DNA of 64,000 nucleotides. Origin: Paramicrobacterium agarici (lineage in GTDB: Bacteria > Actinomycetota > Actinomycetes > Actinomycetales > Microbacteriaceae). Shown here piece after piece: positions 1-64,000 of the stretch. Position 1 is the first letter of the stretch; every line of letters begins with the position of its first letter. Under the pieces are notes generated by a model. That model was given only the letters and a program-made list of their open reading frames with translations, was not told the DNA's origin and made no database searches. The stretch lies in contig NZ_PDJE01000001.1 in assembly GCF_002563955.1 (NCBI RefSeq), positions 1,984,001 to 2,048,000 on the forward strand, written 5' to 3'. The position numbers and the translations under genes were made by a program.

Positions 1-1
1 G

Positions 2-595
2 ACCAGCCAGGGCGATGTGAACGAGGCGATGGTCTTCGCCGCGAGCTACAAGGCTCCCGTCATCTTCTTCTGTCAGAACAATCAGTACGCCATCTCCGAA
101 CCCGTGGGGGTGCAGACGACGAAGCCGATCGCCGACCGAGCACCCGGGTTCGGCATCCCCAGCATCCGCGTCGACGGAAATGATGTTCTCGCCGTGTATG
201 CCGCGACCGCCATCGCCGCGGACCGAGCGCGGTCGGGTAACGGGCCGACGTACATCGAAGCGGTGACGTATCGCATGGGAGCGCACACGACGAGCGATGA
301 TCCGACGCGGTATCGAACAGAAAGCGAGCTTGACGAGTGGCGGGAGAAGGATCCCCTCGACCGGGTCAAGCACTACCTGACGAGCATGGGTGCTCTCGAT
401 GCCGACCAGTCCGCACAGATCGATGAGCATGCAGATCGGGTCGCGAGAGAGCTCCGCGCGGCGATTCGAGCCCTGCCGGAGCCAGAGCCGCTATCGTTCT
501 TCGACACCGTTTTCGCTGAGCCCAACGCTCACCTCGCGAGACAGCGCAGCCAGCATGCCGCGTACCTCGCGTCGTTCGACGGGGGTGAGAGCTGA
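2..595 (+). CDS. bkdA: Branched-chain 2-oxoacid dehydrogenase E1 alpha subunit (5' truncated by window edge)
   Basis: This is the C-terminal part of a thiamine-diphosphate-dependent E1 alpha subunit. With E1 beta it decarboxylates branched-chain 2-oxoacids and passes the acyl group to the lipoyl E2. The fragment opens at TSQGDVNEA, the end of the TPP-binding motif, and continues through the family-typical NNQYAIS and YRMGAHTTSDDPTRYR segments to the stop. About 198 codons are present against roughly 370-390 for the family, so the first half lies outside the window. Its stop overlaps the bkdB start (TGATG), so the genes are translationally coupled. Pyruvate dehydrogenase E1 alpha is the alternative. 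The leucine-degradation neighbours favour branched-chain substrates. Confidence 0.9.
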   Translation, partial: TSQGDVNEAMVFAASYKAPVIFFCQNNQYAISEPVGVQTTKPIADRAPGFGIPSIRVDGNDVLAVYAATAIAADRARSGNGPTYIEAVTYRMGAHTTSDDPTRYRTESELDEWREKDPLDRVKHYLTSMGALDADQSAQIDEHADRVARELRAAIRALPEPEPLSFFDTVFAEPNAHLARQRSQHAAYLASFDGGES

Positions 596-1641
596 TGCCC
601 GAACAGCAGACCGCAGGCACGAGTGAGAGCGTGACGACGCTCACGATGTCGAAGGCGATCAACGAGGGATTGCGACGCTCGCTCCGAGACGACGAGAAGG
701 TCGTGATCATGGGGGAGGACATCGGGGAGCTCGGAGGCGTTTTCCGCGTGACCGATGGCCTCAAGTCTGAGTTCGGACCGTCGCGCGTGATCGATACACC
801 GCTGGCAGAAGCCGGGATCATCGGAACCGCCGTCGGACTCGCCTACCGCGGATACCGCCCGGTATGCGAGATCCAATTCGACGGCTTCATCTACCCGGGG
901 TTCGACCAGATCGTCGCGCAGGTCGCGAAGCTGCACGCACGAACGCGAGGCGACGTGCGCATGCCGCTCACGATCCGCGTGCCGTTCGGGGGAGGCATCG
1001 GCTCCGTTGAACACCACTCGGAGTCGCCGGAAGCATATTTCGCACACACGGCCGGACTGCGCGTGATCAGCTGCTCGAACCCGCAAGACGCGTACTCCAT
1101 GCTGCGCGAGGCGATCGCGAGCGACGACCCTGTCATGTTCTTCGAGCCGAAGCGCCGCTACTGGATGAAGGGAGACGTCGACCTCGAGCTCGCCTCCGAG
1201 ACGCGTATGGACCGCGCGCGCGTGCTGACGAGCGGAAACGATGTCACGCTCGTCGCCTATGGGCCGCTTGTTCCCACGGCCCTCGATGTCGCTGCCGCAG
1301 CAGCCGATGACGGCGTGTCGGTTGAAGTCATCGATCTGCGCTCGCTGCAGCCCGTGGACTTCGACGCTGTCGCCGCGTCGGTGCGCGTTACCGGGCGTCT
1401 CGTTGTTGCTCACGAGGCGCAGCGCTTTGGCGGCATGGGCGCTGAGATCGCGGCGACGATCACGGAGCGGTGCTTCGAGTATCTGGAGGCAGCACCCGAA
1501 CGCGTCACAGGATTCGACACGCCGTACCCACCCGCTGCATTCGAGGACCATTTTCTGCCCGACCTCGATCGCATTCTGGATGCTGTCGACCGCGCGATGG
1601 GCCGCAGAAACTCTCTGAGCGACTGGAGGTTCGACGGATGA
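595..1641 (+). CDS. bkdB: Branched-chain 2-oxoacid dehydrogenase E1 beta subunit
   Basis: This 348-residue protein is the full-length partner of the upstream alpha subunit in the E1 heterotetramer. Near the N-terminus it shows MGEDIGELGGVFRVTDGL, then the transketolase-type pyrimidine-binding region with DTPLAEAGIIGTAVG and EIQFDGFIYPGFDQI. The C-terminal half has the domain that contacts E2 (ISCSNPQDAYSMLREAI, DLRSLQPVDFD). The length is normal for the family. It overlaps bkdA by one base at its start and bkdC by four bases (ATGA) at its end. The three genes therefore look like one operon making a single complex. Confidence 0.92.
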   Translation: MPEQQTAGTSESVTTLTMSKAINEGLRRSLRDDEKVVIMGEDIGELGGVFRVTDGLKSEFGPSRVIDTPLAEAGIIGTAVGLAYRGYRPVCEIQFDGFIYPGFDQIVAQVAKLHARTRGDVRMPLTIRVPFGGGIGSVEHHSESPEAYFAHTAGLRVISCSNPQDAYSMLREAIASDDPVMFFEPKRRYWMKGDVDLELASETRMDRARVLTSGNDVTLVAYGPLVPTALDVAAAAADDGVSVEVIDLRSLQPVDFDAVAASVRVTGRLVVAHEAQRFGGMGAEIAATITERCFEYLEAAPERVTGFDTPYPPAAFEDHFLPDLDRILDAVDRAMGRRNSLSDWRFDG

Positions 1642-2966
1642 GCGTCAAGGACTTTCTGCTGCCCGACCTCGGTGAGGGGTTGACCGAGTCGGAGATTGCC
1701 AGTTGGAAGATCGCCGAAGGCGACACAGTGAGCGTGAATCAGGTGATCGCCGAGATCGAGACGGCCAAGGCCCTTGTGGAGCTGCCGTCGCCGTTCGACG
1801 GGACGATCCGCACGCTCTACGCCGAAGAAGGGGCGACCGTGCAGGTCGGCGAGCCCCTCATCGCATTCGAACTCGACGGCGACGATGATGAACCTGGTGA
1901 CGCACCGCCGGAACGCGAACCTGTGCTCGTCGGGTACGGACCGAAGAAGGAGCGCAGCGCAGCGCCGCGACGCAGACGACGTTCGTGGGAGGGCGAAAAG
2001 ACGCAAGCACCCGATCAGCGTCCGGATGCCTCTGCTGCGCCCGCATCCACGACCGAAGCACCTGCCTCCGATGCGCCCGAGACGCCGAATCGTCCTGAGC
2101 GCCCCCGAACGACGCCGCCCGTGCGCATTTTCGCGCGGGAGATCGGCGTCGACCTGACAGAGATCGAGGGAACCGGGTCTGACGGCCTCATCACTCGCTC
2201 CGACGTGCAGCGTGCCGCGCACGCAGCGCAGCCCGAAGCCAGGCAGAGCGTGCGGGAGACAGCGCCCGAGCGAGGCGAAGTGCGCACTCCGATCAAGGGG
2301 GTGCGCAAGGCGACCGCCGCGGCGATGGCGTCGTCTGCCTTCACGGCGCCGCACGCGAGCGAATTCATCACGATCGACGTCACGCGCACGGGCGAGCTTG
2401 TCGCACGTCTGCGGACGCAGCATCCCGATACCCGCATCACGATCATGACGATCGTGTCGCAGGCGATGCTGCTGGCCGCAAAGCGCACGCCGTCGGTGAA
2501 CGCCCACTGGGATGACGAGGCTCAGGAGATCGTCGAGTACGGCTACGTGAATCTGGGTGTGGCAGCGGCGACGCAGCGCGGCCTCGTGGTCCCGGTGGTG
2601 AAGGATGCTGACACGTTGGGGCTTCTCGAGCTCGCGGACGCCATCTCGGCACTCGTATCGACTGCTCGCGACGGCCGTACGCAGCCGGAAGACATGAGCG
2701 GCGGCACGATGACGCTCACGAACGTGGGAGTGTTCGGGGTAGACGCGGGAACGCCGATTCTCACGCCGGGACAGTCGTCGATTCTCGCGGCAGGCGCGGT
2801 GCGTCGTCGCCCGTGGGAATACGACGGCGAGATCGCGCTGCGCGACGTCATGACCCTGAGCCTGTCGTTCGATCACCGCATCGTCGATGGCGAGCAGGCA
2901 TCCCGCTTTCTCGTCGACGTGTCGCGCGTGCTGGAGGACCCGGGCACGGCACTCACTCTGCTCTGA
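1638..2966 (+). CDS. bkdC: Branched-chain 2-oxoacid dehydrogenase E2, dihydrolipoamide acyltransferase
   Basis: This is the E2 core of the complex. It accepts the acyl group on lipoate and transfers it to CoA. From the ATG at 1638 it has 442 residues. A single N-terminal lipoyl domain (about 3-80) has the lipoylated lysine at K44 in ETAKA. A charged, proline/alanine-rich linker follows, then a peripheral subunit-binding domain (about 155-195, starting VRIFAREIGVDL). The C-terminal catalytic domain has SFDHRIVDGE with the HxxxDG motif. The start was chosen because a GGAGG lies about 9 nt upstream and the ATG overlaps the bkdB stop. An open frame continues upstream but only as a shadow. No E3 gene lies nearby, so E3 must be supplied from elsewhere. 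Confidence 0.93.
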   Translation: MSVKDFLLPDLGEGLTESEIASWKIAEGDTVSVNQVIAEIETAKALVELPSPFDGTIRTLYAEEGATVQVGEPLIAFELDGDDDEPGDAPPEREPVLVGYGPKKERSAAPRRRRRSWEGEKTQAPDQRPDASAAPASTTEAPASDAPETPNRPERPRTTPPVRIFAREIGVDLTEIEGTGSDGLITRSDVQRAAHAAQPEARQSVRETAPERGEVRTPIKGVRKATAAAMASSAFTAPHASEFITIDVTRTGELVARLRTQHPDTRITIMTIVSQAMLLAAKRTPSVNAHWDDEAQEIVEYGYVNLGVAAATQRGLVVPVVKDADTLGLLELADAISALVSTARDGRTQPEDMSGGTMTLTNVGVFGVDAGTPILTPGQSSILAAGAVRRRPWEYDGEIALRDVMTLSLSFDHRIVDGEQASRFLVDVSRVLEDPGTALTLL

Positions 2967-2972
2967 CTGAGC

Positions 2973-3007
2973 CGCCCGCGAGGCAGACCGGGTGTGTCTC
3001 GCGGGCG
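2973..3007. terminator. Hairpin between convergent bkdC and tetR
   Basis: A perfect 10-bp inverted repeat (CGCCCGCGAG / CTCGCGGGCG) with a 15-nt loop fills the 41-bp gap between the convergent bkdC and tetR stops. There is no T-tract on either side. It probably works as a bidirectional terminator or 3'-end stabiliser. Confidence 0.7.
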
Positions 3008-3601
3008 TCAGCTCGTGAGCGCGGCGTAGCTCATTCGCTCGAGAAGCGCGCGCAGCCGATCCGCGCTCGCGGTGCCTCGGCGACGCACCGTGTAGGGAGT
3101 CGAGTTCATGAGGCCGAAAGCTGCGTGGGCTCGAACGCGCAGTTCAGTGACATCGGCGTCGGGAGTAAGTCGCTTGAGAAGGTTCACCCAGAGCTCGACG
3201 TAACGGCGCTGCAACAGTCGCACCGAATGTGCATCGTCGGGAAGCAGGGCGCTGCGGTCTCGGTCGTGCACGCGGATCACGTCGGTGTTGCGGATCGCGA
3301 AGTCGACGTGGAACTCGATGAGCGCGCGAAGCGCGAGGTCGCCCTCGGGTGCCCTCTCGGTCTCAGCCGTTCCGCCTTCGAACAGCGCCGTGCTGACTCC
3401 GATGAGTAGTTCAGCGAGGACGGCCTGTTTGCTGGGGAAGTGGCGATAGACGGCGGGCCCGGAAACTCCGACTGCTGTGCCAAGGTCTTCCATCGAGACC
3501 CCGTTGAATCCGTGTTGGGAGAACAGCGCGGCCGCGGCATCCAGGAGGGACCTCCGGCGCTCGTTCTTTGCGTCGCTGCGCCCCTTGACCCTCTCCGACA
3601 T
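3008..3601 (-). CDS. TetR-family repressor of the leucine/acyl-CoA degradation genes
   Basis: This 197-residue one-component regulator has an N-terminal TetR helix-turn-helix (about 14-62; LLDAAAALFSQHGFNGVSMEDL ... AVYRHFPSKQAVL). The C-terminal ligand-binding domain is unrecognised. The start is well supported: AAAGGAGG lies 8 nt upstream on the minus strand. It is transcribed away from accD1, and the 120-bp intergenic region contains two matching operators, so it most likely represses itself and the accD1 operon. By family analogy the inducer would be an acyl-CoA. That is inference. Confidence 0.88.
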   Translation of the reverse strand: MSERVKGRSDAKNERRRSLLDAAAALFSQHGFNGVSMEDLGTAVGVSGPAVYRHFPSKQAVLAELLIGVSTALFEGGTAETERAPEGDLALRALIEFHVDFAIRNTDVIRVHDRDRSALLPDDAHSVRLLQRRYVELWVNLLKRLTPDADVTELRVRAHAAFGLMNSTPYTVRRRGTASADRLRALLERMSYAALTS

Positions 3602-3638
3602 CGCCCGGCCTCCTTTGGCTGTGTGCGGCCACTGGACA

Positions 3639-3694
3639 GTTCAGTTATTGAATACTAACCTAACGGCAGGTGGGTTAATATCCACTAACTGAAC
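3639..3694. promoter_or_regulatory. Twin TetR operators between tetR and accD1
   Basis: Two copies of GTTA-N8-TAAC lie at 3644-3659 and 3674-3689, with centres 30 bp apart. They are themselves arranged as a larger dyad centred at 3666.5, with outer arms GTTCAGTTA (3639-3647) and TAACTGAAC (3686-3694) and inner arms ACTAACC (3654-3660) and GGTTAAT (3673-3679, one mismatch). The left site covers a minus-strand TAGTAT (-10 candidate for tetR). The right site covers a plus-strand TAATAT (-10 candidate for accD1). Confidence 0.75.
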
Positions 3695-3721
3695 GAGGTC
3701 ATCGTCGACCGCAGGGGAGCC

Positions 3722-5329
3722 ATGCATACTCTGACCACAGCAATCGACTCGTCGTCTGACGGGGCGCGGCGCAATGCTTCCGTGCAGCTGTCACTCGTGG
3801 AGGAACTCACCGAACGACTGGAAACCGCGCGCAGGGGTGGCAGCGAACGTGCGAGAACGCGACACACCGACCGCGGAAAGCTGCTGCCGCGTGACCGCAT
3901 CGATCGCCTGCTCGACGAAGGGAGTCCATTTCTTGATGTAGCTCCCCTCGCCGGTGACGACCTCTACGACGATGAGACACCCGGCGCGGGAGTCGTCGCG
4001 GGCATCGGCGTCGTTCACGGGCGGCACGTCATGGTGATCTGCAACGACGCGACGGTCAAGGGCGGCACCTACTACCCGATGACCGTGAAAAAGCACTTGC
4101 GGGCGCAGGAGATCGCCCAGCAGAACAGACTCCCGTGCATCAGTCTCGTCGATTCCGGGGGAGCATTCCTGCCCATGCAGGACGAGGTCTTCCCCGATCG
4201 AGATCATTTCGGGCGCATCTTCTTCAATCAGGCCCGCATGTCGGCAGAAGGGATCCCGCAAATCGCTGCCGTGCTCGGATCATGCACGGCTGGCGGTGCA
4301 TACGTTCCCGCGATGAGCGACGAGACCGTGATCGTGCGCAACCAGGGCACGATCTTTCTCGGCGGTCCTCCGCTCGTGAAAGCGGCGACAGGAGAGGTCG
4401 TCTCTGCTGAAGAGCTGGGCGGCGGGCTCACCCATTCGCGCATCAGTGGCGTGACGGACCACCTCGCCGAAGACGACGATGATGCACTCCGCATTGTCCG
4501 GGACATTGTGAGCACCCTTCCGCCGAACCCTCCGCCGGCGTGGGCGATCGGCGCGAGCTCGGAGCCGGCCGTCGACCCAGAATCGATGTACGACGTCATT
4601 CCCGGTGACCTGCACGAGTCGTATGACGTGCGGGAGGTTATCGCGCGTCTCGTCGATGGGAGCGAGTTCCACGAGTTCAAACGCGAGTACGGTGAGACGC
4701 TGGTCACCGGATTCTCCAGCATCCACGGGCACCCCGTCGGCATTGTCGCCAACAACGGCGTGCTGTTCTCGGAGTCGGCGCTTAAGGGGACGCACTTCAT
4801 CGAGCTGTGCGATCAGCGCGGCATACCGCTGCTGTTCCTGCAGAACATCTCAGGATTCATGGTCGGACGCGAGTACGAGGCCGGCGGCATCGCCAAACAC
4901 GGCGCAAAGATGGTGACGGCTGTGGCGACGACTCGCGTTCCCAAGCTCACCGTCGTCATCGGAGGGTCCTTCGGCGCCGGCAACTACTCGATGTGCGGAC
5001 GTGCGTATTCTCCTCGATTCCTCTGGATGTGGCCCGCCGCGCGGATCTCCGTGATGGGCGGCCAGCAGGCTTCAGAGGTTCTGGCTACGGTCAAGCGCGA
5101 CGGAATGGCTGCGCAGGGGCTGGACTGGAGCGCCGACGACGAAGCCGCCTTCCGGGCGCCGATCCGTGAGCAGTACGAGAAGCAGGGCAACCCGTACTAC
5201 TCGACGGCTCGGCTGTGGGACGACGGCATCATCGACCCGGCGCAGACGCGCACTGTTCTCGGGCTCGCCCTCGACGTGTGCGCCCGCACCCCGCTCGACG
5301 ACACCGGCTTCGGCCTTTTCAGGATGTGA
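3722..5329 (+). CDS. accD1: Methylcrotonyl-CoA carboxylase beta (carboxyltransferase) subunit
   Basis: This 535-residue protein transfers the carboxyl group from carboxybiotin to an acyl-CoA, here most likely 3-methylcrotonyl-CoA from leucine. Two crotonase-fold carboxyltransferase halves are visible. The N-half has [27 protein letters not shown] and [16 protein letters not shown], close to the methylcrotonyl-CoA carboxylase type. The C-half has [22 protein letters not shown] and [16 protein letters not shown]. The start has an AGGGGAG Shine-Dalgarno. It is the first gene of a five-gene operon with accA1 two bases downstream, and is probably controlled by the TetR operators upstream. Propionyl- or geranyl-CoA specificity cannot be excluded. 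Confidence 0.92.
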
Positions 5330-5331
5330 CG

Positions 5332-7341
5332 ATGTTCCAGACAGTACTGATCGCGAACAGAGGCGAGATCGCGGTGCGCATCATACGCACGCTGCGTCGC
5401 CTCGGCATTCGCTCTGTTGCCGTGTACAGCGACGCGGACGCGCAGGCACCGCACGTCCGCGCGGCCGACGTCGCTCTGCGAATTGGTCCTGCGCGAGCCG
5501 CCGAGAGCTATCTCAACATCGACCGCGTGATTGACGCCGCTGTTCGTTCGGGAGCTGAAGCGATCCATCCCGGCTATGGATTTCTCTCGGAGAACGCCGG
5601 TTTCGCTGCTGCCTGCGCGGCCGCCGGGCTGACATACATCGGGCCAGACCCGCGTGCGACCGAGATCATGGGCGACAAGATCAGCGCGAAGCAGCGCGTT
5701 GAGGCTGATGGCGTCGCCGGCATTCCCGGCCGTGCCGAACCGGGAATGACCGATGAGCAACTCATTTCTGCCGCAGACGAGATCGGGTACCCCGTGCTTG
5801 TGAAGCCGTCGGCGGGCGGTGGCGGCAAAGGAATGATCGACGTGCATCGCCGCGACGATGTGCCGGACGCCGTCGCGACGGCCCGGCGCATCGCGAGAGC
5901 CGCGTTCGGAGACGACACACTTTTTCTCGAAAAGCTCATCACCTCGCCGCGGCACATCGAGGTGCAGATACTCGCCGACACTCGGGGAAACGTGATCCAC
6001 CTCGGCGAACGCGAGTGCTCACTTCAGCGACGACACCAGAAGGTGATCGAGGAAGCGCCGTCATCTCTTCTCGACACCGACACTCGAGCGCGCATCGGCG
6101 CCGCCGCGTGCGATGTCGCTCGGAGTGTCGACTACACCGGTGCGGGAACGGTGGAGTTTCTCGTTTCGGCTGACGCGCCAGAGGAATTTTTCTTCATGGA
6201 GATGAACACGAGGCTGCAGGTCGAGCATCCCGTGACCGAGCAAGTGACCGGCATCGACCTCGTCGAGCAGCAGCTTCTCATTGCGGCGGGGGAGCCGCTC
6301 TCGATAGCGCAAGACGACGTGACGTTCACCGGTCATGCGGTTGAAGCGCGCCTCTATGCTGAAGACGCGCAGTTTCTGCCGCAGGCGGGCACCGTCGAAT
6401 ACGTGTCGTTTCCCGACGATGTCCGCGTCGACAGCGGAATCGCGGCGGGGACGACGGTCAGTGCCGATTACGATCCCATGCTGGCAAAGATCATCGCGCA
6501 CGACTCGACGAGGGGCGGCGCCCTCCAGCGACTCGGCCGAGCGCTTGACGCAACAGTCGTCTTCGGTGTCACGACAAACACCTCGTTTTTGCGCGACCTT
6601 GTCGATGATGGCTCCGTTCGCCGCGGAACGATGGACACGACGACGATCGATAGGCGCGTTGTCGGTGCAGCGAGCGCCGCTGTGCCCGAGCGCGTCTGGC
6701 TGACAGCGGCGCTCGCTGCACACGATGCGCGATGGAACAATGCGGGCAGAACACCGTGGGCGTCCCCGAGTGGCTGGCGCCTTGGCGCTCCTCCGCGCGC
6801 AATCGAGACGCGCATGCGCCATGGCGACGACGAGCGGCGAATCGCGGTCTCGGGTCGCCCGGAGAACGCGTGCGTCGACGGCCAGCTCGCGGCGGTCCGA
6901 GGCTCCGGACATCACCGACTGGTCACCGTTGACGGAGAGACGGTGCCCGCGACGATCCTGCGAGCACATGCCGACATCTGGGTGCACGATGGCCAGATGT
7001 CGCGGTGCTTTCACCTCGTCGAACGTGACAGCGCGCGTGAGACGCGTCGCCACGCCGATGCGAGCGAGCCCGAGCTGCGATCGCCCATGCCCGGGACCGT
7101 CGTCGCGGTTCCCGTCGCGCCGGGAGACAACGTCGACGCCGGCGATACCGTCCTCGTCATCGAGGCGATGAAGATGGAGCACCGGATCACCGCTCCCGCT
7201 GCGGGGACCGTGACTCTTGCAGCATCCCTGAACCAGACGGTGGCGAAGGACGCCATCGTCGCGACAATCGCTGCCGCCGACCCAGCGGTCAGCGCTGAGC
7301 CGTCCCACGAGGACGCACGACACAGAGGAGACGACGCGTGA
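5332..7341 (+). CDS. accA1: Methylcrotonyl-CoA carboxylase alpha subunit (biotin carboxylase + BCCP)
   Basis: This is the ATP-dependent biotin carboxylase fused to its biotin carrier, partner of AccD1. From the ATG at 5332 it has 669 residues. The order is biotin-carboxylase N-domain ([20 protein letters not shown]), ATP-grasp ([41 protein letters not shown]) and C-domain ([14 protein letters not shown]). A variable linker follows, then a biotinyl domain whose modified lysine sits in EAMKMEH near the C-terminus. The ATG lies two bases after the accD1 stop, and homology begins immediately there. The longer upstream frame is a shadow. Confidence 0.93.
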
Positions 7342-8504
7342 ATATCGAACTCGACGAGGAGCACGTTGACCTTGTCAACACGGTGAGGGAGTTCGCGGAT
7401 ACCGTGATCGCCCCCGCCGCGTACAGCTACGACACCGAGCGGCGGCTGCCGATGGAGATCGTTGCTCAGATGGGCGACATGGGCCTGTTCGGGCTGCCGT
7501 TCCCGCGCGAGTTCGGCGGCCAGGGGAAGGACTATCTGTCACTCTGTCTCGCCGTGGAGCAGCTCTCGCGCGTCGACCAGTCCATCGGCGTCACGCTCGA
7601 GGCAGGCATCGGGCTTGGGGCTATGCCCGTGTACCGCTTCGGCACCGATGCGCAGCGTGAGCGCTTTCTGCCCCAGCTGACATCGGGAAAGGCGCTCGCC
7701 GCATTCGGTCTCACCGAGGCAGAGGCCGGGTCGGATGCTGGAGCGACGAAAACCACGGCGGAGGTTGTCGACGGCGAATGGGTCATCAACGGGACCAAGC
7801 AGTTCATCACGAACTCGGGGACGCCCATCACCCGGCTGATCACGGTGACGGCGGTGACCGGGCATCGCACCTCGTCACGGGGCGCAACGGTTCCGGAACT
7901 CTCATCGATTCTCGTTCCGACGCCGGCAGACGGGCTGAGCGTTCACCCGGCCTACGACAAGCTGGGCTGGCATACCTCCGATACCCACCCGCTCACGTTC
8001 GACGACGTTCGCGTTCCTGAAGAGAACCTCCTCGGCGAGCGGGGACGGGGCTTCGCGAACTTCCTCTCGATTCTCGACGAAGGCCGCGTCGCCTTTGCGG
8101 CGCTGTGCACCGGTGCCGCCCAAGGATGCCTCGAACAGGCGATCTTCTACGCGAAGAAGCGCAACGTCTTCGGAAGCGCCATCGGCTCAAATCAGCACAT
8201 CGCGTTCATGATCGCGCGCATGGAGCAGCGCGTGCACGCCGCGCGGCTGTCGTACTACCACGCATGCGCGCTCCTCATGGCCGGTCGTCCGTTCAAGAAG
8301 GAAGCCTCGCTCGCCAAGCTCACCGCCAGCGAGGCCGCGATGGCCAACGCGCGGGACGCGAGCCAGATCTGGGGAGGGTACGGCTTTCTCAACGAGAATG
8401 CGGTCGGCCGGCACTACCGCGACTCGAAGGTCCTCGAGATCGGCGAAGGCACGACAGAAGTTCAGCTCATGATCATCGCTCGCGAGCTGGGGCTCGTAGA
8501 ATAG
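7338..8504 (+). CDS. Acyl-CoA dehydrogenase, probably isovaleryl-CoA dehydrogenase
   Basis: This 388-residue FAD-dependent acyl-CoA dehydrogenase probably oxidises isovaleryl-CoA to 3-methylcrotonyl-CoA, the substrate of the carboxylase encoded just upstream. Family landmarks are [19 protein letters not shown] (FAD/substrate region), [14 protein letters not shown], and the C-terminal [12 protein letters not shown]...[19 protein letters not shown]. The GTG start overlaps the accA1 stop as GTGA. The position matches fadE19 in the Mycobacterium tuberculosis cluster. Substrate assignment rests on context, because acyl-CoA dehydrogenases are hard to separate by motif alone. Confidence 0.88.
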
Positions 8505-8519
8505 GAAGCGGAGGCGGCA

Positions 8520-8999
8520 ATGGAGCGGCGAGTCGAAGAGCAGCGTGGACTCTTCTTCGAGGAGTTCGACGAAGCGGTGTGCTATCAACACCGCCCAGGG
8601 CGTACGATCACCGAAGCCGACAATGTGCTGTTCACAACGCTCAGCATGAACACGCAATCGCTGCACCTCGACGCCGCGTGGAGTGCTGCGCAGCCATTCG
8701 GCGAGCGACTCGTCAACTCGATGCTGACGCTCTCCACACTCGTGGGCCTTTCCGTCGCTCAACTCACCCAGGGGACGATCGTGGCCAACCTGGGCTTCGA
8801 AAAGATCGCGTTCCCATCGCCCATGCATCACGGCGACACGTTGTACGCCGACACAATCGTCACCGCCAAACGTCACTCGAGGTCGCGTCCGGGTCAGGGA
8901 ATCGTGACGCTCGAGCACACGGGACGCAATCAGAAGGACGAGGTTGTCGCGACCGCCGTTCGCAGCACCCTCGTGTGGTGCAAAGGAGCGCAACCATGA
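8520..8999 (+). CDS. MaoC-like (R)-specific enoyl-CoA hydratase
   Basis: This 159-residue single hotdog-fold MaoC-like protein carries the family segment ITEADNVLFTTLSMNTQSLHLD. That segment holds the aspartate and histidine expected for (R)-specific hydratases. In the equivalent mycobacterial cluster (Rv2499c beside Rv2498c) such a protein hydrates 3-methylglutaconyl-CoA and related enoyl-CoAs, and that role is inferred here. GGAGG at 8510-8514 supports the ATG at 8520. Its stop overlaps the next start as ATGA. No crotonase-type hydratase (LiuC/AUH) gene is present in the cluster, so this is the only visible candidate for the hydration step. Confidence 0.85.
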   Translation: MERRVEEQRGLFFEEFDEAVCYQHRPGRTITEADNVLFTTLSMNTQSLHLDAAWSAAQPFGERLVNSMLTLSTLVGLSVAQLTQGTIVANLGFEKIAFPSPMHHGDTLYADTIVTAKRHSRSRPGQGIVTLEHTGRNQKDEVVATAVRSTLVWCKGAQP

Positions 9000-9805
9000 C
9001 GTTTCGAATGGGGCCGTCTCTCCTGTTCTGCCCTGCAGACCGGCCTGAGAGATTTCAGAAGGCGGCCGATCGCGCCGACGCGGTCATCCTTGACCTTGAG
9101 GATGGAGTCGACCCTGAAGCGAGAGCGCACGCGCGAGAGGCGCTTCAGGCGAGTTCGCTCGATCCGGCTACGACGATCGTTCGCGTGAATCCGGCAGACA
9201 CCGCGGATTTTCTCCACGATCTTGAGGCGCTGCGATCGACCGCCTACCGCACGGTGATGCTGTCGAAAACTGAACGGGTCGATCATGTCGAGCGCCTGAC
9301 GGGATACAAAGTGATCGCGCTGTGCGAGACGGCTGGCGGCATCATGATCGCCGAGAAGCTCGCGCAGATGTCGACGATTGTGGGTCTCATGTGGGGTGCA
9401 GAAGACCTCATCGCCTCGCTCGGAGGAAGTACGAGCAGGCGGTCTGACGGGCGCTACCGCGACGTCGCAGCACATGCCCGCTCGCGCGTGCTGCTCGCCG
9501 CAGGGTCCGCGGGCAAGGCGGCAATCGACGCCGTGCACCTCGATATCGACGACAGGGCAGGTCTCGAGACTGAGGTCGAGGATGCTGTCGCGTGCGGGTT
9601 CGCCGCTACGGCGTGTATTCACCCGAGCCAAGTGCCCGTCATCAGAGAGGGATATCGGCCGGTTCCCTCCCAGGTCGAGTGGGCTCAGGCTGTTCTCGAT
9701 GTGGCACGCGGCAGAACCGGCGCATTCCGGTTCCGGGGGCAGATGGTCGACACTCCCGTCATCCGTCACGCGGAGCAGGTTCTTCGGCGTGCCCACGCGG
9801 GGTGA
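8996..9805 (+). CDS. citE: CitE-like beta-hydroxyacyl-CoA lyase (HpcH/HpaI family)
   Basis: This 269-residue TIM-barrel lyase is of the citrate lyase beta / CLYBL type. Conserved elements are the N-terminal LLFCPADRPERFQKAADRADAV, metal-binding region DLEDGVDP, substrate arginine in RVNP, ALCETAGG and the C-terminal CIHPSQVPVI. No CitD or CitF partner is present, so it is not a citrate lyase subunit. By analogy with M. tuberculosis Rv2498c it probably cleaves (R)-3-hydroxy-3-methylglutaryl-CoA to acetyl-CoA and acetoacetate, and perhaps citramalyl-CoA. The ATG at 8996 overlaps the maoC stop. A much longer upstream open frame is a shadow. It is the last gene of the operon. Confidence 0.87.
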   Translation: MTFRMGPSLLFCPADRPERFQKAADRADAVILDLEDGVDPEARAHAREALQASSLDPATTIVRVNPADTADFLHDLEALRSTAYRTVMLSKTERVDHVERLTGYKVIALCETAGGIMIAEKLAQMSTIVGLMWGAEDLIASLGGSTSRRSDGRYRDVAAHARSRVLLAAGSAGKAAIDAVHLDIDDRAGLETEVEDAVACGFAATACIHPSQVPVIREGYRPVPSQVEWAQAVLDVARGRTGAFRFRGQMVDTPVIRHAEQVLRRAHAG

Positions 9806-9926
9806 ACGTCTCGAAAGCGTCACGACTCGTCACAGAAGGCCAGCCGCGCTCACGACCAGCTCCGCTGTGACGTAAGGTCAAGAAACGGTATCGGGGGATG
9901 CCGCACCGAACAGCAGGAGGGGGCTC

Positions 9927-10967
9927 ATGACGGTACGGCAGGTGGGCGGCGGCGGAACGCAGAACGCAGCGGTGCCATGCTCACGACCAGACGAGGCGGT
10001 CGACGTTCGCTCGGAGACATACGTGGGAACCCCGACGGTATCGATGCCTGTGCGGAGACTCATTGCGGGAACCGACATCGCGGTGTTCCCCGTCGCGCTC
10101 GGGGGAAGCGTCTTCGGCTGGACAGCAAGCGCCGACGACACCCAGACGATCCTCGATCGCTATGCTGCCGCTGGCGGCAACTTCATCGACACAGCCGATA
10201 GCTACGCCTCTGGCCTCAGCGAGGTGCAGATCGGACGCTGGATGAAGCTCAATCGGAACCGCGACGCGATGGTCGTCGCGACGAAGATCGGCAGGCATGC
10301 CGACTATGCTGGCTTGGCTCGTTCAACCATCATGGCCGCCGTCGACGCGAGTCTCGAACGTCTCGGCACGGACCGGATCGATGTGCTGTACCTGCATGCA
10401 GACGATCCGGCGACGCCGCTCGAAGAAACCCTCGGCGCAGCGCGCGATCTGATTCAGGCAGGAAAGGTTCGCGCTCTTGGAGCATCCGACTTTCCCGTCG
10501 AGAAGCTCGTTGAAGCGCGCATACTCGCGGCAGCCGGATACCCGAAGCTGACGGCGTTCGAGACCGAGTACAGCCTCGCGAACCGTTCCGACTTCGAGGG
10601 CGACCGATCCGTCGTGGCGACCGGGCAGGGCCTCGCGGTCATGCCGTACTTTGCGCTGGCCAGTGGGTTCTTGACGGGCAAATACCGGTCGCGCGCGGAC
10701 TTCACGGAAACAACGCGCGGGTCTCGTGCGGCCGCGCACTTCACGCGACGCGGATCCCGGATTCTGCGGGCCCTCGACTCTGTCGCCGCTGCGCACGGCG
10801 TCGGACCCGCGACGATCGCCCTGGCGTGGCTTCTCACGCGACGACCCGTGTGTGCGCCCGTCGTGAGTGCCTCCGAACCCGATCAGGTTGACGCCCTCGT
10901 TGCCGCACCGCGTATTGCGTTGAGTCGGTCGCAGCTGCTTGAGCTCGACCGGTCATCGCGAGCGTGA
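9927..10967 (+). CDS. Aldo/keto reductase family oxidoreductase
   Basis: This is a NADPH-dependent aldo/keto reductase of the TIM-barrel family. Landmarks are NFIDTADSYASGLSEVQIGRW (catalytic Asp and Tyr region), VVATKIG (Lys), DVLYLHADD (His) and ALAWLLTRRPVCAPVVSASEPDQV (cofactor end). The start is uncertain. The ATG at 9927 has a strong AGGAGG at 9914-9919 but gives a 39-residue glycine-rich, non-homologous N-terminus. A GTG at 10023, with GGAG 6 nt upstream, or the ATG at 10044 (MPVRRLIAGTDI) would begin at the normal family start. The physiological substrate is unknown. Confidence 0.85.
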   Translation: MTVRQVGGGGTQNAAVPCSRPDEAVDVRSETYVGTPTVSMPVRRLIAGTDIAVFPVALGGSVFGWTASADDTQTILDRYAAAGGNFIDTADSYASGLSEVQIGRWMKLNRNRDAMVVATKIGRHADYAGLARSTIMAAVDASLERLGTDRIDVLYLHADDPATPLEETLGAARDLIQAGKVRALGASDFPVEKLVEARILAAAGYPKLTAFETEYSLANRSDFEGDRSVVATGQGLAVMPYFALASGFLTGKYRSRADFTETTRGSRAAAHFTRRGSRILRALDSVAAAHGVGPATIALAWLLTRRPVCAPVVSASEPDQVDALVAAPRIALSRSQLLELDRSSRA

Positions 10968-10994
10968 CGGTCACCGTCGTTCGACCGAGCCGAC

Positions 10995-11000
10995 TAAGCT
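10995..11000 (+). promoter_or_regulatory. -10 hexamer TAAGCT of a probable leaderless promoter
   Basis: TAAGCT ends 7 nt before the ATG at 11008. No Shine-Dalgarno sequence is present, which fits a leaderless transcript for the M16 peptidase gene. Confidence 0.5.
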
Positions 11001-11007
11001 GGACTCG

Positions 11008-12372
11008 ATGAATTCTGCTGTGCCCTTGCCACTCGATCTCCCGGAACTGGACTTCGAGGCCGCCGGGGGAACCCGAATCCGGCGCAGCATCCTTCCCGGG
11101 GGCGTGCGCGTGCTCAGCGAAGCCGTTCCGGGCGCCCGGAGTGCGACGATCGGATTCTGGGTCGCGGTCGGCTCGCGCGACGAATACCACGCGACGGCGA
11201 CACCGTCGGGTCATGGATCGACGCACTTTCTCGAGCACCTGCTGTTCAAGGGAACGCCGACGAGGAGTGCTCTCGACATCGCTGTGGCGTTCGACTCGGT
11301 CGGCGGCGACAGCAACGCCATGACCGCCAAAGAATTCACGTGCTATTACGCGAAAGTCCGCGACTCCGACGTGCCCATGGCCATCGGGGTGCTCACCGAT
11401 ATGGTCACGAGCTCTGTCATCGACGGCGGTGAATTCGAGACGGAGCGCGGCGTGATCCTCGAAGAGCTCAGTCATGCTGCAGACGACCCGGGCGATGTCG
11501 CGGGAAACGCCCTGTTCGAGGCCGTCTTGGGGGAGCACCCGCTCGGACGCCCCGTCGGCGGAACCTCCGAAACCATCGAGCAAGCGACGCGCGAGGGCGT
11601 GTGGGATCACTACCTCCAGCATTACCGCCCCAACGAGCTCGTCATCTCTGTGGCCGGCGCCGTCGACCATGAGGAGCTCCTCACGCTCGTCACGCGCTCG
11701 CTCGACGTCGCCGGCTGGGAGCGCGACGTCGACGCGAAACCCGTTTCGCGGCGTGCCGACACTCCAGCGCGTCTGGCCGATACGCGTTCGCTCACGACGA
11801 TTCCGCGGCCGATCGAGCAAGTCCACCTCATGCTGGGAATGCCCGGCCTCATCGCCACCGACCCTGACCGCGTCACGCTCAGTATGCTCAACGCCGTTCT
11901 CGGCGGCGGTATGTCGAGCCGGCTGTTCACCGAGATTCGCGAGCGCCGCGGCCTTGCGTATTCGGTCTACTCCTTCGCCGGCTCCCACTCGGATGCGGGA
12001 ATGCAGGGAATGTATGCCGCGTGCGCGCCTCGGAACGCAGCTCAGGTCGCCGACCTCATGCGAGCCGAGCTCCAGAAACTCGCGGACACACCCGTGTCCG
12101 ACGACGAACTCGCCCGCGCATATGGCCAGCTTTCCGGCCGCGCAGCGCTCGGACTGGAAGACTCGGACGTGCGCATGTCGCTCCTCGGACGCGCCGAGAT
12201 CACGCTCGGCGAGTATCTCGATCTTGATGAGAATCTGCGTCGGCTCGCGCGCGTCACCGCGACCGACATCGCCGACATGGCGGCACGGCTCGTGGCGCAG
12301 CCGCAATCTCTCGTCGCTGTCGGAGCGGTCGATGACGACCTCTTCGCCAACGTCGACACACGCAAGGAGTGA
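11008..12372 (+). CDS. M16-family zinc metallopeptidase
   Basis: This 454-residue M16B-type peptidase has the inverted zinc motif HxxEH at H73-FLE-H77 (HFLEHLLFKGT). The third zinc ligand is expected near residue 153 in ETERGVILEEL. The C-terminal inactive-domain signature is present (GGGMSSRLFTEIRERRGLAYSVYSF). The usual actinobacterial position is just after pnp and before dapB. Here pnp is not adjacent, but dapB follows after one gene. The start at 11008 removes a 23-codon open extension and matches the leaderless promoter pattern. Confidence 0.9.
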   Translation: MNSAVPLPLDLPELDFEAAGGTRIRRSILPGGVRVLSEAVPGARSATIGFWVAVGSRDEYHATATPSGHGSTHFLEHLLFKGTPTRSALDIAVAFDSVGGDSNAMTAKEFTCYYAKVRDSDVPMAIGVLTDMVTSSVIDGGEFETERGVILEELSHAADDPGDVAGNALFEAVLGEHPLGRPVGGTSETIEQATREGVWDHYLQHYRPNELVISVAGAVDHEELLTLVTRSLDVAGWERDVDAKPVSRRADTPARLADTRSLTTIPRPIEQVHLMLGMPGLIATDPDRVTLSMLNAVLGGGMSSRLFTEIRERRGLAYSVYSFAGSHSDAGMQGMYAACAPRNAAQVADLMRAELQKLADTPVSDDELARAYGQLSGRAALGLEDSDVRMSLLGRAEITLGEYLDLDENLRRLARVTATDIADMAARLVAQPQSLVAVGAVDDDLFANVDTRKE

Positions 12373-12379
12373 TTCGCAC

Positions 12380-12982
12380 GTGTCACAGTACGTGTACCTC
12401 GTCAGGCACGGGGAACAGCAAGATGCCGAGCACGGCCTTCCCGACGGTCCGCTGTCGCCTCGAGGCCGACGGCAGGCGGAGCTTCTCTCACAGCGTCTCG
12501 GGGGCGTGCCGTTCACGAGCGCACACCATTCACCACTGCAGCGCGCAGCTGAGACCGCATCGATCATCGGCGAACGTCTGCCCGCACTCAAGCTCGCTCC
12601 CTCATCGCTTTTGTTCGATTGCATTCCAACGGGCGAGACCGACGAGACGCCGTCTGCCTACCACCCGTTCTTCGGGGCGGTCACCGACGAAGAGATCGAA
12701 GCGGGGCGCGCGCAGATGGCGGATGCTGTCGCCGAATTTCTCGGTCCGAAGAAGGGCGAGAGCCACGATCTTCTGATCACGCACAACTTCGTCATCGCCT
12801 GGTTCGTGCGCGAGGTCCTCGGCGCCCCCGAGTGGCGGTGGATGACGCTCGACCAAGCGCACTGCGGCCTCACGATCATTCAGCGCAAACCAGGCAGGCC
12901 CTGGTCGGTGCTGACCCACAACGACCTCGCGCACTTGCCCGTCGAGCTGCGGACGGGTCTACCCGAACAGCTGCCCGTGTGA
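12380..12982 (+). CDS. Histidine phosphatase family protein
   Basis: This 200-residue phosphoglycerate-mutase-like phosphatase has the N-terminal phosphohistidine motif RHGEQ and a second catalytic histidine probably in LLITHNFVI. The GTG start at 12380 has AAGGAG about 10 nt upstream and lies 7 nt after the peptidase stop, suggesting co-transcription. The longer open frame through the peptidase gene is a shadow. The substrate cannot be deduced. Confidence 0.85.
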   Translation: MSQYVYLVRHGEQQDAEHGLPDGPLSPRGRRQAELLSQRLGGVPFTSAHHSPLQRAAETASIIGERLPALKLAPSSLLFDCIPTGETDETPSAYHPFFGAVTDEEIEAGRAQMADAVAEFLGPKKGESHDLLITHNFVIAWFVREVLGAPEWRWMTLDQAHCGLTIIQRKPGRPWSVLTHNDLAHLPVELRTGLPEQLPV

Positions 12983-13016
12983 TGATGGCAACGGGGCGCG
13001 GCGATGTCTCGATTGG

Positions 13017-13022
13017 TAGATT
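13017..13022 (+). promoter_or_regulatory. -10 hexamer TAGATT, leaderless dapB promoter
   Basis: TAGATT is followed by exactly 6 nt and then the dapB ATG, with no Shine-Dalgarno. This is the same geometry as several other genes in the window. Confidence 0.6.
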
Positions 13023-13028
13023 GGGATC

Positions 13029-13766
13029 ATGACAATTCGCGTCGCACTGGCCGGAGCACACGGCACGATGGGGACGCTGTTCGACAGCATCCTCTCTGAT
13101 ATCGCCGACGTTGAGGTGGTGGCGCGGCTCGGGCGATCAAGCAGTCTCGACGAGCTTGATCATGCTGATCTCGTCGTCGACGTGACGCACCCGGAGGCGA
13201 GCCGAGCGATTGTCGAGCACGCGGCGCGCAACGGCGCCCAGGTGCTCGTGGGCACGTCAGGGTGGTCAGAATCGCGCATCGCCGAACTGCGCGGCTCGAT
13301 CCCCGACGACGCTGGCGTACTGATCATTCCGAACTTCTCGCTCGGCTCGGTGCTCGGCACGACGCTCGCGACGATCGCGGCGCGCTTCTACTCGTCCATC
13401 GAGATCGTCGAAAGCCATCGGGCATCGAAGGCGGACTCGCCGAGCGGAACCGCTGTGCGTACGGCAGAGCTCATGACTGCCGCGCGCGCGGGGCTCGGGC
13501 CGGTCGAAGCCCCGCACACCGAACAGAGGGCGCGCGGGCAGGAGGTCGCCGGTATTCCCGTGCACAGCGTGCGGAGGCAGGGGGTCGTCGCGCGGCAAGA
13601 GGTGCTGTTCGGGGGGACGGGCGAAACGTTGAGCGTTATTCACGACACCGTCGATCCCAGCGCGTACGAGCGCGGCATCCGCTTGTCTCTCGATGCCGTG
13701 CGCACCGTGCGCGGCCTCGTCGTGGGTCTCGAGAACGTTCTCGATCTCGGAATCACCCGCGCATGA
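13029..13766 (+). CDS. dapB: 4-hydroxy-tetrahydrodipicolinate reductase
   Basis: This NAD(P)H-dependent enzyme acts after DapA in the diaminopimelate/lysine pathway that feeds peptidoglycan and protein synthesis. The 245-residue protein has the Rossmann motif GAHGTMG at its start. The signature ESHRASKADSPSGTAVRTAE contains the catalytic histidine/lysine region and the substrate-binding SGT. It is transcribed apart from dapA (2 kb downstream) and dapF (14 kb downstream), and overlaps the following membrane-protein gene by ATGA. Confidence 0.94.
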   Translation: MTIRVALAGAHGTMGTLFDSILSDIADVEVVARLGRSSSLDELDHADLVVDVTHPEASRAIVEHAARNGAQVLVGTSGWSESRIAELRGSIPDDAGVLIIPNFSLGSVLGTTLATIAARFYSSIEIVESHRASKADSPSGTAVRTAELMTAARAGLGPVEAPHTEQRARGQEVAGIPVHSVRRQGVVARQEVLFGGTGETLSVIHDTVDPSAYERGIRLSLDAVRTVRGLVVGLENVLDLGITRA

Positions 13767-14218
13767 ATGCTCGTGTCGGCGCCATCGCGATGGCCGTCGT
13801 TCTCGTGCTGTATCTGGTTCTCGTCGGGCAGCGCGCCGTGCAATTCGTTCTCACGGGGGAGCCGATCGCTGTCGCGATCGGAGTCGCGCTCATCGTGCTG
13901 CCGCTCGTCGGCGTGTGGGGTCTGGCGAAGGAGCTGCAGTTCGGCGTCAAGTCGGGGCGACTGGCGACCGAGCTCGATGACGCCGGCGAGATGCCCGACG
14001 ACCTTCCCGTGCTTCCCAGCGGTCGCATCGACCGTGCCGCAGCCGATGCCGCGTTCCCCGCCTACCGCGCTCGCGCAGAAACGGAGCCTGAGAACTGGCG
14101 CGCCTGGTTTCGTCTCGGACTCGTCTATCGCGGGGCGGGGGACTCGCGGCGAGCACGCGCCGCGGTGCGCCGAGCGATTCGCCTGCATGACGCAGAGACG
14201 AAACGGGCCGGTCGGTAG
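13763..14218 (+). CDS. Small membrane protein with C-terminal TPR-like region
   Basis: This 151-residue protein starts at an ATG overlapping the dapB stop (ATGA), so it is co-translated with dapB. Two hydrophobic segments (about 4-26 and 36-56) precede a soluble region. The soluble region ends in a single TPR-like helix pair (ENWRAWFRLGLVYRGAGDSRRARAAVRRAIRLH). Proteins of this design next to dapB are common in Microbacteriaceae, but I know no defined function. Its stop codon lies inside the terminator hairpin that follows. Confidence 0.8.
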   Translation: MNARVGAIAMAVVLVLYLVLVGQRAVQFVLTGEPIAVAIGVALIVLPLVGVWGLAKELQFGVKSGRLATELDDAGEMPDDLPVLPSGRIDRAAADAAFPAYRARAETEPENWRAWFRLGLVYRGAGDSRRARAAVRRAIRLHDAETKRAGR

Positions 14219-14232
14219 AAACCGACCGGCCC
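14205..14232. terminator. Bidirectional terminator between dapB operon and osmC
   Basis: A perfect 12-bp stem (GGGCCGGTCGGT / ACCGACCGGCCC) with an AGAA loop sits between convergent genes. It overlaps the last codons and the TAG stop (14216-14218) of the upstream gene. There is no T-tract. Confidence 0.8.
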
Positions 14233-14247
14233 GCGCTCGAGCCTGCG

Positions 14248-14676
14248 TTACGCGAGGCTTGCCTCGAGAGTGATCTCGACACCCGCGAGCGCCTGCGACA
14301 CGGGGCAACCGCCCTTTGCCGCCTCAGCGAGACGCTGGAACTCGTCGTCGGAGATGTTCGGCACCTTCGCGTTCACGAGCAGGTGGCTTCCCGTGATCTT
14401 CGGCCCCGATGGGTCAAAGGTCACGGCGGCGGTGGCTTGAACGCTCTCGGGCGGGAATCCGGCATCGACGAGCGTGTTCGAGAACGCCATTGAGAAGCAG
14501 GCGGCATGCGCAGCGCCGAGGAGCTCCTCTGGCGTCGTTGTCGACTCTGATCCTTCGGAACGCGCCTTCCAGTCGACGGCGAGCGATGCGCTCTTCGACG
14601 AGTCGAGTGACACCGTGCCGTTCCCCTCGAAGAGAGTGCCGTTCCACACTGTTGTGGCTTCGCTTGTGACAGCCAT
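14248..14676 (-). CDS. osmC: OsmC-family peroxiredoxin
   Basis: This 142-residue thiol-dependent hydroperoxidase of the OsmC/Ohr fold protects against organic peroxides. The two redox cysteines are C60 (AAHAACFSMAFS) and C124 (KGGCPVSQAL). The arrangement and PEELLGAAHAACF favour OsmC over Ohr. GGAGGAAGC precedes the ATG on the minus strand. It is divergent from the SDR gene, with a 15-bp dyad between them that may be an operator. Confidence 0.9.
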   Translation of the reverse strand: MAVTSEATTVWNGTLFEGNGTVSLDSSKSASLAVDWKARSEGSESTTTPEELLGAAHAACFSMAFSNTLVDAGFPPESVQATAAVTFDPSGPKITGSHLLVNAKVPNISDDEFQRLAEAAKGGCPVSQALAGVEITLEASLA

Positions 14677-14694
14677 GCTTCCTCCGTTCTTGCG

Positions 14695-14709
14695 GGGTGC
14701 AGTGCACCC
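14695..14709. promoter_or_regulatory. 15-bp dyad upstream of osmC
   Basis: GGGTGCA, one base, TGCACCC: a perfect 7-bp inverted repeat 19 bp upstream of the osmC ATG, in the divergent osmC/SDR region. It is a candidate operator, and I recognise no cognate regulator in the window. Confidence 0.4.
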
Positions 14710-14795
14710 ACCTGGCGAATCGCTTCGCTTCGAGCCTATCGACTCGGCTTCCCCGTGGCGATGGGTTCGTTAGCATGATTTTCAAGGAGGCGACG

Positions 14796-15557
14796 ATGGC
14801 GCGAGGCGATGAGACAGCGATAGTGACCGGAGCGACGTCGGGTCTCGGCGCTCAATTCGCAGAGCAGCTGGCTCTGCGCGGCTTCGGTCTGGCCCTCGTC
14901 GCGCGCAACGTCGCGCGGCTGAAAGACGTGCAGGCGAACTTGATCTCCCGCTACGCCCTTCCTGTCGAGATCCTGCAGGCAGACCTGGTCACCGACGACG
15001 GCATCGCCGCGGTCGAGTCACGCATCGCCCACAGACCGCCGAGAGTGCTCGTGAACAACGCCGGTTTCGGATTGAGGGAGCCGTTCGACAAAGCAAGCAT
15101 TGAGGCCGAAGAAGAACATCTCGACATTCACGTGCGCGCTCCCATGCGCCTCATGCACGCCGCACTGCCTCCCATGCTCGAGCGCGGTGCTGGAAACATC
15201 ATCAATGTGGCCAGCGTCGCCGCGTTCACGCCGCGCGGCACCTACGGAGCCGTGAAATCCTGGACCGTCTCGATGTCGCGATGGGCGAATAACCAGTACC
15301 GCGACCGCGGCGTGCACGTCACCGCTGTCTGCCCGGGTTTCGTGCGCACCGAGTTTCACCAGCGGCTCGGGGCCGGTCTCGACGACGTTCCGTCGTGGAT
15401 GTGGCTCGAAGCGGATGCCGTCGTGGCGACGGCCCTCAAAGACGCCGGTCGCGGTCGCGCCGTGTCGATCCCCTCGGCGCGCTACCGGGCGATCGTGTCG
15501 GCGAGCCGCGTGGTTCCCGCCGCGCTGTCGCAACGGCTGGCCGCGCGCGGTCGGTGA
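14796..15557 (+). CDS. Short-chain dehydrogenase/reductase
   Basis: This 253-residue classical SDR has the cofactor motif TGATSGLG (11-18), NNAG (87-90), and catalytic S140, Y150 and K154 (YGAVK). AAGGAGG at 14784-14790 fixes the ATG at 14796. It resembles the YqjQ/DltE-like group of uncharacterised SDRs. The substrate is unknown. It ends 32 nt before dapA, which has its own promoter. Confidence 0.88.
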   Translation: MARGDETAIVTGATSGLGAQFAEQLALRGFGLALVARNVARLKDVQANLISRYALPVEILQADLVTDDGIAAVESRIAHRPPRVLVNNAGFGLREPFDKASIEAEEEHLDIHVRAPMRLMHAALPPMLERGAGNIINVASVAAFTPRGTYGAVKSWTVSMSRWANNQYRDRGVHVTAVCPGFVRTEFHQRLGAGLDDVPSWMWLEADAVVATALKDAGRGRAVSIPSARYRAIVSASRVVPAALSQRLAARGR

Positions 15558-15577
15558 CCGAAACTCCCGCGAGCCGG

Positions 15578-15583
15578 TACCCT
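15578..15583 (+). promoter_or_regulatory. -10 hexamer TACCCT upstream of dapA
   Basis: TACCCT is followed by 6 nt (AGGAGG) and the GTG start. The spacing fits leaderless transcription, although the 6 nt also resemble a Shine-Dalgarno. Confidence 0.5.
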
Positions 15584-15589
15584 AGGAGG

Positions 15590-16567
15590 GTGACGAACGC
15601 AGAGAATCCCTTCGGTCAGGTACTCGTTGCGCTGGTGACTCCGTTCACCGCGGACGGCGAGGTCGATTGGCCTGGCGTCGAGAAGCAGATTGACGACGTC
15701 ATCACGCAGGGGGCCGACGGAATCGTCGTCACGGGTACGACGGGGGAGACGTCGACGCTCACCGACCCAGAGAAGGTGCGCCTCGTCGAGGTCGGCAAAT
15801 CCGTCGCCAACGGCCGCGCCAAGATCATCACGGGCGGCGGATCGAACGAGACCGCGCACGCGATCGAGCTCTACAAGGCGAGTGAGCGCGCCGGCGCCGA
15901 TGGCGTCATGATCGTCACGCCGTACTACAACAAGCCGACGCAGGCAGGAATCCTCACCCACTTCCGGCTCATCGCCGATGCGACGGACCTGCCTGTTGTC
16001 CTCTACGACATTCCCGGGCGCACGGGTGTTCCGATCGCGTATGAGACGCTTCTTCGCGCTGCGCAGCATCCGAATATTGTCGCCGTGAAAGATGCAAAGG
16101 GGAACTTCGCCGAGGCGAGCCGGGTGCTCAATCAGACAGACCTCATGTACTTCTCGGGCGACGACGCGAACGCGCTTCCGCACCTGGCAATCGGGGCGAC
16201 GGGCCTCATCGGGGTGACGGCGAACATCACCGCGCGCCCCTATCGAAAGATGGTGGATGCCGTGAACGCCGGCGATCTCGCAACGGCGACGGCTGCGCAC
16301 CAATCTCTCGAGCCGCTCGTGCGAGCCGTCATGACGCACGTTCCCGGCACCGTGTCGGCAAAGTACATCCTTCACGGACTCGGACGCATCGCGAGCCCGC
16401 GCGTGCGGCTGCCGCTCGTCGGACCCGAAGAGGCTGAGGCTGCGCGCATCGAAGACGATCTCGCGCTGATCGGCGACATCGACGGAGCCGACTTCACAAA
16501 CTTCCGACCCGACCGCAATGCTGCAGCCGGCGGAGCGCTGCCCAAGGTGCACGGCACCACGCGCTGA
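15590..16567 (+). CDS. dapA: 4-hydroxy-tetrahydrodipicolinate synthase
   Basis: This enzyme condenses pyruvate with aspartate semialdehyde at the start of the diaminopimelate/lysine branch. The 325-residue TIM-barrel protein has the Schiff-base lysine K167 (NIVAVKDAKGN), catalytic Y139 (VLYDIPGRTG) and the TGTTGE motif (48-53). The GTG at 15590 gives the normal family N-terminus (NPFGQVLVALVTPFT). The longer frame into the SDR gene is a shadow. It is followed 38 bp later by rnj, a neighbourhood conserved in actinobacteria, and both are probably one transcript. Confidence 0.95.
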   Translation: MTNAENPFGQVLVALVTPFTADGEVDWPGVEKQIDDVITQGADGIVVTGTTGETSTLTDPEKVRLVEVGKSVANGRAKIITGGGSNETAHAIELYKASERAGADGVMIVTPYYNKPTQAGILTHFRLIADATDLPVVLYDIPGRTGVPIAYETLLRAAQHPNIVAVKDAKGNFAEASRVLNQTDLMYFSGDDANALPHLAIGATGLIGVTANITARPYRKMVDAVNAGDLATATAAHQSLEPLVRAVMTHVPGTVSAKYILHGLGRIASPRVRLPLVGPEEAEAARIEDDLALIGDIDGADFTNFRPDRNAAAGGALPKVHGTTR

Positions 16568-16605
16568 CGCGCGAATCGCAACAACAACAGAACCCAGGAG
16601 GGCTT

Positions 16606-18282
16606 ATGCCCAATGCCGTAATCGATCCGCCCGAACTGCAACGCGGCACGCTTCGCGTCATGCCGCTCGGCGGGCTCGGAGAAGTCGGTCGCAACATGAC
16701 CACCTTCGAGATCGACGGCAAGATCCTGATCGTGGACTGCGGTGTGCTCTTTCCGGAGGAGCACCAGCCCGGCGTGGATCTCATTCTTCCCGACATGTCG
16801 CCGATCAAGGATCGTCTCGACGATGTTGTCGGCGTCGTGCTGACCCACGGCCACGAGGACCACATCGGAGCCGTTCCGTACCTGTTGAGACTGCGCTCTG
16901 ACATGCCGATCATCGGGTCGGGACTCACGCTCGCGCTCACAGAGGCGAAGCTCAAAGAGCACCGCATCAAGCCCTACAGTCTCACGGTGAAAGAAGGGCA
17001 GCGCGAGAAGCTCGGGCCGTTCGACCTCGAGTTCATCGCCGTGAATCACTCGATTCCCGATGCCCTCGCCGTCGCCATCAAGACCGACGCAGGTACGGTT
17101 CTCGCAACGGGCGACTTCAAAATGGACCAGCTGCCCCTCGATGGCCGGATCACCGACCTTCGCAGCTTCGCGAGGCTCGGAGACGAGGGCGTTGACCTGT
17201 TTCTCGTCGACTCCACGAACGCCGACGTGCCCGGGTTCACGCCGCTTGAGCGCTCGATCGGCCCTGTGCTCGAGCAGGTGATCGCCAAGGCACCGCGCCG
17301 GGTCATCGTCGCGAGCTTCTCGAGTCACGTTCACCGCGTGCAGCAGGTACTCGATGCCGCGCACGCGAACGGACGACGTGTCGCACTGCTTGGTCGGTCG
17401 ATGCTGCGCAACATGACGATCGCTGCCGAACTCGGCTACCTCCGGGTTCCCGACGGCGTTCTGATCGACTACAAGAAGGCGACCGATATTCCGGACGACA
17501 AGATCGTGTACATGTCGACCGGGTCCCAGGGCGAGCCGATGGCCGTGCTCAGCCGCATGGCCAACCTCGACCACGCGATAGAGCCAGGCGAGGGCGACAC
17601 GGTCGTGCTCGCCTCGAGCCAGATTCCCGGCAACGAGAGCGCCATCTACCGCGTCATCGACGGGCTGACGAAGCTCGGTGCGACCGTCGTGCACAAGGGA
17701 AACGCCAAAGTACACGTGTCGGGGCACGCGGCAGCGGGGGAGCTCCTGTACTGCTACAACATCCTGCAGCCGACGAACGTGCTGCCCGTGCACGGCGAAT
17801 ACCGGCACCTCATCGCCAACGCAAAGCTCGCCCAGGACACGGGCATTCCCGAGGCGAACACCTTCCTCGCCGAGAATGGAACGGTCCTCGACCTCCGCGA
17901 CGGAAAGGTCGATGTCGTCGGACAGGTCGACATCGGATTCGTGTACGTCGACGGCGCCACAGTGGGTGAGATCACGGATTCCGATCTGAAGGACCGACGG
18001 ATACTCGGTGAAGAAGGATTCATCTCGATCATCGTCGTCGTGGAATCACAGACCGGGCGCGTCGTGTCAGGCCCGGAAATCCACGCGCGCGGCTTCGCCG
18101 AAGACGACGCCGTGTTCGACAAGGTGCGCCCGAAGATCGAGGCCGCGCTGACCGAAGCCGTCGGAAACGGAGTGCGCGATCAGCATGCGCTGCAGCAGGT
18201 CGTGCGCCGCACGGTCGGCCGCTGGGTGAACACGTCGTACCGACGCCGACCGATGATCGTTCCGCTCGTCATCGAAGCCTGA
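16606..18282 (+). CDS. rnj: Ribonuclease J
   Basis: This 558-residue metallo-beta-lactamase/beta-CASP ribonuclease has 5'-3' exonuclease and endonuclease activity in mRNA decay and rRNA maturation. The zinc motif HGHEDH is at residues 81-86. Beta-CASP elements follow (FLVDSTNADVPGFTPLERSIG, VIVASFSSHVHRVQQ, GNAKVHVSGHAA, NVLPVHGEYRHL). A C-terminal RNase J domain completes it. AGGAGGG precedes the ATG at the right distance. The length matches bacterial RNase J without an extra RNase E-like extension. Confidence 0.95.
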   Translation: MPNAVIDPPELQRGTLRVMPLGGLGEVGRNMTTFEIDGKILIVDCGVLFPEEHQPGVDLILPDMSPIKDRLDDVVGVVLTHGHEDHIGAVPYLLRLRSDMPIIGSGLTLALTEAKLKEHRIKPYSLTVKEGQREKLGPFDLEFIAVNHSIPDALAVAIKTDAGTVLATGDFKMDQLPLDGRITDLRSFARLGDEGVDLFLVDSTNADVPGFTPLERSIGPVLEQVIAKAPRRVIVASFSSHVHRVQQVLDAAHANGRRVALLGRSMLRNMTIAAELGYLRVPDGVLIDYKKATDIPDDKIVYMSTGSQGEPMAVLSRMANLDHAIEPGEGDTVVLASSQIPGNESAIYRVIDGLTKLGATVVHKGNAKVHVSGHAAAGELLYCYNILQPTNVLPVHGEYRHLIANAKLAQDTGIPEANTFLAENGTVLDLRDGKVDVVGQVDIGFVYVDGATVGEITDSDLKDRRILGEEGFISIIVVVESQTGRVVSGPEIHARGFAEDDAVFDKVRPKIEAALTEAVGNGVRDQHALQQVVRRTVGRWVNTSYRRRPMIVPLVIEA

Positions 18283-18334
18283 GCCAGTCTGCCGAACTCC
18301 CGCGTCATTACCGCGGAGACGGCATCGTCGCCGG

Positions 18335-18340
18335 TACCGT
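18335..18340 (+). promoter_or_regulatory. -10 hexamer TACCGT, leaderless ftsK promoter
   Basis: TACCGT is followed by exactly 6 nt and the ftsK ATG. No Shine-Dalgarno is seen. Confidence 0.55.
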
Positions 18341-18346
18341 TGAAGC

Positions 18347-21061
18347 ATGGCTCCAGGCACCACGTCCTCCGGCCGCAGCCGCAAGAAGACAAGCGGCGGC
18401 GGTGCGTCGCGCGCGCAGACAACAACCGCGAAGACGAAGAAGCTCGCACCAGAGCCAGAGCCCGCGAGCGCAAACCTCCTCGTGAAAGCATGGCTTGGTC
18501 TCGCGCACGTCGCGGGAGGAGCCGCGCGTGCGCTGGGGCCCGAGCGCATCGAGAAGGATCAGCGTCGAGACGGCATCCCCTTCTTCGTTCTGCTTCTTGC
18601 TGTCGCGGGAATGGTCGTGGAGTGGTTCGGCGTGAACGATCCGCTCGCTCAGACGCTCGATGAATGGACGTTCGGGGGAATCTTCGGCAGGCTCGCGTTC
18701 GCGCTGCCCGTTGTCATGCTTCTGCTGGCCGTCTGGCTGTTCCGCAATCCCAACCCCGTCAACGACAACGGCCGGGTCGGAATCGGCCTCGGGCTGCTTG
18801 TCTTGTCGATCACGGGCATCTGCCACGCCGTCAGTGACCTCCCATCACCGGGTGCGGGCGGTCTTCCCGCACTGTCCGATGCGGGAGGTCTCCTCGGATG
18901 GATGGTCGGAGCGCCTCTCGTCTTTCTGATCACGCCGATCGGGGCCGTGATCGTTCTGGGCATCGTCGGCGTGCTCGGCCTGTTCATCGTGACAAAGACG
19001 CCGCCGAACAAGATTCCGCAGCGTATTCGGCAGTTCACCGCGTGGATGTTCGGAACCGACCCCGAAGAGGCGGCCAGCGCGAAGAAGGCGAAAGCAGACG
19101 AGTCGGATGCCGCGGCAGACGAGTCGCTTCCATGGTGGAGACGTAACAAGAGCGGGCGCGAAACAGATTCGGGCGCCAACGCATCGACGGACGACTTGAC
19201 CGAGCTTTTGAGCACGAACGAGCCCGACAACAGTGCGTTCGATACTCCCGTCGTACGCGAGCCGGAGCGTCCGGCGTTCGCCCCGACCGACGTTCTTGAC
19301 GACCTCGACGCCGCGGAGTCGGCGGTGTCCGGGTTCACTCCTGGGGCAGAGTCCCGGGGCATTCACGGCGACGGCGGCGACAACAGCACCGACGATCTTC
19401 CCGACGTGCAGTCGCTTGCGCTCCGCGGCGATGAGGGGGCACCGGCAAAGGCGACGGATGCTGACCATCCCTACCGCCTTCCATCGACGGCTACTCTTGC
19501 AGCCGGCGCTCCGGCGAAGTCGCGTTCGGCCGTGAACGACCAGGTCGTCGCCGCGATCGCGGGCGTGTTCGAGCAGTTCAAGGTGAACGCGACGGTGACG
19601 GGGTTCTCACGCGGGCCGACGGTGACGCAATACGAGATCGAACTGGGCCCTGGCGTCAAAGTCGAACGCGTCACGGCGCTCTCGAAAAATCTTGCGTATG
19701 CCGTCGCGTCCAACGAGATCCGCATCCTGTCGCCGATTCCGGGCAAGAGCGCGATCGGTCTCGAGATTCCGAACGCCGACAAGGAGATCGTCGCCCTCGG
19801 TGACGTACTGCGCTCTGCCGCGGCAACAACAGCCACGCATCCGATGACCATCGGCGTTGGCAAAGATGTCGGCGGCGGTTTCGTGCTTGCAAACCTCGCG
19901 AAGATGCCGCACCTGCTCGTCGCCGGCTCGACGGGGTCCGGTAAGTCGAGCTTCGTGAACTCCATGATCACGAGCCTTCTCATGCGCGCGAAGCCCAGCG
20001 AGGTGCGCATGGTTCTGGTCGACCCCAAGCGCGTCGAGCTCGCCCCGTACGCGGGGGTTCCGCACCTCATCACGCCCATCATCACGAACCCGAAGAAGGC
20101 TGCAGAAGCCCTCGAGTGGGTCGTGAAAGAGATGGATATGCGCTACGACGATCTTGCGAGTTTCGGTTATCGGCACATCGACGATTTCAACAAGGCGATC
20201 GTGAATGGCGAGATCGAGCTTCCAGCGGGGAGCGAGCGAACGCTCAAGCCGTATCCGTACCTGCTTGTCGTCGTCGACGAGCTCGCCGATCTCATGCTCG
20301 TGGCGCCACGCGATGTGGAGTCGTCCATCGTGCGCATCACGCAGCTTGCTCGAGCATCCGGAATTCATCTGGTTCTCGCGACCCAGCGTCCCTCCGTCGA
20401 CGTCGTCACGGGGCTGATCAAGGCGAACGTTCCCTCGCGGCTTGCCTTCGCGGTGACGAGCGTCACGGACTCCCGGGTCATCCTCGACCAGTCCGGCGCC
20501 GACAAGCTCATCGGGCAGGGCGACGCGCTCTTCCAGCCGATGGGGTCGTCAAAACCGATCCGCGTGCAGGGCGCGTGGGTCAACGAGAGCGAGATCGAGA
20601 AGGTCGTCGCGCACGTCACGGCGCAAGCTCGTCCCGAATACCGCAAAGACGTTCAGCAAGTCGTCGAGAAGAAGGAGATCGATGCAGACATCGGCGACGA
20701 CCTCGACGTGCTCGTGGCCGCTGTCGAACTCGTCGTCAACACTCAGTTCGGATCAACCTCGATGCTGCAGCGCAAGCTCCGTGTCGGCTTCGCCAAAGCG
20801 GGGCGGCTCATGGACCTCATGGAGTCGCGAGACATCGTCGGGCCCTCGGAGGGGTCGAAGGCTCGCGACGTGCTCGTGAGCAAGGAACAATTGGACTCCG
20901 TGCTCGCGCGGCTGCGTGGCGAGGAACCGCCGAGCTCTAGCCAACCGGCGCCACCCGCTCCCGAGGGGCCGAACGATCCGGTCGAGCAGCAGTTCGACGG
21001 ATACGAAACCGTCAATGCCGATGAGTCGGAAGACGCGTGGCAGCTGACGGATCGGGAATAA
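18347..21061 (+). CDS. ftsK: DNA translocase FtsK/SpoIIIE
   Basis: This 904-residue septal DNA pump clears the chromosome from the closing division site and helps dimer resolution. A basic N-terminus precedes four predicted membrane helices (about 75-215). An acidic, low-complexity linker follows (about 230-380). The alpha/beta motor has Walker [10 protein letters not shown] near residue 526 and Walker [11 protein letters not shown]. The C-terminal winged-helix gamma domain has [24 protein letters not shown], which binds KOPS-like sites. A short glutamine/proline-rich tail ends the protein. pgsA follows after 7 nt. Confidence 0.95.
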
Positions 21062-21068
21062 TCGACTT

Positions 21069-21638
21069 GTGACCACTTCCGCACCGAGCCCGTGGAACCT
21101 GCCGAACACGTTGACGGTTATTCGCATCCTGTTCGCTCCGGTCTTCCTTGCCTTTCTGCTTGTCGATGGGGGAGCGGATGCCGCGTTGCGCTGGATCGCG
21201 GGCATCCTGTTCATCGTCGGCATTGCAACCGACGGGATCGACGGCCATATCGCACGCTCGAGGGGTATCGTCACAGACCTCGGCAAGCTTCTCGACCCCA
21301 TCGCGGACAAAGTGCTCACGGGTGCCGCTCTTGTCGGGTTGTCGATTCTCGCTGAGCTGCCCTGGTGGGTGACCCTCGTTGTGCTCGTGCGAGAGATCGG
21401 CGTGACGCTGCACCGCATGCTGATCCGCCACGACACCGTCGTCGCGGCCGCCTGGATGGGCAAGCTCAAGACGGTCTTCCAGGGCATCGCGATCTCGTTC
21501 GCACTCGTGCCGCTCTGGACGATCGTCGGAGACTGGATCCTCTGGGTCAACGGAGTGCTCATGTGGATAGCCGTGATCCTGACGATCGCAAGCGGCATCG
21601 ATTATGTGATCACCGCCGTCAGAGGGCGTCGCACGTGA
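21069..21638 (+). CDS. pgsA: CDP-diacylglycerol--glycerol-3-phosphate 3-phosphatidyltransferase
   Basis: This 189-residue membrane enzyme makes phosphatidylglycerophosphate. The CDP-alcohol phosphotransferase motif D-G-x2-D-G-x2-A-R-x8-G-x3-D-x3-D is visible as TDGIDGHIARS...LGKLLDPIADK. Several hydrophobic helices surround it. The GTG start lies 7 nt after ftsK without a clear ribosome site, so coupling with ftsK is likely. It overlaps cinA by GTGA. Confidence 0.92.
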   Translation: MTTSAPSPWNLPNTLTVIRILFAPVFLAFLLVDGGADAALRWIAGILFIVGIATDGIDGHIARSRGIVTDLGKLLDPIADKVLTGAALVGLSILAELPWWVTLVVLVREIGVTLHRMLIRHDTVVAAAWMGKLKTVFQGIAISFALVPLWTIVGDWILWVNGVLMWIAVILTIASGIDYVITAVRGRRT

Positions 21639-22138
21639 CCGATCGGACAGCTGAGCTGATCGGCTCGCTTGCGACGAGAGGGCTGACCATCGGCGTCGCG
21701 GAATCGCTCACGGGCGGTGCCGTCTGCGCCGAGCTGGTCCGCCCTGCTGGCGCGTCCTCCGTCGTGGTCGGCGGCATCGTCGCCTACGCGACGTCGCTCA
21801 AAGCGCGGATTCTGCAGGTCGACCCAGAACTGCTTGCGGCAGAGGGCGCCGTGCACCCGCTTGTCGCCGCGCAGATGGCTGCAGGCGTTCGCGGTGCAGT
21901 CGCTGTCAATGGTGTTCCAGCCGACATCGGCGTGGCAACGACGGGCGTTGCTGGCCCGAGCTCTCAAGACGGCCACGAGCCGGGCACCGTGTACATCGCC
22001 GTGGACGGATCACATGGAAGCGCGGTGCGCGCGCTGAACCTCAGCGGCGCCCGGGACGCCGTGAGGGCGGCCACGGTGCTGGCTGTCATCGACCTACTGT
22101 TCGAGAGAGTGATTGAGAACGTCGCCGACGGGGAATAG
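21635..22138 (+). CDS. cinA: CinA C-terminal domain protein (nicotinamide-nucleotide amidase type)
   Basis: This 167-residue protein corresponds only to the CinA/PncC C-terminal domain, which deamidates nicotinamide mononucleotide in NAD recycling. Family signatures are TIGVAESLTGGAVCAELV, VVVGGIVAYATSLKARIL and GVATTGVAGPSSQDGHEPGTVYIA. The GTG start overlaps the pgsA stop. The longer frame across pgsA is a shadow. Stand-alone C-terminal CinA between pgsA and clgR is the usual actinobacterial arrangement. Confidence 0.9.
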   Translation: MTDRTAELIGSLATRGLTIGVAESLTGGAVCAELVRPAGASSVVVGGIVAYATSLKARILQVDPELLAAEGAVHPLVAAQMAAGVRGAVAVNGVPADIGVATTGVAGPSSQDGHEPGTVYIAVDGSHGSAVRALNLSGARDAVRAATVLAVIDLLFERVIENVADGE

Positions 22139-22286
22139 GGAGTGAACCACCATGGTTGTACACGTCAGACTCACACGGAAACAACAGGCGTAAAGCGAAC
22201 GGCGATCACTAAGCTGGTATGTAGTAATGTTATCGATCCAGCAGCGGAGCCGCCGCTCGACATGACGAGCAGAAAGGAAGGGTCTC

Positions 22287-22595
22287 ATGGTTCTTGTTCG
22301 ACAGGAAATCGGAGACGTTCTTCGTGACTTCCGTCTGCAGAAGGGGCATACGCTCCGGCAGGTGGCGAGTAAGGCAAGCGTCGCCCTTGGCTACCTGAGC
22401 GAGGTGGAGCGGGGCCAGAAGGAAGCATCAAGCGAGATTCTCGCGTCCGTGGCCGAGGCGCTCGAGACACCCATCTCGGTGATCATGCGGGAGGTCGGTG
22501 ACCGTCTCGCGGTGATTGAGGGCATGGATCCGATCCCCGACACCATTCCCGAGGCGCTTGTCGCCGAGTTGGACGCCGACTTGGTGACGCGCTGA
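22287..22595 (+). CDS. clgR: ClgR-like XRE-family transcriptional regulator
   Basis: This 102-residue regulator has an N-terminal helix-turn-helix (about 8-62; LRDFRLQKGHTLRQVASKASVALGYLSEVERGQKEAS). It has the short acidic tail typical of ClgR, the activator of clp protease and stress genes in actinobacteria. Its position after ftsK-pgsA-cinA matches. GAAAGGAAGG precedes the ATG. The 148-bp gap upstream is AT-rich around 22215-22245 and presumably holds its promoter. I could not match a known ClgR box there. Confidence 0.88.
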   Translation: MVLVRQEIGDVLRDFRLQKGHTLRQVASKASVALGYLSEVERGQKEASSEILASVAEALETPISVIMREVGDRLAVIEGMDPIPDTIPEALVAELDADLVTR

Positions 22596-22610
22596 CACGC
22601 AGAACGTGAG

Positions 22611-22644
22611 AGAAGGCGTTCCCGAAGTTTCGGGGACGCCTTCT
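22611..22644 (+). terminator. Terminator after clgR
   Basis: A 16-bp near-perfect hairpin (arms AGAAGGCGTTCCCGAA and TTCGGGGACGCCTTCT, one T-G wobble, 2-nt loop) sits 16 nt after the clgR stop and 20 nt before the DUF3046 gene. Confidence 0.8.
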
Positions 22645-22663
22645 GACGTGCAGAGGAAGAATC

Positions 22664-22888
22664 GTGAAGCTGAGCGAGTTTAAGTACGCCGTCGCCACTG
22701 AATTCGGTGACTCCTACGGTCGGGTTGTCGTCAGAGACCTCGTGTTGCCAAGACTTGGGGGGCGGTCAGCGCAGCAGGCGATCGACGACGGGGTGCGCCC
22801 GCGCGACGTTTGGGCCGCGCTGTGCGAGGCCACCGACGTGCCGCCCGAGAGGCGAAGCGGGGTCGGGCTACCGAGTCCGCGGGAGTGA
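22664..22888 (+). CDS. DUF3046 family protein
   Basis: This 74-residue protein matches the DUF3046 pattern: N-terminal KLSEFKYAVATEFGDSYGRVVVRDLVLPRLGGRSAQQAIDDGV, then DVWAALCEATDVPPERR. It is characteristically encoded just upstream of recA in actinobacteria. The function is unknown. The GTG at 22664 has AGAGGAAG upstream. It lies between the clgR terminator and the recA promoter, so it may be a one-gene transcript. Confidence 0.82.
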   Translation: MKLSEFKYAVATEFGDSYGRVVVRDLVLPRLGGRSAQQAIDDGVRPRDVWAALCEATDVPPERRSGVGLPSPRE

Positions 22889-22911
22889 TCCGACACGCCG
22901 CAACCCCCTCC

Positions 22912-22940
22912 TCGAACACAGCTTCGAACAGTGTTACGCT
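22912..22940 (+). promoter_or_regulatory. recA promoter with LexA box
   Basis: TCGAACACAGCTTCGA (22912-22927) matches 12 of the 14 defined positions of the Gram-positive SOS box TCGAACA-NN-TGTTCGA. It overlaps the -35/spacer of a promoter whose -10 is TACGCT (22935-22940, 17 bp from a -35 at 22912-22917). Transcription would leave a leader of about 175 nt before recA, with no gene in it. Confidence 0.65.
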
Positions 22941-23123
22941 CTCCACAAGAGCCACCGCCGCCGAGTTTTCCACCATCGGAGCGGTCGCCGTCGTGAATGT
23001 CGGAGGCCGCTCGTACAGTCGAGGGCATCAGCGGCCGCCGCTCCAGCCTTGTCGGAGCACCGGGCCATCCGGGCGCGACAGCCTATAGGCGCACCGATCA
23101 CCAGAATGAAGGAGACGTAGCTC

Positions 23124-24164
23124 ATGGCAGCTTCAGCAGACCGCGAGAAGTCACTGGAAACAGCTCTCGCGCAAATCGATCGTCAATTCGGAAAAGGCTC
23201 CGTGATGCGTCTCGGCAGCGACGAGCGTGCACCGGTCGAAGTCATCCCCACCGGGTCTGTGGCTCTTGACGTCGCTCTGGGCGTCGGTGGCCTTCCTCGC
23301 GGACGAATCGTCGAGATCTACGGGCCGGAGTCGAGCGGTAAGACCACGCTCACCCTGCACGCCATCGCGAATGCTCAGGCGGCGGGCGGAATCGCCGCGT
23401 TCGTCGATGCCGAGCATGCTCTCGACCCCGAGTACGCAAAGAAGCTCGGCGTCGACATCGATTCGCTTCTCGTTTCGCAGCCCGACACAGGGGAGCAGGC
23501 GCTCGAGATCGCCGACATGCTTGTACGCTCGGGTGCCATCGACCTTGTCGTTATCGACTCGGTAGCCGCCCTCGTGCCGCGAGCCGAAATCGAAGGCGAG
23601 ATGGGTGACTCGCACGTCGGTCTGCAGGCTCGCCTGATGTCTCAGGCACTGCGCAAGCTCACGGGCGGCCTGAACCAGACCGGCACGACGATGATCTTCA
23701 TCAACCAGCTGCGCGAGAAGATCGGCGTGTTCTTCGGAAGCCCAGAGACCACGGCGGGTGGAAAGGCGCTGAAGTTCTATGCGTCGGTCCGTCTCGACAT
23801 CCGCCGCATTGAGACGCTCAAAGACGGCGGGGATGCTGTCGGCAACCGTACCCGTGTCAAGATCGTGAAGAACAAGATGGCTCCGCCGTTCAAGCAGGCC
23901 GAATTCGACATTCTGTACGGAACCGGCATCTCGCGCGAAGGAAGCCTCATCGACTTCGGCGTCGAACATCAGATCGTCAAGAAGTCCGGAGCGTGGTACA
24001 CCTACGAGGGCGACCAGTTGGGGCAGGGCAAGGAGAACGCTCGCACGTTCCTGCGCAACAATCCCGATGTCGCGACCGAGATCGAATCGCGCATCAAGGT
24101 CAAGCTCGGTCTTGTCCAAGCTGACGACGACTCCGACGAACTCGCGGCTCGTCGAGGGGCCTGA
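23124..24164 (+). CDS. recA: Recombinase A
   Basis: This 346-residue RecA forms the ATP-dependent filament for homologous recombination and stimulates LexA self-cleavage. Walker A is GPESSGKT (67-74). [33 protein letters not shown] and the L2-loop region [26 protein letters not shown] are intact. The reading frame is continuous, with no intein of the kind found in some mycobacterial recA genes. GAAGGAG precedes the ATG. recX follows after 5 nt. Confidence 0.97.
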
Positions 24165-24169
24165 CCTTC

Positions 24170-24772
24170 ATGGTGTCGTTCCAGCCGACAGAGGACGACG
24201 AGCGCGATGTTGCGCCGGTGACGGATCTGAATCGTCACCGGCGCGCCCGCGGTCGTCCCGAGCCAGATCCGGCAGCCGACGATGCTTCGCCTGCTCTCGC
24301 GGATCTGGAGGCCGCTGTCGTCAGAGCCATCGGTCGACGCGGACTCACCGAGAAGGAAGTGCGGGATCGCGTCATCGAGAAGAGCGGAGATGACGACCAG
24401 GCCCGCGCAGTTGTCGAACGAATGCGTGAGCTGCGGTACGTCGACGACGCCCGCATCGCCGAGGAGATGGTTCACCGTCTCTCTGACGGCCGCGGCAAGA
24501 GCCGCGCGGTCGTCGCGCGTGAGATGTCGGCGCGCGGAATCAGTCGTGAGGTCGCGGATGCCGCTCTCGACGACATCTCCGACGACAGCGAAAGAAGCCG
24601 CGCGATCGAACTCGCCGTGAAGCGGGGGGCGCAACTGGGCTCGCTCGACGACGCTGCTTTCGACCGGCGCCTCACCGGATACCTCGCGCGTCGAGGGTAT
24701 TCCGGAGCCATCGTTCGTGAAGCAGTCGCGGCCGCTCGAGCCGAGCGTCGAAGCAGCGTCCGGTTCCGCTGA
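24170..24772 (+). CDS. recX: Regulatory protein RecX
   Basis: This 200-residue RecA modulator has a disordered, charged N-terminus (1-45). Repeated three-helix RecX units follow ([18 protein letters not shown]..., [25 protein letters not shown]..., [23 protein letters not shown]). The five-nucleotide spacing from recA shows co-transcription and hence SOS control. Confidence 0.92.
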
Positions 24773-24822
24773 CCAGCGCGATTCTGCAGCATTGCGCTGT
24801 CGAACGTAAACTGGTGGTCATC

Positions 24823-26403
24823 ATGAGCACTTTGACCGAACGCCCGACCGAGATTCGCCGCTCCGAGGCCGCCGTCCGTCCCGATGGAAGTCCGCGAACG
24901 TACGAAGTGCGCACCTTCGGGTGCCAGATGAACGTCCATGACTCTGAGCGGCTCAGCGGATCACTCGAGGCAGCGGGGTACCAGAAGGCTGACGGCTCGA
25001 ACGCCGACATCGTCGTGATCAACACGTGCGCCGTGCGTGAGAATGCCGACAACAAGCTTTACGGCAACCTCGGTCATCTCGCGGCGGTCAAGCGGCGTCA
25101 CGAGGGAATGCAGATCGCCGTCGGCGGGTGCTTGGCGCAGAAAGACAAGAACGTCATTCTCGAGAAGGCGCCGTGGGTAGACGTCGTCTTCGGCACGCAC
25201 AACATGGGGTCGCTGCCCGGTCTCCTGGAGCGGGCCCGTCACAACGATGAAGCGCAGATCGAGATCCTGGACGCCCTTGAGACGTTCCCCTCCACACTTC
25301 CGACAAAACGCGACTCGAGCTACTCCGGATGGGTGTCGATCTCGGTCGGCTGCAACAACACGTGCACGTTCTGCATCGTGCCTTCTCTCCGGGGCAAAGA
25401 GAAAGACAGGCGCCCTGGCCAGATTCTCTCCGAGATTCAGTCGCTGGTCGACGATGGTGCTGTGGAAGTCACGCTTCTCGGTCAGAACGTCAACTCCTAC
25501 GGCGTCGAGTTCGGCGATCGCCAGGCGTTCAGCAAACTGCTGCGCGCGGCGGGACAGATCGACGGGCTTGAGCGCATTCGGTTCACCAGTCCGCATCCTG
25601 CCGCGTTCACCGACGACGTGATCGACGCGATGGCTGAGACGCCGAACGTCATGCCGCAACTGCACATGCCACTTCAGTCAGGTTCAGACAAGGTCCTCAA
25701 GGCGATGCGGCGTTCGTACCGCAGCAAGAAGTTTTTGGGAATTCTCGAGCGTGTGCGTGAGCGCATTCCCCACGCAGCCATCTCCACCGACATCATTGTG
25801 GGCTTCCCCGGCGAAACCGAGGAGGACTTCGCTGAAACGCTGCGCGTCGTCGAGGAGGCACGTTTCGCCTCGGCATTCACCTTCCAGTACTCGATCCGTC
25901 CCGGCACGCCCGCCGCGACGATGGACGACCAGATTCCCAAGGACGTCGTCCAGGAGCGGTACGAACGCCTCCTCGCTCTTCAAGAGCGCATCAGTCTTGA
26001 CGAGAACAAGGCTCAGATCGGAACGGAAGTCGAGCTTCTCGTCGCCGTGGGTGAGGGCAAGAAGGATGCCGAGACGCACCGTCTCACCGGGCGTGCCCGT
26101 GATTCGCGCCTCGTGCACTTCCAGGTGCCCGAGGGAAGTGACGTGCCGCGCCCTGGCGACATGGTGACGGTGACCGTTACCAACGCGGCGCCGTTCCACC
26201 TTCTTGCGGACTCGACAGACGGCGCTCCGCTGCGCATTCGTCGCACACGTGCCGGCGATGCGTGGGAGCGTGACCAGGCGGACTCGTGCGGCGTTCCCGC
26301 CGACGGCTCTGGGACGGCCGGCTCGGTGTCGCTCGGCATGCCGAGCCTGCGCCCACCCGTGAGCACGATGCCGATCTATGACCCGGCGGACGGTGAGCGC
26401 TGA
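24823..26403 (+). CDS. miaB: tRNA-2-methylthio-N6-dimethylallyladenosine synthase
   Basis: This radical-SAM methylthiotransferase adds the 2-methylthio group at A37 of tRNAs reading UNN codons, after MiaA. The 526-residue protein has a UPF0004 domain with C34 ([11 protein letters not shown]), C69-region [10 protein letters not shown] and GGCLAQ. The radical SAM cluster is CNNTCTFC (C177, C181, C184). A TRAM domain lies near 385-450. A further tail of about 65 residues, rich in Asp/Pro/Ser, follows TRAM and is longer than usual. I chose ATG 24823; a GTG at 24814 is possible. miaA follows directly. Confidence 0.94.
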
Positions 26404-26420
26404 ACGCACCGCCGGTCATC

Positions 26421-27338
26421 GTGATCGTCGGTGCGACAGGTACCGGCAAGTCGGGACTCTCCCTCGACCTCGCAGAAGCGCTCGCACGACGCGGTCGTTC
26501 TGCTGAGATCGTGAACGCCGATGCCATGCAGCTCTATCGCGGCATGGACATCGGAACAGCGAAGCTCTCGCACGCAGAGCGCCGCGGCATCCCACATCAC
26601 ATGCTGGACGTGCTCGAACCGTTCGAAGACGCCTCGGTCGCCGAGTATCAAGAACAGGCACGAGCGGTGATCGATCGGCTGCGCCAACAGGAAATCGTGC
26701 CGATTCTCGTCGGCGGATCGGGACTCTATATTTCGAGCGTCATCTACGCATTCGAGTTTCCCGGAACCGACCCGCAGGTGCGTTCCGAGCTTGAGCGCGA
26801 CCTCGAGCAGGACGGCGTAGGGGCTCTTGCCCGCAGGCTCGCCGATCTCGACGCCTCTGTCGCTCGACGCATCGGCTCGACCAATGCTCGACGCATCGTG
26901 CGCGCCCTCGAGGTGGCGCAGATCACGGGAGATCCAGCACGCGGGCTTTTGCCCGAAGAGCCGACTCTCACGTACCCCACGGTCATTCTCGGTCTCCATT
27001 CGCCGCGCGAGCGACTTGTTGAGCGGCTTGATGCTCGCGTCACCGGAATGTGGCGGGACGGACTCGTCAACGAGACCCGGATGCTGCTGGCGAACGGACT
27101 CGAGCGTTCAGCGACCGCAGGGCGAGCCATCGGCTACGCCCAAGCCGCGGCGCAGATCAGCGGGGAGCTGACCGAAGAGGAGGCGATCGCCGGTACTCAG
27201 CAGCTGACCCGGCGGTACGCGAGACGCCAAGTGAGCTGGTTCAAACGGTATACGGGGACGACGTGGCTCGAGAGCGAGTCCGAGACGATCGTCGCCGAGG
27301 CCGAGCGACGCGTCCGAACGGCGTTCACCGACCTCTAG
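26421..27338 (+). CDS. miaA: tRNA dimethylallyltransferase
   Basis: This enzyme transfers a dimethylallyl group to A37, the step before MiaB. The P-loop GATGTGKS comes at the very N-terminus. [34 protein letters not shown] and [13 protein letters not shown] are family signatures. The GTG at 26421 gives 305 residues but leaves only three residues before the P-loop and has no ribosome site. A CTG at 26400, overlapping the miaB stop as CTGA, would add LNAPPVI and restore a complete first beta strand. The true start may therefore be CTG 26400. Confidence 0.92.
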
Positions 27339-27341
27339 ACT
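27336..27341 (+). promoter_or_regulatory. -10 hexamer TAGACT, leaderless dapF promoter
   Basis: TAGACT, formed partly by the miaA stop codon, is followed by exactly 6 nt and the dapF ATG. Confidence 0.6.
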
Positions 27342-27347
27342 GGCACC

Positions 27348-28229
27348 ATGGCGATGACCCTGCAGTTCACCAAAGGCCACGGCACAGGCAATGACTTTAT
27401 TCTGTACACGGACCCCGCAGGTGAGCTCGCTCTCAGCCCGCAGCAGGTGCGCGCCCTCTGCGACCGGAACATGGGGATCGGCGCTGACGGTGTGATCAGA
27501 GCGGTTCGCTCGGTGTCTTTGCCTGAGGGAGCCGCGGCACTCGCGGAGGATGCCGACGCCGAGTGGTTCATGGACTACATCAACGCCGACGGTACTGCTG
27601 CCGAGATGTGCGGGAACGGCATTCGGGTGTTTGCACGCTACCTCATCGAGAACGGACTCATCACTCTTGAAACGGGCGACACGGTACCGATCGGCACGCG
27701 TGCCGGCGTTCGCGACGTGCAGCGTTCCGCAGACGGCTTTCACGTCGACCTCGGGCGCTGGACCCTTGAAGACGGTGAACCGCTCGTCCGTGTGAGGGAG
27801 CTCAAGGTCGCCCGTCCGGGCCAGGGCATCAACGTGGGAAATCCGCACATTGTCGTCGCGCTTGCCGACGTCGAAGAACTCGCGGATGCAGATTTGTCGT
27901 ACGTGCCTCATGTGGATCCGGAGCCCGAGCACGGCGCGAACATCGAGCTTGTCGTGCCACGCGATCCGCTCGTGAAAGACGGAATCGGCCGCATCACGAT
28001 GCGCGTGCACGAACGCGGGGTCGGCGAGACGCTGTCGTGCGGGACTGGTGTGGCGGCCGCGGCTCTCGCTACGCGGCACTGGGCAGGGTCGAGCGCGCCG
28101 CACAACTGGCGCGTCGATGTGCCGGGCGGAACGCTCGGCGTTCGCATGTTCGCCGCAGAAGACGGTGAGCACGTCGGGCTCTCGGGCCCAGCGGAACTCG
28201 TCTACACCGGCGCGATCGAGCTCGCGTGA
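27348..28229 (+). CDS. dapF: Diaminopimelate epimerase
   Basis: This enzyme converts LL- to meso-diaminopimelate for peptidoglycan and lysine. The 293-residue protein has both catalytic cysteines: C88 (AEMCGNGIR) and C231 ([10 protein letters not shown]). The substrate-binding [12 protein letters not shown] is near the start. The location after miaA is standard in actinobacteria. The ATG at 27348 fits the leaderless promoter. It converges with the methyltransferase gene 10 nt downstream. Confidence 0.95.
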
Positions 28230-28239
28230 GGTTTCGCTT

Positions 28240-28881
28240 CTAGTTCACGACATCGAGTGGTTCGGTCGAACCCGTGTGACGCCGTGTGCGCAGCACGCGG
28301 TAGCCCTTAGACGTCGCCACGCGCGCCACGCTGTACTCATCGTGGAGTTCGGCACGGAGCCAACGCTGCAGGCTGTCGGAACCGAGGTTGCGCTGCACGA
28401 CGAAGTAGCCGTCAGAGCCGGGGACGAGGCGGGGAATCCAGTGCTGGAGCATGTTGTGCAGCTCGCTCTTGCCCACGCGAATCGGCGGGTTGGACCAGAT
28501 GCTGCTGAATCGCACATCAGCTGGTACATCATCGGGCAGCGCCGCACGAACGTTCTCGGCTCCAAGCGAAGCCGCATTTCGGCGCACGAGATCGAGAGCG
28601 CGCTCGTTTACATCGACGGCCCACACCGTCGCGTCCGGTGACAGAATGCCGAGTGTCAGGGCGATCGGTCCCCATCCACACCCGAGGTCAAGCAGGTGCC
28701 CACCGATCGGTGGTGGCGGCGTACTGCCGAGAAGAACCCGGGTTCCGAGATCGATGCGGTCCGGACTGAAGATGCCATTCGCTGTCGTCACTCGACGCGG
28801 GGCTCCGGCGAGATCGACGGTGACGTTCTTGATCTTGAGCTCGCTTTCGGGGCTCTGCGAGAAATAATGATCGCCGGTCAT
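28240..28881 (-). CDS. RsmC-like class I SAM-dependent methyltransferase
   Basis: This 213-residue methyltransferase of the small (MTS/RsmC) family has the SAM motif LLDLGCGWGPIAL and an NPPIRVGK motif. NPP followed by basic residues is typical of RNA or protein N-methyltransferases such as the 16S rRNA G1207 enzyme. YFSQSPESELKIKNV at the N-terminus matches actinobacterial homologues. No Shine-Dalgarno is present, but a minus-strand TAGCGT ends 8 nt before the ATG, suggesting a leaderless transcript. Confidence 0.85.
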   Translation of the reverse strand: MTGDHYFSQSPESELKIKNVTVDLAGAPRRVTTANGIFSPDRIDLGTRVLLGSTPPPPIGGHLLDLGCGWGPIALTLGILSPDATVWAVDVNERALDLVRRNAASLGAENVRAALPDDVPADVRFSSIWSNPPIRVGKSELHNMLQHWIPRLVPGSDGYFVVQRNLGSDSLQRWLRAELHDEYSVARVATSKGYRVLRTRRHTGSTEPLDVVN

Positions 28882-28889
28882 AATTAGGT

Positions 28890-28918
28890 ACGCTATCGCA
28901 GGCGTCCGACACTAGGGT
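28890..28918. promoter_or_regulatory. Face-to-face divergent promoters of the methyltransferase gene and hflX
   Basis: Minus-strand -10 TAGCGT (plus 28890-28895) and plus-strand -10 TAGGGT (28913-28918) are separated by exactly 17 bp. Each -35 position therefore coincides with the other's -10. Both genes would start about 8 nt from their -10. Confidence 0.4.
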
Positions 28919-28926
28919 TAATGCTG

Positions 28927-30429
28927 ATGGCTGAATTTGACGAACACCCCGACGAGGACGACACTCTCGACCGCATCCTCGCGACGGGTGACGCTCGCGC
29001 CTATTCCGTGTTCGGCCGGGCACAAGCGCTTCAAGATGACGCGAGCGAGTCGACGTCAGACGGTGACCAGTTCGACAGAGAGGAGCGTCGGGCACTTCGT
29101 CGCGTTTCCGGGCTCTCCACGGAGCTCGAGGACGTCACGGAAGTCGAATACCGACAGCTCCGCCTCGAGAACGTGGTTCTCATCGGTGTCTTCCCTCAGG
29201 GCTCACTCGAAGACGCGGAGAACTCGCTTCGTGAGCTGTCGGCACTCGCGGAGACCGCTGGCGCTGTCGTTCTCGACGGCCTTCTGCAGCGACGGCCGCA
29301 CCCAGACCCTGGCACGTACCTCGGACGCGGTAAGGCGGAGGAGCTGCGTGACGTCGTCCGCTCGCTGAATGCCGACACGGTCATCGCTGATACGGAACTC
29401 GCTCCGAGCCAACGCCGAGCACTTGAGGACGTCGTCAAGGTCAAGGTGATCGACAGAACCGCCGTGATTCTCGACATCTTCAGCCAGCATGCTAAGAGCA
29501 GAGAGGGCAAAGCGCAGGTCGAACTTGCTCAACTCGAGTATCTGCTCCCGCGGTTGCGGGGCTGGGGCGAATCGATGAGCAGGCAGGCCGGAGGCCAAGT
29601 CGGAGGCGCTGGCGCGGGCATGGGGTCCCGTGGCCCTGGTGAGACGAAAATCGAGCTGGATAGACGGCGCATCCACAGTCGCATGGCGCGACTGCGCAAG
29701 CAGATCAAGAGCTTTGCGCCGTCACGTGAGGCGAAGCGGGCCAATCGGTCGCGATTCGCGGTGCCGTCGGTTGCAATCGTCGGCTATACGAACGCCGGCA
29801 AGTCGAGTCTCCTCAACCGGATCACGCGCGCGGGCGTGCTCGTCGAGAACGCCCTGTTCGCCACGCTTGATTCCACGACCCGGCGCACGCGCACCGACGA
29901 TGGGCGCGAATACACGCTGTCCGACACCGTCGGGTTCGTGAGGAATCTCCCTCACCAGCTCGTTGAGGCATTCCGCTCGACGCTCGAGGAAGTCACCTAT
30001 GCCGATCTGATCGTTCACGTCGTGGACGCATCACATCCTGATCCCGCTGCGCAAATCGCGACGGTTCATGACGTCGTCGGCGACGTCGGTTCGCGCGAGA
30101 CCCCGGAGATCATCGTCTTCAACAAATCTGATTTGATCGACGAGGATCAACGGCTTCTGCTGCGAGGGCTCGCGCCCGACGCGGTCTTCGTGTCAGCACG
30201 AACTGGAGAAGGAATCGAGCGTGTACTCGAGGCGATCGAAGACAAACTGCCTCACCCGCCCGTCGATGTCACGCTGCTCGTCCCCTATGACCGGGGAGAC
30301 GTGATCTCTATGCTGCACCGGCGTGGCGAGGTCGCGACGATCGACTATCGCGAAGATGGAACCTTCGTGAAAGCGTCGGTCTCTGAAGAGATCGCGGCAC
30401 AAGTCACCGAGTTCGCGGTCGAGGCCTGA
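28927..30429 (+). CDS. hflX: GTPase HflX
   Basis: This 500-residue ribosome-associated GTPase rescues or splits stalled or heat-damaged ribosomes. The N-terminal HflX domain (RRPHPDPGTYLGRGKAEEL, ADTELAPSQRRALED) is followed by a glycine-rich linker with GPGETKIELDRRRI. The G domain has P-loop GYTNAGKSS (about 286-294), DTVGF and NKSD. A C-terminal extension completes it. I prefer the ATG at 28927, which lies 8 nt after a TAGGGT -10. An ATG at 28921 is in frame. It converges with lexA three nucleotides after its stop. Confidence 0.93.
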   Translation: MAEFDEHPDEDDTLDRILATGDARAYSVFGRAQALQDDASESTSDGDQFDREERRALRRVSGLSTELEDVTEVEYRQLRLENVVLIGVFPQGSLEDAENSLRELSALAETAGAVVLDGLLQRRPHPDPGTYLGRGKAEELRDVVRSLNADTVIADTELAPSQRRALEDVVKVKVIDRTAVILDIFSQHAKSREGKAQVELAQLEYLLPRLRGWGESMSRQAGGQVGGAGAGMGSRGPGETKIELDRRRIHSRMARLRKQIKSFAPSREAKRANRSRFAVPSVAIVGYTNAGKSSLLNRITRAGVLVENALFATLDSTTRRTRTDDGREYTLSDTVGFVRNLPHQLVEAFRSTLEEVTYADLIVHVVDASHPDPAAQIATVHDVVGDVGSRETPEIIVFNKSDLIDEDQRLLLRGLAPDAVFVSARTGEGIERVLEAIEDKLPHPPVDVTLLVPYDRGDVISMLHRRGEVATIDYREDGTFVKASVSEEIAAQVTEFAVEA

Positions 30430-30432
30430 TCG

Positions 30433-31104
30433 TCACACGGAGCGAAGCACCGCGACGACCTTTCCGAGAATCTCAGAGTGGTCGCCGAGGATGGGCTCGA
30501 AAGCTGTGTTGCGGGGAAGCAGCCAGGTGTGTCCGTCCCGCTGGCGGAAAACCTTGACCGTGGCTTCCTCGTCAAGCATCGCGGCGACGATGTCACCGTT
30601 CTCGGCCGTGGACTGCTGACGCACGACGACCCAATCGCCGTCGCAGATTGCAGCGTCGATCATGGATTCGCCTTTGACGTGAAGCATGAAGAGCTCTCCC
30701 TTGCCGACGAGCTGCCGGGGGAGGGGGAACACTTCCTCGACCTGCTGCTCCGCGGTAATGGGCATGCCCGCTGCAATATTGCCGACGAGTGGAACCATCG
30801 TGGCGTCGCCGACCGGGCGTGACGTCTCTCCGACATCGGCGGTCTGGGGAAGGTCGATGAGGACTTCGAGAGCGCGGGGCCGATTAGGGTCACGTCGTAG
30901 GTAGCCGCTCAGTTCCAGTTGGTTCAGCTGGTGCGTCACGCTCGAAAGGGAAGCAAGGCCGACAGCATCTCCGATCTCGCGCATGCTCGGCGGATAGCCG
31001 TTCTGCGACACGGTGCGCTGGATGAACTCGAGAATGGCGCGCTGCTTTTCACTCAGATTCTTTCGGCGACGGGTCTGCGTCTTCTTCGTCGTGTCCTGTG
31101 CCAT
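30433..31104 (-). CDS. lexA: SOS repressor LexA
   Basis: This 223-residue repressor of the SOS regulon has a winged helix-turn-helix (about 17-75; [33 protein letters not shown]). A hinge carries the self-cleavage bond A112-G113 (IAAGMP). The S24 peptidase domain has the catalytic pair S147 (GESMID) and K184 (ATVKVF). All residues needed for RecA-stimulated cleavage are present. GGAG and AGAGGA elements precede the ATG. It is divergent from the LysM gene, and both promoters carry LexA-box-like dyads. Confidence 0.97.
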
Positions 31105-31172
31105 TCCTCTACTCCTGTCGCCTCACGAGCCCGATGTCGGTGGCTCATGGTGATGTGTTCCCTGTGATCGAA

Positions 31173-31212
31173 ACTGTATCCGCTGCCGAGTGCCGAGGCA
31201 AACATCTATTCG
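31173..31212 (-). promoter_or_regulatory. lexA promoter with LexA box
   Basis: On the minus strand, -35 TTGCCT (plus 31196-31201) and -10 TACAGT (plus 31173-31178) are 17 bp apart. CGAATAGATGTTTG (plus 31199-31212) matches 13 of 14 positions of CGAAC-RNRY-GTTYG and overlaps the -35. This fits LexA autorepression. Confidence 0.65.
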
Positions 31213-31253
31213 AGTGTGTCGCGGATTCGGGTGCGAAAATACCGAAAAGACGG

Positions 31254-31296
31254 TTGACAGTTCGAAACATCGAAGATAGGTTGGGAACACAGGTTC
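31254..31296 (+). promoter_or_regulatory. Promoter and SOS-like dyad of the LysM gene
   Basis: TTGACA (31254-31259), 17 bp, TAGGTT (31277-31282), then the dyad GAAC-ACAG-GTTC (31285-31296) over the expected transcription start. It is the best -35 hexamer I found in the window. LexA bound there would block initiation. Confidence 0.6.
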
Positions 31297-31354
31297 GTTT
31301 CGGCCTTCACCGGCCTGAGGGCCGAAACGAACCCGTCAACGAAGGAGCAGACAG

Positions 31355-31699
31355 ATGAGCACTCAGCAGACCGACGCAACCGTGCGGCTTCGCCTCACGA
31401 GACGCGGCCGGGCCGTCGTTACGGCGCTGGCCTCACTTCCGCTCGTGCTCGGCGTCGGTTACGGAGCCATGCACGCGGCTTCGGCTGCCGCAACGAACGA
31501 CGAATCATCGTCGACTTTCGAATACGTGACTGTGACAAGCGGTGAATCGCTGTGGATGCTGGCTGAACGCATCGCTCCGGAGCATGACCCGCGTGAGGTC
31601 GTTGCGGAGATCGTCGACCTCAACCAGTTGGGCACCTCATCGGTGTCGTCGGGGGAGCGGATCGCGATTCCATCACAGTACGAGGTCGAAGCGCAGTAG
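31355..31699 (+). CDS. Small membrane-anchored LysM protein, probable SOS cell-division inhibitor
   Basis: This 114-residue protein has a basic N-terminus, one transmembrane segment (about 19-46; AVVTALASLPLVLGVGYGAMHAASA) and one LysM domain (about 57-107; YVTVTSGESLWMLAERIAP...VVAEIVDLNQL...VSSGERIAIP) that would bind peptidoglycan outside the membrane. AAGGAGCAG precedes the ATG. The design and position next to lexA match Bacillus YneA and Mycobacterium Rv2719c (ChiZ), DNA-damage-induced division suppressors. Functional assignment is by this analogy plus the SOS-like dyad in its promoter. No hydrolase domain is present. Confidence 0.78.
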   Translation: MSTQQTDATVRLRLTRRGRAVVTALASLPLVLGVGYGAMHAASAAATNDESSSTFEYVTVTSGESLWMLAERIAPEHDPREVVAEIVDLNQLGTSSVSSGERIAIPSQYEVEAQ

Positions 31700-31703
31700 C
31701 CCA

Positions 31704-31709
31704 TACGAT
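31704..31709 (+). promoter_or_regulatory. -10 hexamer TACGAT, leaderless hisC promoter
   Basis: TACGAT is followed by exactly 6 nt and the hisC GTG, with no Shine-Dalgarno. Confidence 0.6.
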
Positions 31710-31715
31710 GGTGGG

Positions 31716-32792
31716 GTGACCAGTTTGGATGACCTCCCCCTCCGTGACAACCTCCGAGGGCGCACCCCTTACGGGGCGCCGCAGGCTCCCGTTCCCGTGG
31801 CGCTGAACGTCAACGAGAACACCCACGGGATCCCCGAGGCTGTCGCCCATGACATCGTCGCATCCGTCGCGGCATCGATCATCGGCCTGAATCGCTATCC
31901 TGACCGTGAGTTCACGGATCTGCGCCGCGATTTCGCGGACTACCTCGGTCACGGCCTCACCGCGGAGAACATCTGGGCTGCGAATGGGTCGAACGAGGTG
32001 CTCCAGCAGATTCTGCTGGCCTTCGGCGGTCCAGGCCGCACGCTTCTCGGGTTCACACCCACCTATTCCATGTACCCCCTGCTCTCGTCGGGGACAAGCA
32101 CGAGCTGGGTTGCACGTGAACGTGAGCCGGACTTCGAGCTCTCCGGAGAGTATCTCGCTCGCGTCATCGCCGAGGAGACTCCCGACATCGTGGTGCTGTG
32201 TGCGCCGAATAACCCGACGGGAACACCGCTCGAACTCGACGCGATTCGTGCCGCCTACGAGGCGGCTCCGGGCATCGTGATCGTCGACGAGGCATACGCG
32301 GAGTTTTCGGATCCCGCCACTCCCAGCGCCCTCGAACTGCTCCCGGGGCGTCCTCGACTCATCGTCTCGCGCACAATGAGCAAAGCCTTCGCGTTCGCGG
32401 GAGCGCGCGTGGGCTACCTCGCGGCGGACCCGGTGATCGCCGACGCCCTGAGGCTCGTGAGGCTCCCCTATCACCTGTCGGCATTGACGCAGGCGGCCGC
32501 GCGGGCGGCGCTGCGGCACTCCGACGCTATGCTCGCCGTAGTCGACGACATCCGTGGGCAGCGAGAGCGCATCTCGGCGGGCCTCTCGGCGCTCGGATTC
32601 AAGCCGTATCGTTCCGGCAGCAATTTCGTCTTCTTCGGCGGCGTCGACGACACAGACAAGCTATTCCGGCAGCTGTTCGAACGCGGCATCCTCATCAGAG
32701 ACATCGGCATCCCGGGTCACATGCGCGTTACTGCGGGCACCGAAGCTGAGACATCTGCGTTCCTCGATGCGATGTCCGCACTACGATCATGA
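31716..32792 (+). CDS. hisC: Histidinol-phosphate aminotransferase
   Basis: This PLP-dependent enzyme converts imidazole-acetol phosphate to histidinol phosphate. The 358-residue fold-type I protein has the PLP lysine K223 ([17 protein letters not shown]). Substrate-binding elements are [15 protein letters not shown] and VDEAYAEFS. The GTG at 31716 follows the leaderless promoter. The longer frame back through the LysM gene is a shadow. It opens the partial his operon hisC-hisB-hisH-priA. hisD precedes hisC in many relatives but is not here. Confidence 0.94.
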
Positions 32793-33400
32793 GTATGAAT
32801 TCTTCACGGGTCGCCCGTATCCAGCGCGAAACCAGCGAGTCGTCGATCGATCTGCGGATTGACCTGGACGGCTCCGGCACGAGCGACATTTCCACGTCCG
32901 TGCCCTTCTTCGACCACCTGCTGACGGCGTTCGCCAAGCACTCGCTCACGGATCTTACCGTTCGTGCGACCGGTGACATCGACATCGACGTTCACCACAC
33001 CGTGGAGGACATCGGGATTGCTCTCGGCAGGGCGATTCGCGAGGCTCTCGGAACGAAAGAGGGTATCTCCCGGTACGGCGATGCCCTCGTGCCCCTGGAC
33101 GAAGCACTCGCGCAGGCCGTCGTCGACATCTCTGGACGACCGTATCTTGTTCACGGTGGCGAGCCGGCTGGGTTTGAACTTCACCTCATCGGCGGACACT
33201 TCACGGGGTCCATGATTCGCCACGTATTCGAGGCGATCGCCTACAACGCCGCGATGACCGTGCACATCGACGTGAAGTCAGGCCGTGATCCGCACCACAT
33301 TGCCGAAGCAGAGTTCAAAGCGTTGGCTCGCGCCTTCCGGCAGGCGAAGTCGCTCGACCCGCTGGTGAGCGGAGTTCCGTCGACAAAGGGCACTCTGTGA
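32789..33400 (+). CDS. hisB: Imidazoleglycerol-phosphate dehydratase
   Basis: This 203-residue enzyme performs the dehydration step before HisC. It is monofunctional, without the phosphatase domain of enterobacterial HisB. Metal-binding motifs [27 protein letters not shown] and [16 protein letters not shown] are intact. The ATG overlaps the hisC stop (ATGA) and the gene overlaps hisH by GTGA. Confidence 0.96.
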
Positions 33401-34038
33401 GCGCTCCTCGCGTCGTCGTCTTCGACTACGGCTCCGGCAACGTTCATTCAGCGGTGAAAGCCGTTGAGGCTGCTGGCGCCGACGTCGCTCTGACAAGCAG
33501 CAAGAAAGATGCTCTCGAGGCACACGGGCTGCTCGTTCCCGGCGTGGGAGCCTTCAGCGCTGTCGTTGATCAGCTTCGGGCTGCAGGCGCAGACGAAGTG
33601 ATCGACCGCCGGCTCGCAGGCGGACGCCCGGTGCTCGGCATCTGCGTCGGAATGCAGGTCATGTTCGAATCCGGAGTCGAACGAGGTCAGGTGGCCGACG
33701 GTCTCGGTCAATGGCCCGGAGTCGTCGAGCGCCTAGAATCGCCGGTCCTCCCGCACATCGGCTGGAACACAGTCCTCGCCCCGCCGCAGTCACGGCTGTT
33801 CGCTGGCGTTACCCATGAGCGGTTCTATTTCGTCCACTCGTATGCCGCACGAACGTGGCCTCTCGAGTTGTCGGACACCTTCGCGGCCCCCCAGGTGACG
33901 TGGGCGGAGCACGGCGAGCGGTTCATCGCCGCCATCGAGAACGGTCCATTATGGGCGACGCAATTCCATCCAGAGAAGTCGGGGGAGCCCGGCGTCCGCC
34001 TTCTCTCGAATTGGGTGGAAAGCCTCTCTGCTCACTAA
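33397..34038 (+). CDS. hisH: Imidazole glycerol phosphate synthase, glutaminase subunit
   Basis: This 213-residue class I glutamine amidotransferase supplies ammonia to HisF. The nucleophile is C83 ([13 protein letters not shown]). The histidine/glutamate pair is in [13 protein letters not shown]. The GTG start overlaps the hisB stop. hisF is not in the window, so the partner is encoded elsewhere. Confidence 0.95.
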
Positions 34039-34089
34039 CATGGGGTTCTTGTGCCGCACGGCACGTCATCACCTTCACAAAGGATGGGA

Positions 34090-34836
34090 ATGCGCGAGTT
34101 CAATCAAGCGCCGGCGCTCGAGTTGCTTCCGGCCGTCGACGTGGCAGGCGGCAAGGCGGTGCGGCTGACACAAGGCGAGGCGGGCAGCGAAACCAGTTAC
34201 GGAGATCCGGTCGACGCTGCTGAAGCATGGGTCGATGATGGCGCAGCGTGGATCCACCTTGTCGACCTCGACGCCGCGTTCGGACGTGGTAACAACGCAT
34301 CGGTGATCCGCCGAGTGATCAAGAACGTGCGCGGGGTCAACGTCGAGCTGTCCGGCGGCATCCGCGACGACAAGTCGCTTGAAGCGGCATTGGACAGCGG
34401 TGCGAAGCGCATCAATCTCGGCACGGCAGCACTGGAGAACCCCGAGTGGGCCGCAAACGTCATCGGCCAATACGGTGAATCTATTGCCGTCGGCCTTGAT
34501 GTTCGCGGCACAACCCTCGCTGCGCGAGGCTGGACTCGCGACGGCGGTGACCTTTGGCAGGTCCTCGAACGCCTCGAAGAGGCGGGATGTGCCCGGTATG
34601 TCGTCACCGATGTGACGAAGGACGGAACGTTGAAGGGTCCGAATCTCGATCTGCTCAGGCAGGTGATGGACCACACGGAGCGCCCGGTCGTCGCTTCTGG
34701 AGGAATCTCGAATCTCGACGATATTGCGGCGCTACGCGAGCTCGTGCCGCTCGGCCTCGAGGGTGCAATCGTCGGCAAGGCTCTCTACGCGGGCGCGTTC
34801 ACGCTTGCAGAGGCGCTGGATGTCGCATCCGACTGA
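34090..34836 (+). CDS. priA: Phosphoribosyl isomerase A (HisA / bifunctional PriA)
   Basis: This 248-residue (beta/alpha)8 isomerase converts ProFAR to PRFAR in histidine synthesis. In many actinobacteria it also does the TrpF reaction. PriA-like features are the N-terminal [38 protein letters not shown], and [15 protein letters not shown]. The start is ambiguous: ATG 34090 has AAAGGA 6 nt upstream and is preferred over ATG 34084. Whether a separate trpF exists cannot be seen here. It overlaps the next gene by 17 nt. Confidence 0.92.
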
Positions 34837-35593
34837 TAAAGCCGACTCCGCGGGGCAGCCGTGGGAAGGCCGCAGTTTTCGTCCGAACGACCGGGCGGCT
34901 GATGACGGCAGCGCACCTCCCGGACTGATCGCAGCGATCGATTCCTTCCATGGTGGCGGCGACGATGGCCGAGGTGTTGTCGCAGAATTCGCGACATCTC
35001 GCCTGCTGATCCCGCTGGTAGCTCATGCCGGTGAACACGGCGTCACCGACGATTGGATCGTTGTCGACAAGACTCAGGAACTCTCGATCATTACGGTTGA
35101 GGGCCCCGACGGTCGCAATGTCATGCCCGTCTTCTCCTCGGTCGCCGCCATGCAGGCCTGGAACCCCCAGGCGCGTCCTGTGCCTGCCGAGGGCGTCCGT
35201 GTCGCGCTTGCCGCCGCCGAGGAGCGCACCGATCTCGTCGTGCTCGATGCGACATCTCGGACCGAGTTCGTCATTCGTCGACCGGCTTTGTGGGCCATAG
35301 CCCAGTCCCAGGCGTGGATTCCGAGCTTCGCTGATCCAGAGGTTCTGGCGGCATTCGAACGATCGGCGGTGACCGATGATCGCGTTGTAGCCGTCCGATT
35401 GGCGCCCGGGGACCCGACGGCGCGGCTGAGAGCGCCGGAGACCGTCGTGTCGCTGACGCTCGTGCCGGGGCTTGGCCGCGAAGAACTCTCTCAGATCGTC
35501 ACGCGACTGAGCGAGCTATGGGCTGCCGACGAGGTCATCGCACACAGAGTTGACTCGCTCAAAGTCGCGATCGCCGCAGACAGTTCAGGCTAG
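34820..35593 (+). CDS. SseB family protein
   Basis: This 257-residue protein matches the actinobacterial SseB-like family often encoded after priA/hisA. The N-terminal 50 residues are polar and probably disordered. The SseB core follows ([11 protein letters not shown]...[39 protein letters not shown]) with a C-terminal domain. The molecular role is unknown despite the name, and no secretion system is implied. The ATG lies inside the end of priA. The stop overlaps the convergent DUF1844 stop (CTAG). Confidence 0.82.
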
Positions 35594-35964
35594 GCGACCG
35601 GTCCCGTCCACTTCTCGCCCGGGCCGGCGCCCGGAGCATCAGGAATCGTCGACGCTTCACGGAAGGCGAGTTGCAGCGTGCGCAGTCCATCGCGAAGGCT
35701 GCGAGCGTGCATATCGCTGATCTCAGGAGCACCCGCCGTGATAAGTCCCGCGAGTGCGTTGATGAGCTTGCGGGCCTCGTCGAGGTCGGTTTGCGTCTCC
35801 GCATCGTCAGCGAGCCCGCACTTGACGGCAGCGGCGCTCATCAGATGAACAGCTGTCGTTGTAATCACTTCGACCGCCCCGACATCGGCGATGTCCCGAG
35901 TCACCTCATTCAACGCTTCGTCGAAATCGCCGCCGGGAAGGCCTTCGTTGTCGGTCGTATTCAC
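35590..35964 (-). CDS. DUF1844 domain-containing protein
   Basis: This 124-residue, mostly helical protein matches DUF1844 (VEVITTTAVHLMSAAAVKCGLADD, DLDEARKLINALAGLI). It is commonly encoded beside infC in actinobacteria. The C-terminal extension is proline/glycine-rich. The function is unknown. It is transcribed divergently from infC and converges on the SseB gene with a four-base stop-codon overlap. Confidence 0.82.
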   Translation of the reverse strand: MNTTDNEGLPGGDFDEALNEVTRDIADVGAVEVITTTAVHLMSAAAVKCGLADDAETQTDLDEARKLINALAGLITAGAPEISDMHARSLRDGLRTLQLAFREASTIPDAPGAGPGEKWTGPVA

Positions 35965-35977
35965 ACTATTCCTCTGC

Positions 35978-36205
35978 TAGACTGTTGCGGTCCATGGGTT
36001 CAATCCCAAGGCGAAAGAGGAGAATCTCCCACCCGCGCTTGACCGTTATCCAGGTTACCGGGTTGTTGCACTCCGCCGGGTCGGCGATCGACACGGTAGT
36101 CAGGGTGTTATGCACGACCTTGTCGTGCATAGGCGGCTCCTCTCTCGTCATGTACCGGTATCCGCCGGCACATGGACCAAGTAAATCAGATCAGAGGAGT
36201 TCCGC
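35978..36205 (+). promoter_or_regulatory. infC operon promoter and structured 5' leader
   Basis: TAGACT at 35978-35983 is the likely -10, giving a leader of about 215 nt before infC. It contains a perfect 9-bp hairpin with 3-nt loop (ATGCACGAC at 36110-36118 / GTCGTGCAT at 36122-36130). A second imperfect hairpin lies near 36152-36176 (ATGTACCGG / CCGGCACAT). No coding region is convincing. In other bacteria infC-rpmI-rplT leaders are targets of L20 autoregulation, so the same is possible here. Confidence 0.5.
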
Positions 36206-36782
<577 letters not shown>

Positions 36783-36790
<8 letters not shown>

Positions 36791-36977
36791 GCAGAAGACC
36801 CACTCGGGGGCCAAGAAGCGCTTCAAGGTCACCGGAAGCGGAAAGATCATGAAGCAGCAGGCGGGCATGCGCCACAACCTCGAAGTGAAGTCCAGCCATC
36901 GCAAGCGTCGTCTCAACCAGGACCAGGTCCTGTCATCGCACGACACCAAGATGGCGAAGAAGCTTCTCGGCAACTGA
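36783..36977 (+). CDS. rpmI: 50S ribosomal protein L35
   Basis: This 64-residue basic ribosomal protein has [20 protein letters not shown] at its N-terminus. The ATG lies 8 nt before the infC stop, with AGGAGG just upstream inside infC. It forms the conserved infC-rpmI-rplT operon. Confidence 0.97.
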
Positions 36978-37005
36978 GCCGAAGACCCGTTAGGAAGATA
37001 GAGAA

Positions 37006-37398
37006 ATGGCAAGAGTCAAGAGGGCCGTCAACGCCCACAAGAAGCGTCGGGTCATCCTGGAGCGCGCCGAGGGCTACCGCGGACAGCGTTCGCGCCTTTA
37101 TCGCAAGGCCAAGGAGCAGGTCACACACTCGTTCGTGTACTCATACCGTGACCGGCGTCAGCGCAAGGGCGACTTCCGTCGCCTGTGGATCCAGCGCATC
37201 AACGCTGCGTCGCGCGCGAACGGTCTCACGTACAACCGATTCATCCAGGGCCTCGGGCTCGCCGGTGTCGAGGTGGACCGCCGTATGCTCGCGGAACTCG
37301 CCGTGAACGAGCCCTCTGCATTCACCGCGCTCGTCGAGACGGCGAAGAAGGCTCTTCCGGCCGACACGTCGGCTCCGAAGACGGAAGATGCCGCTTAG
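37006..37398 (+). CDS. rplT: 50S ribosomal protein L20
   Basis: This 130-residue L20 is essential for early 50S assembly and often represses its own operon. The N-terminus [20 protein letters not shown] and [16 protein letters not shown] are typical of the family. The last dozen residues ([12 protein letters not shown]) are an extension beyond the core. TTAGGAAG precedes the ATG. A terminator follows 18 nt after the stop. Confidence 0.97.
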
Positions 37399-37416
37399 CT
37401 CTTTTGCCTTCTTCAC

Positions 37417-37446
37417 GGTGGCGGGACCCCTTGGGGTTCCGCCACC
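37417..37446 (+). terminator. Terminator of infC-rpmI-rplT
   Basis: The stem GGTGGCGG / CCGCCACC is extended by a G-T wobble and ACCCC / GGGGT around a TT loop. It is followed by a short CGTT stretch. Confidence 0.85.
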
Positions 37447-37463
37447 GCCTCGTTAACGGCCCG

Positions 37464-37469
37464 TAGACT
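37464..37469 (+). promoter_or_regulatory. -10 hexamer TAGACT, leaderless promoter of the RNA methyltransferase gene
   Basis: TAGACT is followed by exactly 6 nt and the GTG at 37476. No Shine-Dalgarno is seen. Confidence 0.55.
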
Positions 37470-37475
37470 GTGACC

Positions 37476-38297
37476 GTGATCGAAAACCCCCGTGCCGGCC
37501 GGATCAAAGCGGTCGCGAAGCTTTCACGCCGACAGCATCGCCAGGAGACCGGGCTGTTTCTTCTCGAGGGTCCGCAAGCGGTCTCTGAGGCGTTGACGTG
37601 GCGTCCCGAGCTTCTCGAAGAGCTCTATGTGACGCCGTCTGCCGCCCAGAAGCACAGTGAGCTTTTGGACGCCGCCCAGTCGGCGTCGCTCGATTTCGAG
37701 TACGTCACTGAAGAGGTGCTCGACGCGATGACGGATACGGTGACACCACAGGGAATCGCCGCCGTGTGCCGCCAGCATCCGACTGCCCTGAAAGACATCG
37801 TGGCCCAGCATCCTCGCCTTGTGGCCGTGCTGGAGGAGGTGCGCGACCCAGGCAACCTGGGGACGATTCTGCGAGCGGCGGATGCTGCCGGGGCAGACGC
37901 CGTCATTTTGACGGGGCGCACCGTTGACCCCTTCAACCCGAAGGTTGTGCGGTCGACGACGGGTTCGCTCTTTCACGTCCCCTTCGCTCTCGGGGGCGCG
38001 CTCGATGTCGCTCTCTCTCGGCTTCGCGACGCTGGACTGACGATCGTCGCGGCCGACATCAAGGGCGAAAACCTGCTGGAGCGGCGGCAGAGTGGAGCGC
38101 TTGAGCGCCCCACAGCGTGGCTGTTCGGGAACGAAGCGCGCGGACTGCCCGACGAGGCTCTGCGGCTCGCCGACGCCGTTGTATCGGTGCCGATCTATGG
38201 CAGAGCCGAGTCGATGAACCTCGCCACCGCGGCATCCGTGTGTCTGTACGAATCCGCCTTCGCTCATCACGGCTCCGACGCCGCGCGTGACAGTTAA
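37476..38297 (+). CDS. SpoU/TrmH-family RNA 2'-O-methyltransferase
   Basis: This 273-residue SPOUT methyltransferase has an N-terminal substrate-binding domain (LSRRQHRQETGLFLLEGPQAVSEAL). The C-terminal trefoil-knot SPOUT domain has VRDPGNLGTILRAADAAGADAVIL, STTGSLFHVPF, LFGNEARGLPDE and IPIYGRAESMNLATAASVCLYE-like motifs (here VPIYGRAESMNL). It resembles the TsnR/RlmB-like rRNA group; the exact target is unknown. GTG 37476 fits the leaderless promoter. GTG 37470, in frame, sits directly against the -10 and is less likely. Confidence 0.88.
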   Translation: MIENPRAGRIKAVAKLSRRQHRQETGLFLLEGPQAVSEALTWRPELLEELYVTPSAAQKHSELLDAAQSASLDFEYVTEEVLDAMTDTVTPQGIAAVCRQHPTALKDIVAQHPRLVAVLEEVRDPGNLGTILRAADAAGADAVILTGRTVDPFNPKVVRSTTGSLFHVPFALGGALDVALSRLRDAGLTIVAADIKGENLLERRQSGALERPTAWLFGNEARGLPDEALRLADAVVSVPIYGRAESMNLATAASVCLYESAFAHHGSDAARDS

Positions 38298-38313
38298 GTT
38301 ACGACTTCGTAAC
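38298..38313. promoter_or_regulatory. 16-bp palindrome upstream of gluA
   Basis: GTTACGA-CT-TCGTAAC is a perfect 7-bp inverted repeat immediately after the upstream stop codon and 40 bp before the gluA -10. A related GGTAACC lies at 38335-38341. It is a candidate operator; no partner regulator is evident. Confidence 0.45.
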
Positions 38314-38352
38314 GGGGGCTATCCGGTAACCGTGTCGCGCCGCGGGGTCGCA

Positions 38353-38358
38353 TAGCGT
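38353..38358 (+). promoter_or_regulatory. -10 hexamer TAGCGT, leaderless gluA promoter
   Basis: TAGCGT is followed by 7 nt and the gluA ATG. Confidence 0.5.
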
Positions 38359-38365
38359 AAGCGTT

Positions 38366-39190
38366 ATGGAATCCCAGGAGCATGAGGGATCCGCCGGTCA
38401 CAGCGGACCCGCAGCATTCGAGACGACGAGCAATCCCATTGTGGCCGCCGCGGGCGAGCCTCTCGTCGTCCTCGATCACGTCGAGAAGTACTACGGTGAC
38501 TTTCACGCGCTGAAAGACATCAATCTGACGGTGAACAAGGGGGAAGTCGTGGTCGTGATCGGACCCAGCGGGTCCGGAAAATCGACGCTCTGCCGCACGA
38601 TCAACAGGCTTGAGACGATCAATGCTGGCGAGATCCGCATCGATGGCAAGAAGCTTCCCGAGGAAGGTAAGGCTCTCGCCGCCCTCCGTGCGGATGTGGG
38701 AATGGTGTTCCAGTCCTTCAACCTCTTCGCACACAAGACAATCCTCGAGAACGTGACCCTCGGTCCGACCCGGGTGCGCGGCCAGAAGCGTGCTGCAGCG
38801 GCAAACGCGGCGCGGGCGCTGCTCGAGCGCGTGGGAGTCGGGGTTCAAGCCGACAAGATGCCCGCGCAGCTCTCTGGTGGGCAGCAGCAGCGGGTGGCGA
38901 TTGCGCGTGCGCTTGCAATGAAGCCGAAGGTCATGCTGTTCGATGAACCGACGAGCGCTCTCGATCCAGAGATGATCAACGAAGTGCTCGACGTCATGGT
39001 TCAGCTCGCGAGCGAGGGAATGACCATGGTCGTGGTCACGCACGAGATGGGCTTCGCGCGCAAGGCAGCGGACCGCGTCGTGTTCATGGCAGACGGCGAG
39101 ATCGTAGAAGAAGCCGAGCCTGAAGAGTTCTTCACGAACCCGAAATCGGATCGTGCAAAAGACTTCCTGTCGAAACTTCTCACGCACTGA
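38366..39190 (+). CDS. gluA: Glutamate/amino-acid ABC transporter ATP-binding protein
   Basis: This 274-residue ABC ATPase drives polar amino-acid uptake. Walker A is GPSGSGKST, the Q-loop is [10 protein letters not shown], the signature is [15 protein letters not shown] and Walker B is [34 protein letters not shown] completes the HisP/GlnQ-type signature. A non-homologous polar N-terminus of about 30 residues precedes the core. It is the first gene of gluABCD, an arrangement like the Corynebacterium glutamate system. Substrate is inferred from that order. Confidence 0.9.
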
Positions 39191-39244
39191 GAAGCGAGAC
39201 AGAAGAACGCAAGGGGCACGGGCCCCAAGACGAAAGGAAAGCAC

Positions 39245-40141
39245 ATGCGTAAAGGAATGACGCTCTTCGCCGCAGCGGCGGCGGCAGCGCTTGTACTGTC
39301 GGGCTGCGCGGGCGAGGCGCCACCGGCCCCCGGAGGCGGCGGAGACGGCGAAGACACATCGTCGCTGTACGAGGTCAATGAGAACGTCGAGCTTGAGGGC
39401 AGCCCGACGTTCGACGCCGCAAAGGAAGCGGGCGAGATCACGATCGGCGTCAAGGAAGACCAGCCTGGCCTCGGCTACCGCGACGCGGTGAGCGGGGAGC
39501 GCACGGGATTCGACATCGAGATCGCCAAGTGGATGGCCGCGTCGCTCGGATTCTCGGAGGATCAGATCAGCTTCGAGGCGATTCCGAGCGCGAACCGCGA
39601 GCAGGCGCTCGTCAACGGTGATATCGACATGTACGTCGGAACGTACTCGATCACGGACAAGCGCAAGGAGATGATTGACTTCGCTGGGCCGTACGTCATC
39701 ACGGGCCAGGGACTTCTCGTGTTGAAAGACAACGACGAGATCAAGACCGAAGATGATCTTGCGGGCAAGAAGGTCTGCTCCGCGACCGGATCAACCCCGA
39801 TTCAGAACATTCGTGACAATTTCCCCGAAGCTGACCCCGTGGAGTTCGACGTCTACTCTCAGTGCGTTGACGCCCTCAAAGACGGCAAGGTCGACGTCGT
39901 GACGACGGACCAGCTGATCCTGCTCGGCTACGCCGCCCAGGAGCCTGATGCTCTCAAGGTCGTGGGCGAGCCGTTCAGCACGGAGAAGTACGGCATCGGC
40001 GTGCCCAAGGGTGACGACGCGTTGCGTCACTACCTGAACAAGACGCTCACCGAGGGCTCTGATACCTGGCAGGGCATCTACGACGCCACGCTCGGGGAAG
40101 CAGGAGTCAAGTTGGAGCAGCCCAAGGTCGACGACTACTAA
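39245..40141 (+). CDS. gluB: Glutamate-type ABC transporter substrate-binding lipoprotein
   Basis: This 298-residue family 3 solute-binding protein has a lipoprotein signal peptide with lipobox LSGC; the acylated cysteine is C21. A Gly/Pro-rich tether precedes the binding domain (ITIGVKEDQPGLGYRDAVSGERTGFDIEIAKWMA ... DMYVGTYSITDKRKEMIDFAGPYVITGQGLLV). GAAAGGAAAG lies before the ATG. A strong hairpin just after the gene probably raises its expression relative to the permeases. Confidence 0.92.
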   Translation: MRKGMTLFAAAAAAALVLSGCAGEAPPAPGGGGDGEDTSSLYEVNENVELEGSPTFDAAKEAGEITIGVKEDQPGLGYRDAVSGERTGFDIEIAKWMAASLGFSEDQISFEAIPSANREQALVNGDIDMYVGTYSITDKRKEMIDFAGPYVITGQGLLVLKDNDEIKTEDDLAGKKVCSATGSTPIQNIRDNFPEADPVEFDVYSQCVDALKDGKVDVVTTDQLILLGYAAQEPDALKVVGEPFSTEKYGIGVPKGDDALRHYLNKTLTEGSDTWQGIYDATLGEAGVKLEQPKVDDY

Positions 40142-40152
40142 GCCGACGAACC

Positions 40153-40179
40153 TGCCGGGCGGCACGTGGCCGCCCGGCA
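40153..40179 (+). terminator. Intercistronic hairpin gluB/gluC
   Basis: A perfect 11-bp stem (TGCCGGGCGGC / GCCGCCCGGCA) with a 5-nt loop lies 12 nt after gluB, followed by a pyrimidine-rich CCGTCTCTTC. It probably acts as a partial terminator or RNase barrier, because gluC and gluD continue downstream. Confidence 0.7.
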
Positions 40180-40213
40180 TCCGTCTCTTCAATTTGTGAG
40201 CTGAGGGAGTGCC

Positions 40214-40857
40214 GTGGACGTCTTGCTGAATAACCTCGATATCTTCATTCGAGGGTTCAGAACCACGATCGTGCTGTTTCTCTGGGCGGCGCTGTTCTCG
40301 ACGCTCCTGGGCCTCGTCGTCGGCACGATGCGTGTGTCGCCCGTGCCAGTCATGCGAGGGGTCGGCACCGCGTACGTGAACCTGGTCAGAAATACGCCGT
40401 TGACGCTGATCTTCTTCTTCTTCGCGTTCGGCTACCCCAAGCTCGACCTGTGGGAGGTCTCCTATGAGACTCTCGCGATCATCGCCCTGAGTCTGTACAC
40501 CGCGACATACATTGCCGAGGTGCTTCGCTCGGGATTCAACACGGTCCCCGTCGGCCAAGCCGAGGCCGCGAGAGCAATCGGGCTCTCGTTCGTGCCGACG
40601 ATGACGACCGTCGTTCTGCCTCAGGCGTTCCGTGCGGTCATTCCGCCGTTCATGAGCGTGCTCATCGCGCTGTTGAAGAACACCACGGTAGCGGCGGGTT
40701 TCTCCGTCGCCGAAGCTGGTGCGATCCGAGCTTACGCGTCTGAGCGGGGCGAGCCGGCGATGGTGGTGCTCCTCTGGGTCGCGCTGTTCTTCGTCATCCT
40801 CGTGATGATTCTCGCGTTCATCCAACGACGACTCGAAAAGCGATGGAGGGTTGCCCG

Positions 40858-40861
<4 letters not shown>
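40214..40861 (+). CDS. gluC: Amino-acid ABC transporter permease (GluC type)
   Basis: This 215-residue HisM/GlnP-type permease has about five membrane helices. The EAA-like cytoplasmic loop that contacts the ATPase is VGQAEAARAIGLSFVPTMTTVVLPQAFRAVIPP. GTG start with GAGGGAG 4-5 nt upstream. It overlaps gluD by ATGA, so the two permeases form a heterodimer channel. Confidence 0.91.
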
Positions 40862-42838
<1,977 letters not shown>

Positions 42839-42840
42839 TG

Positions 42841-45360
42841 ATGCGCGTACCTCTGAGCTGGCTTGCCGAGTACGTCGATCTTGAGCCGGGAGCAACTCCC
42901 GAGAGCGTCCAGGAAGCGCTCGTCAAGGTCGGTCTCGAAGAAGAAGACATTCACCGGATCGACCTGAGCGGTCCCGTCGTCGTCGGCCAGGTGCTCGACT
43001 TTGTCGAGGAACCGCAGAAGAACGGCAAGGTCATCCGCTGGTGTCAGGTGCGCGTTGCGCCCGATGGGCAGGACGCCGCAGACGGCGGTGATGCGGTGCA
43101 CGGCATCGTCTGCGGTGCACACAACTTCGAGCCTGGGGACAAAGTCGTCGTCACGCTGCCCGGATCTGTTTTGCCCGGGCCCTTCCCGATTGCCGCGCGA
43201 AAAACCTACGGGCATCTTTCTGAGGGAATGATCGCGTCTGTGCGCGAACTCGGCATGGGCGATGACCACGAGGGAATTCTTACCCTGAAGACACTGGGTC
43301 TTGATCCTGAGGTCGGCACCGACGCCATCGCGCTGCTGGGGCTCGATGATGCAGCGGTCGAGATCAATGTGACTCCCGACCGTGGATACGCCTTCTCCAT
43401 TCGCGGGGTTGCTCGAGAGCTCTCGCATTCAGCGGGTGCAGCGTTTCGTGATCCCGCTATTCGCGATGTGCCGACGGGACTGACCGGAGTCGACGTTCGC
43501 GTCGACGACGCGGCGCCGATTCGAGGCAATGTGGGGTGCTCCGTCTTCGTGACGCGCGTTGTACGCGACGTTGACGCGACGGCCCCGACACCGCCGTGGA
43601 TGGCGGCACGGCTTCGGCTTGCCGGCATCCGCTCCCTCTCGCTTCTCGTCGACATCACGAACTACGTCATGCTTGAGCTGGGGCAGCCGATTCATGGGTA
43701 CGACCTCGATGCTCTGGCCGGGGGGATCGTCGTGAGGCGAGCCCGATCGGGCGAGAAGCTCCAGACGCTCGACGGCGTGGAGCGCAGTCTCGACGCCGAA
43801 GACCTGCTCATCACTGATGACAGCGGCCCGATCGGACTCGCGGGGGTCATGGGCGGAGGCTCAACCGAGATGGGCCCGGAGACAACCAACGTTCTCGTTG
43901 AGGCAGCGAACTTCGACCAGGTATCGATCGCGCGTACGGCTCGTCGCCACAAACTCCCGAGCGAGGCCTCAAAGCGGTTCGAGAGGGGAGTGGACCCGAA
44001 GGTCGCCGCGGCGGCCGCGGACCGCGTCGTCGACCTCATGGTGGAACTTGCCGGCGGAACGGATGCCGCGCAGGGCTCGTACCTCGACACGACGGCACCG
44101 CCCGCTCCCATCGTGCTGCCAGCCGGGTTCGCCGCGGGCCTTGTCGGGGTCGACTACACGGATGCTGAGGAGCGGGGTTCGCTCGAGGAGATCGGCTGTG
44201 CAGTCTCGACGACCGATGAAGGACTCCTCGTGACCCCGCCGTCCTGGCGTCCGGATCTCGCGAGCAAGGCAGACCTCGTCGAGGAGATCGCGCGGATCGT
44301 CGGGTATGACCGCATCCCGAGCGTTCTTCCGGTTGCGCCTCCCGGACAGGGACTGACGCGAGAGCAGAGAGCACGTCGCGCCGTCGCAAATGCGCTCGCC
44401 GCCGCCGGCAGCACAGAGGTGCTCGCGTACCCGTTCGTCACAGCGGAGTCCAACGCCTTGTTCGGTAGCCCTGTTGACGAGCCTGTTCCCGCGGTCACGC
44501 TTGCAAATGCGTTAGATGCCCGCGCGTCGCAACTGCGCACGTCATTGCTGCCCGGTCTGCTCGAACTCGCGCACCGCAATCTCTCGCGCGGCATCACGGA
44601 TCAGTCGCTCAGTGAGATCGGTCTGGTCTTCCGTCCGCAACTCGGTGAGACGTACGGCCTCGAGCATGTACCGTCGGGCGCCGAGCGCCCCTCAGCTGAG
44701 GCAATCGAGGCTCTGAACAACAGCATTCCGCCTCAGCCGCGGCATGTTGCGGTTCTCACCCTGGGCAACGCTATCGCGAAGCAGCCGGGACAGCCCGCCG
44801 TGCCCGCGGGACTGGGCGATGTTCTGGCAAGCGTGGCTCAGATCGGGCTTGCCGCTGGAGTCCGCATCGAAGTCGCGCAGGGCGCCCACAAGGCGCTACA
44901 CCCTGGCCGGACCGCTGAGCTGCGTGTCGGAGACACCCCCGTCGGCTTCGCCGGTGAGCTGCTGCCGGACATCGCAGAGGAGCACGACCTGCCACGGGTT
45001 GTCGCTGTGGCCGAGCTGAACCTCGACGCTGTGCTCGCGCTGGCCCCGACGAACGTCGCGACCCACAGCATCCTCACGCAGCCAGCGGCAACGCAGGACC
45101 TGTCGCTCGTCGTCTCGGCATACGTCGCAGCGCAGGACGTGCTGGATGCCGTGCGCGCGGGGTCCGGCGACCTGCTCGAGAGCATCCGCCTCGTCGACGA
45201 CTATCGCGGCACGGGAGTCGGCGACGACGAGAAGAGCCTCACATTTGCACTGCGGTTCCGAGCGCCTGACCGGACGCTGACCGCCGCGGAGGCGTCGGAG
45301 GCGAAGCTGTCTGGCGCTCAGCGCGCGACCGAGCTCTTCGGGGCGGCGATCAGAGACTGA
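42841..45360 (+). CDS. pheT: Phenylalanine--tRNA ligase beta subunit
   Basis: This 839-residue beta subunit contains the tRNA-binding B2 domain (about 39-150), B3/B4 editing domain (near 210-390), B5 domain (about 410-480), the class II-like inactive core, and the C-terminal ferredoxin-fold anticodon-binding domain (about 745-839; QPAATQDLSLVVSAYVAAQDVLDAVRAG...). ATG 42841 (MRVPLSWLAEYV) is the canonical start. A GTG at 42838 overlaps the pheS stop but adds only one residue. Confidence 0.95.
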   Translation: MRVPLSWLAEYVDLEPGATPESVQEALVKVGLEEEDIHRIDLSGPVVVGQVLDFVEEPQKNGKVIRWCQVRVAPDGQDAADGGDAVHGIVCGAHNFEPGDKVVVTLPGSVLPGPFPIAARKTYGHLSEGMIASVRELGMGDDHEGILTLKTLGLDPEVGTDAIALLGLDDAAVEINVTPDRGYAFSIRGVARELSHSAGAAFRDPAIRDVPTGLTGVDVRVDDAAPIRGNVGCSVFVTRVVRDVDATAPTPPWMAARLRLAGIRSLSLLVDITNYVMLELGQPIHGYDLDALAGGIVVRRARSGEKLQTLDGVERSLDAEDLLITDDSGPIGLAGVMGGGSTEMGPETTNVLVEAANFDQVSIARTARRHKLPSEASKRFERGVDPKVAAAAADRVVDLMVELAGGTDAAQGSYLDTTAPPAPIVLPAGFAAGLVGVDYTDAEERGSLEEIGCAVSTTDEGLLVTPPSWRPDLASKADLVEEIARIVGYDRIPSVLPVAPPGQGLTREQRARRAVANALAAAGSTEVLAYPFVTAESNALFGSPVDEPVPAVTLANALDARASQLRTSLLPGLLELAHRNLSRGITDQSLSEIGLVFRPQLGETYGLEHVPSGAERPSAEAIEALNNSIPPQPRHVAVLTLGNAIAKQPGQPAVPAGLGDVLASVAQIGLAAGVRIEVAQGAHKALHPGRTAELRVGDTPVGFAGELLPDIAEEHDLPRVVAVAELNLDAVLALAPTNVATHSILTQPAATQDLSLVVSAYVAAQDVLDAVRAGSGDLLESIRLVDDYRGTGVGDDEKSLTFALRFRAPDRTLTAAEASEAKLSGAQRATELFGAAIRD

Positions 45361-45362
45361 CG

Positions 45363-47903
45363 GTGCAGAATCCGCCAACCGATGGCATGAATGGCACGGT
45401 GAGGCCGGCCGGGTCCGGCCTCACCGTGCCCGCGTCGTCCGACCCCGATGTGGTGCTCGAAACGTTTACCGACTGGGCAACGCAGCAGGGCATCGAGCTC
45501 TATCCCGCGCAGGAAGACGCTCTCCTTGAAGTTGTCAGCGGAAATCATCTGATCCTCTCGACTCCAACGGGAACCGGAAAGTCGCTCGTTGCCGTCGGAG
45601 CCCACCTTCTCGCGCTCGCCCGCGGTGAACGTAGCGTCTACACTGCGCCGATCAAAGCTCTCGTGAGCGAGAAGTTCTTCGCTCTGGTCGAGACGTTCGG
45701 CGCAGAGAACGTCGGCATGATGACCGGGGATTCCAGTGTCAACGCCGAAGCGCCGATTCTGTGCTGCACGGCCGAGATCTTGGCGAACCTTGCGCTACGG
45801 CGCGGCAGCGACACCGACGTGCAGCAGGTCGTCATGGACGAGTTCCACTACTACGGGGACCCCGAACGCGGCTGGGCCTGGCAGGTTCCCCTGCTCACTC
45901 TTGAGCACACGCAGTTCGTGCTCATGTCGGCGACGCTCGGTGACGTGAGTGACCTTGCTGCCGATCTGAGCCGGCGAACGCAGAGGCAGACGGGCCTCGT
46001 CACGGGTGTCGAACGGCCTGTTCCGCTGTCCTACCACTACGAGACGTCGTCCATCCACGAGACCGTCGATGAGCTTCTGCACACAAACCGCGCCCCCGTC
46101 TACATCGTGCACTTCTCGCAGGCGCAGGCGATGGAGAGGGCACAGGCGCTGACGAGCCAGAAAATCGTGTCGAAAGAGCAGAAGGCGCGCATCGCTGAGC
46201 AGATCGGCGATTTCCGATTCACGACGGCGTTCGGAAAGAGCTTGTCGCGCCTCGTCCGCGCGGGAATCGGCATACACCATGCCGGGATGCTGCCGAAGTA
46301 TCGGCGCCTCGTCGAACAACTCGCGCAAGCGGGGTTGCTGCCGGTCATCTGCGGCACAGACACCCTCGGGGTCGGTATCAACGTCCCGATTCGCACGGTC
46401 CTGTTTACCGCACTCACGAAGTATGACGGCATGCGCATGCGGCAGCTCAACGCGCGAGAGTTTCATCAGATCGCGGGTCGTGCGGGACGCGCGGGCTTCG
46501 ATACGGCTGGCACGGTCATCGCTCAAGCGCCCGAACACGAGACTCAGAACCTCAAGGCGCTCGAGAAAGCGGGCGATGATCCCAAAAAGCGCCGCAAAGT
46601 CATTCGCAAGAAGGCACCCGACGGCTTCGTCTCGTGGGGGAGAGGATCCTTCGACCGGCTGATTTCGGCCGAACCGGAGACACTCTCGAGTCATATGCAG
46701 ATGACGAGCGCCATCCTCATCAATCTGATCGCACAAGGCGGCGATGTGTTCGCGCATGTGCGTCGTCTGGTGTTCGACAATCATGAACCGCCGGCGCGGC
46801 AGCGGGAGCTCGCCCGTCGGGCGTTGAGCATCTTCCGCACGCTCAAGGACGCGGGCATCGTCGACGTGCGCGAGGGCAGCATCCGTCTCACCGTCGATCT
46901 TCCGCCGAACTTCGCACTCAACCAGCCGCTGTCGCCGTTTGCGCTTGCCGCATTCGACCTTCTCGACCCCGAGTCGCCCGATTTCGCGCTCGACATGATC
47001 TCGATCATCGAGGCAACGCTCGACAACCCGAGAGCTGTACTCAACCAGCAGGAGTTCATGGCCAAAGGCGAGGCGGTCGCCGAGATGAAGGCCGAGGGCA
47101 TCGAGTATGAGCAGCGCATGGAGCTTCTCGAAGAGATCACCTGGCCAAAGCCGCTCGCCGATCTGCTGGAGCAGGCGTTCGAGACGTTTCGCGCGTCGCA
47201 GCCGTGGATCGCGGATTTCGACCTCGCCCCGAAATCGGTCGTCCGTGACATGTTCGAGCGTGCGATGTCTTTCGCCGAGTTCGTGCGCTTCTATCAGCTC
47301 GTGCGGTCGGAGGGCGTCGTTCTGCGCTATCTCAGCGACGCATATCGAACGATCCGTCAGCTTGTCCCCGATACGCTCATGACCGAAGAACTCGCCGACC
47401 TTGTCGAATGGCTCGGTGAGCTCGTGCGTCAGGTCGATTCGAGTCTGTTCGACGAGTGGGACGAATTGGCTCATCCGGATGCTGCCGCACACCGCGGGCA
47501 CGCCTCGGAGCTGTCTCCGTCGCCACCTGCCCGCGTCACCACGCAGACACGAGCGTTCCGCATTCTCGTGCGCAATGAACTGTTCCGCCGAGTGCAGCTC
47601 GCCGCGCGCGAAGACTACGATTCCCTCGCGGCGCTCGACGCCGAGAGCGGGTTCACCGCAGACGACTGGCAATCGAGTCTCGACGCGTATTTCGAGGAGC
47701 ACGACGAGATTCTCGTCGGCGCCGACGCACGTGGTCCTCAGATGCTGCTGATCGACGAAGGCAGGCAGACCTGGTCGGTTCGGCAGATCATCGACGACCC
47801 GGCTGGAAACCACGACTGGGGAATCTCTGCGACCGTCGACCTTGCGGCATCAGACCAGGCCGGGCACGCCCAGGTTACCGTCACCGGCGTGAACAGGCTG
47901 TGA
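45363..47903 (+). CDS. Ski2-like DEAD/DEAH-box helicase with DUF3516
   Basis: This 846-residue superfamily 2 helicase is well conserved in actinobacteria. The helicase core has Walker A TPTGTGKS, motif Ia TAPIKALVSEKFF, motif II DEFH (MDEFHYYGD), SAT (LMSATLGDVSDL) and motif VI HQIAGRAGRAGFD. The C-terminal half is the DUF3516 region. The role is unknown; RNA processing is suggested by similarity to Ski2/Mtr4-type helicases. The start is uncertain. GTG 45363 is the longest, but a 16-bp hairpin (45393-45430) lies inside its first 23 codons. ATG 45387 or GTG 45450 are alternatives. Confidence 0.88.
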   Translation: MQNPPTDGMNGTVRPAGSGLTVPASSDPDVVLETFTDWATQQGIELYPAQEDALLEVVSGNHLILSTPTGTGKSLVAVGAHLLALARGERSVYTAPIKALVSEKFFALVETFGAENVGMMTGDSSVNAEAPILCCTAEILANLALRRGSDTDVQQVVMDEFHYYGDPERGWAWQVPLLTLEHTQFVLMSATLGDVSDLAADLSRRTQRQTGLVTGVERPVPLSYHYETSSIHETVDELLHTNRAPVYIVHFSQAQAMERAQALTSQKIVSKEQKARIAEQIGDFRFTTAFGKSLSRLVRAGIGIHHAGMLPKYRRLVEQLAQAGLLPVICGTDTLGVGINVPIRTVLFTALTKYDGMRMRQLNAREFHQIAGRAGRAGFDTAGTVIAQAPEHETQNLKALEKAGDDPKKRRKVIRKKAPDGFVSWGRGSFDRLISAEPETLSSHMQMTSAILINLIAQGGDVFAHVRRLVFDNHEPPARQRELARRALSIFRTLKDAGIVDVREGSIRLTVDLPPNFALNQPLSPFALAAFDLLDPESPDFALDMISIIEATLDNPRAVLNQQEFMAKGEAVAEMKAEGIEYEQRMELLEEITWPKPLADLLEQAFETFRASQPWIADFDLAPKSVVRDMFERAMSFAEFVRFYQLVRSEGVVLRYLSDAYRTIRQLVPDTLMTEELADLVEWLGELVRQVDSSLFDEWDELAHPDAAAHRGHASELSPSPPARVTTQTRAFRILVRNELFRRVQLAAREDYDSLAALDAESGFTADDWQSSLDAYFEEHDEILVGADARGPQMLLIDEGRQTWSVRQIIDDPAGNHDWGISATVDLAASDQAGHAQVTVTGVNRL
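45393..45430 (+). terminator. Very stable hairpin after pheST, inside the helicase 5' end
   Basis: A perfect 16-bp stem (GGCACGGTGAGGCCGG / CCGGCCTCACCGTGCC) with a 6-nt loop starts 33 nt after the pheT stop. It resembles the T-less terminator hairpins at other operon ends in the window. If it terminates pheST, the helicase needs its own downstream start and promoter. Confidence 0.6.
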
Positions 47904-47934
47904 CATCAAGTGGCGCGAACACGAGGCCCCAGGG

Positions 47935-47940
47935 TATTCT
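47935..47940 (+). promoter_or_regulatory. -10 hexamer TATTCT, promoter of the arginine operon leader
   Basis: TATTCT is followed by exactly 6 nt and the ATG of the arginine-rich leader peptide, so the mRNA probably starts at or next to that ATG. No convincing -35 is visible. Confidence 0.6.
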
Positions 47941-47946
47941 CGACGC

Positions 47947-48051
47947 ATGACGTCCGCTTCCCGTTCGCTCGGCCTCTTCTCGGCAGTGCGCGGGCTGCGT
48001 CGACGTCGGCGCGCCGTGCGAATCTCGGCGACGCCTGTCGTGCACCTGTGA
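47947..48051 (+). CDS. Predicted arginine-rich leader peptide of the arg operon (34 aa)
   Basis: This short frame begins at the ATG placed 6 nt after TATTCT and ends at TGA 48049-48051, 61 nt before argC. It encodes 34 residues with eight arginines. Five are consecutive, R18-R22 (codons CGT CGA CGT CGG CGC at 47998-48012), and R25 follows. Such a run directly upstream of arginine biosynthesis genes is the hallmark of a leader peptide that senses charged tRNA-Arg. It has no Shine-Dalgarno, so translation would be leaderless. A 68-codon frame in another phase (GTG 47910 to TGA 48116) overlaps it but starts upstream of the promoter. Function is inferred. Confidence 0.65.
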   Translation: MTSASRSLGLFSAVRGLRRRRRAVRISATPVVHL

Positions 48052-48098
48052 TCTGGTCACGAGTGGGCGCCGCCGACACCAGCGCAGACCGCCCACTC
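48005..48098 (+). promoter_or_regulatory. Mutually exclusive RNA stems upstream of argC (candidate attenuator)
   Basis: Stem A pairs GAGTGGGCG (48061-48069) with CGCCCACTC (48090-48098): 9 bp, perfect, ending 3-4 nt before the argC ribosome site AAGG. Stem B pairs the arginine-codon segment 48005-48015 with 48066-48077: 11 bp with one bulged base. The stems share 48066-48069 and cannot form together. There is no T-tract after stem A, so classical intrinsic termination is not shown. Confidence 0.5.
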
Positions 48099-48112
48099 AA
48101 TAAGGTAGAAGC

Positions 48113-49156
48113 ATGACATTCACCGTTGCCGTCGCAGGCGCTTCCGGGTACGCCGGAGGAGAACTGCTGCGGTTGCTCGCGGAGCACCCGGAGTTTGAGA
48201 TCACGACAGTCACGGCACACTCGAATTCCGGAGCGCCTCTCGTCGCGCTGCAGCCTCATTTGCGTTCGCTGCGCCACCTCACGCTCGTCGACACGACGCC
48301 CGAGCGTCTTTCCGGGCACGACATCGTCTTCGTCGCCCTTCCTCATGGAAAGTCCGGAGAGCTCACCGCGCACCTTGACGAAGAAACCCTCGTTGTCGAC
48401 TGCGGGGCAGATCATCGTCTCGAGTCAGGCACCGACTGGAGTGCCTTTTACGGCGGCGAGCATTTCGGAGCGTGGGCCTACGGCGTGCCAGAGCTCATCG
48501 TCGGAGACGGCCGTCAGCGTGACGTGCTCGCGGGCGCTCGCCGCATCGCAGCCCCTGGCTGCAACGCGAGCACCGTCGAACTCTCACTCGCTCCCGGCGT
48601 GGCTTCGGGAGTCATCGAATCGACCGACATCGTCTCTGTGCTCGCGGTCGGACCGTCCGGGGCAGGGAAGAGCTTGAAGCCGCATCTTCTCGCGGCTGAG
48701 GTTCTCGGCACCGCGAACCCGTATGCGGTCGGAGGAACCCACCGTCACATCCCGGAGATTGCACAAGGGCTCCGCTGGGCGGGTGCCACTGACGTGAGCA
48801 TCTCGTTCACTCCCGTGATCGTCCCGATGTCGCGCGGAATCCTCGCAACGTCGACAGCGCGCATCGCGCCGGGCGCGTCCGCAGCGCAGATCCGCGAGGC
48901 GTGGGAGACCGCGTACGCCGATGAGCCGTTTGTCCAGGTGCTCCCCGACGGGCAGGTGCCCCGCACGGCCGACGTGCTGGGAGCCAACACCGCGCTGATG
49001 GGCATCGCCGTCGACGAGGCCTCGGGACGCGTCGTCGTCGTGACCGCCGTCGACAACCTCGCGAAGGGAACGGCCGGAGCAGCGATCCAGTCGGCGAACA
49101 TCGCACTCGGACTGCCCGAGCAGACGGGCCTTACTGTGAACGGAGTAGCGCCGTGA
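48113..49156 (+). CDS. argC: N-acetyl-gamma-glutamyl-phosphate reductase
   Basis: This is the third step of arginine synthesis: NADPH-dependent reduction of N-acetylglutamyl phosphate. The 347-residue protein has the Rossmann motif [14 protein letters not shown]. The catalytic cysteine C150 is in [22 protein letters not shown] and [13 protein letters not shown] are family motifs. AAGG lies about 8 nt before the ATG. It is the first structural gene of argCJBDFH and overlaps argJ by GTGA. Confidence 0.95.
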
Positions 49157-50304
49157 GCGTGACAGCACCTCAGGGATTCACCGCAGCCGGTGTGCCGGCG
49201 GGGCTCAAAGGCACGGGCGATCGTGACATCGCGCTCGTCGTCAACACCGGCCCGCGTCAGGCTGGAGCAGCCGTCTTCACAAGCAACCGCGCGGTGGCAA
49301 ACCCGATCATCTGGTCGCGACAGGCAATTCTCGACGGCGTCGTCTCTGCGGTCGTGCTCAACTCCGGGGGAGCGAATTGCTTCACGGGCGAGCAGGGCTT
49401 CCAAGCCACCCACGCGACCGCCGAGGCTGTCGGCACCGCGGTCGGCGTCTCAACTGGCGACGTGCTTGTCTGCTCCACAGGGTTGATCGGCGATCAGTTG
49501 GACGTCGCGAAGATCGAGGCAGGGGTGACGGATGCTGCCAGCCAGCTGTCCGCCGACGGCGGGCTGGCCGCCGCAGAAGCGATCATGACGACGGATACCC
49601 ACGCCAAAACCGTCGTTCGCGAGACGGACGGCTATACGATCGGCGGAATGGCGAAGGGCGCGGGAATGCTCGCCCCGGGGCTCGCGACAATGCTCGTGGT
49701 GATCACGACCGATGCTGATCTCGATGCTCGTGCTCTCGACAGAGCGCTGCGTGCGGCGACGCGACTGACCTTCGACAGGCTCGATTCCGACGGCTGCATG
49801 TCGACGAATGACCAAGTGACGTTGCTCGCGTCCGGCGCATCCGGAATCGTCCCCGATGAATCGGCCTTCACCGAGATGCTCACCGACGTGTGCCGCGACT
49901 TGGCCGGTCAACTCCAACGCGACGCCGAGGGAGCCAGCCACGATATCGCCATCACCGTGACCGAAGCGGCGAGCGAAGACGACGCTCTCGAAGTCGGACG
50001 ATCTGTTGCGCGCAACAACCTCTTCAAGGCGGCGATCTTCGGCAACGATCCCAACTGGGGCCGCGTTCTGGCCGCGATCGGCACGACGTCGGCCGAATTC
50101 GATCCCTATCGGGTCGATGTCTCGATGAATGGAGTCCGGGTATGCCACGCGGGCGGTCCGGACGAGCCGCGGGAGCGCGTTGACCTCAGCGGGCGCGAGT
50201 GCTCGGTGCTGATTGAGCTCCACGCCGGAACTGCATCCGCGACGATCCTGACCAACGATCTCACGCACGACTACGTTCACGAGAACAGCGCCTACTCGAG
50301 CTGA
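49153..50304 (+). CDS. argJ: Bifunctional ornithine acetyltransferase / N-acetylglutamate synthase
   Basis: ArgJ moves the acetyl group from N-acetylornithine to glutamate, closing the acetyl cycle, and in many bacteria also makes N-acetylglutamate from acetyl-CoA. The 383-residue precursor self-cleaves before the nucleophilic threonine T179 in [31 protein letters not shown] is the second signature. The GTG start overlaps the argC stop. Presence of ArgJ implies the recycling pathway rather than ArgE. Confidence 0.94.
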
Positions 50305-50306
50305 CG

Positions 50307-51215
50307 ATGACGACACACGCAACTCAACTCTCCCGTGAGGTGGCTCAAGCCAGAGCCGCGACGCTCATCGATACGCTGCCATGGCTCACTCGCTATCGCG
50401 GCGCCGTCGTCGTGATCAAATTCGGGGGCAACGCGATGGTCTCCGACGAGCTCAAAACCGCCTTTGCCGAAGATATCGTCTACCTGCATCACGTCGGGTT
50501 GCATCCGGTCGTCGTTCACGGCGGCGGTCCGCAGATCTCGCGCGCACTGACTGATGCCGGCATTCACAGTGAGTTCCGCGGCGGATACCGCGTGACCACG
50601 CCCGAAGCGATGGACGTGGTTCGCCACGTGCTGCGCGACGAGGTCAATCGTGAGATCGTGCAGCTCCTCAACGCGCATGGCGATCTGGCGATCGGGCTTT
50701 CGGGAGAAGACGCTGGCCTGTTCACCGGCGCAAAGCGCGGGGCGGTTGTCGATGGAGCCGAGATTGACCTCGGCCGTGTGGGCGACATCATCGATGTCGA
50801 TCCGGCTGTCGTGCGCAGCGCGATCGAAGCCGGACGCATCCCCGTCGTCTCATCGATAGCGCCTGAGCACGGCGATGTGTCGCGCCCCCTGAACGTCAAT
50901 GCGGATGCTGCCGCCGGCGCACTCGCGGCGGGAATGACGGCGTCGAAGCTCATCGTTCTGACCGACGTGGCCGGGCTCTACAGCGATTGGCCCGACACGA
51001 GCTCCCTCGTGACGAGCATCACGGCAGACGAGCTTCGCGCGCTCATGCCGAAGCTTGAGGCCGGAATGATTCCAAAGATGTCGGCGTGCCTGACCGCGAT
51101 CGACGGAGGAGTTGAGGCCGCGTCGATCATCGACGGACGCGTGCACCATTCGATTCTTCTCGAGCTCTTCACGGGCCCGGGCGTCGGAACCGAAGTTGTA
51201 AAGGAGAGCAGATGA
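50307..51215 (+). CDS. argB: Acetylglutamate kinase
   Basis: This amino-acid kinase phosphorylates N-acetylglutamate and is the usual arginine feedback target. The 302-residue protein has [23 protein letters not shown] and [46 protein letters not shown] forms the nucleotide site. The N-terminal helical extension ([21 protein letters not shown]) is typical of arginine-sensitive hexameric enzymes. ATG two bases after argJ; overlaps argD by ATGA. Confidence 0.95.
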
Positions 51216-52396
51216 CCACGTGGCGTGAACGCGTCGAACGCGACATGATGCACACTTTCGGACCGAGCCAGGCGCTGCTCGTGCGCGGTGAGGGGTGCTA
51301 CGTCGAAGACGTCGACGGCACGCGCTACCTCGATTTCCTCGGCGGCATCGCGGTCAACGTGCTCGGGCACGCGCACCCCGTTGTCGTCGAAGCCGTGTCA
51401 CAGCAGGCCCAAGCCCTCATTCATGTGTCGAATTACTTCTCGACACCGCCACAGCTTGAGCTCGCAGCGCGCTTGAAGCGCCTCTCTGGCGCAGGCGAGT
51501 CAGGACGCGTCTTCTTCGCAAACTCCGGTACCGAGGCGAACGAGGGGGCGTTCAAGCTCGCTCGCCTCAACGCGGGCGCGGACGGAAAGCGCACACGCAT
51601 TCTGTCCATGACCAACTCGTTCCACGGCCGCAGCATGGGTGCGCTCGCTCTCACAGGCAAGCCGTCGATGCACACAGATTTCGAGCCGCTGCCGGGCGGC
51701 GTCGAGTACATCGATACGACCATTGCCGCGCTTGAGCAGGCCATGGACGATCGAGTCGCCGCAATCATCGTCGAGCCGATCAAGGGCGAGGCCGGGGTGC
51801 TCGAGGTTCCCGAGGGGTTCCTCGAGCGCGCGCGCGAACTCACTCGCGACGTCGGCGCGCTCCTGATGATCGACGAAATCCAGACCGGTGTGGGGCGCAC
51901 CGGTCAGTGGTTCGGATTCCAGGCGCACGGCATCACACCTGACGTGGTGACCGTGGCGAAGGGAATCGCCGGCGGTGTTCCGATGGGCGCGATCATCACG
52001 TTTGGCGAAGCCAGTGAACTTTTCCACCCCGGACAGCACGGGACCACGTTCGGTGGAAACCCGCTCGCGACCGCGACGGCGAACGCTGTTCTCGGCGAGA
52101 TCGAGTCCGCGGGGCTTCTCGAGAATGCGGCCCGACGCGGCGAGCAGCTCCGCTCAGAGATCACGGCGATCGGCTCCCCGCTCGTCGGGGGCGTGCGCGG
52201 GCGCGGGCTGCTGCTCGGCATCGAGCTCACCCAGCCGGTTGCGTCCGAGCTTCATGCTGCCGCGCTCTCGGCCGGCCTCATCGTCAACGCGCCGAACCCC
52301 GAAACCATCCGGCTCGCACCGCCTCTCATCATCGGCGACGCCGAGATCGCCGATTTTGTAGAGCGCTTCCGGTCAGCGCTCTCCGCCCTTGACTGA
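51212..52396 (+). CDS. argD: Acetylornithine aminotransferase
   Basis: This 394-residue class III PLP aminotransferase makes N-acetylornithine. [29 protein letters not shown] and [17 protein letters not shown] are visible, and the PLP lysine K250 is in [15 protein letters not shown]. The ATG overlaps the argB stop. Confidence 0.94.
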
Positions 52397-52418
52397 TCGC
52401 AACCTTCGAAAGAGCACA

Positions 52419-54786
<2,368 letters not shown>

Positions 54787-54788
54787 CG

Positions 54789-55439
54789 ATGGCGCTCGAA
54801 CGCTCGACTCTTATGGAATCTGCTGTCGACCTCGGGCCGGAGCTTCTCGGGAGTCTCATCTCGCACACGACAGAAGAGGGCACCGTGACGATCCGGCTCA
54901 CGGAACTCGAGGCCTACGTGGGAAACGGTGTCGATCCCGGTTCCCACGCCCACCGCGGCAAGACGAAGCGCAACGCCACCATGTTCGGGGAGCCCGGGCA
55001 CCTGTACGCCTATTTCACCTACGGCATGCACGTGTGCGGCAACATCGTCTGCGCGCCTGCCGAGCAGCCCTCCGGGCTGCTGATGCGCGGCGGGGAGGTC
55101 GTGGAGGGCATTGACATTGCCCGGCGGAGGCGCGCGACGGCGAAGTCGGATCGAGACCTCGCGCGGGGACCGGGGCGGCTTGCGGTCGCCCTTGGCATTC
55201 AGCTGGCAGACAACGGCTCGGACCTCTTCGCTGCGCCGTTCGAGCTGCGTGAGGGTCAGAAGCCGCAGAGCGTGCTGTCAGGCCCGCGCACCGGAGTCAG
55301 CGGACTCGGCGGCAGCGACCTCTACCCCTGGCGGTTCTGGATCGAGGGAGACCGCACAGTGTCTCCATACAAGCGCCACCCCCGGAGCCGAGTAGCCGTC
55401 AGTCGATCGCGAGGATCCAGACGCCCGCGGCCGCCGTAG
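54789..55439 (+). CDS. mpg: 3-methyladenine DNA glycosylase (AAG/MPG family)
   Basis: This 216-residue base-excision repair enzyme removes alkylated purines. Features are ARLLGS-like start (PELLGSLISH), TELEAYVGNGVDPGSHAHRGKTKRNATMFGEPGHLYAYFTYGMHVCGNIVC with the damaged-base pocket, and ARGPGRLAVALGI. It begins two bases after argH and is probably co-transcribed, a pairing seen widely in actinobacteria. Its last 41 bases overlap the convergent membrane-protein gene. Confidence 0.88.
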   Translation: MALERSTLMESAVDLGPELLGSLISHTTEEGTVTIRLTELEAYVGNGVDPGSHAHRGKTKRNATMFGEPGHLYAYFTYGMHVCGNIVCAPAEQPSGLLMRGGEVVEGIDIARRRRATAKSDRDLARGPGRLAVALGIQLADNGSDLFAAPFELREGQKPQSVLSGPRTGVSGLGGSDLYPWRFWIEGDRTVSPYKRHPRSRVAVSRSRGSRRPRPP

Positions 55440-55992
55440 CCCAGATCAAGCTTGTCAGCGTGCCGATGATGAACCGTTCCCGAGATTCCGATTCCGCGAG
55501 CTCGGTGAATCGTCCGACACCTTTCACCGCGACCACAACGGCGAATGCACCGGGGAATCCCGCCATGAGCGCGGCTGCGATCGCCAGGCGTTCGAGCAGG
55601 CCGATCACGAGTCCGCCCCGCATGACCTCTTCGGTCTTCGGAGGTGCGACGTAGGCCGAGTCGTCGACGCGGCTGTCCGTGCGAGCGAGCAGGATGCCAC
55701 CGTGCGTGCCCTGCTTCACGCTCCCGCGCGTGGCCGCCTCGAGAACCGCGGTGGCTGCCGGCCCGCCGCCGATCACGGCGAGCACGAGGCCCAGTGCTGC
55801 GACAGCGACAGCGAGAGGCAGGGGAAGCGGGGCGAAGGGCAGTGCGGCGAGAGCGAGCGCACCCGTCATGAATCCGCCTGAGACGATGATGGGAATCGTC
55901 CGTGGGCGACCAAGGCTAACGAGCGCAAGTATCGTCGCGACCATGAGAAGGACGACGATGGTTGTCCAATAGACCAGATTCAGCACCTCCAC
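55399..55992 (-). CDS. Membrane protein paired with SatD-like regulator
   Basis: This 197-residue protein starts at GTG with GGGAGGTGA upstream on the minus strand. About five hydrophobic segments are visible: 6-25, 33-52, 55-75, 127-150 and 178-195. A hydrophilic middle region (about 85-120) separates them. No known domain was recognised. By position it would be the SatE-like partner of the upstream SatD-like gene. It overlaps the 3' end of mpg by 41 bp antisense, so its own C-terminus could be over-called. Confidence 0.7.
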   Translation of the reverse strand: MEVLNLVYWTTIVVLLMVATILALVSLGRPRTIPIIVSGGFMTGALALAALPFAPLPLPLAVAVAALGLVLAVIGGGPAATAVLEAATRGSVKQGTHGGILLARTDSRVDDSAYVAPPKTEEVMRGGLVIGLLERLAIAAALMAGFPGAFAVVVAVKGVGRFTELAESESRERFIIGTLTSLIWATAAAGVWILAID

Positions 55993-55998
55993 GTCAGC

Positions 55999-56616
55999 TC
56001 ACCTCCCAATTCTGCTCATCGCGTTCAGCTCTTCGAGCATACGCACCAGAGCCTTGGCAGCGGCATCCTCCTGCCGAATGCCGGCGGCGCGCACGCGGAG
56101 ACTGACAGCGCCCGCCGTGATCCCGAGCTTCTCGGCAGCTTCTGCCTGAGTCATGCCCATGGCGAGCAGATCATGGACTTCCCAGCCGCCGTCGGTGCGG
56201 CGATCGAGAACAAGCAGAAGGATGCTGACGAGAGCGTCGAAGTCCTCCACGCTCTGCCGGTCGACCCGTTCTCCGCCTTCGCAGGCGAACCGCACGGGGC
56301 GAGGCTTCGCGCGCTCCACGGCCGCGCGGGCGGCAAAGAACGCGTCGCCCGTTGACGCACGCGTCGATTCTCCGAGCGGGAGGGCGACGTCGCCGACGCC
56401 GAGGCCGATGCTCCACCTGCTCTCCCGAAAGAGCCCGAGGGTGATGGTGAGGGCTGTGTGCGCGTCGTCCGTGATGAGCTGGATCTCATCGCCCGCTGTC
56501 CGCTCCGCGGGCAACTCAAGTGCGCGTGCATGCTTGGTGTTGAGGGCGGTCAGCGTGCCCGAGACCGCGTCTTTCGTGTGGCGGCTGTCGATCTGGTCTG
56601 CGGTGATGATGAACAC
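55999..56616 (-). CDS. SatD-family / helix-turn-helix protein
   Basis: This 205-residue protein matches the SatD family: N-terminal MFIITADQIDSRHTKDAV, then TAGDEIQLITDD and SIGLGVGDVALPLGESTRASTGDAFFAARAAVERAK. A C-terminal helix-turn-helix is clear (MGMTQAEAAEKLGITAGAVSLRVRAAGI). The combination suggests a sensor-regulator that may control the adjacent membrane protein. The GTG start at 56616 has GGGGAG upstream. The molecular signal is unknown. Confidence 0.75.
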   Translation of the reverse strand: MFIITADQIDSRHTKDAVSGTLTALNTKHARALELPAERTAGDEIQLITDDAHTALTITLGLFRESRWSIGLGVGDVALPLGESTRASTGDAFFAARAAVERAKPRPVRFACEGGERVDRQSVEDFDALVSILLLVLDRRTDGGWEVHDLLAMGMTQAEAAEKLGITAGAVSLRVRAAGIRQEDAAAKALVRMLEELNAMSRIGR

Positions 56617-56685
56617 GCGGGACTCCCCGTTCAGTAAGAACCTTCAACTCAGAGTACTTTAGTCAAAAATCAAAATCTAGCCATA

Positions 56686-56708
56686 ATGAGTTCCAGGCCT
56701 AAACTCAT
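56686..56708. promoter_or_regulatory. Dyad in the satD/tyrS intergenic region
   Basis: ATGAGTT (56686-56692) and AACTCAT (56702-56708) form a perfect 7-bp inverted repeat with a 9-nt centre. It sits next to an AT-rich patch (56651-56685) unlike the surroundings. It is a candidate operator or promoter region for the satD pair. Confidence 0.4.
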
Positions 56709-56733
56709 CACGCTTCTGGTTTGCGCGCGCTGG

Positions 56734-56739
56734 TACTGT
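56734..56739 (+). promoter_or_regulatory. -10 hexamer TACTGT, leaderless tyrS promoter
   Basis: TACTGT is followed by 7 nt and the GTG at 56747. The ATG at 56741 would be only 1 nt away, so GTG is the better start. Confidence 0.45.
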
Positions 56740-56746
56740 AATGAGG

Positions 56747-58045
56747 GTGTCGAACCCCGTACTTTCTCATCAGGCCAACGATGCTGCCTTCGAGGACATC
56801 TGGGATGAGCTCCTCTGGCGAGGGCTCATTCAGGTGTCAACCGATCAAGCAGCGCTTAAAGAGCTTCTCGCGGGGGAGCCGATCACGTATTACTGCGGTT
56901 TCGACCCGACCGCGGCGAGTCTGCACCTCGGGCATCTCGTTCAGCTGCTGACGCTGCGGCGGCTTCAGCTTGCCGGGCACAAGCCGCTAAGCCTCGTCGG
57001 CGGGTCGACAGGGCTGGTCGGAGACCCGCGGCCCTCAGCAGAGCGCACTCTGCAGACGAAAGAGACTGTCTCGGAGTGGGTCGACAGTCTCAAGGCTCAG
57101 ATCGAGAACTACTTGAGCTTCGACGGTGAGAACCGTGCGCGCATGGTCAACAATCTCGACTGGACGGGTGATCTCACCGCCATCGACTTCCTCCGTGACG
57201 TCGGCAAGCACTTTCGCGTTGGGAACATGCTCAAGAAGGATGCGGTGTCGGCGCGCCTCAACTCAGAGGCGGGAATCAGCTTCACGGAGTTCAGCTACCA
57301 GCTGCTGCAAGCTCTCGACTTTCTCGAGCTCTACCGCCGCTACGACTGCGTGCTGCAGACGGGCGGGAGCGACCAGTGGGGCAATCTCGTCGGCGGCACG
57401 GACCTCGTCCACCGCGTAGAAGGCACGAGCGTCCACGCGTTCGGTACGCCGCTGATCGTGAACTCCGACGGCACCAAGTTCGGAAAGAGCGAGGGTAATG
57501 CCATTTGGCTCAATCCCGAGATGACCACACCGTACGCGTTCTACCAGTTCTGGGTGAATGCGGCCGATGCAGACGTCATCGATCGTCTCAAGGTCTTCAC
57601 CTTCCTCAGCCGCGCCGAGATCGAGGACTACGCCGTCAAGGTCGAGACGGAGCCGTTTAGACGCGAAGCCCAGAAGCGGCTCGCGTGGGAGGTGACTTCT
57701 CTCGTTCACGGGAAGGCTGCCGCGCAGGCGGCGATCGATGCGGCTGACGCTCTCTTCGGCCGAGGTGACTTGTCAACGCTCGATGAACGAACTCTCGAAT
57801 CGGCGTTGTCCGAGCTTCCCGGCGCGACGGCCGCTCCCGGCTCGAGTGTCGCGCAGCTTCTCGTCGACACCGAGCTCACCAAAAGTCTCGGCGAGGCGCG
57901 GCGCGCTATCGACCAGGGTGGTGTCTACGTCAACAACGAGAAGGTGACAGAGCCGGATGCTGTCGCCGAGGCGCTTCTCCACCGGCGATTCCTCGTGCTG
58001 CGCCGCGGCAAGAAGACGCTTGCTGGGGTCACGATTCAGGCGTGA
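56747..58045 (+). CDS. tyrS: Tyrosine--tRNA ligase
   Basis: This class I synthetase charges tRNA-Tyr. The 432-residue protein has YCGFDPTAASLHLGHLVQL (HIGH-like HLGH), the tyrosine pocket QALDFLELYRRYDCVLQTGGSDQWGN and the KMSKS-equivalent KFGKSEG. A C-terminal S4 RNA-binding domain (about 365-432) ends the protein. I prefer GTG 56747 over ATG 56741 because of the promoter spacing; the two differ by two residues. No T-box is seen upstream. A terminator follows 13 nt after the stop. Confidence 0.95.
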   Translation: MSNPVLSHQANDAAFEDIWDELLWRGLIQVSTDQAALKELLAGEPITYYCGFDPTAASLHLGHLVQLLTLRRLQLAGHKPLSLVGGSTGLVGDPRPSAERTLQTKETVSEWVDSLKAQIENYLSFDGENRARMVNNLDWTGDLTAIDFLRDVGKHFRVGNMLKKDAVSARLNSEAGISFTEFSYQLLQALDFLELYRRYDCVLQTGGSDQWGNLVGGTDLVHRVEGTSVHAFGTPLIVNSDGTKFGKSEGNAIWLNPEMTTPYAFYQFWVNAADADVIDRLKVFTFLSRAEIEDYAVKVETEPFRREAQKRLAWEVTSLVHGKAAAQAAIDAADALFGRGDLSTLDERTLESALSELPGATAAPGSSVAQLLVDTELTKSLGEARRAIDQGGVYVNNEKVTEPDAVAEALLHRRFLVLRRGKKTLAGVTIQA

Positions 58046-58058
58046 CGACCCGCGAATG

Positions 58059-58090
58059 AGACGGCTGTCCTCGATGGAGGGCAGCCGTCT
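58059..58090 (+). terminator. Terminator after tyrS
   Basis: A 14-bp stem (AGACGGCTG, T-G wobble, CCTC / GAGG, CAGCCGTCT) with a GATG loop, followed by TCGTGG. Confidence 0.85.
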
Positions 58091-58578
58091 TCGTGGTCGT
58101 GCGAGCCGTGCATATCCGACGGTCTCTCACGACACGCCCGGGACGTCGAAGAGATTTGCCGCCCGGGTGAACTCTGCGTAAAGTATTCATTCGTCGCCAC
58201 AAAGGTGCCGAGGGCAGGAAAGCCCGCGGGCCTCAATCGGCGAAAATCTTCCCCCACACGAAATTCGACATCACGTCGGAATAACTCGTTGTGGGTGATA
58301 CGATAACAAGGTTGCTCCAGAGCGAGATTCCCGAGAAGCTCGGGTGTCGAATCTGGAAGCGTCTGGTCCTTGAGAACTCAATAGCGTGCACATGTCAAAT
58401 GCCAATTTTTGAACCTCGGCCTGGGCTTTTGTCTGGGTTTGAGATTCCTTTGATATTGATTGATTGCGAATGTCAGTAATGATGTTTGTGTTGTCATGAT
58501 TGAACTTGTGTCTGCCCTTTGTTGGGTGGGTGCGTTTATGTTTGCTGGCTGGGTTTTGTCCTGGTTGGTGTTTATGCA
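58091..58578 (+). promoter_or_regulatory. rrn operon promoter and leader
   Basis: This 488-bp non-coding stretch drives the rRNA operon. A promoter TTTGCC-N18-TAAAGT lies at 58155-58184. A weaker TACGAT at 58299-58304 may be a second -10. A hairpin CCCGAG / CTCGGG (58330-58344) is flanked by AGATTC / GAATCT. A boxA-like antitermination element TTGAGAACT begins at 58370. The last 180 nt before 16S are T/G-rich and presumably form the RNase III processing stem. No gene is seen. Confidence 0.6.
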
Positions 58579-63621
<5,043 letters not shown>

Positions 63622-63721
63622 CAACAACATCTGATGTTTCGCGTCCACTTTGTGGTTCCTGACGCACGGCAGGAACAAACAACACACCCCACGGTGTGTT
63701 CACATATTGCGTCCATGATTG
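63622..63721 (+). other. 23S-5S spacer
   Basis: This 100-nt spacer carries the 3' half of the 23S processing stalk (AACAACAT at 63623-63630). No gene is seen. Confidence 0.75.
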
Positions 63722-63838
63722 TTACGGCGGTCATAGCGAGAGGGAAACGCCCGGTCACATTCCGAACCCGGAAGCTAAGGCTCTCAGCGCCGATGGTACT
63801 GCAGGGGGGACCCTGTGGGAGAGTAGGACACCGCCGGA
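63722..63838 (+). rRNA. rrf: 5S ribosomal RNA
   Basis: TTACGGCGGTCATAGCG at the 5' end pairs with CACCGCCGGAC at the 3' end (helix I). The loop sequence GAAACGCCCGGTCACATTCC and CCGAACCCGGAAGCTAAG are conserved. About 117 nt. Confidence 0.95.
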
Positions 63839-63849
63839 CTTAACCTACA

Positions 63850-63884
63850 GTGAAGGCCACCCCTAACCACGGGGTGGCCTTCAC
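63850..63884 (+). terminator. rrn operon terminator
   Basis: A perfect 14-bp stem (GTGAAGGCCACCCC / GGGGTGGCCTTCAC) with a 7-nt loop lies 11 nt after 5S, followed by CATTTAA. Confidence 0.9.
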
Positions 63885-63900
63885 CATTTAACCCACACAC

Positions 63901-63931
63901 CCCAGCCTCCTGAAGCGCACCAGAGGCTGGG
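63901..63931. terminator. Second hairpin downstream of rrn
   Basis: A perfect 9-bp stem (CCCAGCCTC / GAGGCTGGG) has a 13-nt loop, with TTCGTTT on its plus-strand 3' side. It could back up the rrn terminator or end a convergent minus-strand gene whose candidate stop is 5 nt away. Confidence 0.65.
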
Positions 63932-63936
63932 TTCGT

Positions 63937-64000
63937 TTATGCGGCCCACGGAATATAAGACGCCATGCGTTCTAACGTGCGGCGTGGAGGTAGTCGCGAT
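63937..64000 (-). CDS. Possible C-terminus of a minus-strand gene cut by the window edge
   Basis: The minus strand reads SRLPPRRTLERMASYIPWAA and then TAA (plus 63937-63939). The stop is followed 5 nt later by a hairpin, as expected for a gene end convergent with rrn. Only about 20 codons are visible, so this is tentative and no family can be named. Confidence 0.3.
   Translation of the reverse strand, partial: SRLPPRRTLERMASYIPWAA

What the first reader, a model, noticed from the sequence alone, without database searches (positions are those of the whole stretch)
47935..48112. Leaderless poly-arginine leader peptide upstream of argC: candidate arginine-sensing attenuator
Seen: TATTCT, 6 nt, then a 34-codon ATG frame with five consecutive Arg codons (47998-48012, four different codons), stopping 61 nt before argC. 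Two stems that cannot coexist lie here: 48061-48069 with 48090-48098, and 48005-48015 with 48066-48077. The second uses the Arg-codon segment itself. Known: tandem codons for the pathway product mark attenuator leaders, and leaderless cysteine-rich uORFs act this way in mycobacteria. Inference: ribosome pausing on Arg codons controls the arg operon. Caution: stalling on the Arg codons would block the second stem and favour the first, and the first has no U-tract. The mechanism is therefore not textbook termination; Rho access or translational coupling may be involved. I do not recognise a described arginine leader peptide of this kind.
Basis: partly seen in the sequence, partly recalled or inferred. 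Interest (0 to 1): 0.85.

Follow-up and report, generated by a model that had tools for sequence, protein, structure and literature searches.

The report
Arginine-codon leader controlling arginine genes
Just before the arginine-making genes lies a tiny gene full of arginine codons whose end folds into a hairpin; a little under half of the sampled relatives in its bacterial family, in which the usual arginine repressor was not found, carry it, so the ribosome itself probably reads arginine supply there.

Summary
It is a conserved element. Of 148 distinct argC upstream regions of Microbacteriaceae, 94 have a leaderless Arg-rich uORF (shuffles: mean 0.4, maximum 2); 0 of 17 regions from other families do. 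A covariance model gives strong hits in 89 of 199 family genomes, one each; 85 end at the argC start, 4 could not be placed. ArgR was found in 0 of 199 but in 224 of 248 genomes of the order; none of those 224 has a leader hit.

Stalling on the Arg run leaves it free; a ribosome at the stop blocks it, as published for Salmonella orf34-speF. There is no U-tract; a C-rich, G-poor stretch makes Rho the likeliest OFF route. Direction and expression were not testable, and covariation is weak. No printed bacterial precedent for an arginine biosynthetic operon was found.

The parts
47935..47940 (+). -10 element TATTCT of the leader promoter; predicted transcript start at 47947
   Evidence: TANNNT 6 nt before the start codon in 75 of 94 leaders, 7 nt in 17, 8 nt in 2
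47947..48051 (+). Leaderless Arg-rich leader ORF, 34 aa, 8 Arg codons
   Evidence: no Pfam or NCBIfam match to the peptide
47998..48012 (+). Run of five Arg codons (CGT CGA CGT CGG CGC), box 1 region
   Evidence: in the 75 in-frame leaders Arg codons peak 9 to 7 codons before the conserved stop position, frequency 0.63-0.69
48008..48035 (+). Alternative 1:2 hairpin (fold of 48005-48035, -15.7 kcal/mol)
   Evidence: drawn for the window only
48025..48076 (+). Conserved 2:3 hairpin (box 2 at the uORF end with box 3), -30.5 kcal/mol for 48026-48076; predicted ON-state structure
   Evidence: 74 of 87 isolated box2-box3 segments close on this helix, against 50 of 87 when the interior is shuffled
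48061..48098 (+). Competing 3:4 hairpin (48061-48069 with 48090-48098), -19.6 kcal/mol, no U-tract
   Evidence: 9 bp in the five sampled genus members, patchy elsewhere
48076..48099 (+). C-rich, G-poor stretch before the argC ribosome-binding site (50% C, 17% G); candidate Rho loading region
   Evidence: C at least twice G in 80 of 87 leaders; at -40 to -13, 72 of 87 with the uORF against 9 of 53 without
48102..48105 (+). AAGG Shine-Dalgarno core of argC; the overlapping TAAGGT (48101-48106) could also be a -10 for a leaderless argC transcript
   Evidence: AGG invariant and AAGG in at least 90% of 38 aligned sequences; SD-like in 91 of 94 regions with a uORF
48113..49156 (+). argC, first gene of argCJBDFH
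   Evidence: NCBIfam TIGR01850
49153..54786 (+). argJ, argB, argD, argF, argH (49153-50304, 50307-51215, 51212-52396, 52389-53342, 53329-54786; exact starts of argF and argH not settled)
   Evidence: NCBIfam matches over cut-off

Best explanation
47947-48112 is a cis-acting, ribosome-read arginine attenuator of argCJBDFH. Transcription starts at the leader's ATG and a ribosome loads directly on that 5' end. With little charged tRNA-Arg it stalls on the Arg run, covers box 1 and leaves box 2 free, so box 2 pairs with box 3 into a hairpin of about 30 kcal/mol (48025-48076) and transcription runs on into argC. With ample arginine the ribosome reaches the stop codon (48049-48051 here, inside the hairpin; at box 2 itself in many relatives), so the hairpin cannot form in time; box 3 and the C-rich stretch are then open and the operon is shut off, most likely by Rho, with the 3:4 stem contributing in this genus. 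Shown by comparison or folding: the conserved ORF, start signal, Arg run, hairpin, mutually exclusive folds, and no ArgR found in the family. Inferred: transcript start, stalling, direction of the response, and the shut-off step.
For: Leaderless Arg-rich uORF in 94 of 148 regions against 0.4 by shuffling. Different N-termini but an Arg-rich end; box 2 is read in the same frame in 75 of 87. Arg frequency 0.63-0.69 at codons -9 to -7 and 0.99 at -2 in those 75, against about 0.06 in eight neighbouring proteins. Hairpin z-score, ends kept and interior shuffled: mean -2.62 in 87 leaders against -0.14 in 103 control GGCG..CGCC segments. Occlusion model over 92 leaders: 2:3 pairing 3.70 bp with a ribosome on the Arg run, 0.07 bp with one at the stop, while box 3 pairing with segment 4 rises from 2.53 to 4.73. 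C-rich segment and a Rho gene in the genome. ArgR found in 0 of 199 family genomes, and no leader hit in the 224 ArgR-bearing genomes sampled. Salmonella orf34: stalling at two Arg codons lets a hairpin just downstream of the stop form; pausing at the stop prevents it (passages).
Against: No U-tract, and no family-wide 3:4 stem. Predicted accessibility of the argC start region does not differ between states (mean difference 0.002). Covariation is weak: core pairs hardly vary, the fifth pair is unpaired in 35 of 92 (A-C in the window), one position of ten exceeds its shuffles clearly, RNAalifold finds no covariation, and in close relatives double changes keep pairing only within the range of slid controls. 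In the window's own full-length folds the 2:3 helix got 0.0 bp in every state, because a longer fold with the 3:4 stem dominates. Arg at codon -2 sits where a stalled ribosome would cover box 2, the opposite effect. More than half of the sampled family genomes, also without ArgR, give no strong leader hit. No expression data.
Confidence: 0.72

Rival explanations
1. Same sensor, opposite logic: the 2:3 hairpin is the OFF structure. A ribosome held at the last Arg codons (-3, -2) sits on box 2, breaks the hairpin and turns argC on; with ample arginine the ribosome leaves and the hairpin refolds.
For: Arg at codon -2 in 74 of 75 in-frame leaders; the CGA triplet there is invariant in the 38 aligned sequences. 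Mycobacterial Cys leaders are likewise described with their codons near the stop (passage).
Against: The Arg run peaks at -9 to -7, where by geometry (assumed ribosome footprint) a stalled ribosome does not reach box 2. The hairpin ends 36-43 nt before argC in the central 80%, so covers no SD, and no U-tract follows in the window. CGA at -2 may be kept for sequence reasons, since the pheT end reads ERF there.
Confidence: 0.17
2. argC has its own leaderless promoter (TAAGGT 48101-48106, 6 nt, ATG), so most argC transcription bypasses the leader, which then has little effect.
For: TANNNT 5-8 nt before argC in 67 of 94 regions with a uORF, and in 39 of 54 Microbacteriaceae regions without one, 33 of these without an SD.
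Against: With the uORF present, AGG is invariant in 38 aligned sequences and an SD is kept in 91 of 94, including the 27 regions that lack TANNNT. It would leave the conservation of the uORF and hairpin unexplained.
Confidence: 0.07
3. The uORF encodes a small Arg-rich protein that acts in trans.
For: Mostly conserved frame and Arg-rich C-terminus.
Against: N-terminal halves are unalike between genera, lengths run from 18 to 39 codons, no family matches, and strong hits occur once per genome, at argC in the 85 of 89 that could be placed.
Confidence: 0.03

Closest known systems
Salmonella speF leader orf34 (PMC6386406; abstract and passages seen)
   Same: 34-codon ORF with consecutive Arg codons; a hairpin just downstream of the stop forms when the ribosome pauses on the Arg codons and is blocked by a ribosome at the stop; Rho takes part
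   Different: ORF with its own Shine-Dalgarno, transcript start 516 nt upstream; belongs to DUF2618, this peptide has no Pfam match; controls ornithine decarboxylase, not arginine synthesis; output there is RNase G decay and RBS masking, and Rho acts when orf34 is not translated
Leaderless Cys-codon uORF attenuators of mycobacteria (Canestrari 2020, not held: seen as a reference entry only; PMC4633059 and PMC1262725, passages seen)
   Same: Actinobacterial leaderless uORF with tandem codons of the pathway amino acid near its end, no clear terminator
   Different: Cysteine, not arginine; here a hairpin starts at the uORF end; SD masking is not supported by folding
Classical leader-peptide attenuators (trp, recalled; ilvB1 of M. 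tuberculosis, PMC13236596, passages seen)
   Same: Sensor codons upstream, a 2:3 structure allowed by stalling and blocked by a ribosome at the stop, 3:4 alternative in this genus
   Different: No U-tract; 3:4 not family-wide; leaderless start
Fungal arginine attenuator peptide (recalled, no call)
   Same: uORF-based arginine control of arginine synthesis
   Different: There the nascent peptide stalls the ribosome when arginine is high; here codon supply is the proposed signal

Membership tests
Classical ribosome-mediated transcription attenuator | Short ORF upstream of the operon with tandem codons for the pathway product | tested here: met
Classical ribosome-mediated transcription attenuator | Mutually exclusive 2:3 and 3:4 structures | tested here: inconclusive
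   Drawable in the window and its genus; 2:3 widespread, 3:4 of 7 bp or more in 25 of 87; the full-length window fold does not favour 2:3
Classical ribosome-mediated transcription attenuator | Intrinsic terminator with U-tract | tested here: not met
   3:4 stem is followed by AATAAGG
Classical ribosome-mediated transcription attenuator | Codon-dependent response to the amino acid | not testable with these tools
   needs reporter assays
Leaderless uORF attenuator (mycobacterial Cys type) | -10 element placing the transcript start at the uORF start codon | tested here: met
   6 nt spacing in 75 of 94; the start itself is not mapped
Leaderless uORF attenuator (mycobacterial Cys type) | Downstream ribosome-binding site masked or freed by the uORF state (recalled as the published model) | tested here: inconclusive
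   No mean change of accessibility in 92 leaders; 23 up, 20 down by more than 0.05
Salmonella orf34 / DUF2618 leader | Homologous peptide (PF10940) | tested here: not met
   no Pfam match up to E 1
Salmonella orf34 / DUF2618 leader | Consecutive Arg codons plus hairpin just downstream of the stop | tested here: met
   in the window itself the stop lies inside the hairpin
Riboswitch or T-box | Match to an Rfam family | tested here: not met
   none at gathering score; one chance-level hit (mir-6790, E 2.4) at relaxed threshold
ArgR-regulated operon | ArgR encoded in the genome | tested here: not met
   own genome no match; 0 of 199 family genomes for PF01316 and for PF02863, controls ring

The most novel reading that the evidence does not exclude
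A bacterial family that lacks the widespread arginine repressor ArgR reads arginine with the ribosome instead: an arginine-codon attenuator of arginine biosynthesis, with the hairpin serving as an anti-Rho structure rather than as the antiterminator of an intrinsic terminator, and with a leader that arose from the 3' end of the neighbouring pheT gene.
Probability: 0.35. Interest if true: 0.87.

Novelty: new variant of a known kind. Interest (0 to 1): 0.77.

Why it matters
Arginine biosynthesis in bacteria is, from general knowledge, mainly known as ArgR territory, and a 2005 survey of Actinobacteria reported no conserved RNA regulatory structure upstream of arginine operons (PMC1262725, passage). 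An Arg-codon leader spread through a family in which ArgR was not found would show how one kind of control can be exchanged for another, and gives a little under half of the sampled Microbacteriaceae a concrete, easily tested arginine switch. It is also a natural test of attenuation without a U-tract in Actinobacteria.

Tried and rejected
Long-window duplex test with swapped partners between genomes: no difference between own and swapped partners (own mean -35.3, swapped -34.8); windows too long and GC-rich, dropped as uninformative.

SD masking as the output: rejected for lack of any mean change in accessibility. RNAalifold consensus of 38 sequences: only 4 invariant pairs, covariation term 0.

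Covariation tests: mixed. Column by column on 92 leaders, one position of ten (the sixth pair) clearly exceeds partner shuffles (80 paired against 71.2), the rest do not or barely. On the 38-sequence alignment the 8-bp helix has 94.1% of cells paired (shuffles 93.0%; slid versions 16.4-70.1%), and its covariation score 0.108 is reached by 7 of 500 shuffles, but the six slid versions score 0.000-0.129, three of them 0.094 or more. Double changes kept pairing in 0.57 and 0.55 against 0.36-0.44 and 0.33-0.46 in slid controls for looser sets, but 0.42 against 0.11-0.59 for close relatives; single changes kept pairing less often than in the controls in the looser sets. I therefore rest the hairpin on folding energy, not on covariation. 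Box anchors were set by script and a few are off (L051).

The leader on another arg gene: the 420 nt upstream of argG in this genome hold no leaderless ORF by the same start rule. carA and other genes were not looked at. Five weak model hits (E 0.001-0.01) were not followed; four lie away from argC, one could not be placed.

Full report
OBSERVATION. NCBIfam names the following genes argC, argJ, argB, argD, argF, argH and an upstream one pheT; the gene between pheT and the leader matches only helicase models below their cut-offs. The leader peptide matches no Pfam or NCBIfam family, and the region no Rfam family at gathering score.

SAMPLE. argC was found in 195 of 199 genomes of the window's family. 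I call the family Microbacteriaceae from the nearest named relatives (lineage of Mycetocola). I took the 30 loci delivered and 100 further upstream stretches, that is 130 of 195 and biased to closer relatives, plus 46 named loci. Two loci of 176 had no anchor for the argC start and were dropped (L042, L158). Of 174, 100 carry a leaderless Arg-rich uORF. After removing duplicates there are 148 regions counted as Microbacteriaceae (L044, an unclassified actinobacterial bin, among them) and 17 from other families. 94 of the 148 meet the criterion against a mean of 0.4 and a maximum of 2 in 20 rounds of shuffling; 0 of the 17 do. 62 of the 94 have a run of three or more Arg. Later counts use 92 distinct leaders with both boxes anchored or the 87 of them with a well-scoring box 3. 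Named carriers include Mycetocola, Plantibacter, Leifsonia, Salinibacterium, Microbacterium and Pseudolysinimonas; named loci without it include Cryobacterium lactosi, four Leucobacter and one Subtercola.

THE ORF IS READ. Spacing from TANNNT to the start is 6 nt in 75, 7 in 17 and 8 in 2 of 94. N-termini are unalike and lengths run from 18 to 39 codons, yet the Arg-rich end stays. In 91 distinct uORFs frame 0 holds 705 Arg codons in 2637, the other frames 347 and 430 (the selection rule of at least 5 Arg favours frame 0). Box 2 lies in the uORF's frame in 75 of 87. In those 75, counted from the conserved stop position, Arg frequency is 0.63, 0.63 and 0.69 at codons -9, -8 and -7 and 0.99 at -2, against about 0.06 in eight neighbouring proteins. 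CGA makes up 181 of 671 Arg codons in the 87 leaders against 29 of 249 in those eight genes.

THE RNA. Three boxes recur: box 1 is the Arg run (often CTGCGTCGACGCC), box 2 lies at the uORF end (CGA..CTAGGCGACGC with the stop inside, or CGA..TCGGCGACGC read through to a stop further on), and box 3 (GGCGUCGCCG-like) ends 36-43 nt before argC in the central 80% (median 39). Box 2 and box 3 close a hairpin of 44-63 nt in the central 80%, with 15-23 pairs in the central 90%. Against dinucleotide shuffles the whole segment has mean z -3.75 in 87 leaders; the box 3 to SD segment -0.93, the uORF -0.54 and an upstream control -0.80. Keeping the complementary ends and shuffling only the interior, mean z is -2.62, against -0.14 for 103 chance GGCG..CGCC segments of like length; rows are related, so the tiny p-value overstates it. 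The closing helix is in the minimum-energy fold of 74 of 87 segments, 50 of 87 after interior shuffling. Interiors differ strongly between clades but still pair, as in L059, L060 and L062. Formal covariation is weak and is told in full under Tried and rejected.

THE WINDOW. Hairpin 48025-48076 is worth about -30 kcal/mol alone. Against this, when the whole leader plus 36 nt of argC is folded, box 3 pairs with segment 4 (11-12 bp) in all three ribosome states and 2:3 gets no pairs (L047); the classical reading needs folding during transcription, before segment 4 and argC are made.

OCCLUSION MODEL. Over 92 leaders, 2:3 pairing averages 4.24 bp with no ribosome, 3.70 with a ribosome on the Arg run and 0.07 with one at the stop; box 3 with segment 4 goes 2.15, 2.53, 4.73, and box 3 with argC codons 0.27, 0.38, 1.74. 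Accessibility around the argC start stays at 0.50-0.51. The drop to 0.07 follows largely from the imposed mask, so this is a check of geometry, not independent proof. The stretch between box 3 and the SD is C 0.46, G 0.16, with C at least twice G in 80 of 87; at -40 to -13 this holds in 72 of 87 regions with the uORF and 9 of 53 without. That suits Rho, whose gene is present, but also suits an unstructured landing site for ribosomes.

ARGR AND DISTRIBUTION. Neither domain of ArgR is found in 199 family genomes, with 9 and 8 of 14 control genomes ringing. In the order sample 224 of 248 genomes have ArgR; of the 24 without, 20 are listed and all belong to the window's family. The leader model hits 16 of those 248 at E 1e-4, all in the family and all among the genomes listed without ArgR (strict filters, weak matches may be lost). 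In the family the model hits 92 of 199 genomes at E 0.01 (39 of 78 genera). By my count 89 of these, in 38 genera, are strong (E 1.6e-4 or better), one hit each; 85 of the 89 end at the argC start and for 4 the argC place was not listed. The other three genomes have only weak hits, two of them away from argC. So the leader is confined in these samples to the ArgR-less family, but this is one lineage, not many independent events. Many members without the uORF instead have a leaderless-looking argC (39 of 54 regions).

LITERATURE. The listings (titles and starts of abstracts) showed no description of an Arg-codon leader on a bacterial arginine biosynthetic operon; the library lacks most subscription papers. 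[quoted passage not shown] PMC6386406 (abstract and passages) gives the nearest working precedent, Salmonella orf34-speF. PMC4633059 and PMC13236596 (passages) describe leaderless Cys uORFs and the ilvB1 attenuator of mycobacteria. In the main text of PMC2965389 the word arginine was not found. In PMC4122931 the joint mention of argC and leader peptides is unrelated (passages).

VERDICT. The sensor and the hairpin are well supported by comparison. The direction and the shut-off step are inferred. As a kind it is a leader-peptide attenuator; as a variant it is leaderless, uses Arg codons on an arginine operon, has no U-tract, and sits in a family in which ArgR was not found.

Noticed in passing
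L098, L099, L110, L118, L123, L134, L166, last 130 nt before argC: Where pheT lies directly before argC without a separate Arg-run uORF, the 3' end of pheT itself (about ERFGATLRD and stop) supplies box 2 and folds a like hairpin with a box 3 at 37-45 nt from argC. Box 2 of the leaders may descend from the pheT end.
   Followed up: partly
Microbacteriaceae argC upstream regions without the uORF, e.g. L022, L067, L120, L155: argC itself looks leaderless (TANNNT 5-8 nt before its ATG in 39 of 54 such regions); how arginine controls it there is open.
   Followed up: partly
L027-L035, L045, L046 (other families): TGCATA- or TGTATA-like sequences lie at the argC start, by recall like ARG boxes; ArgR is common in the rest of the order.
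   Followed up: no
L177 about 1984-2000, minus strand: argG of the same genome looks leaderless (TAAGAT, 7 nt, ATG) without a leaderless uORF in the 420 nt before it.
   Followed up: partly
window 48019-48021 and the same place in relatives: The Arg codon two before the conserved stop position is CGA in the 38 aligned leaders, although CGA is a minor Arg codon in neighbouring genes (29 of 249); it may slow the ribosome or be kept for its sequence.
   Followed up: partly
window 58579-63839: A complete rRNA operon (16S, 23S, 5S); ARAGORN finds no tRNA in the whole window.
   Followed up: no
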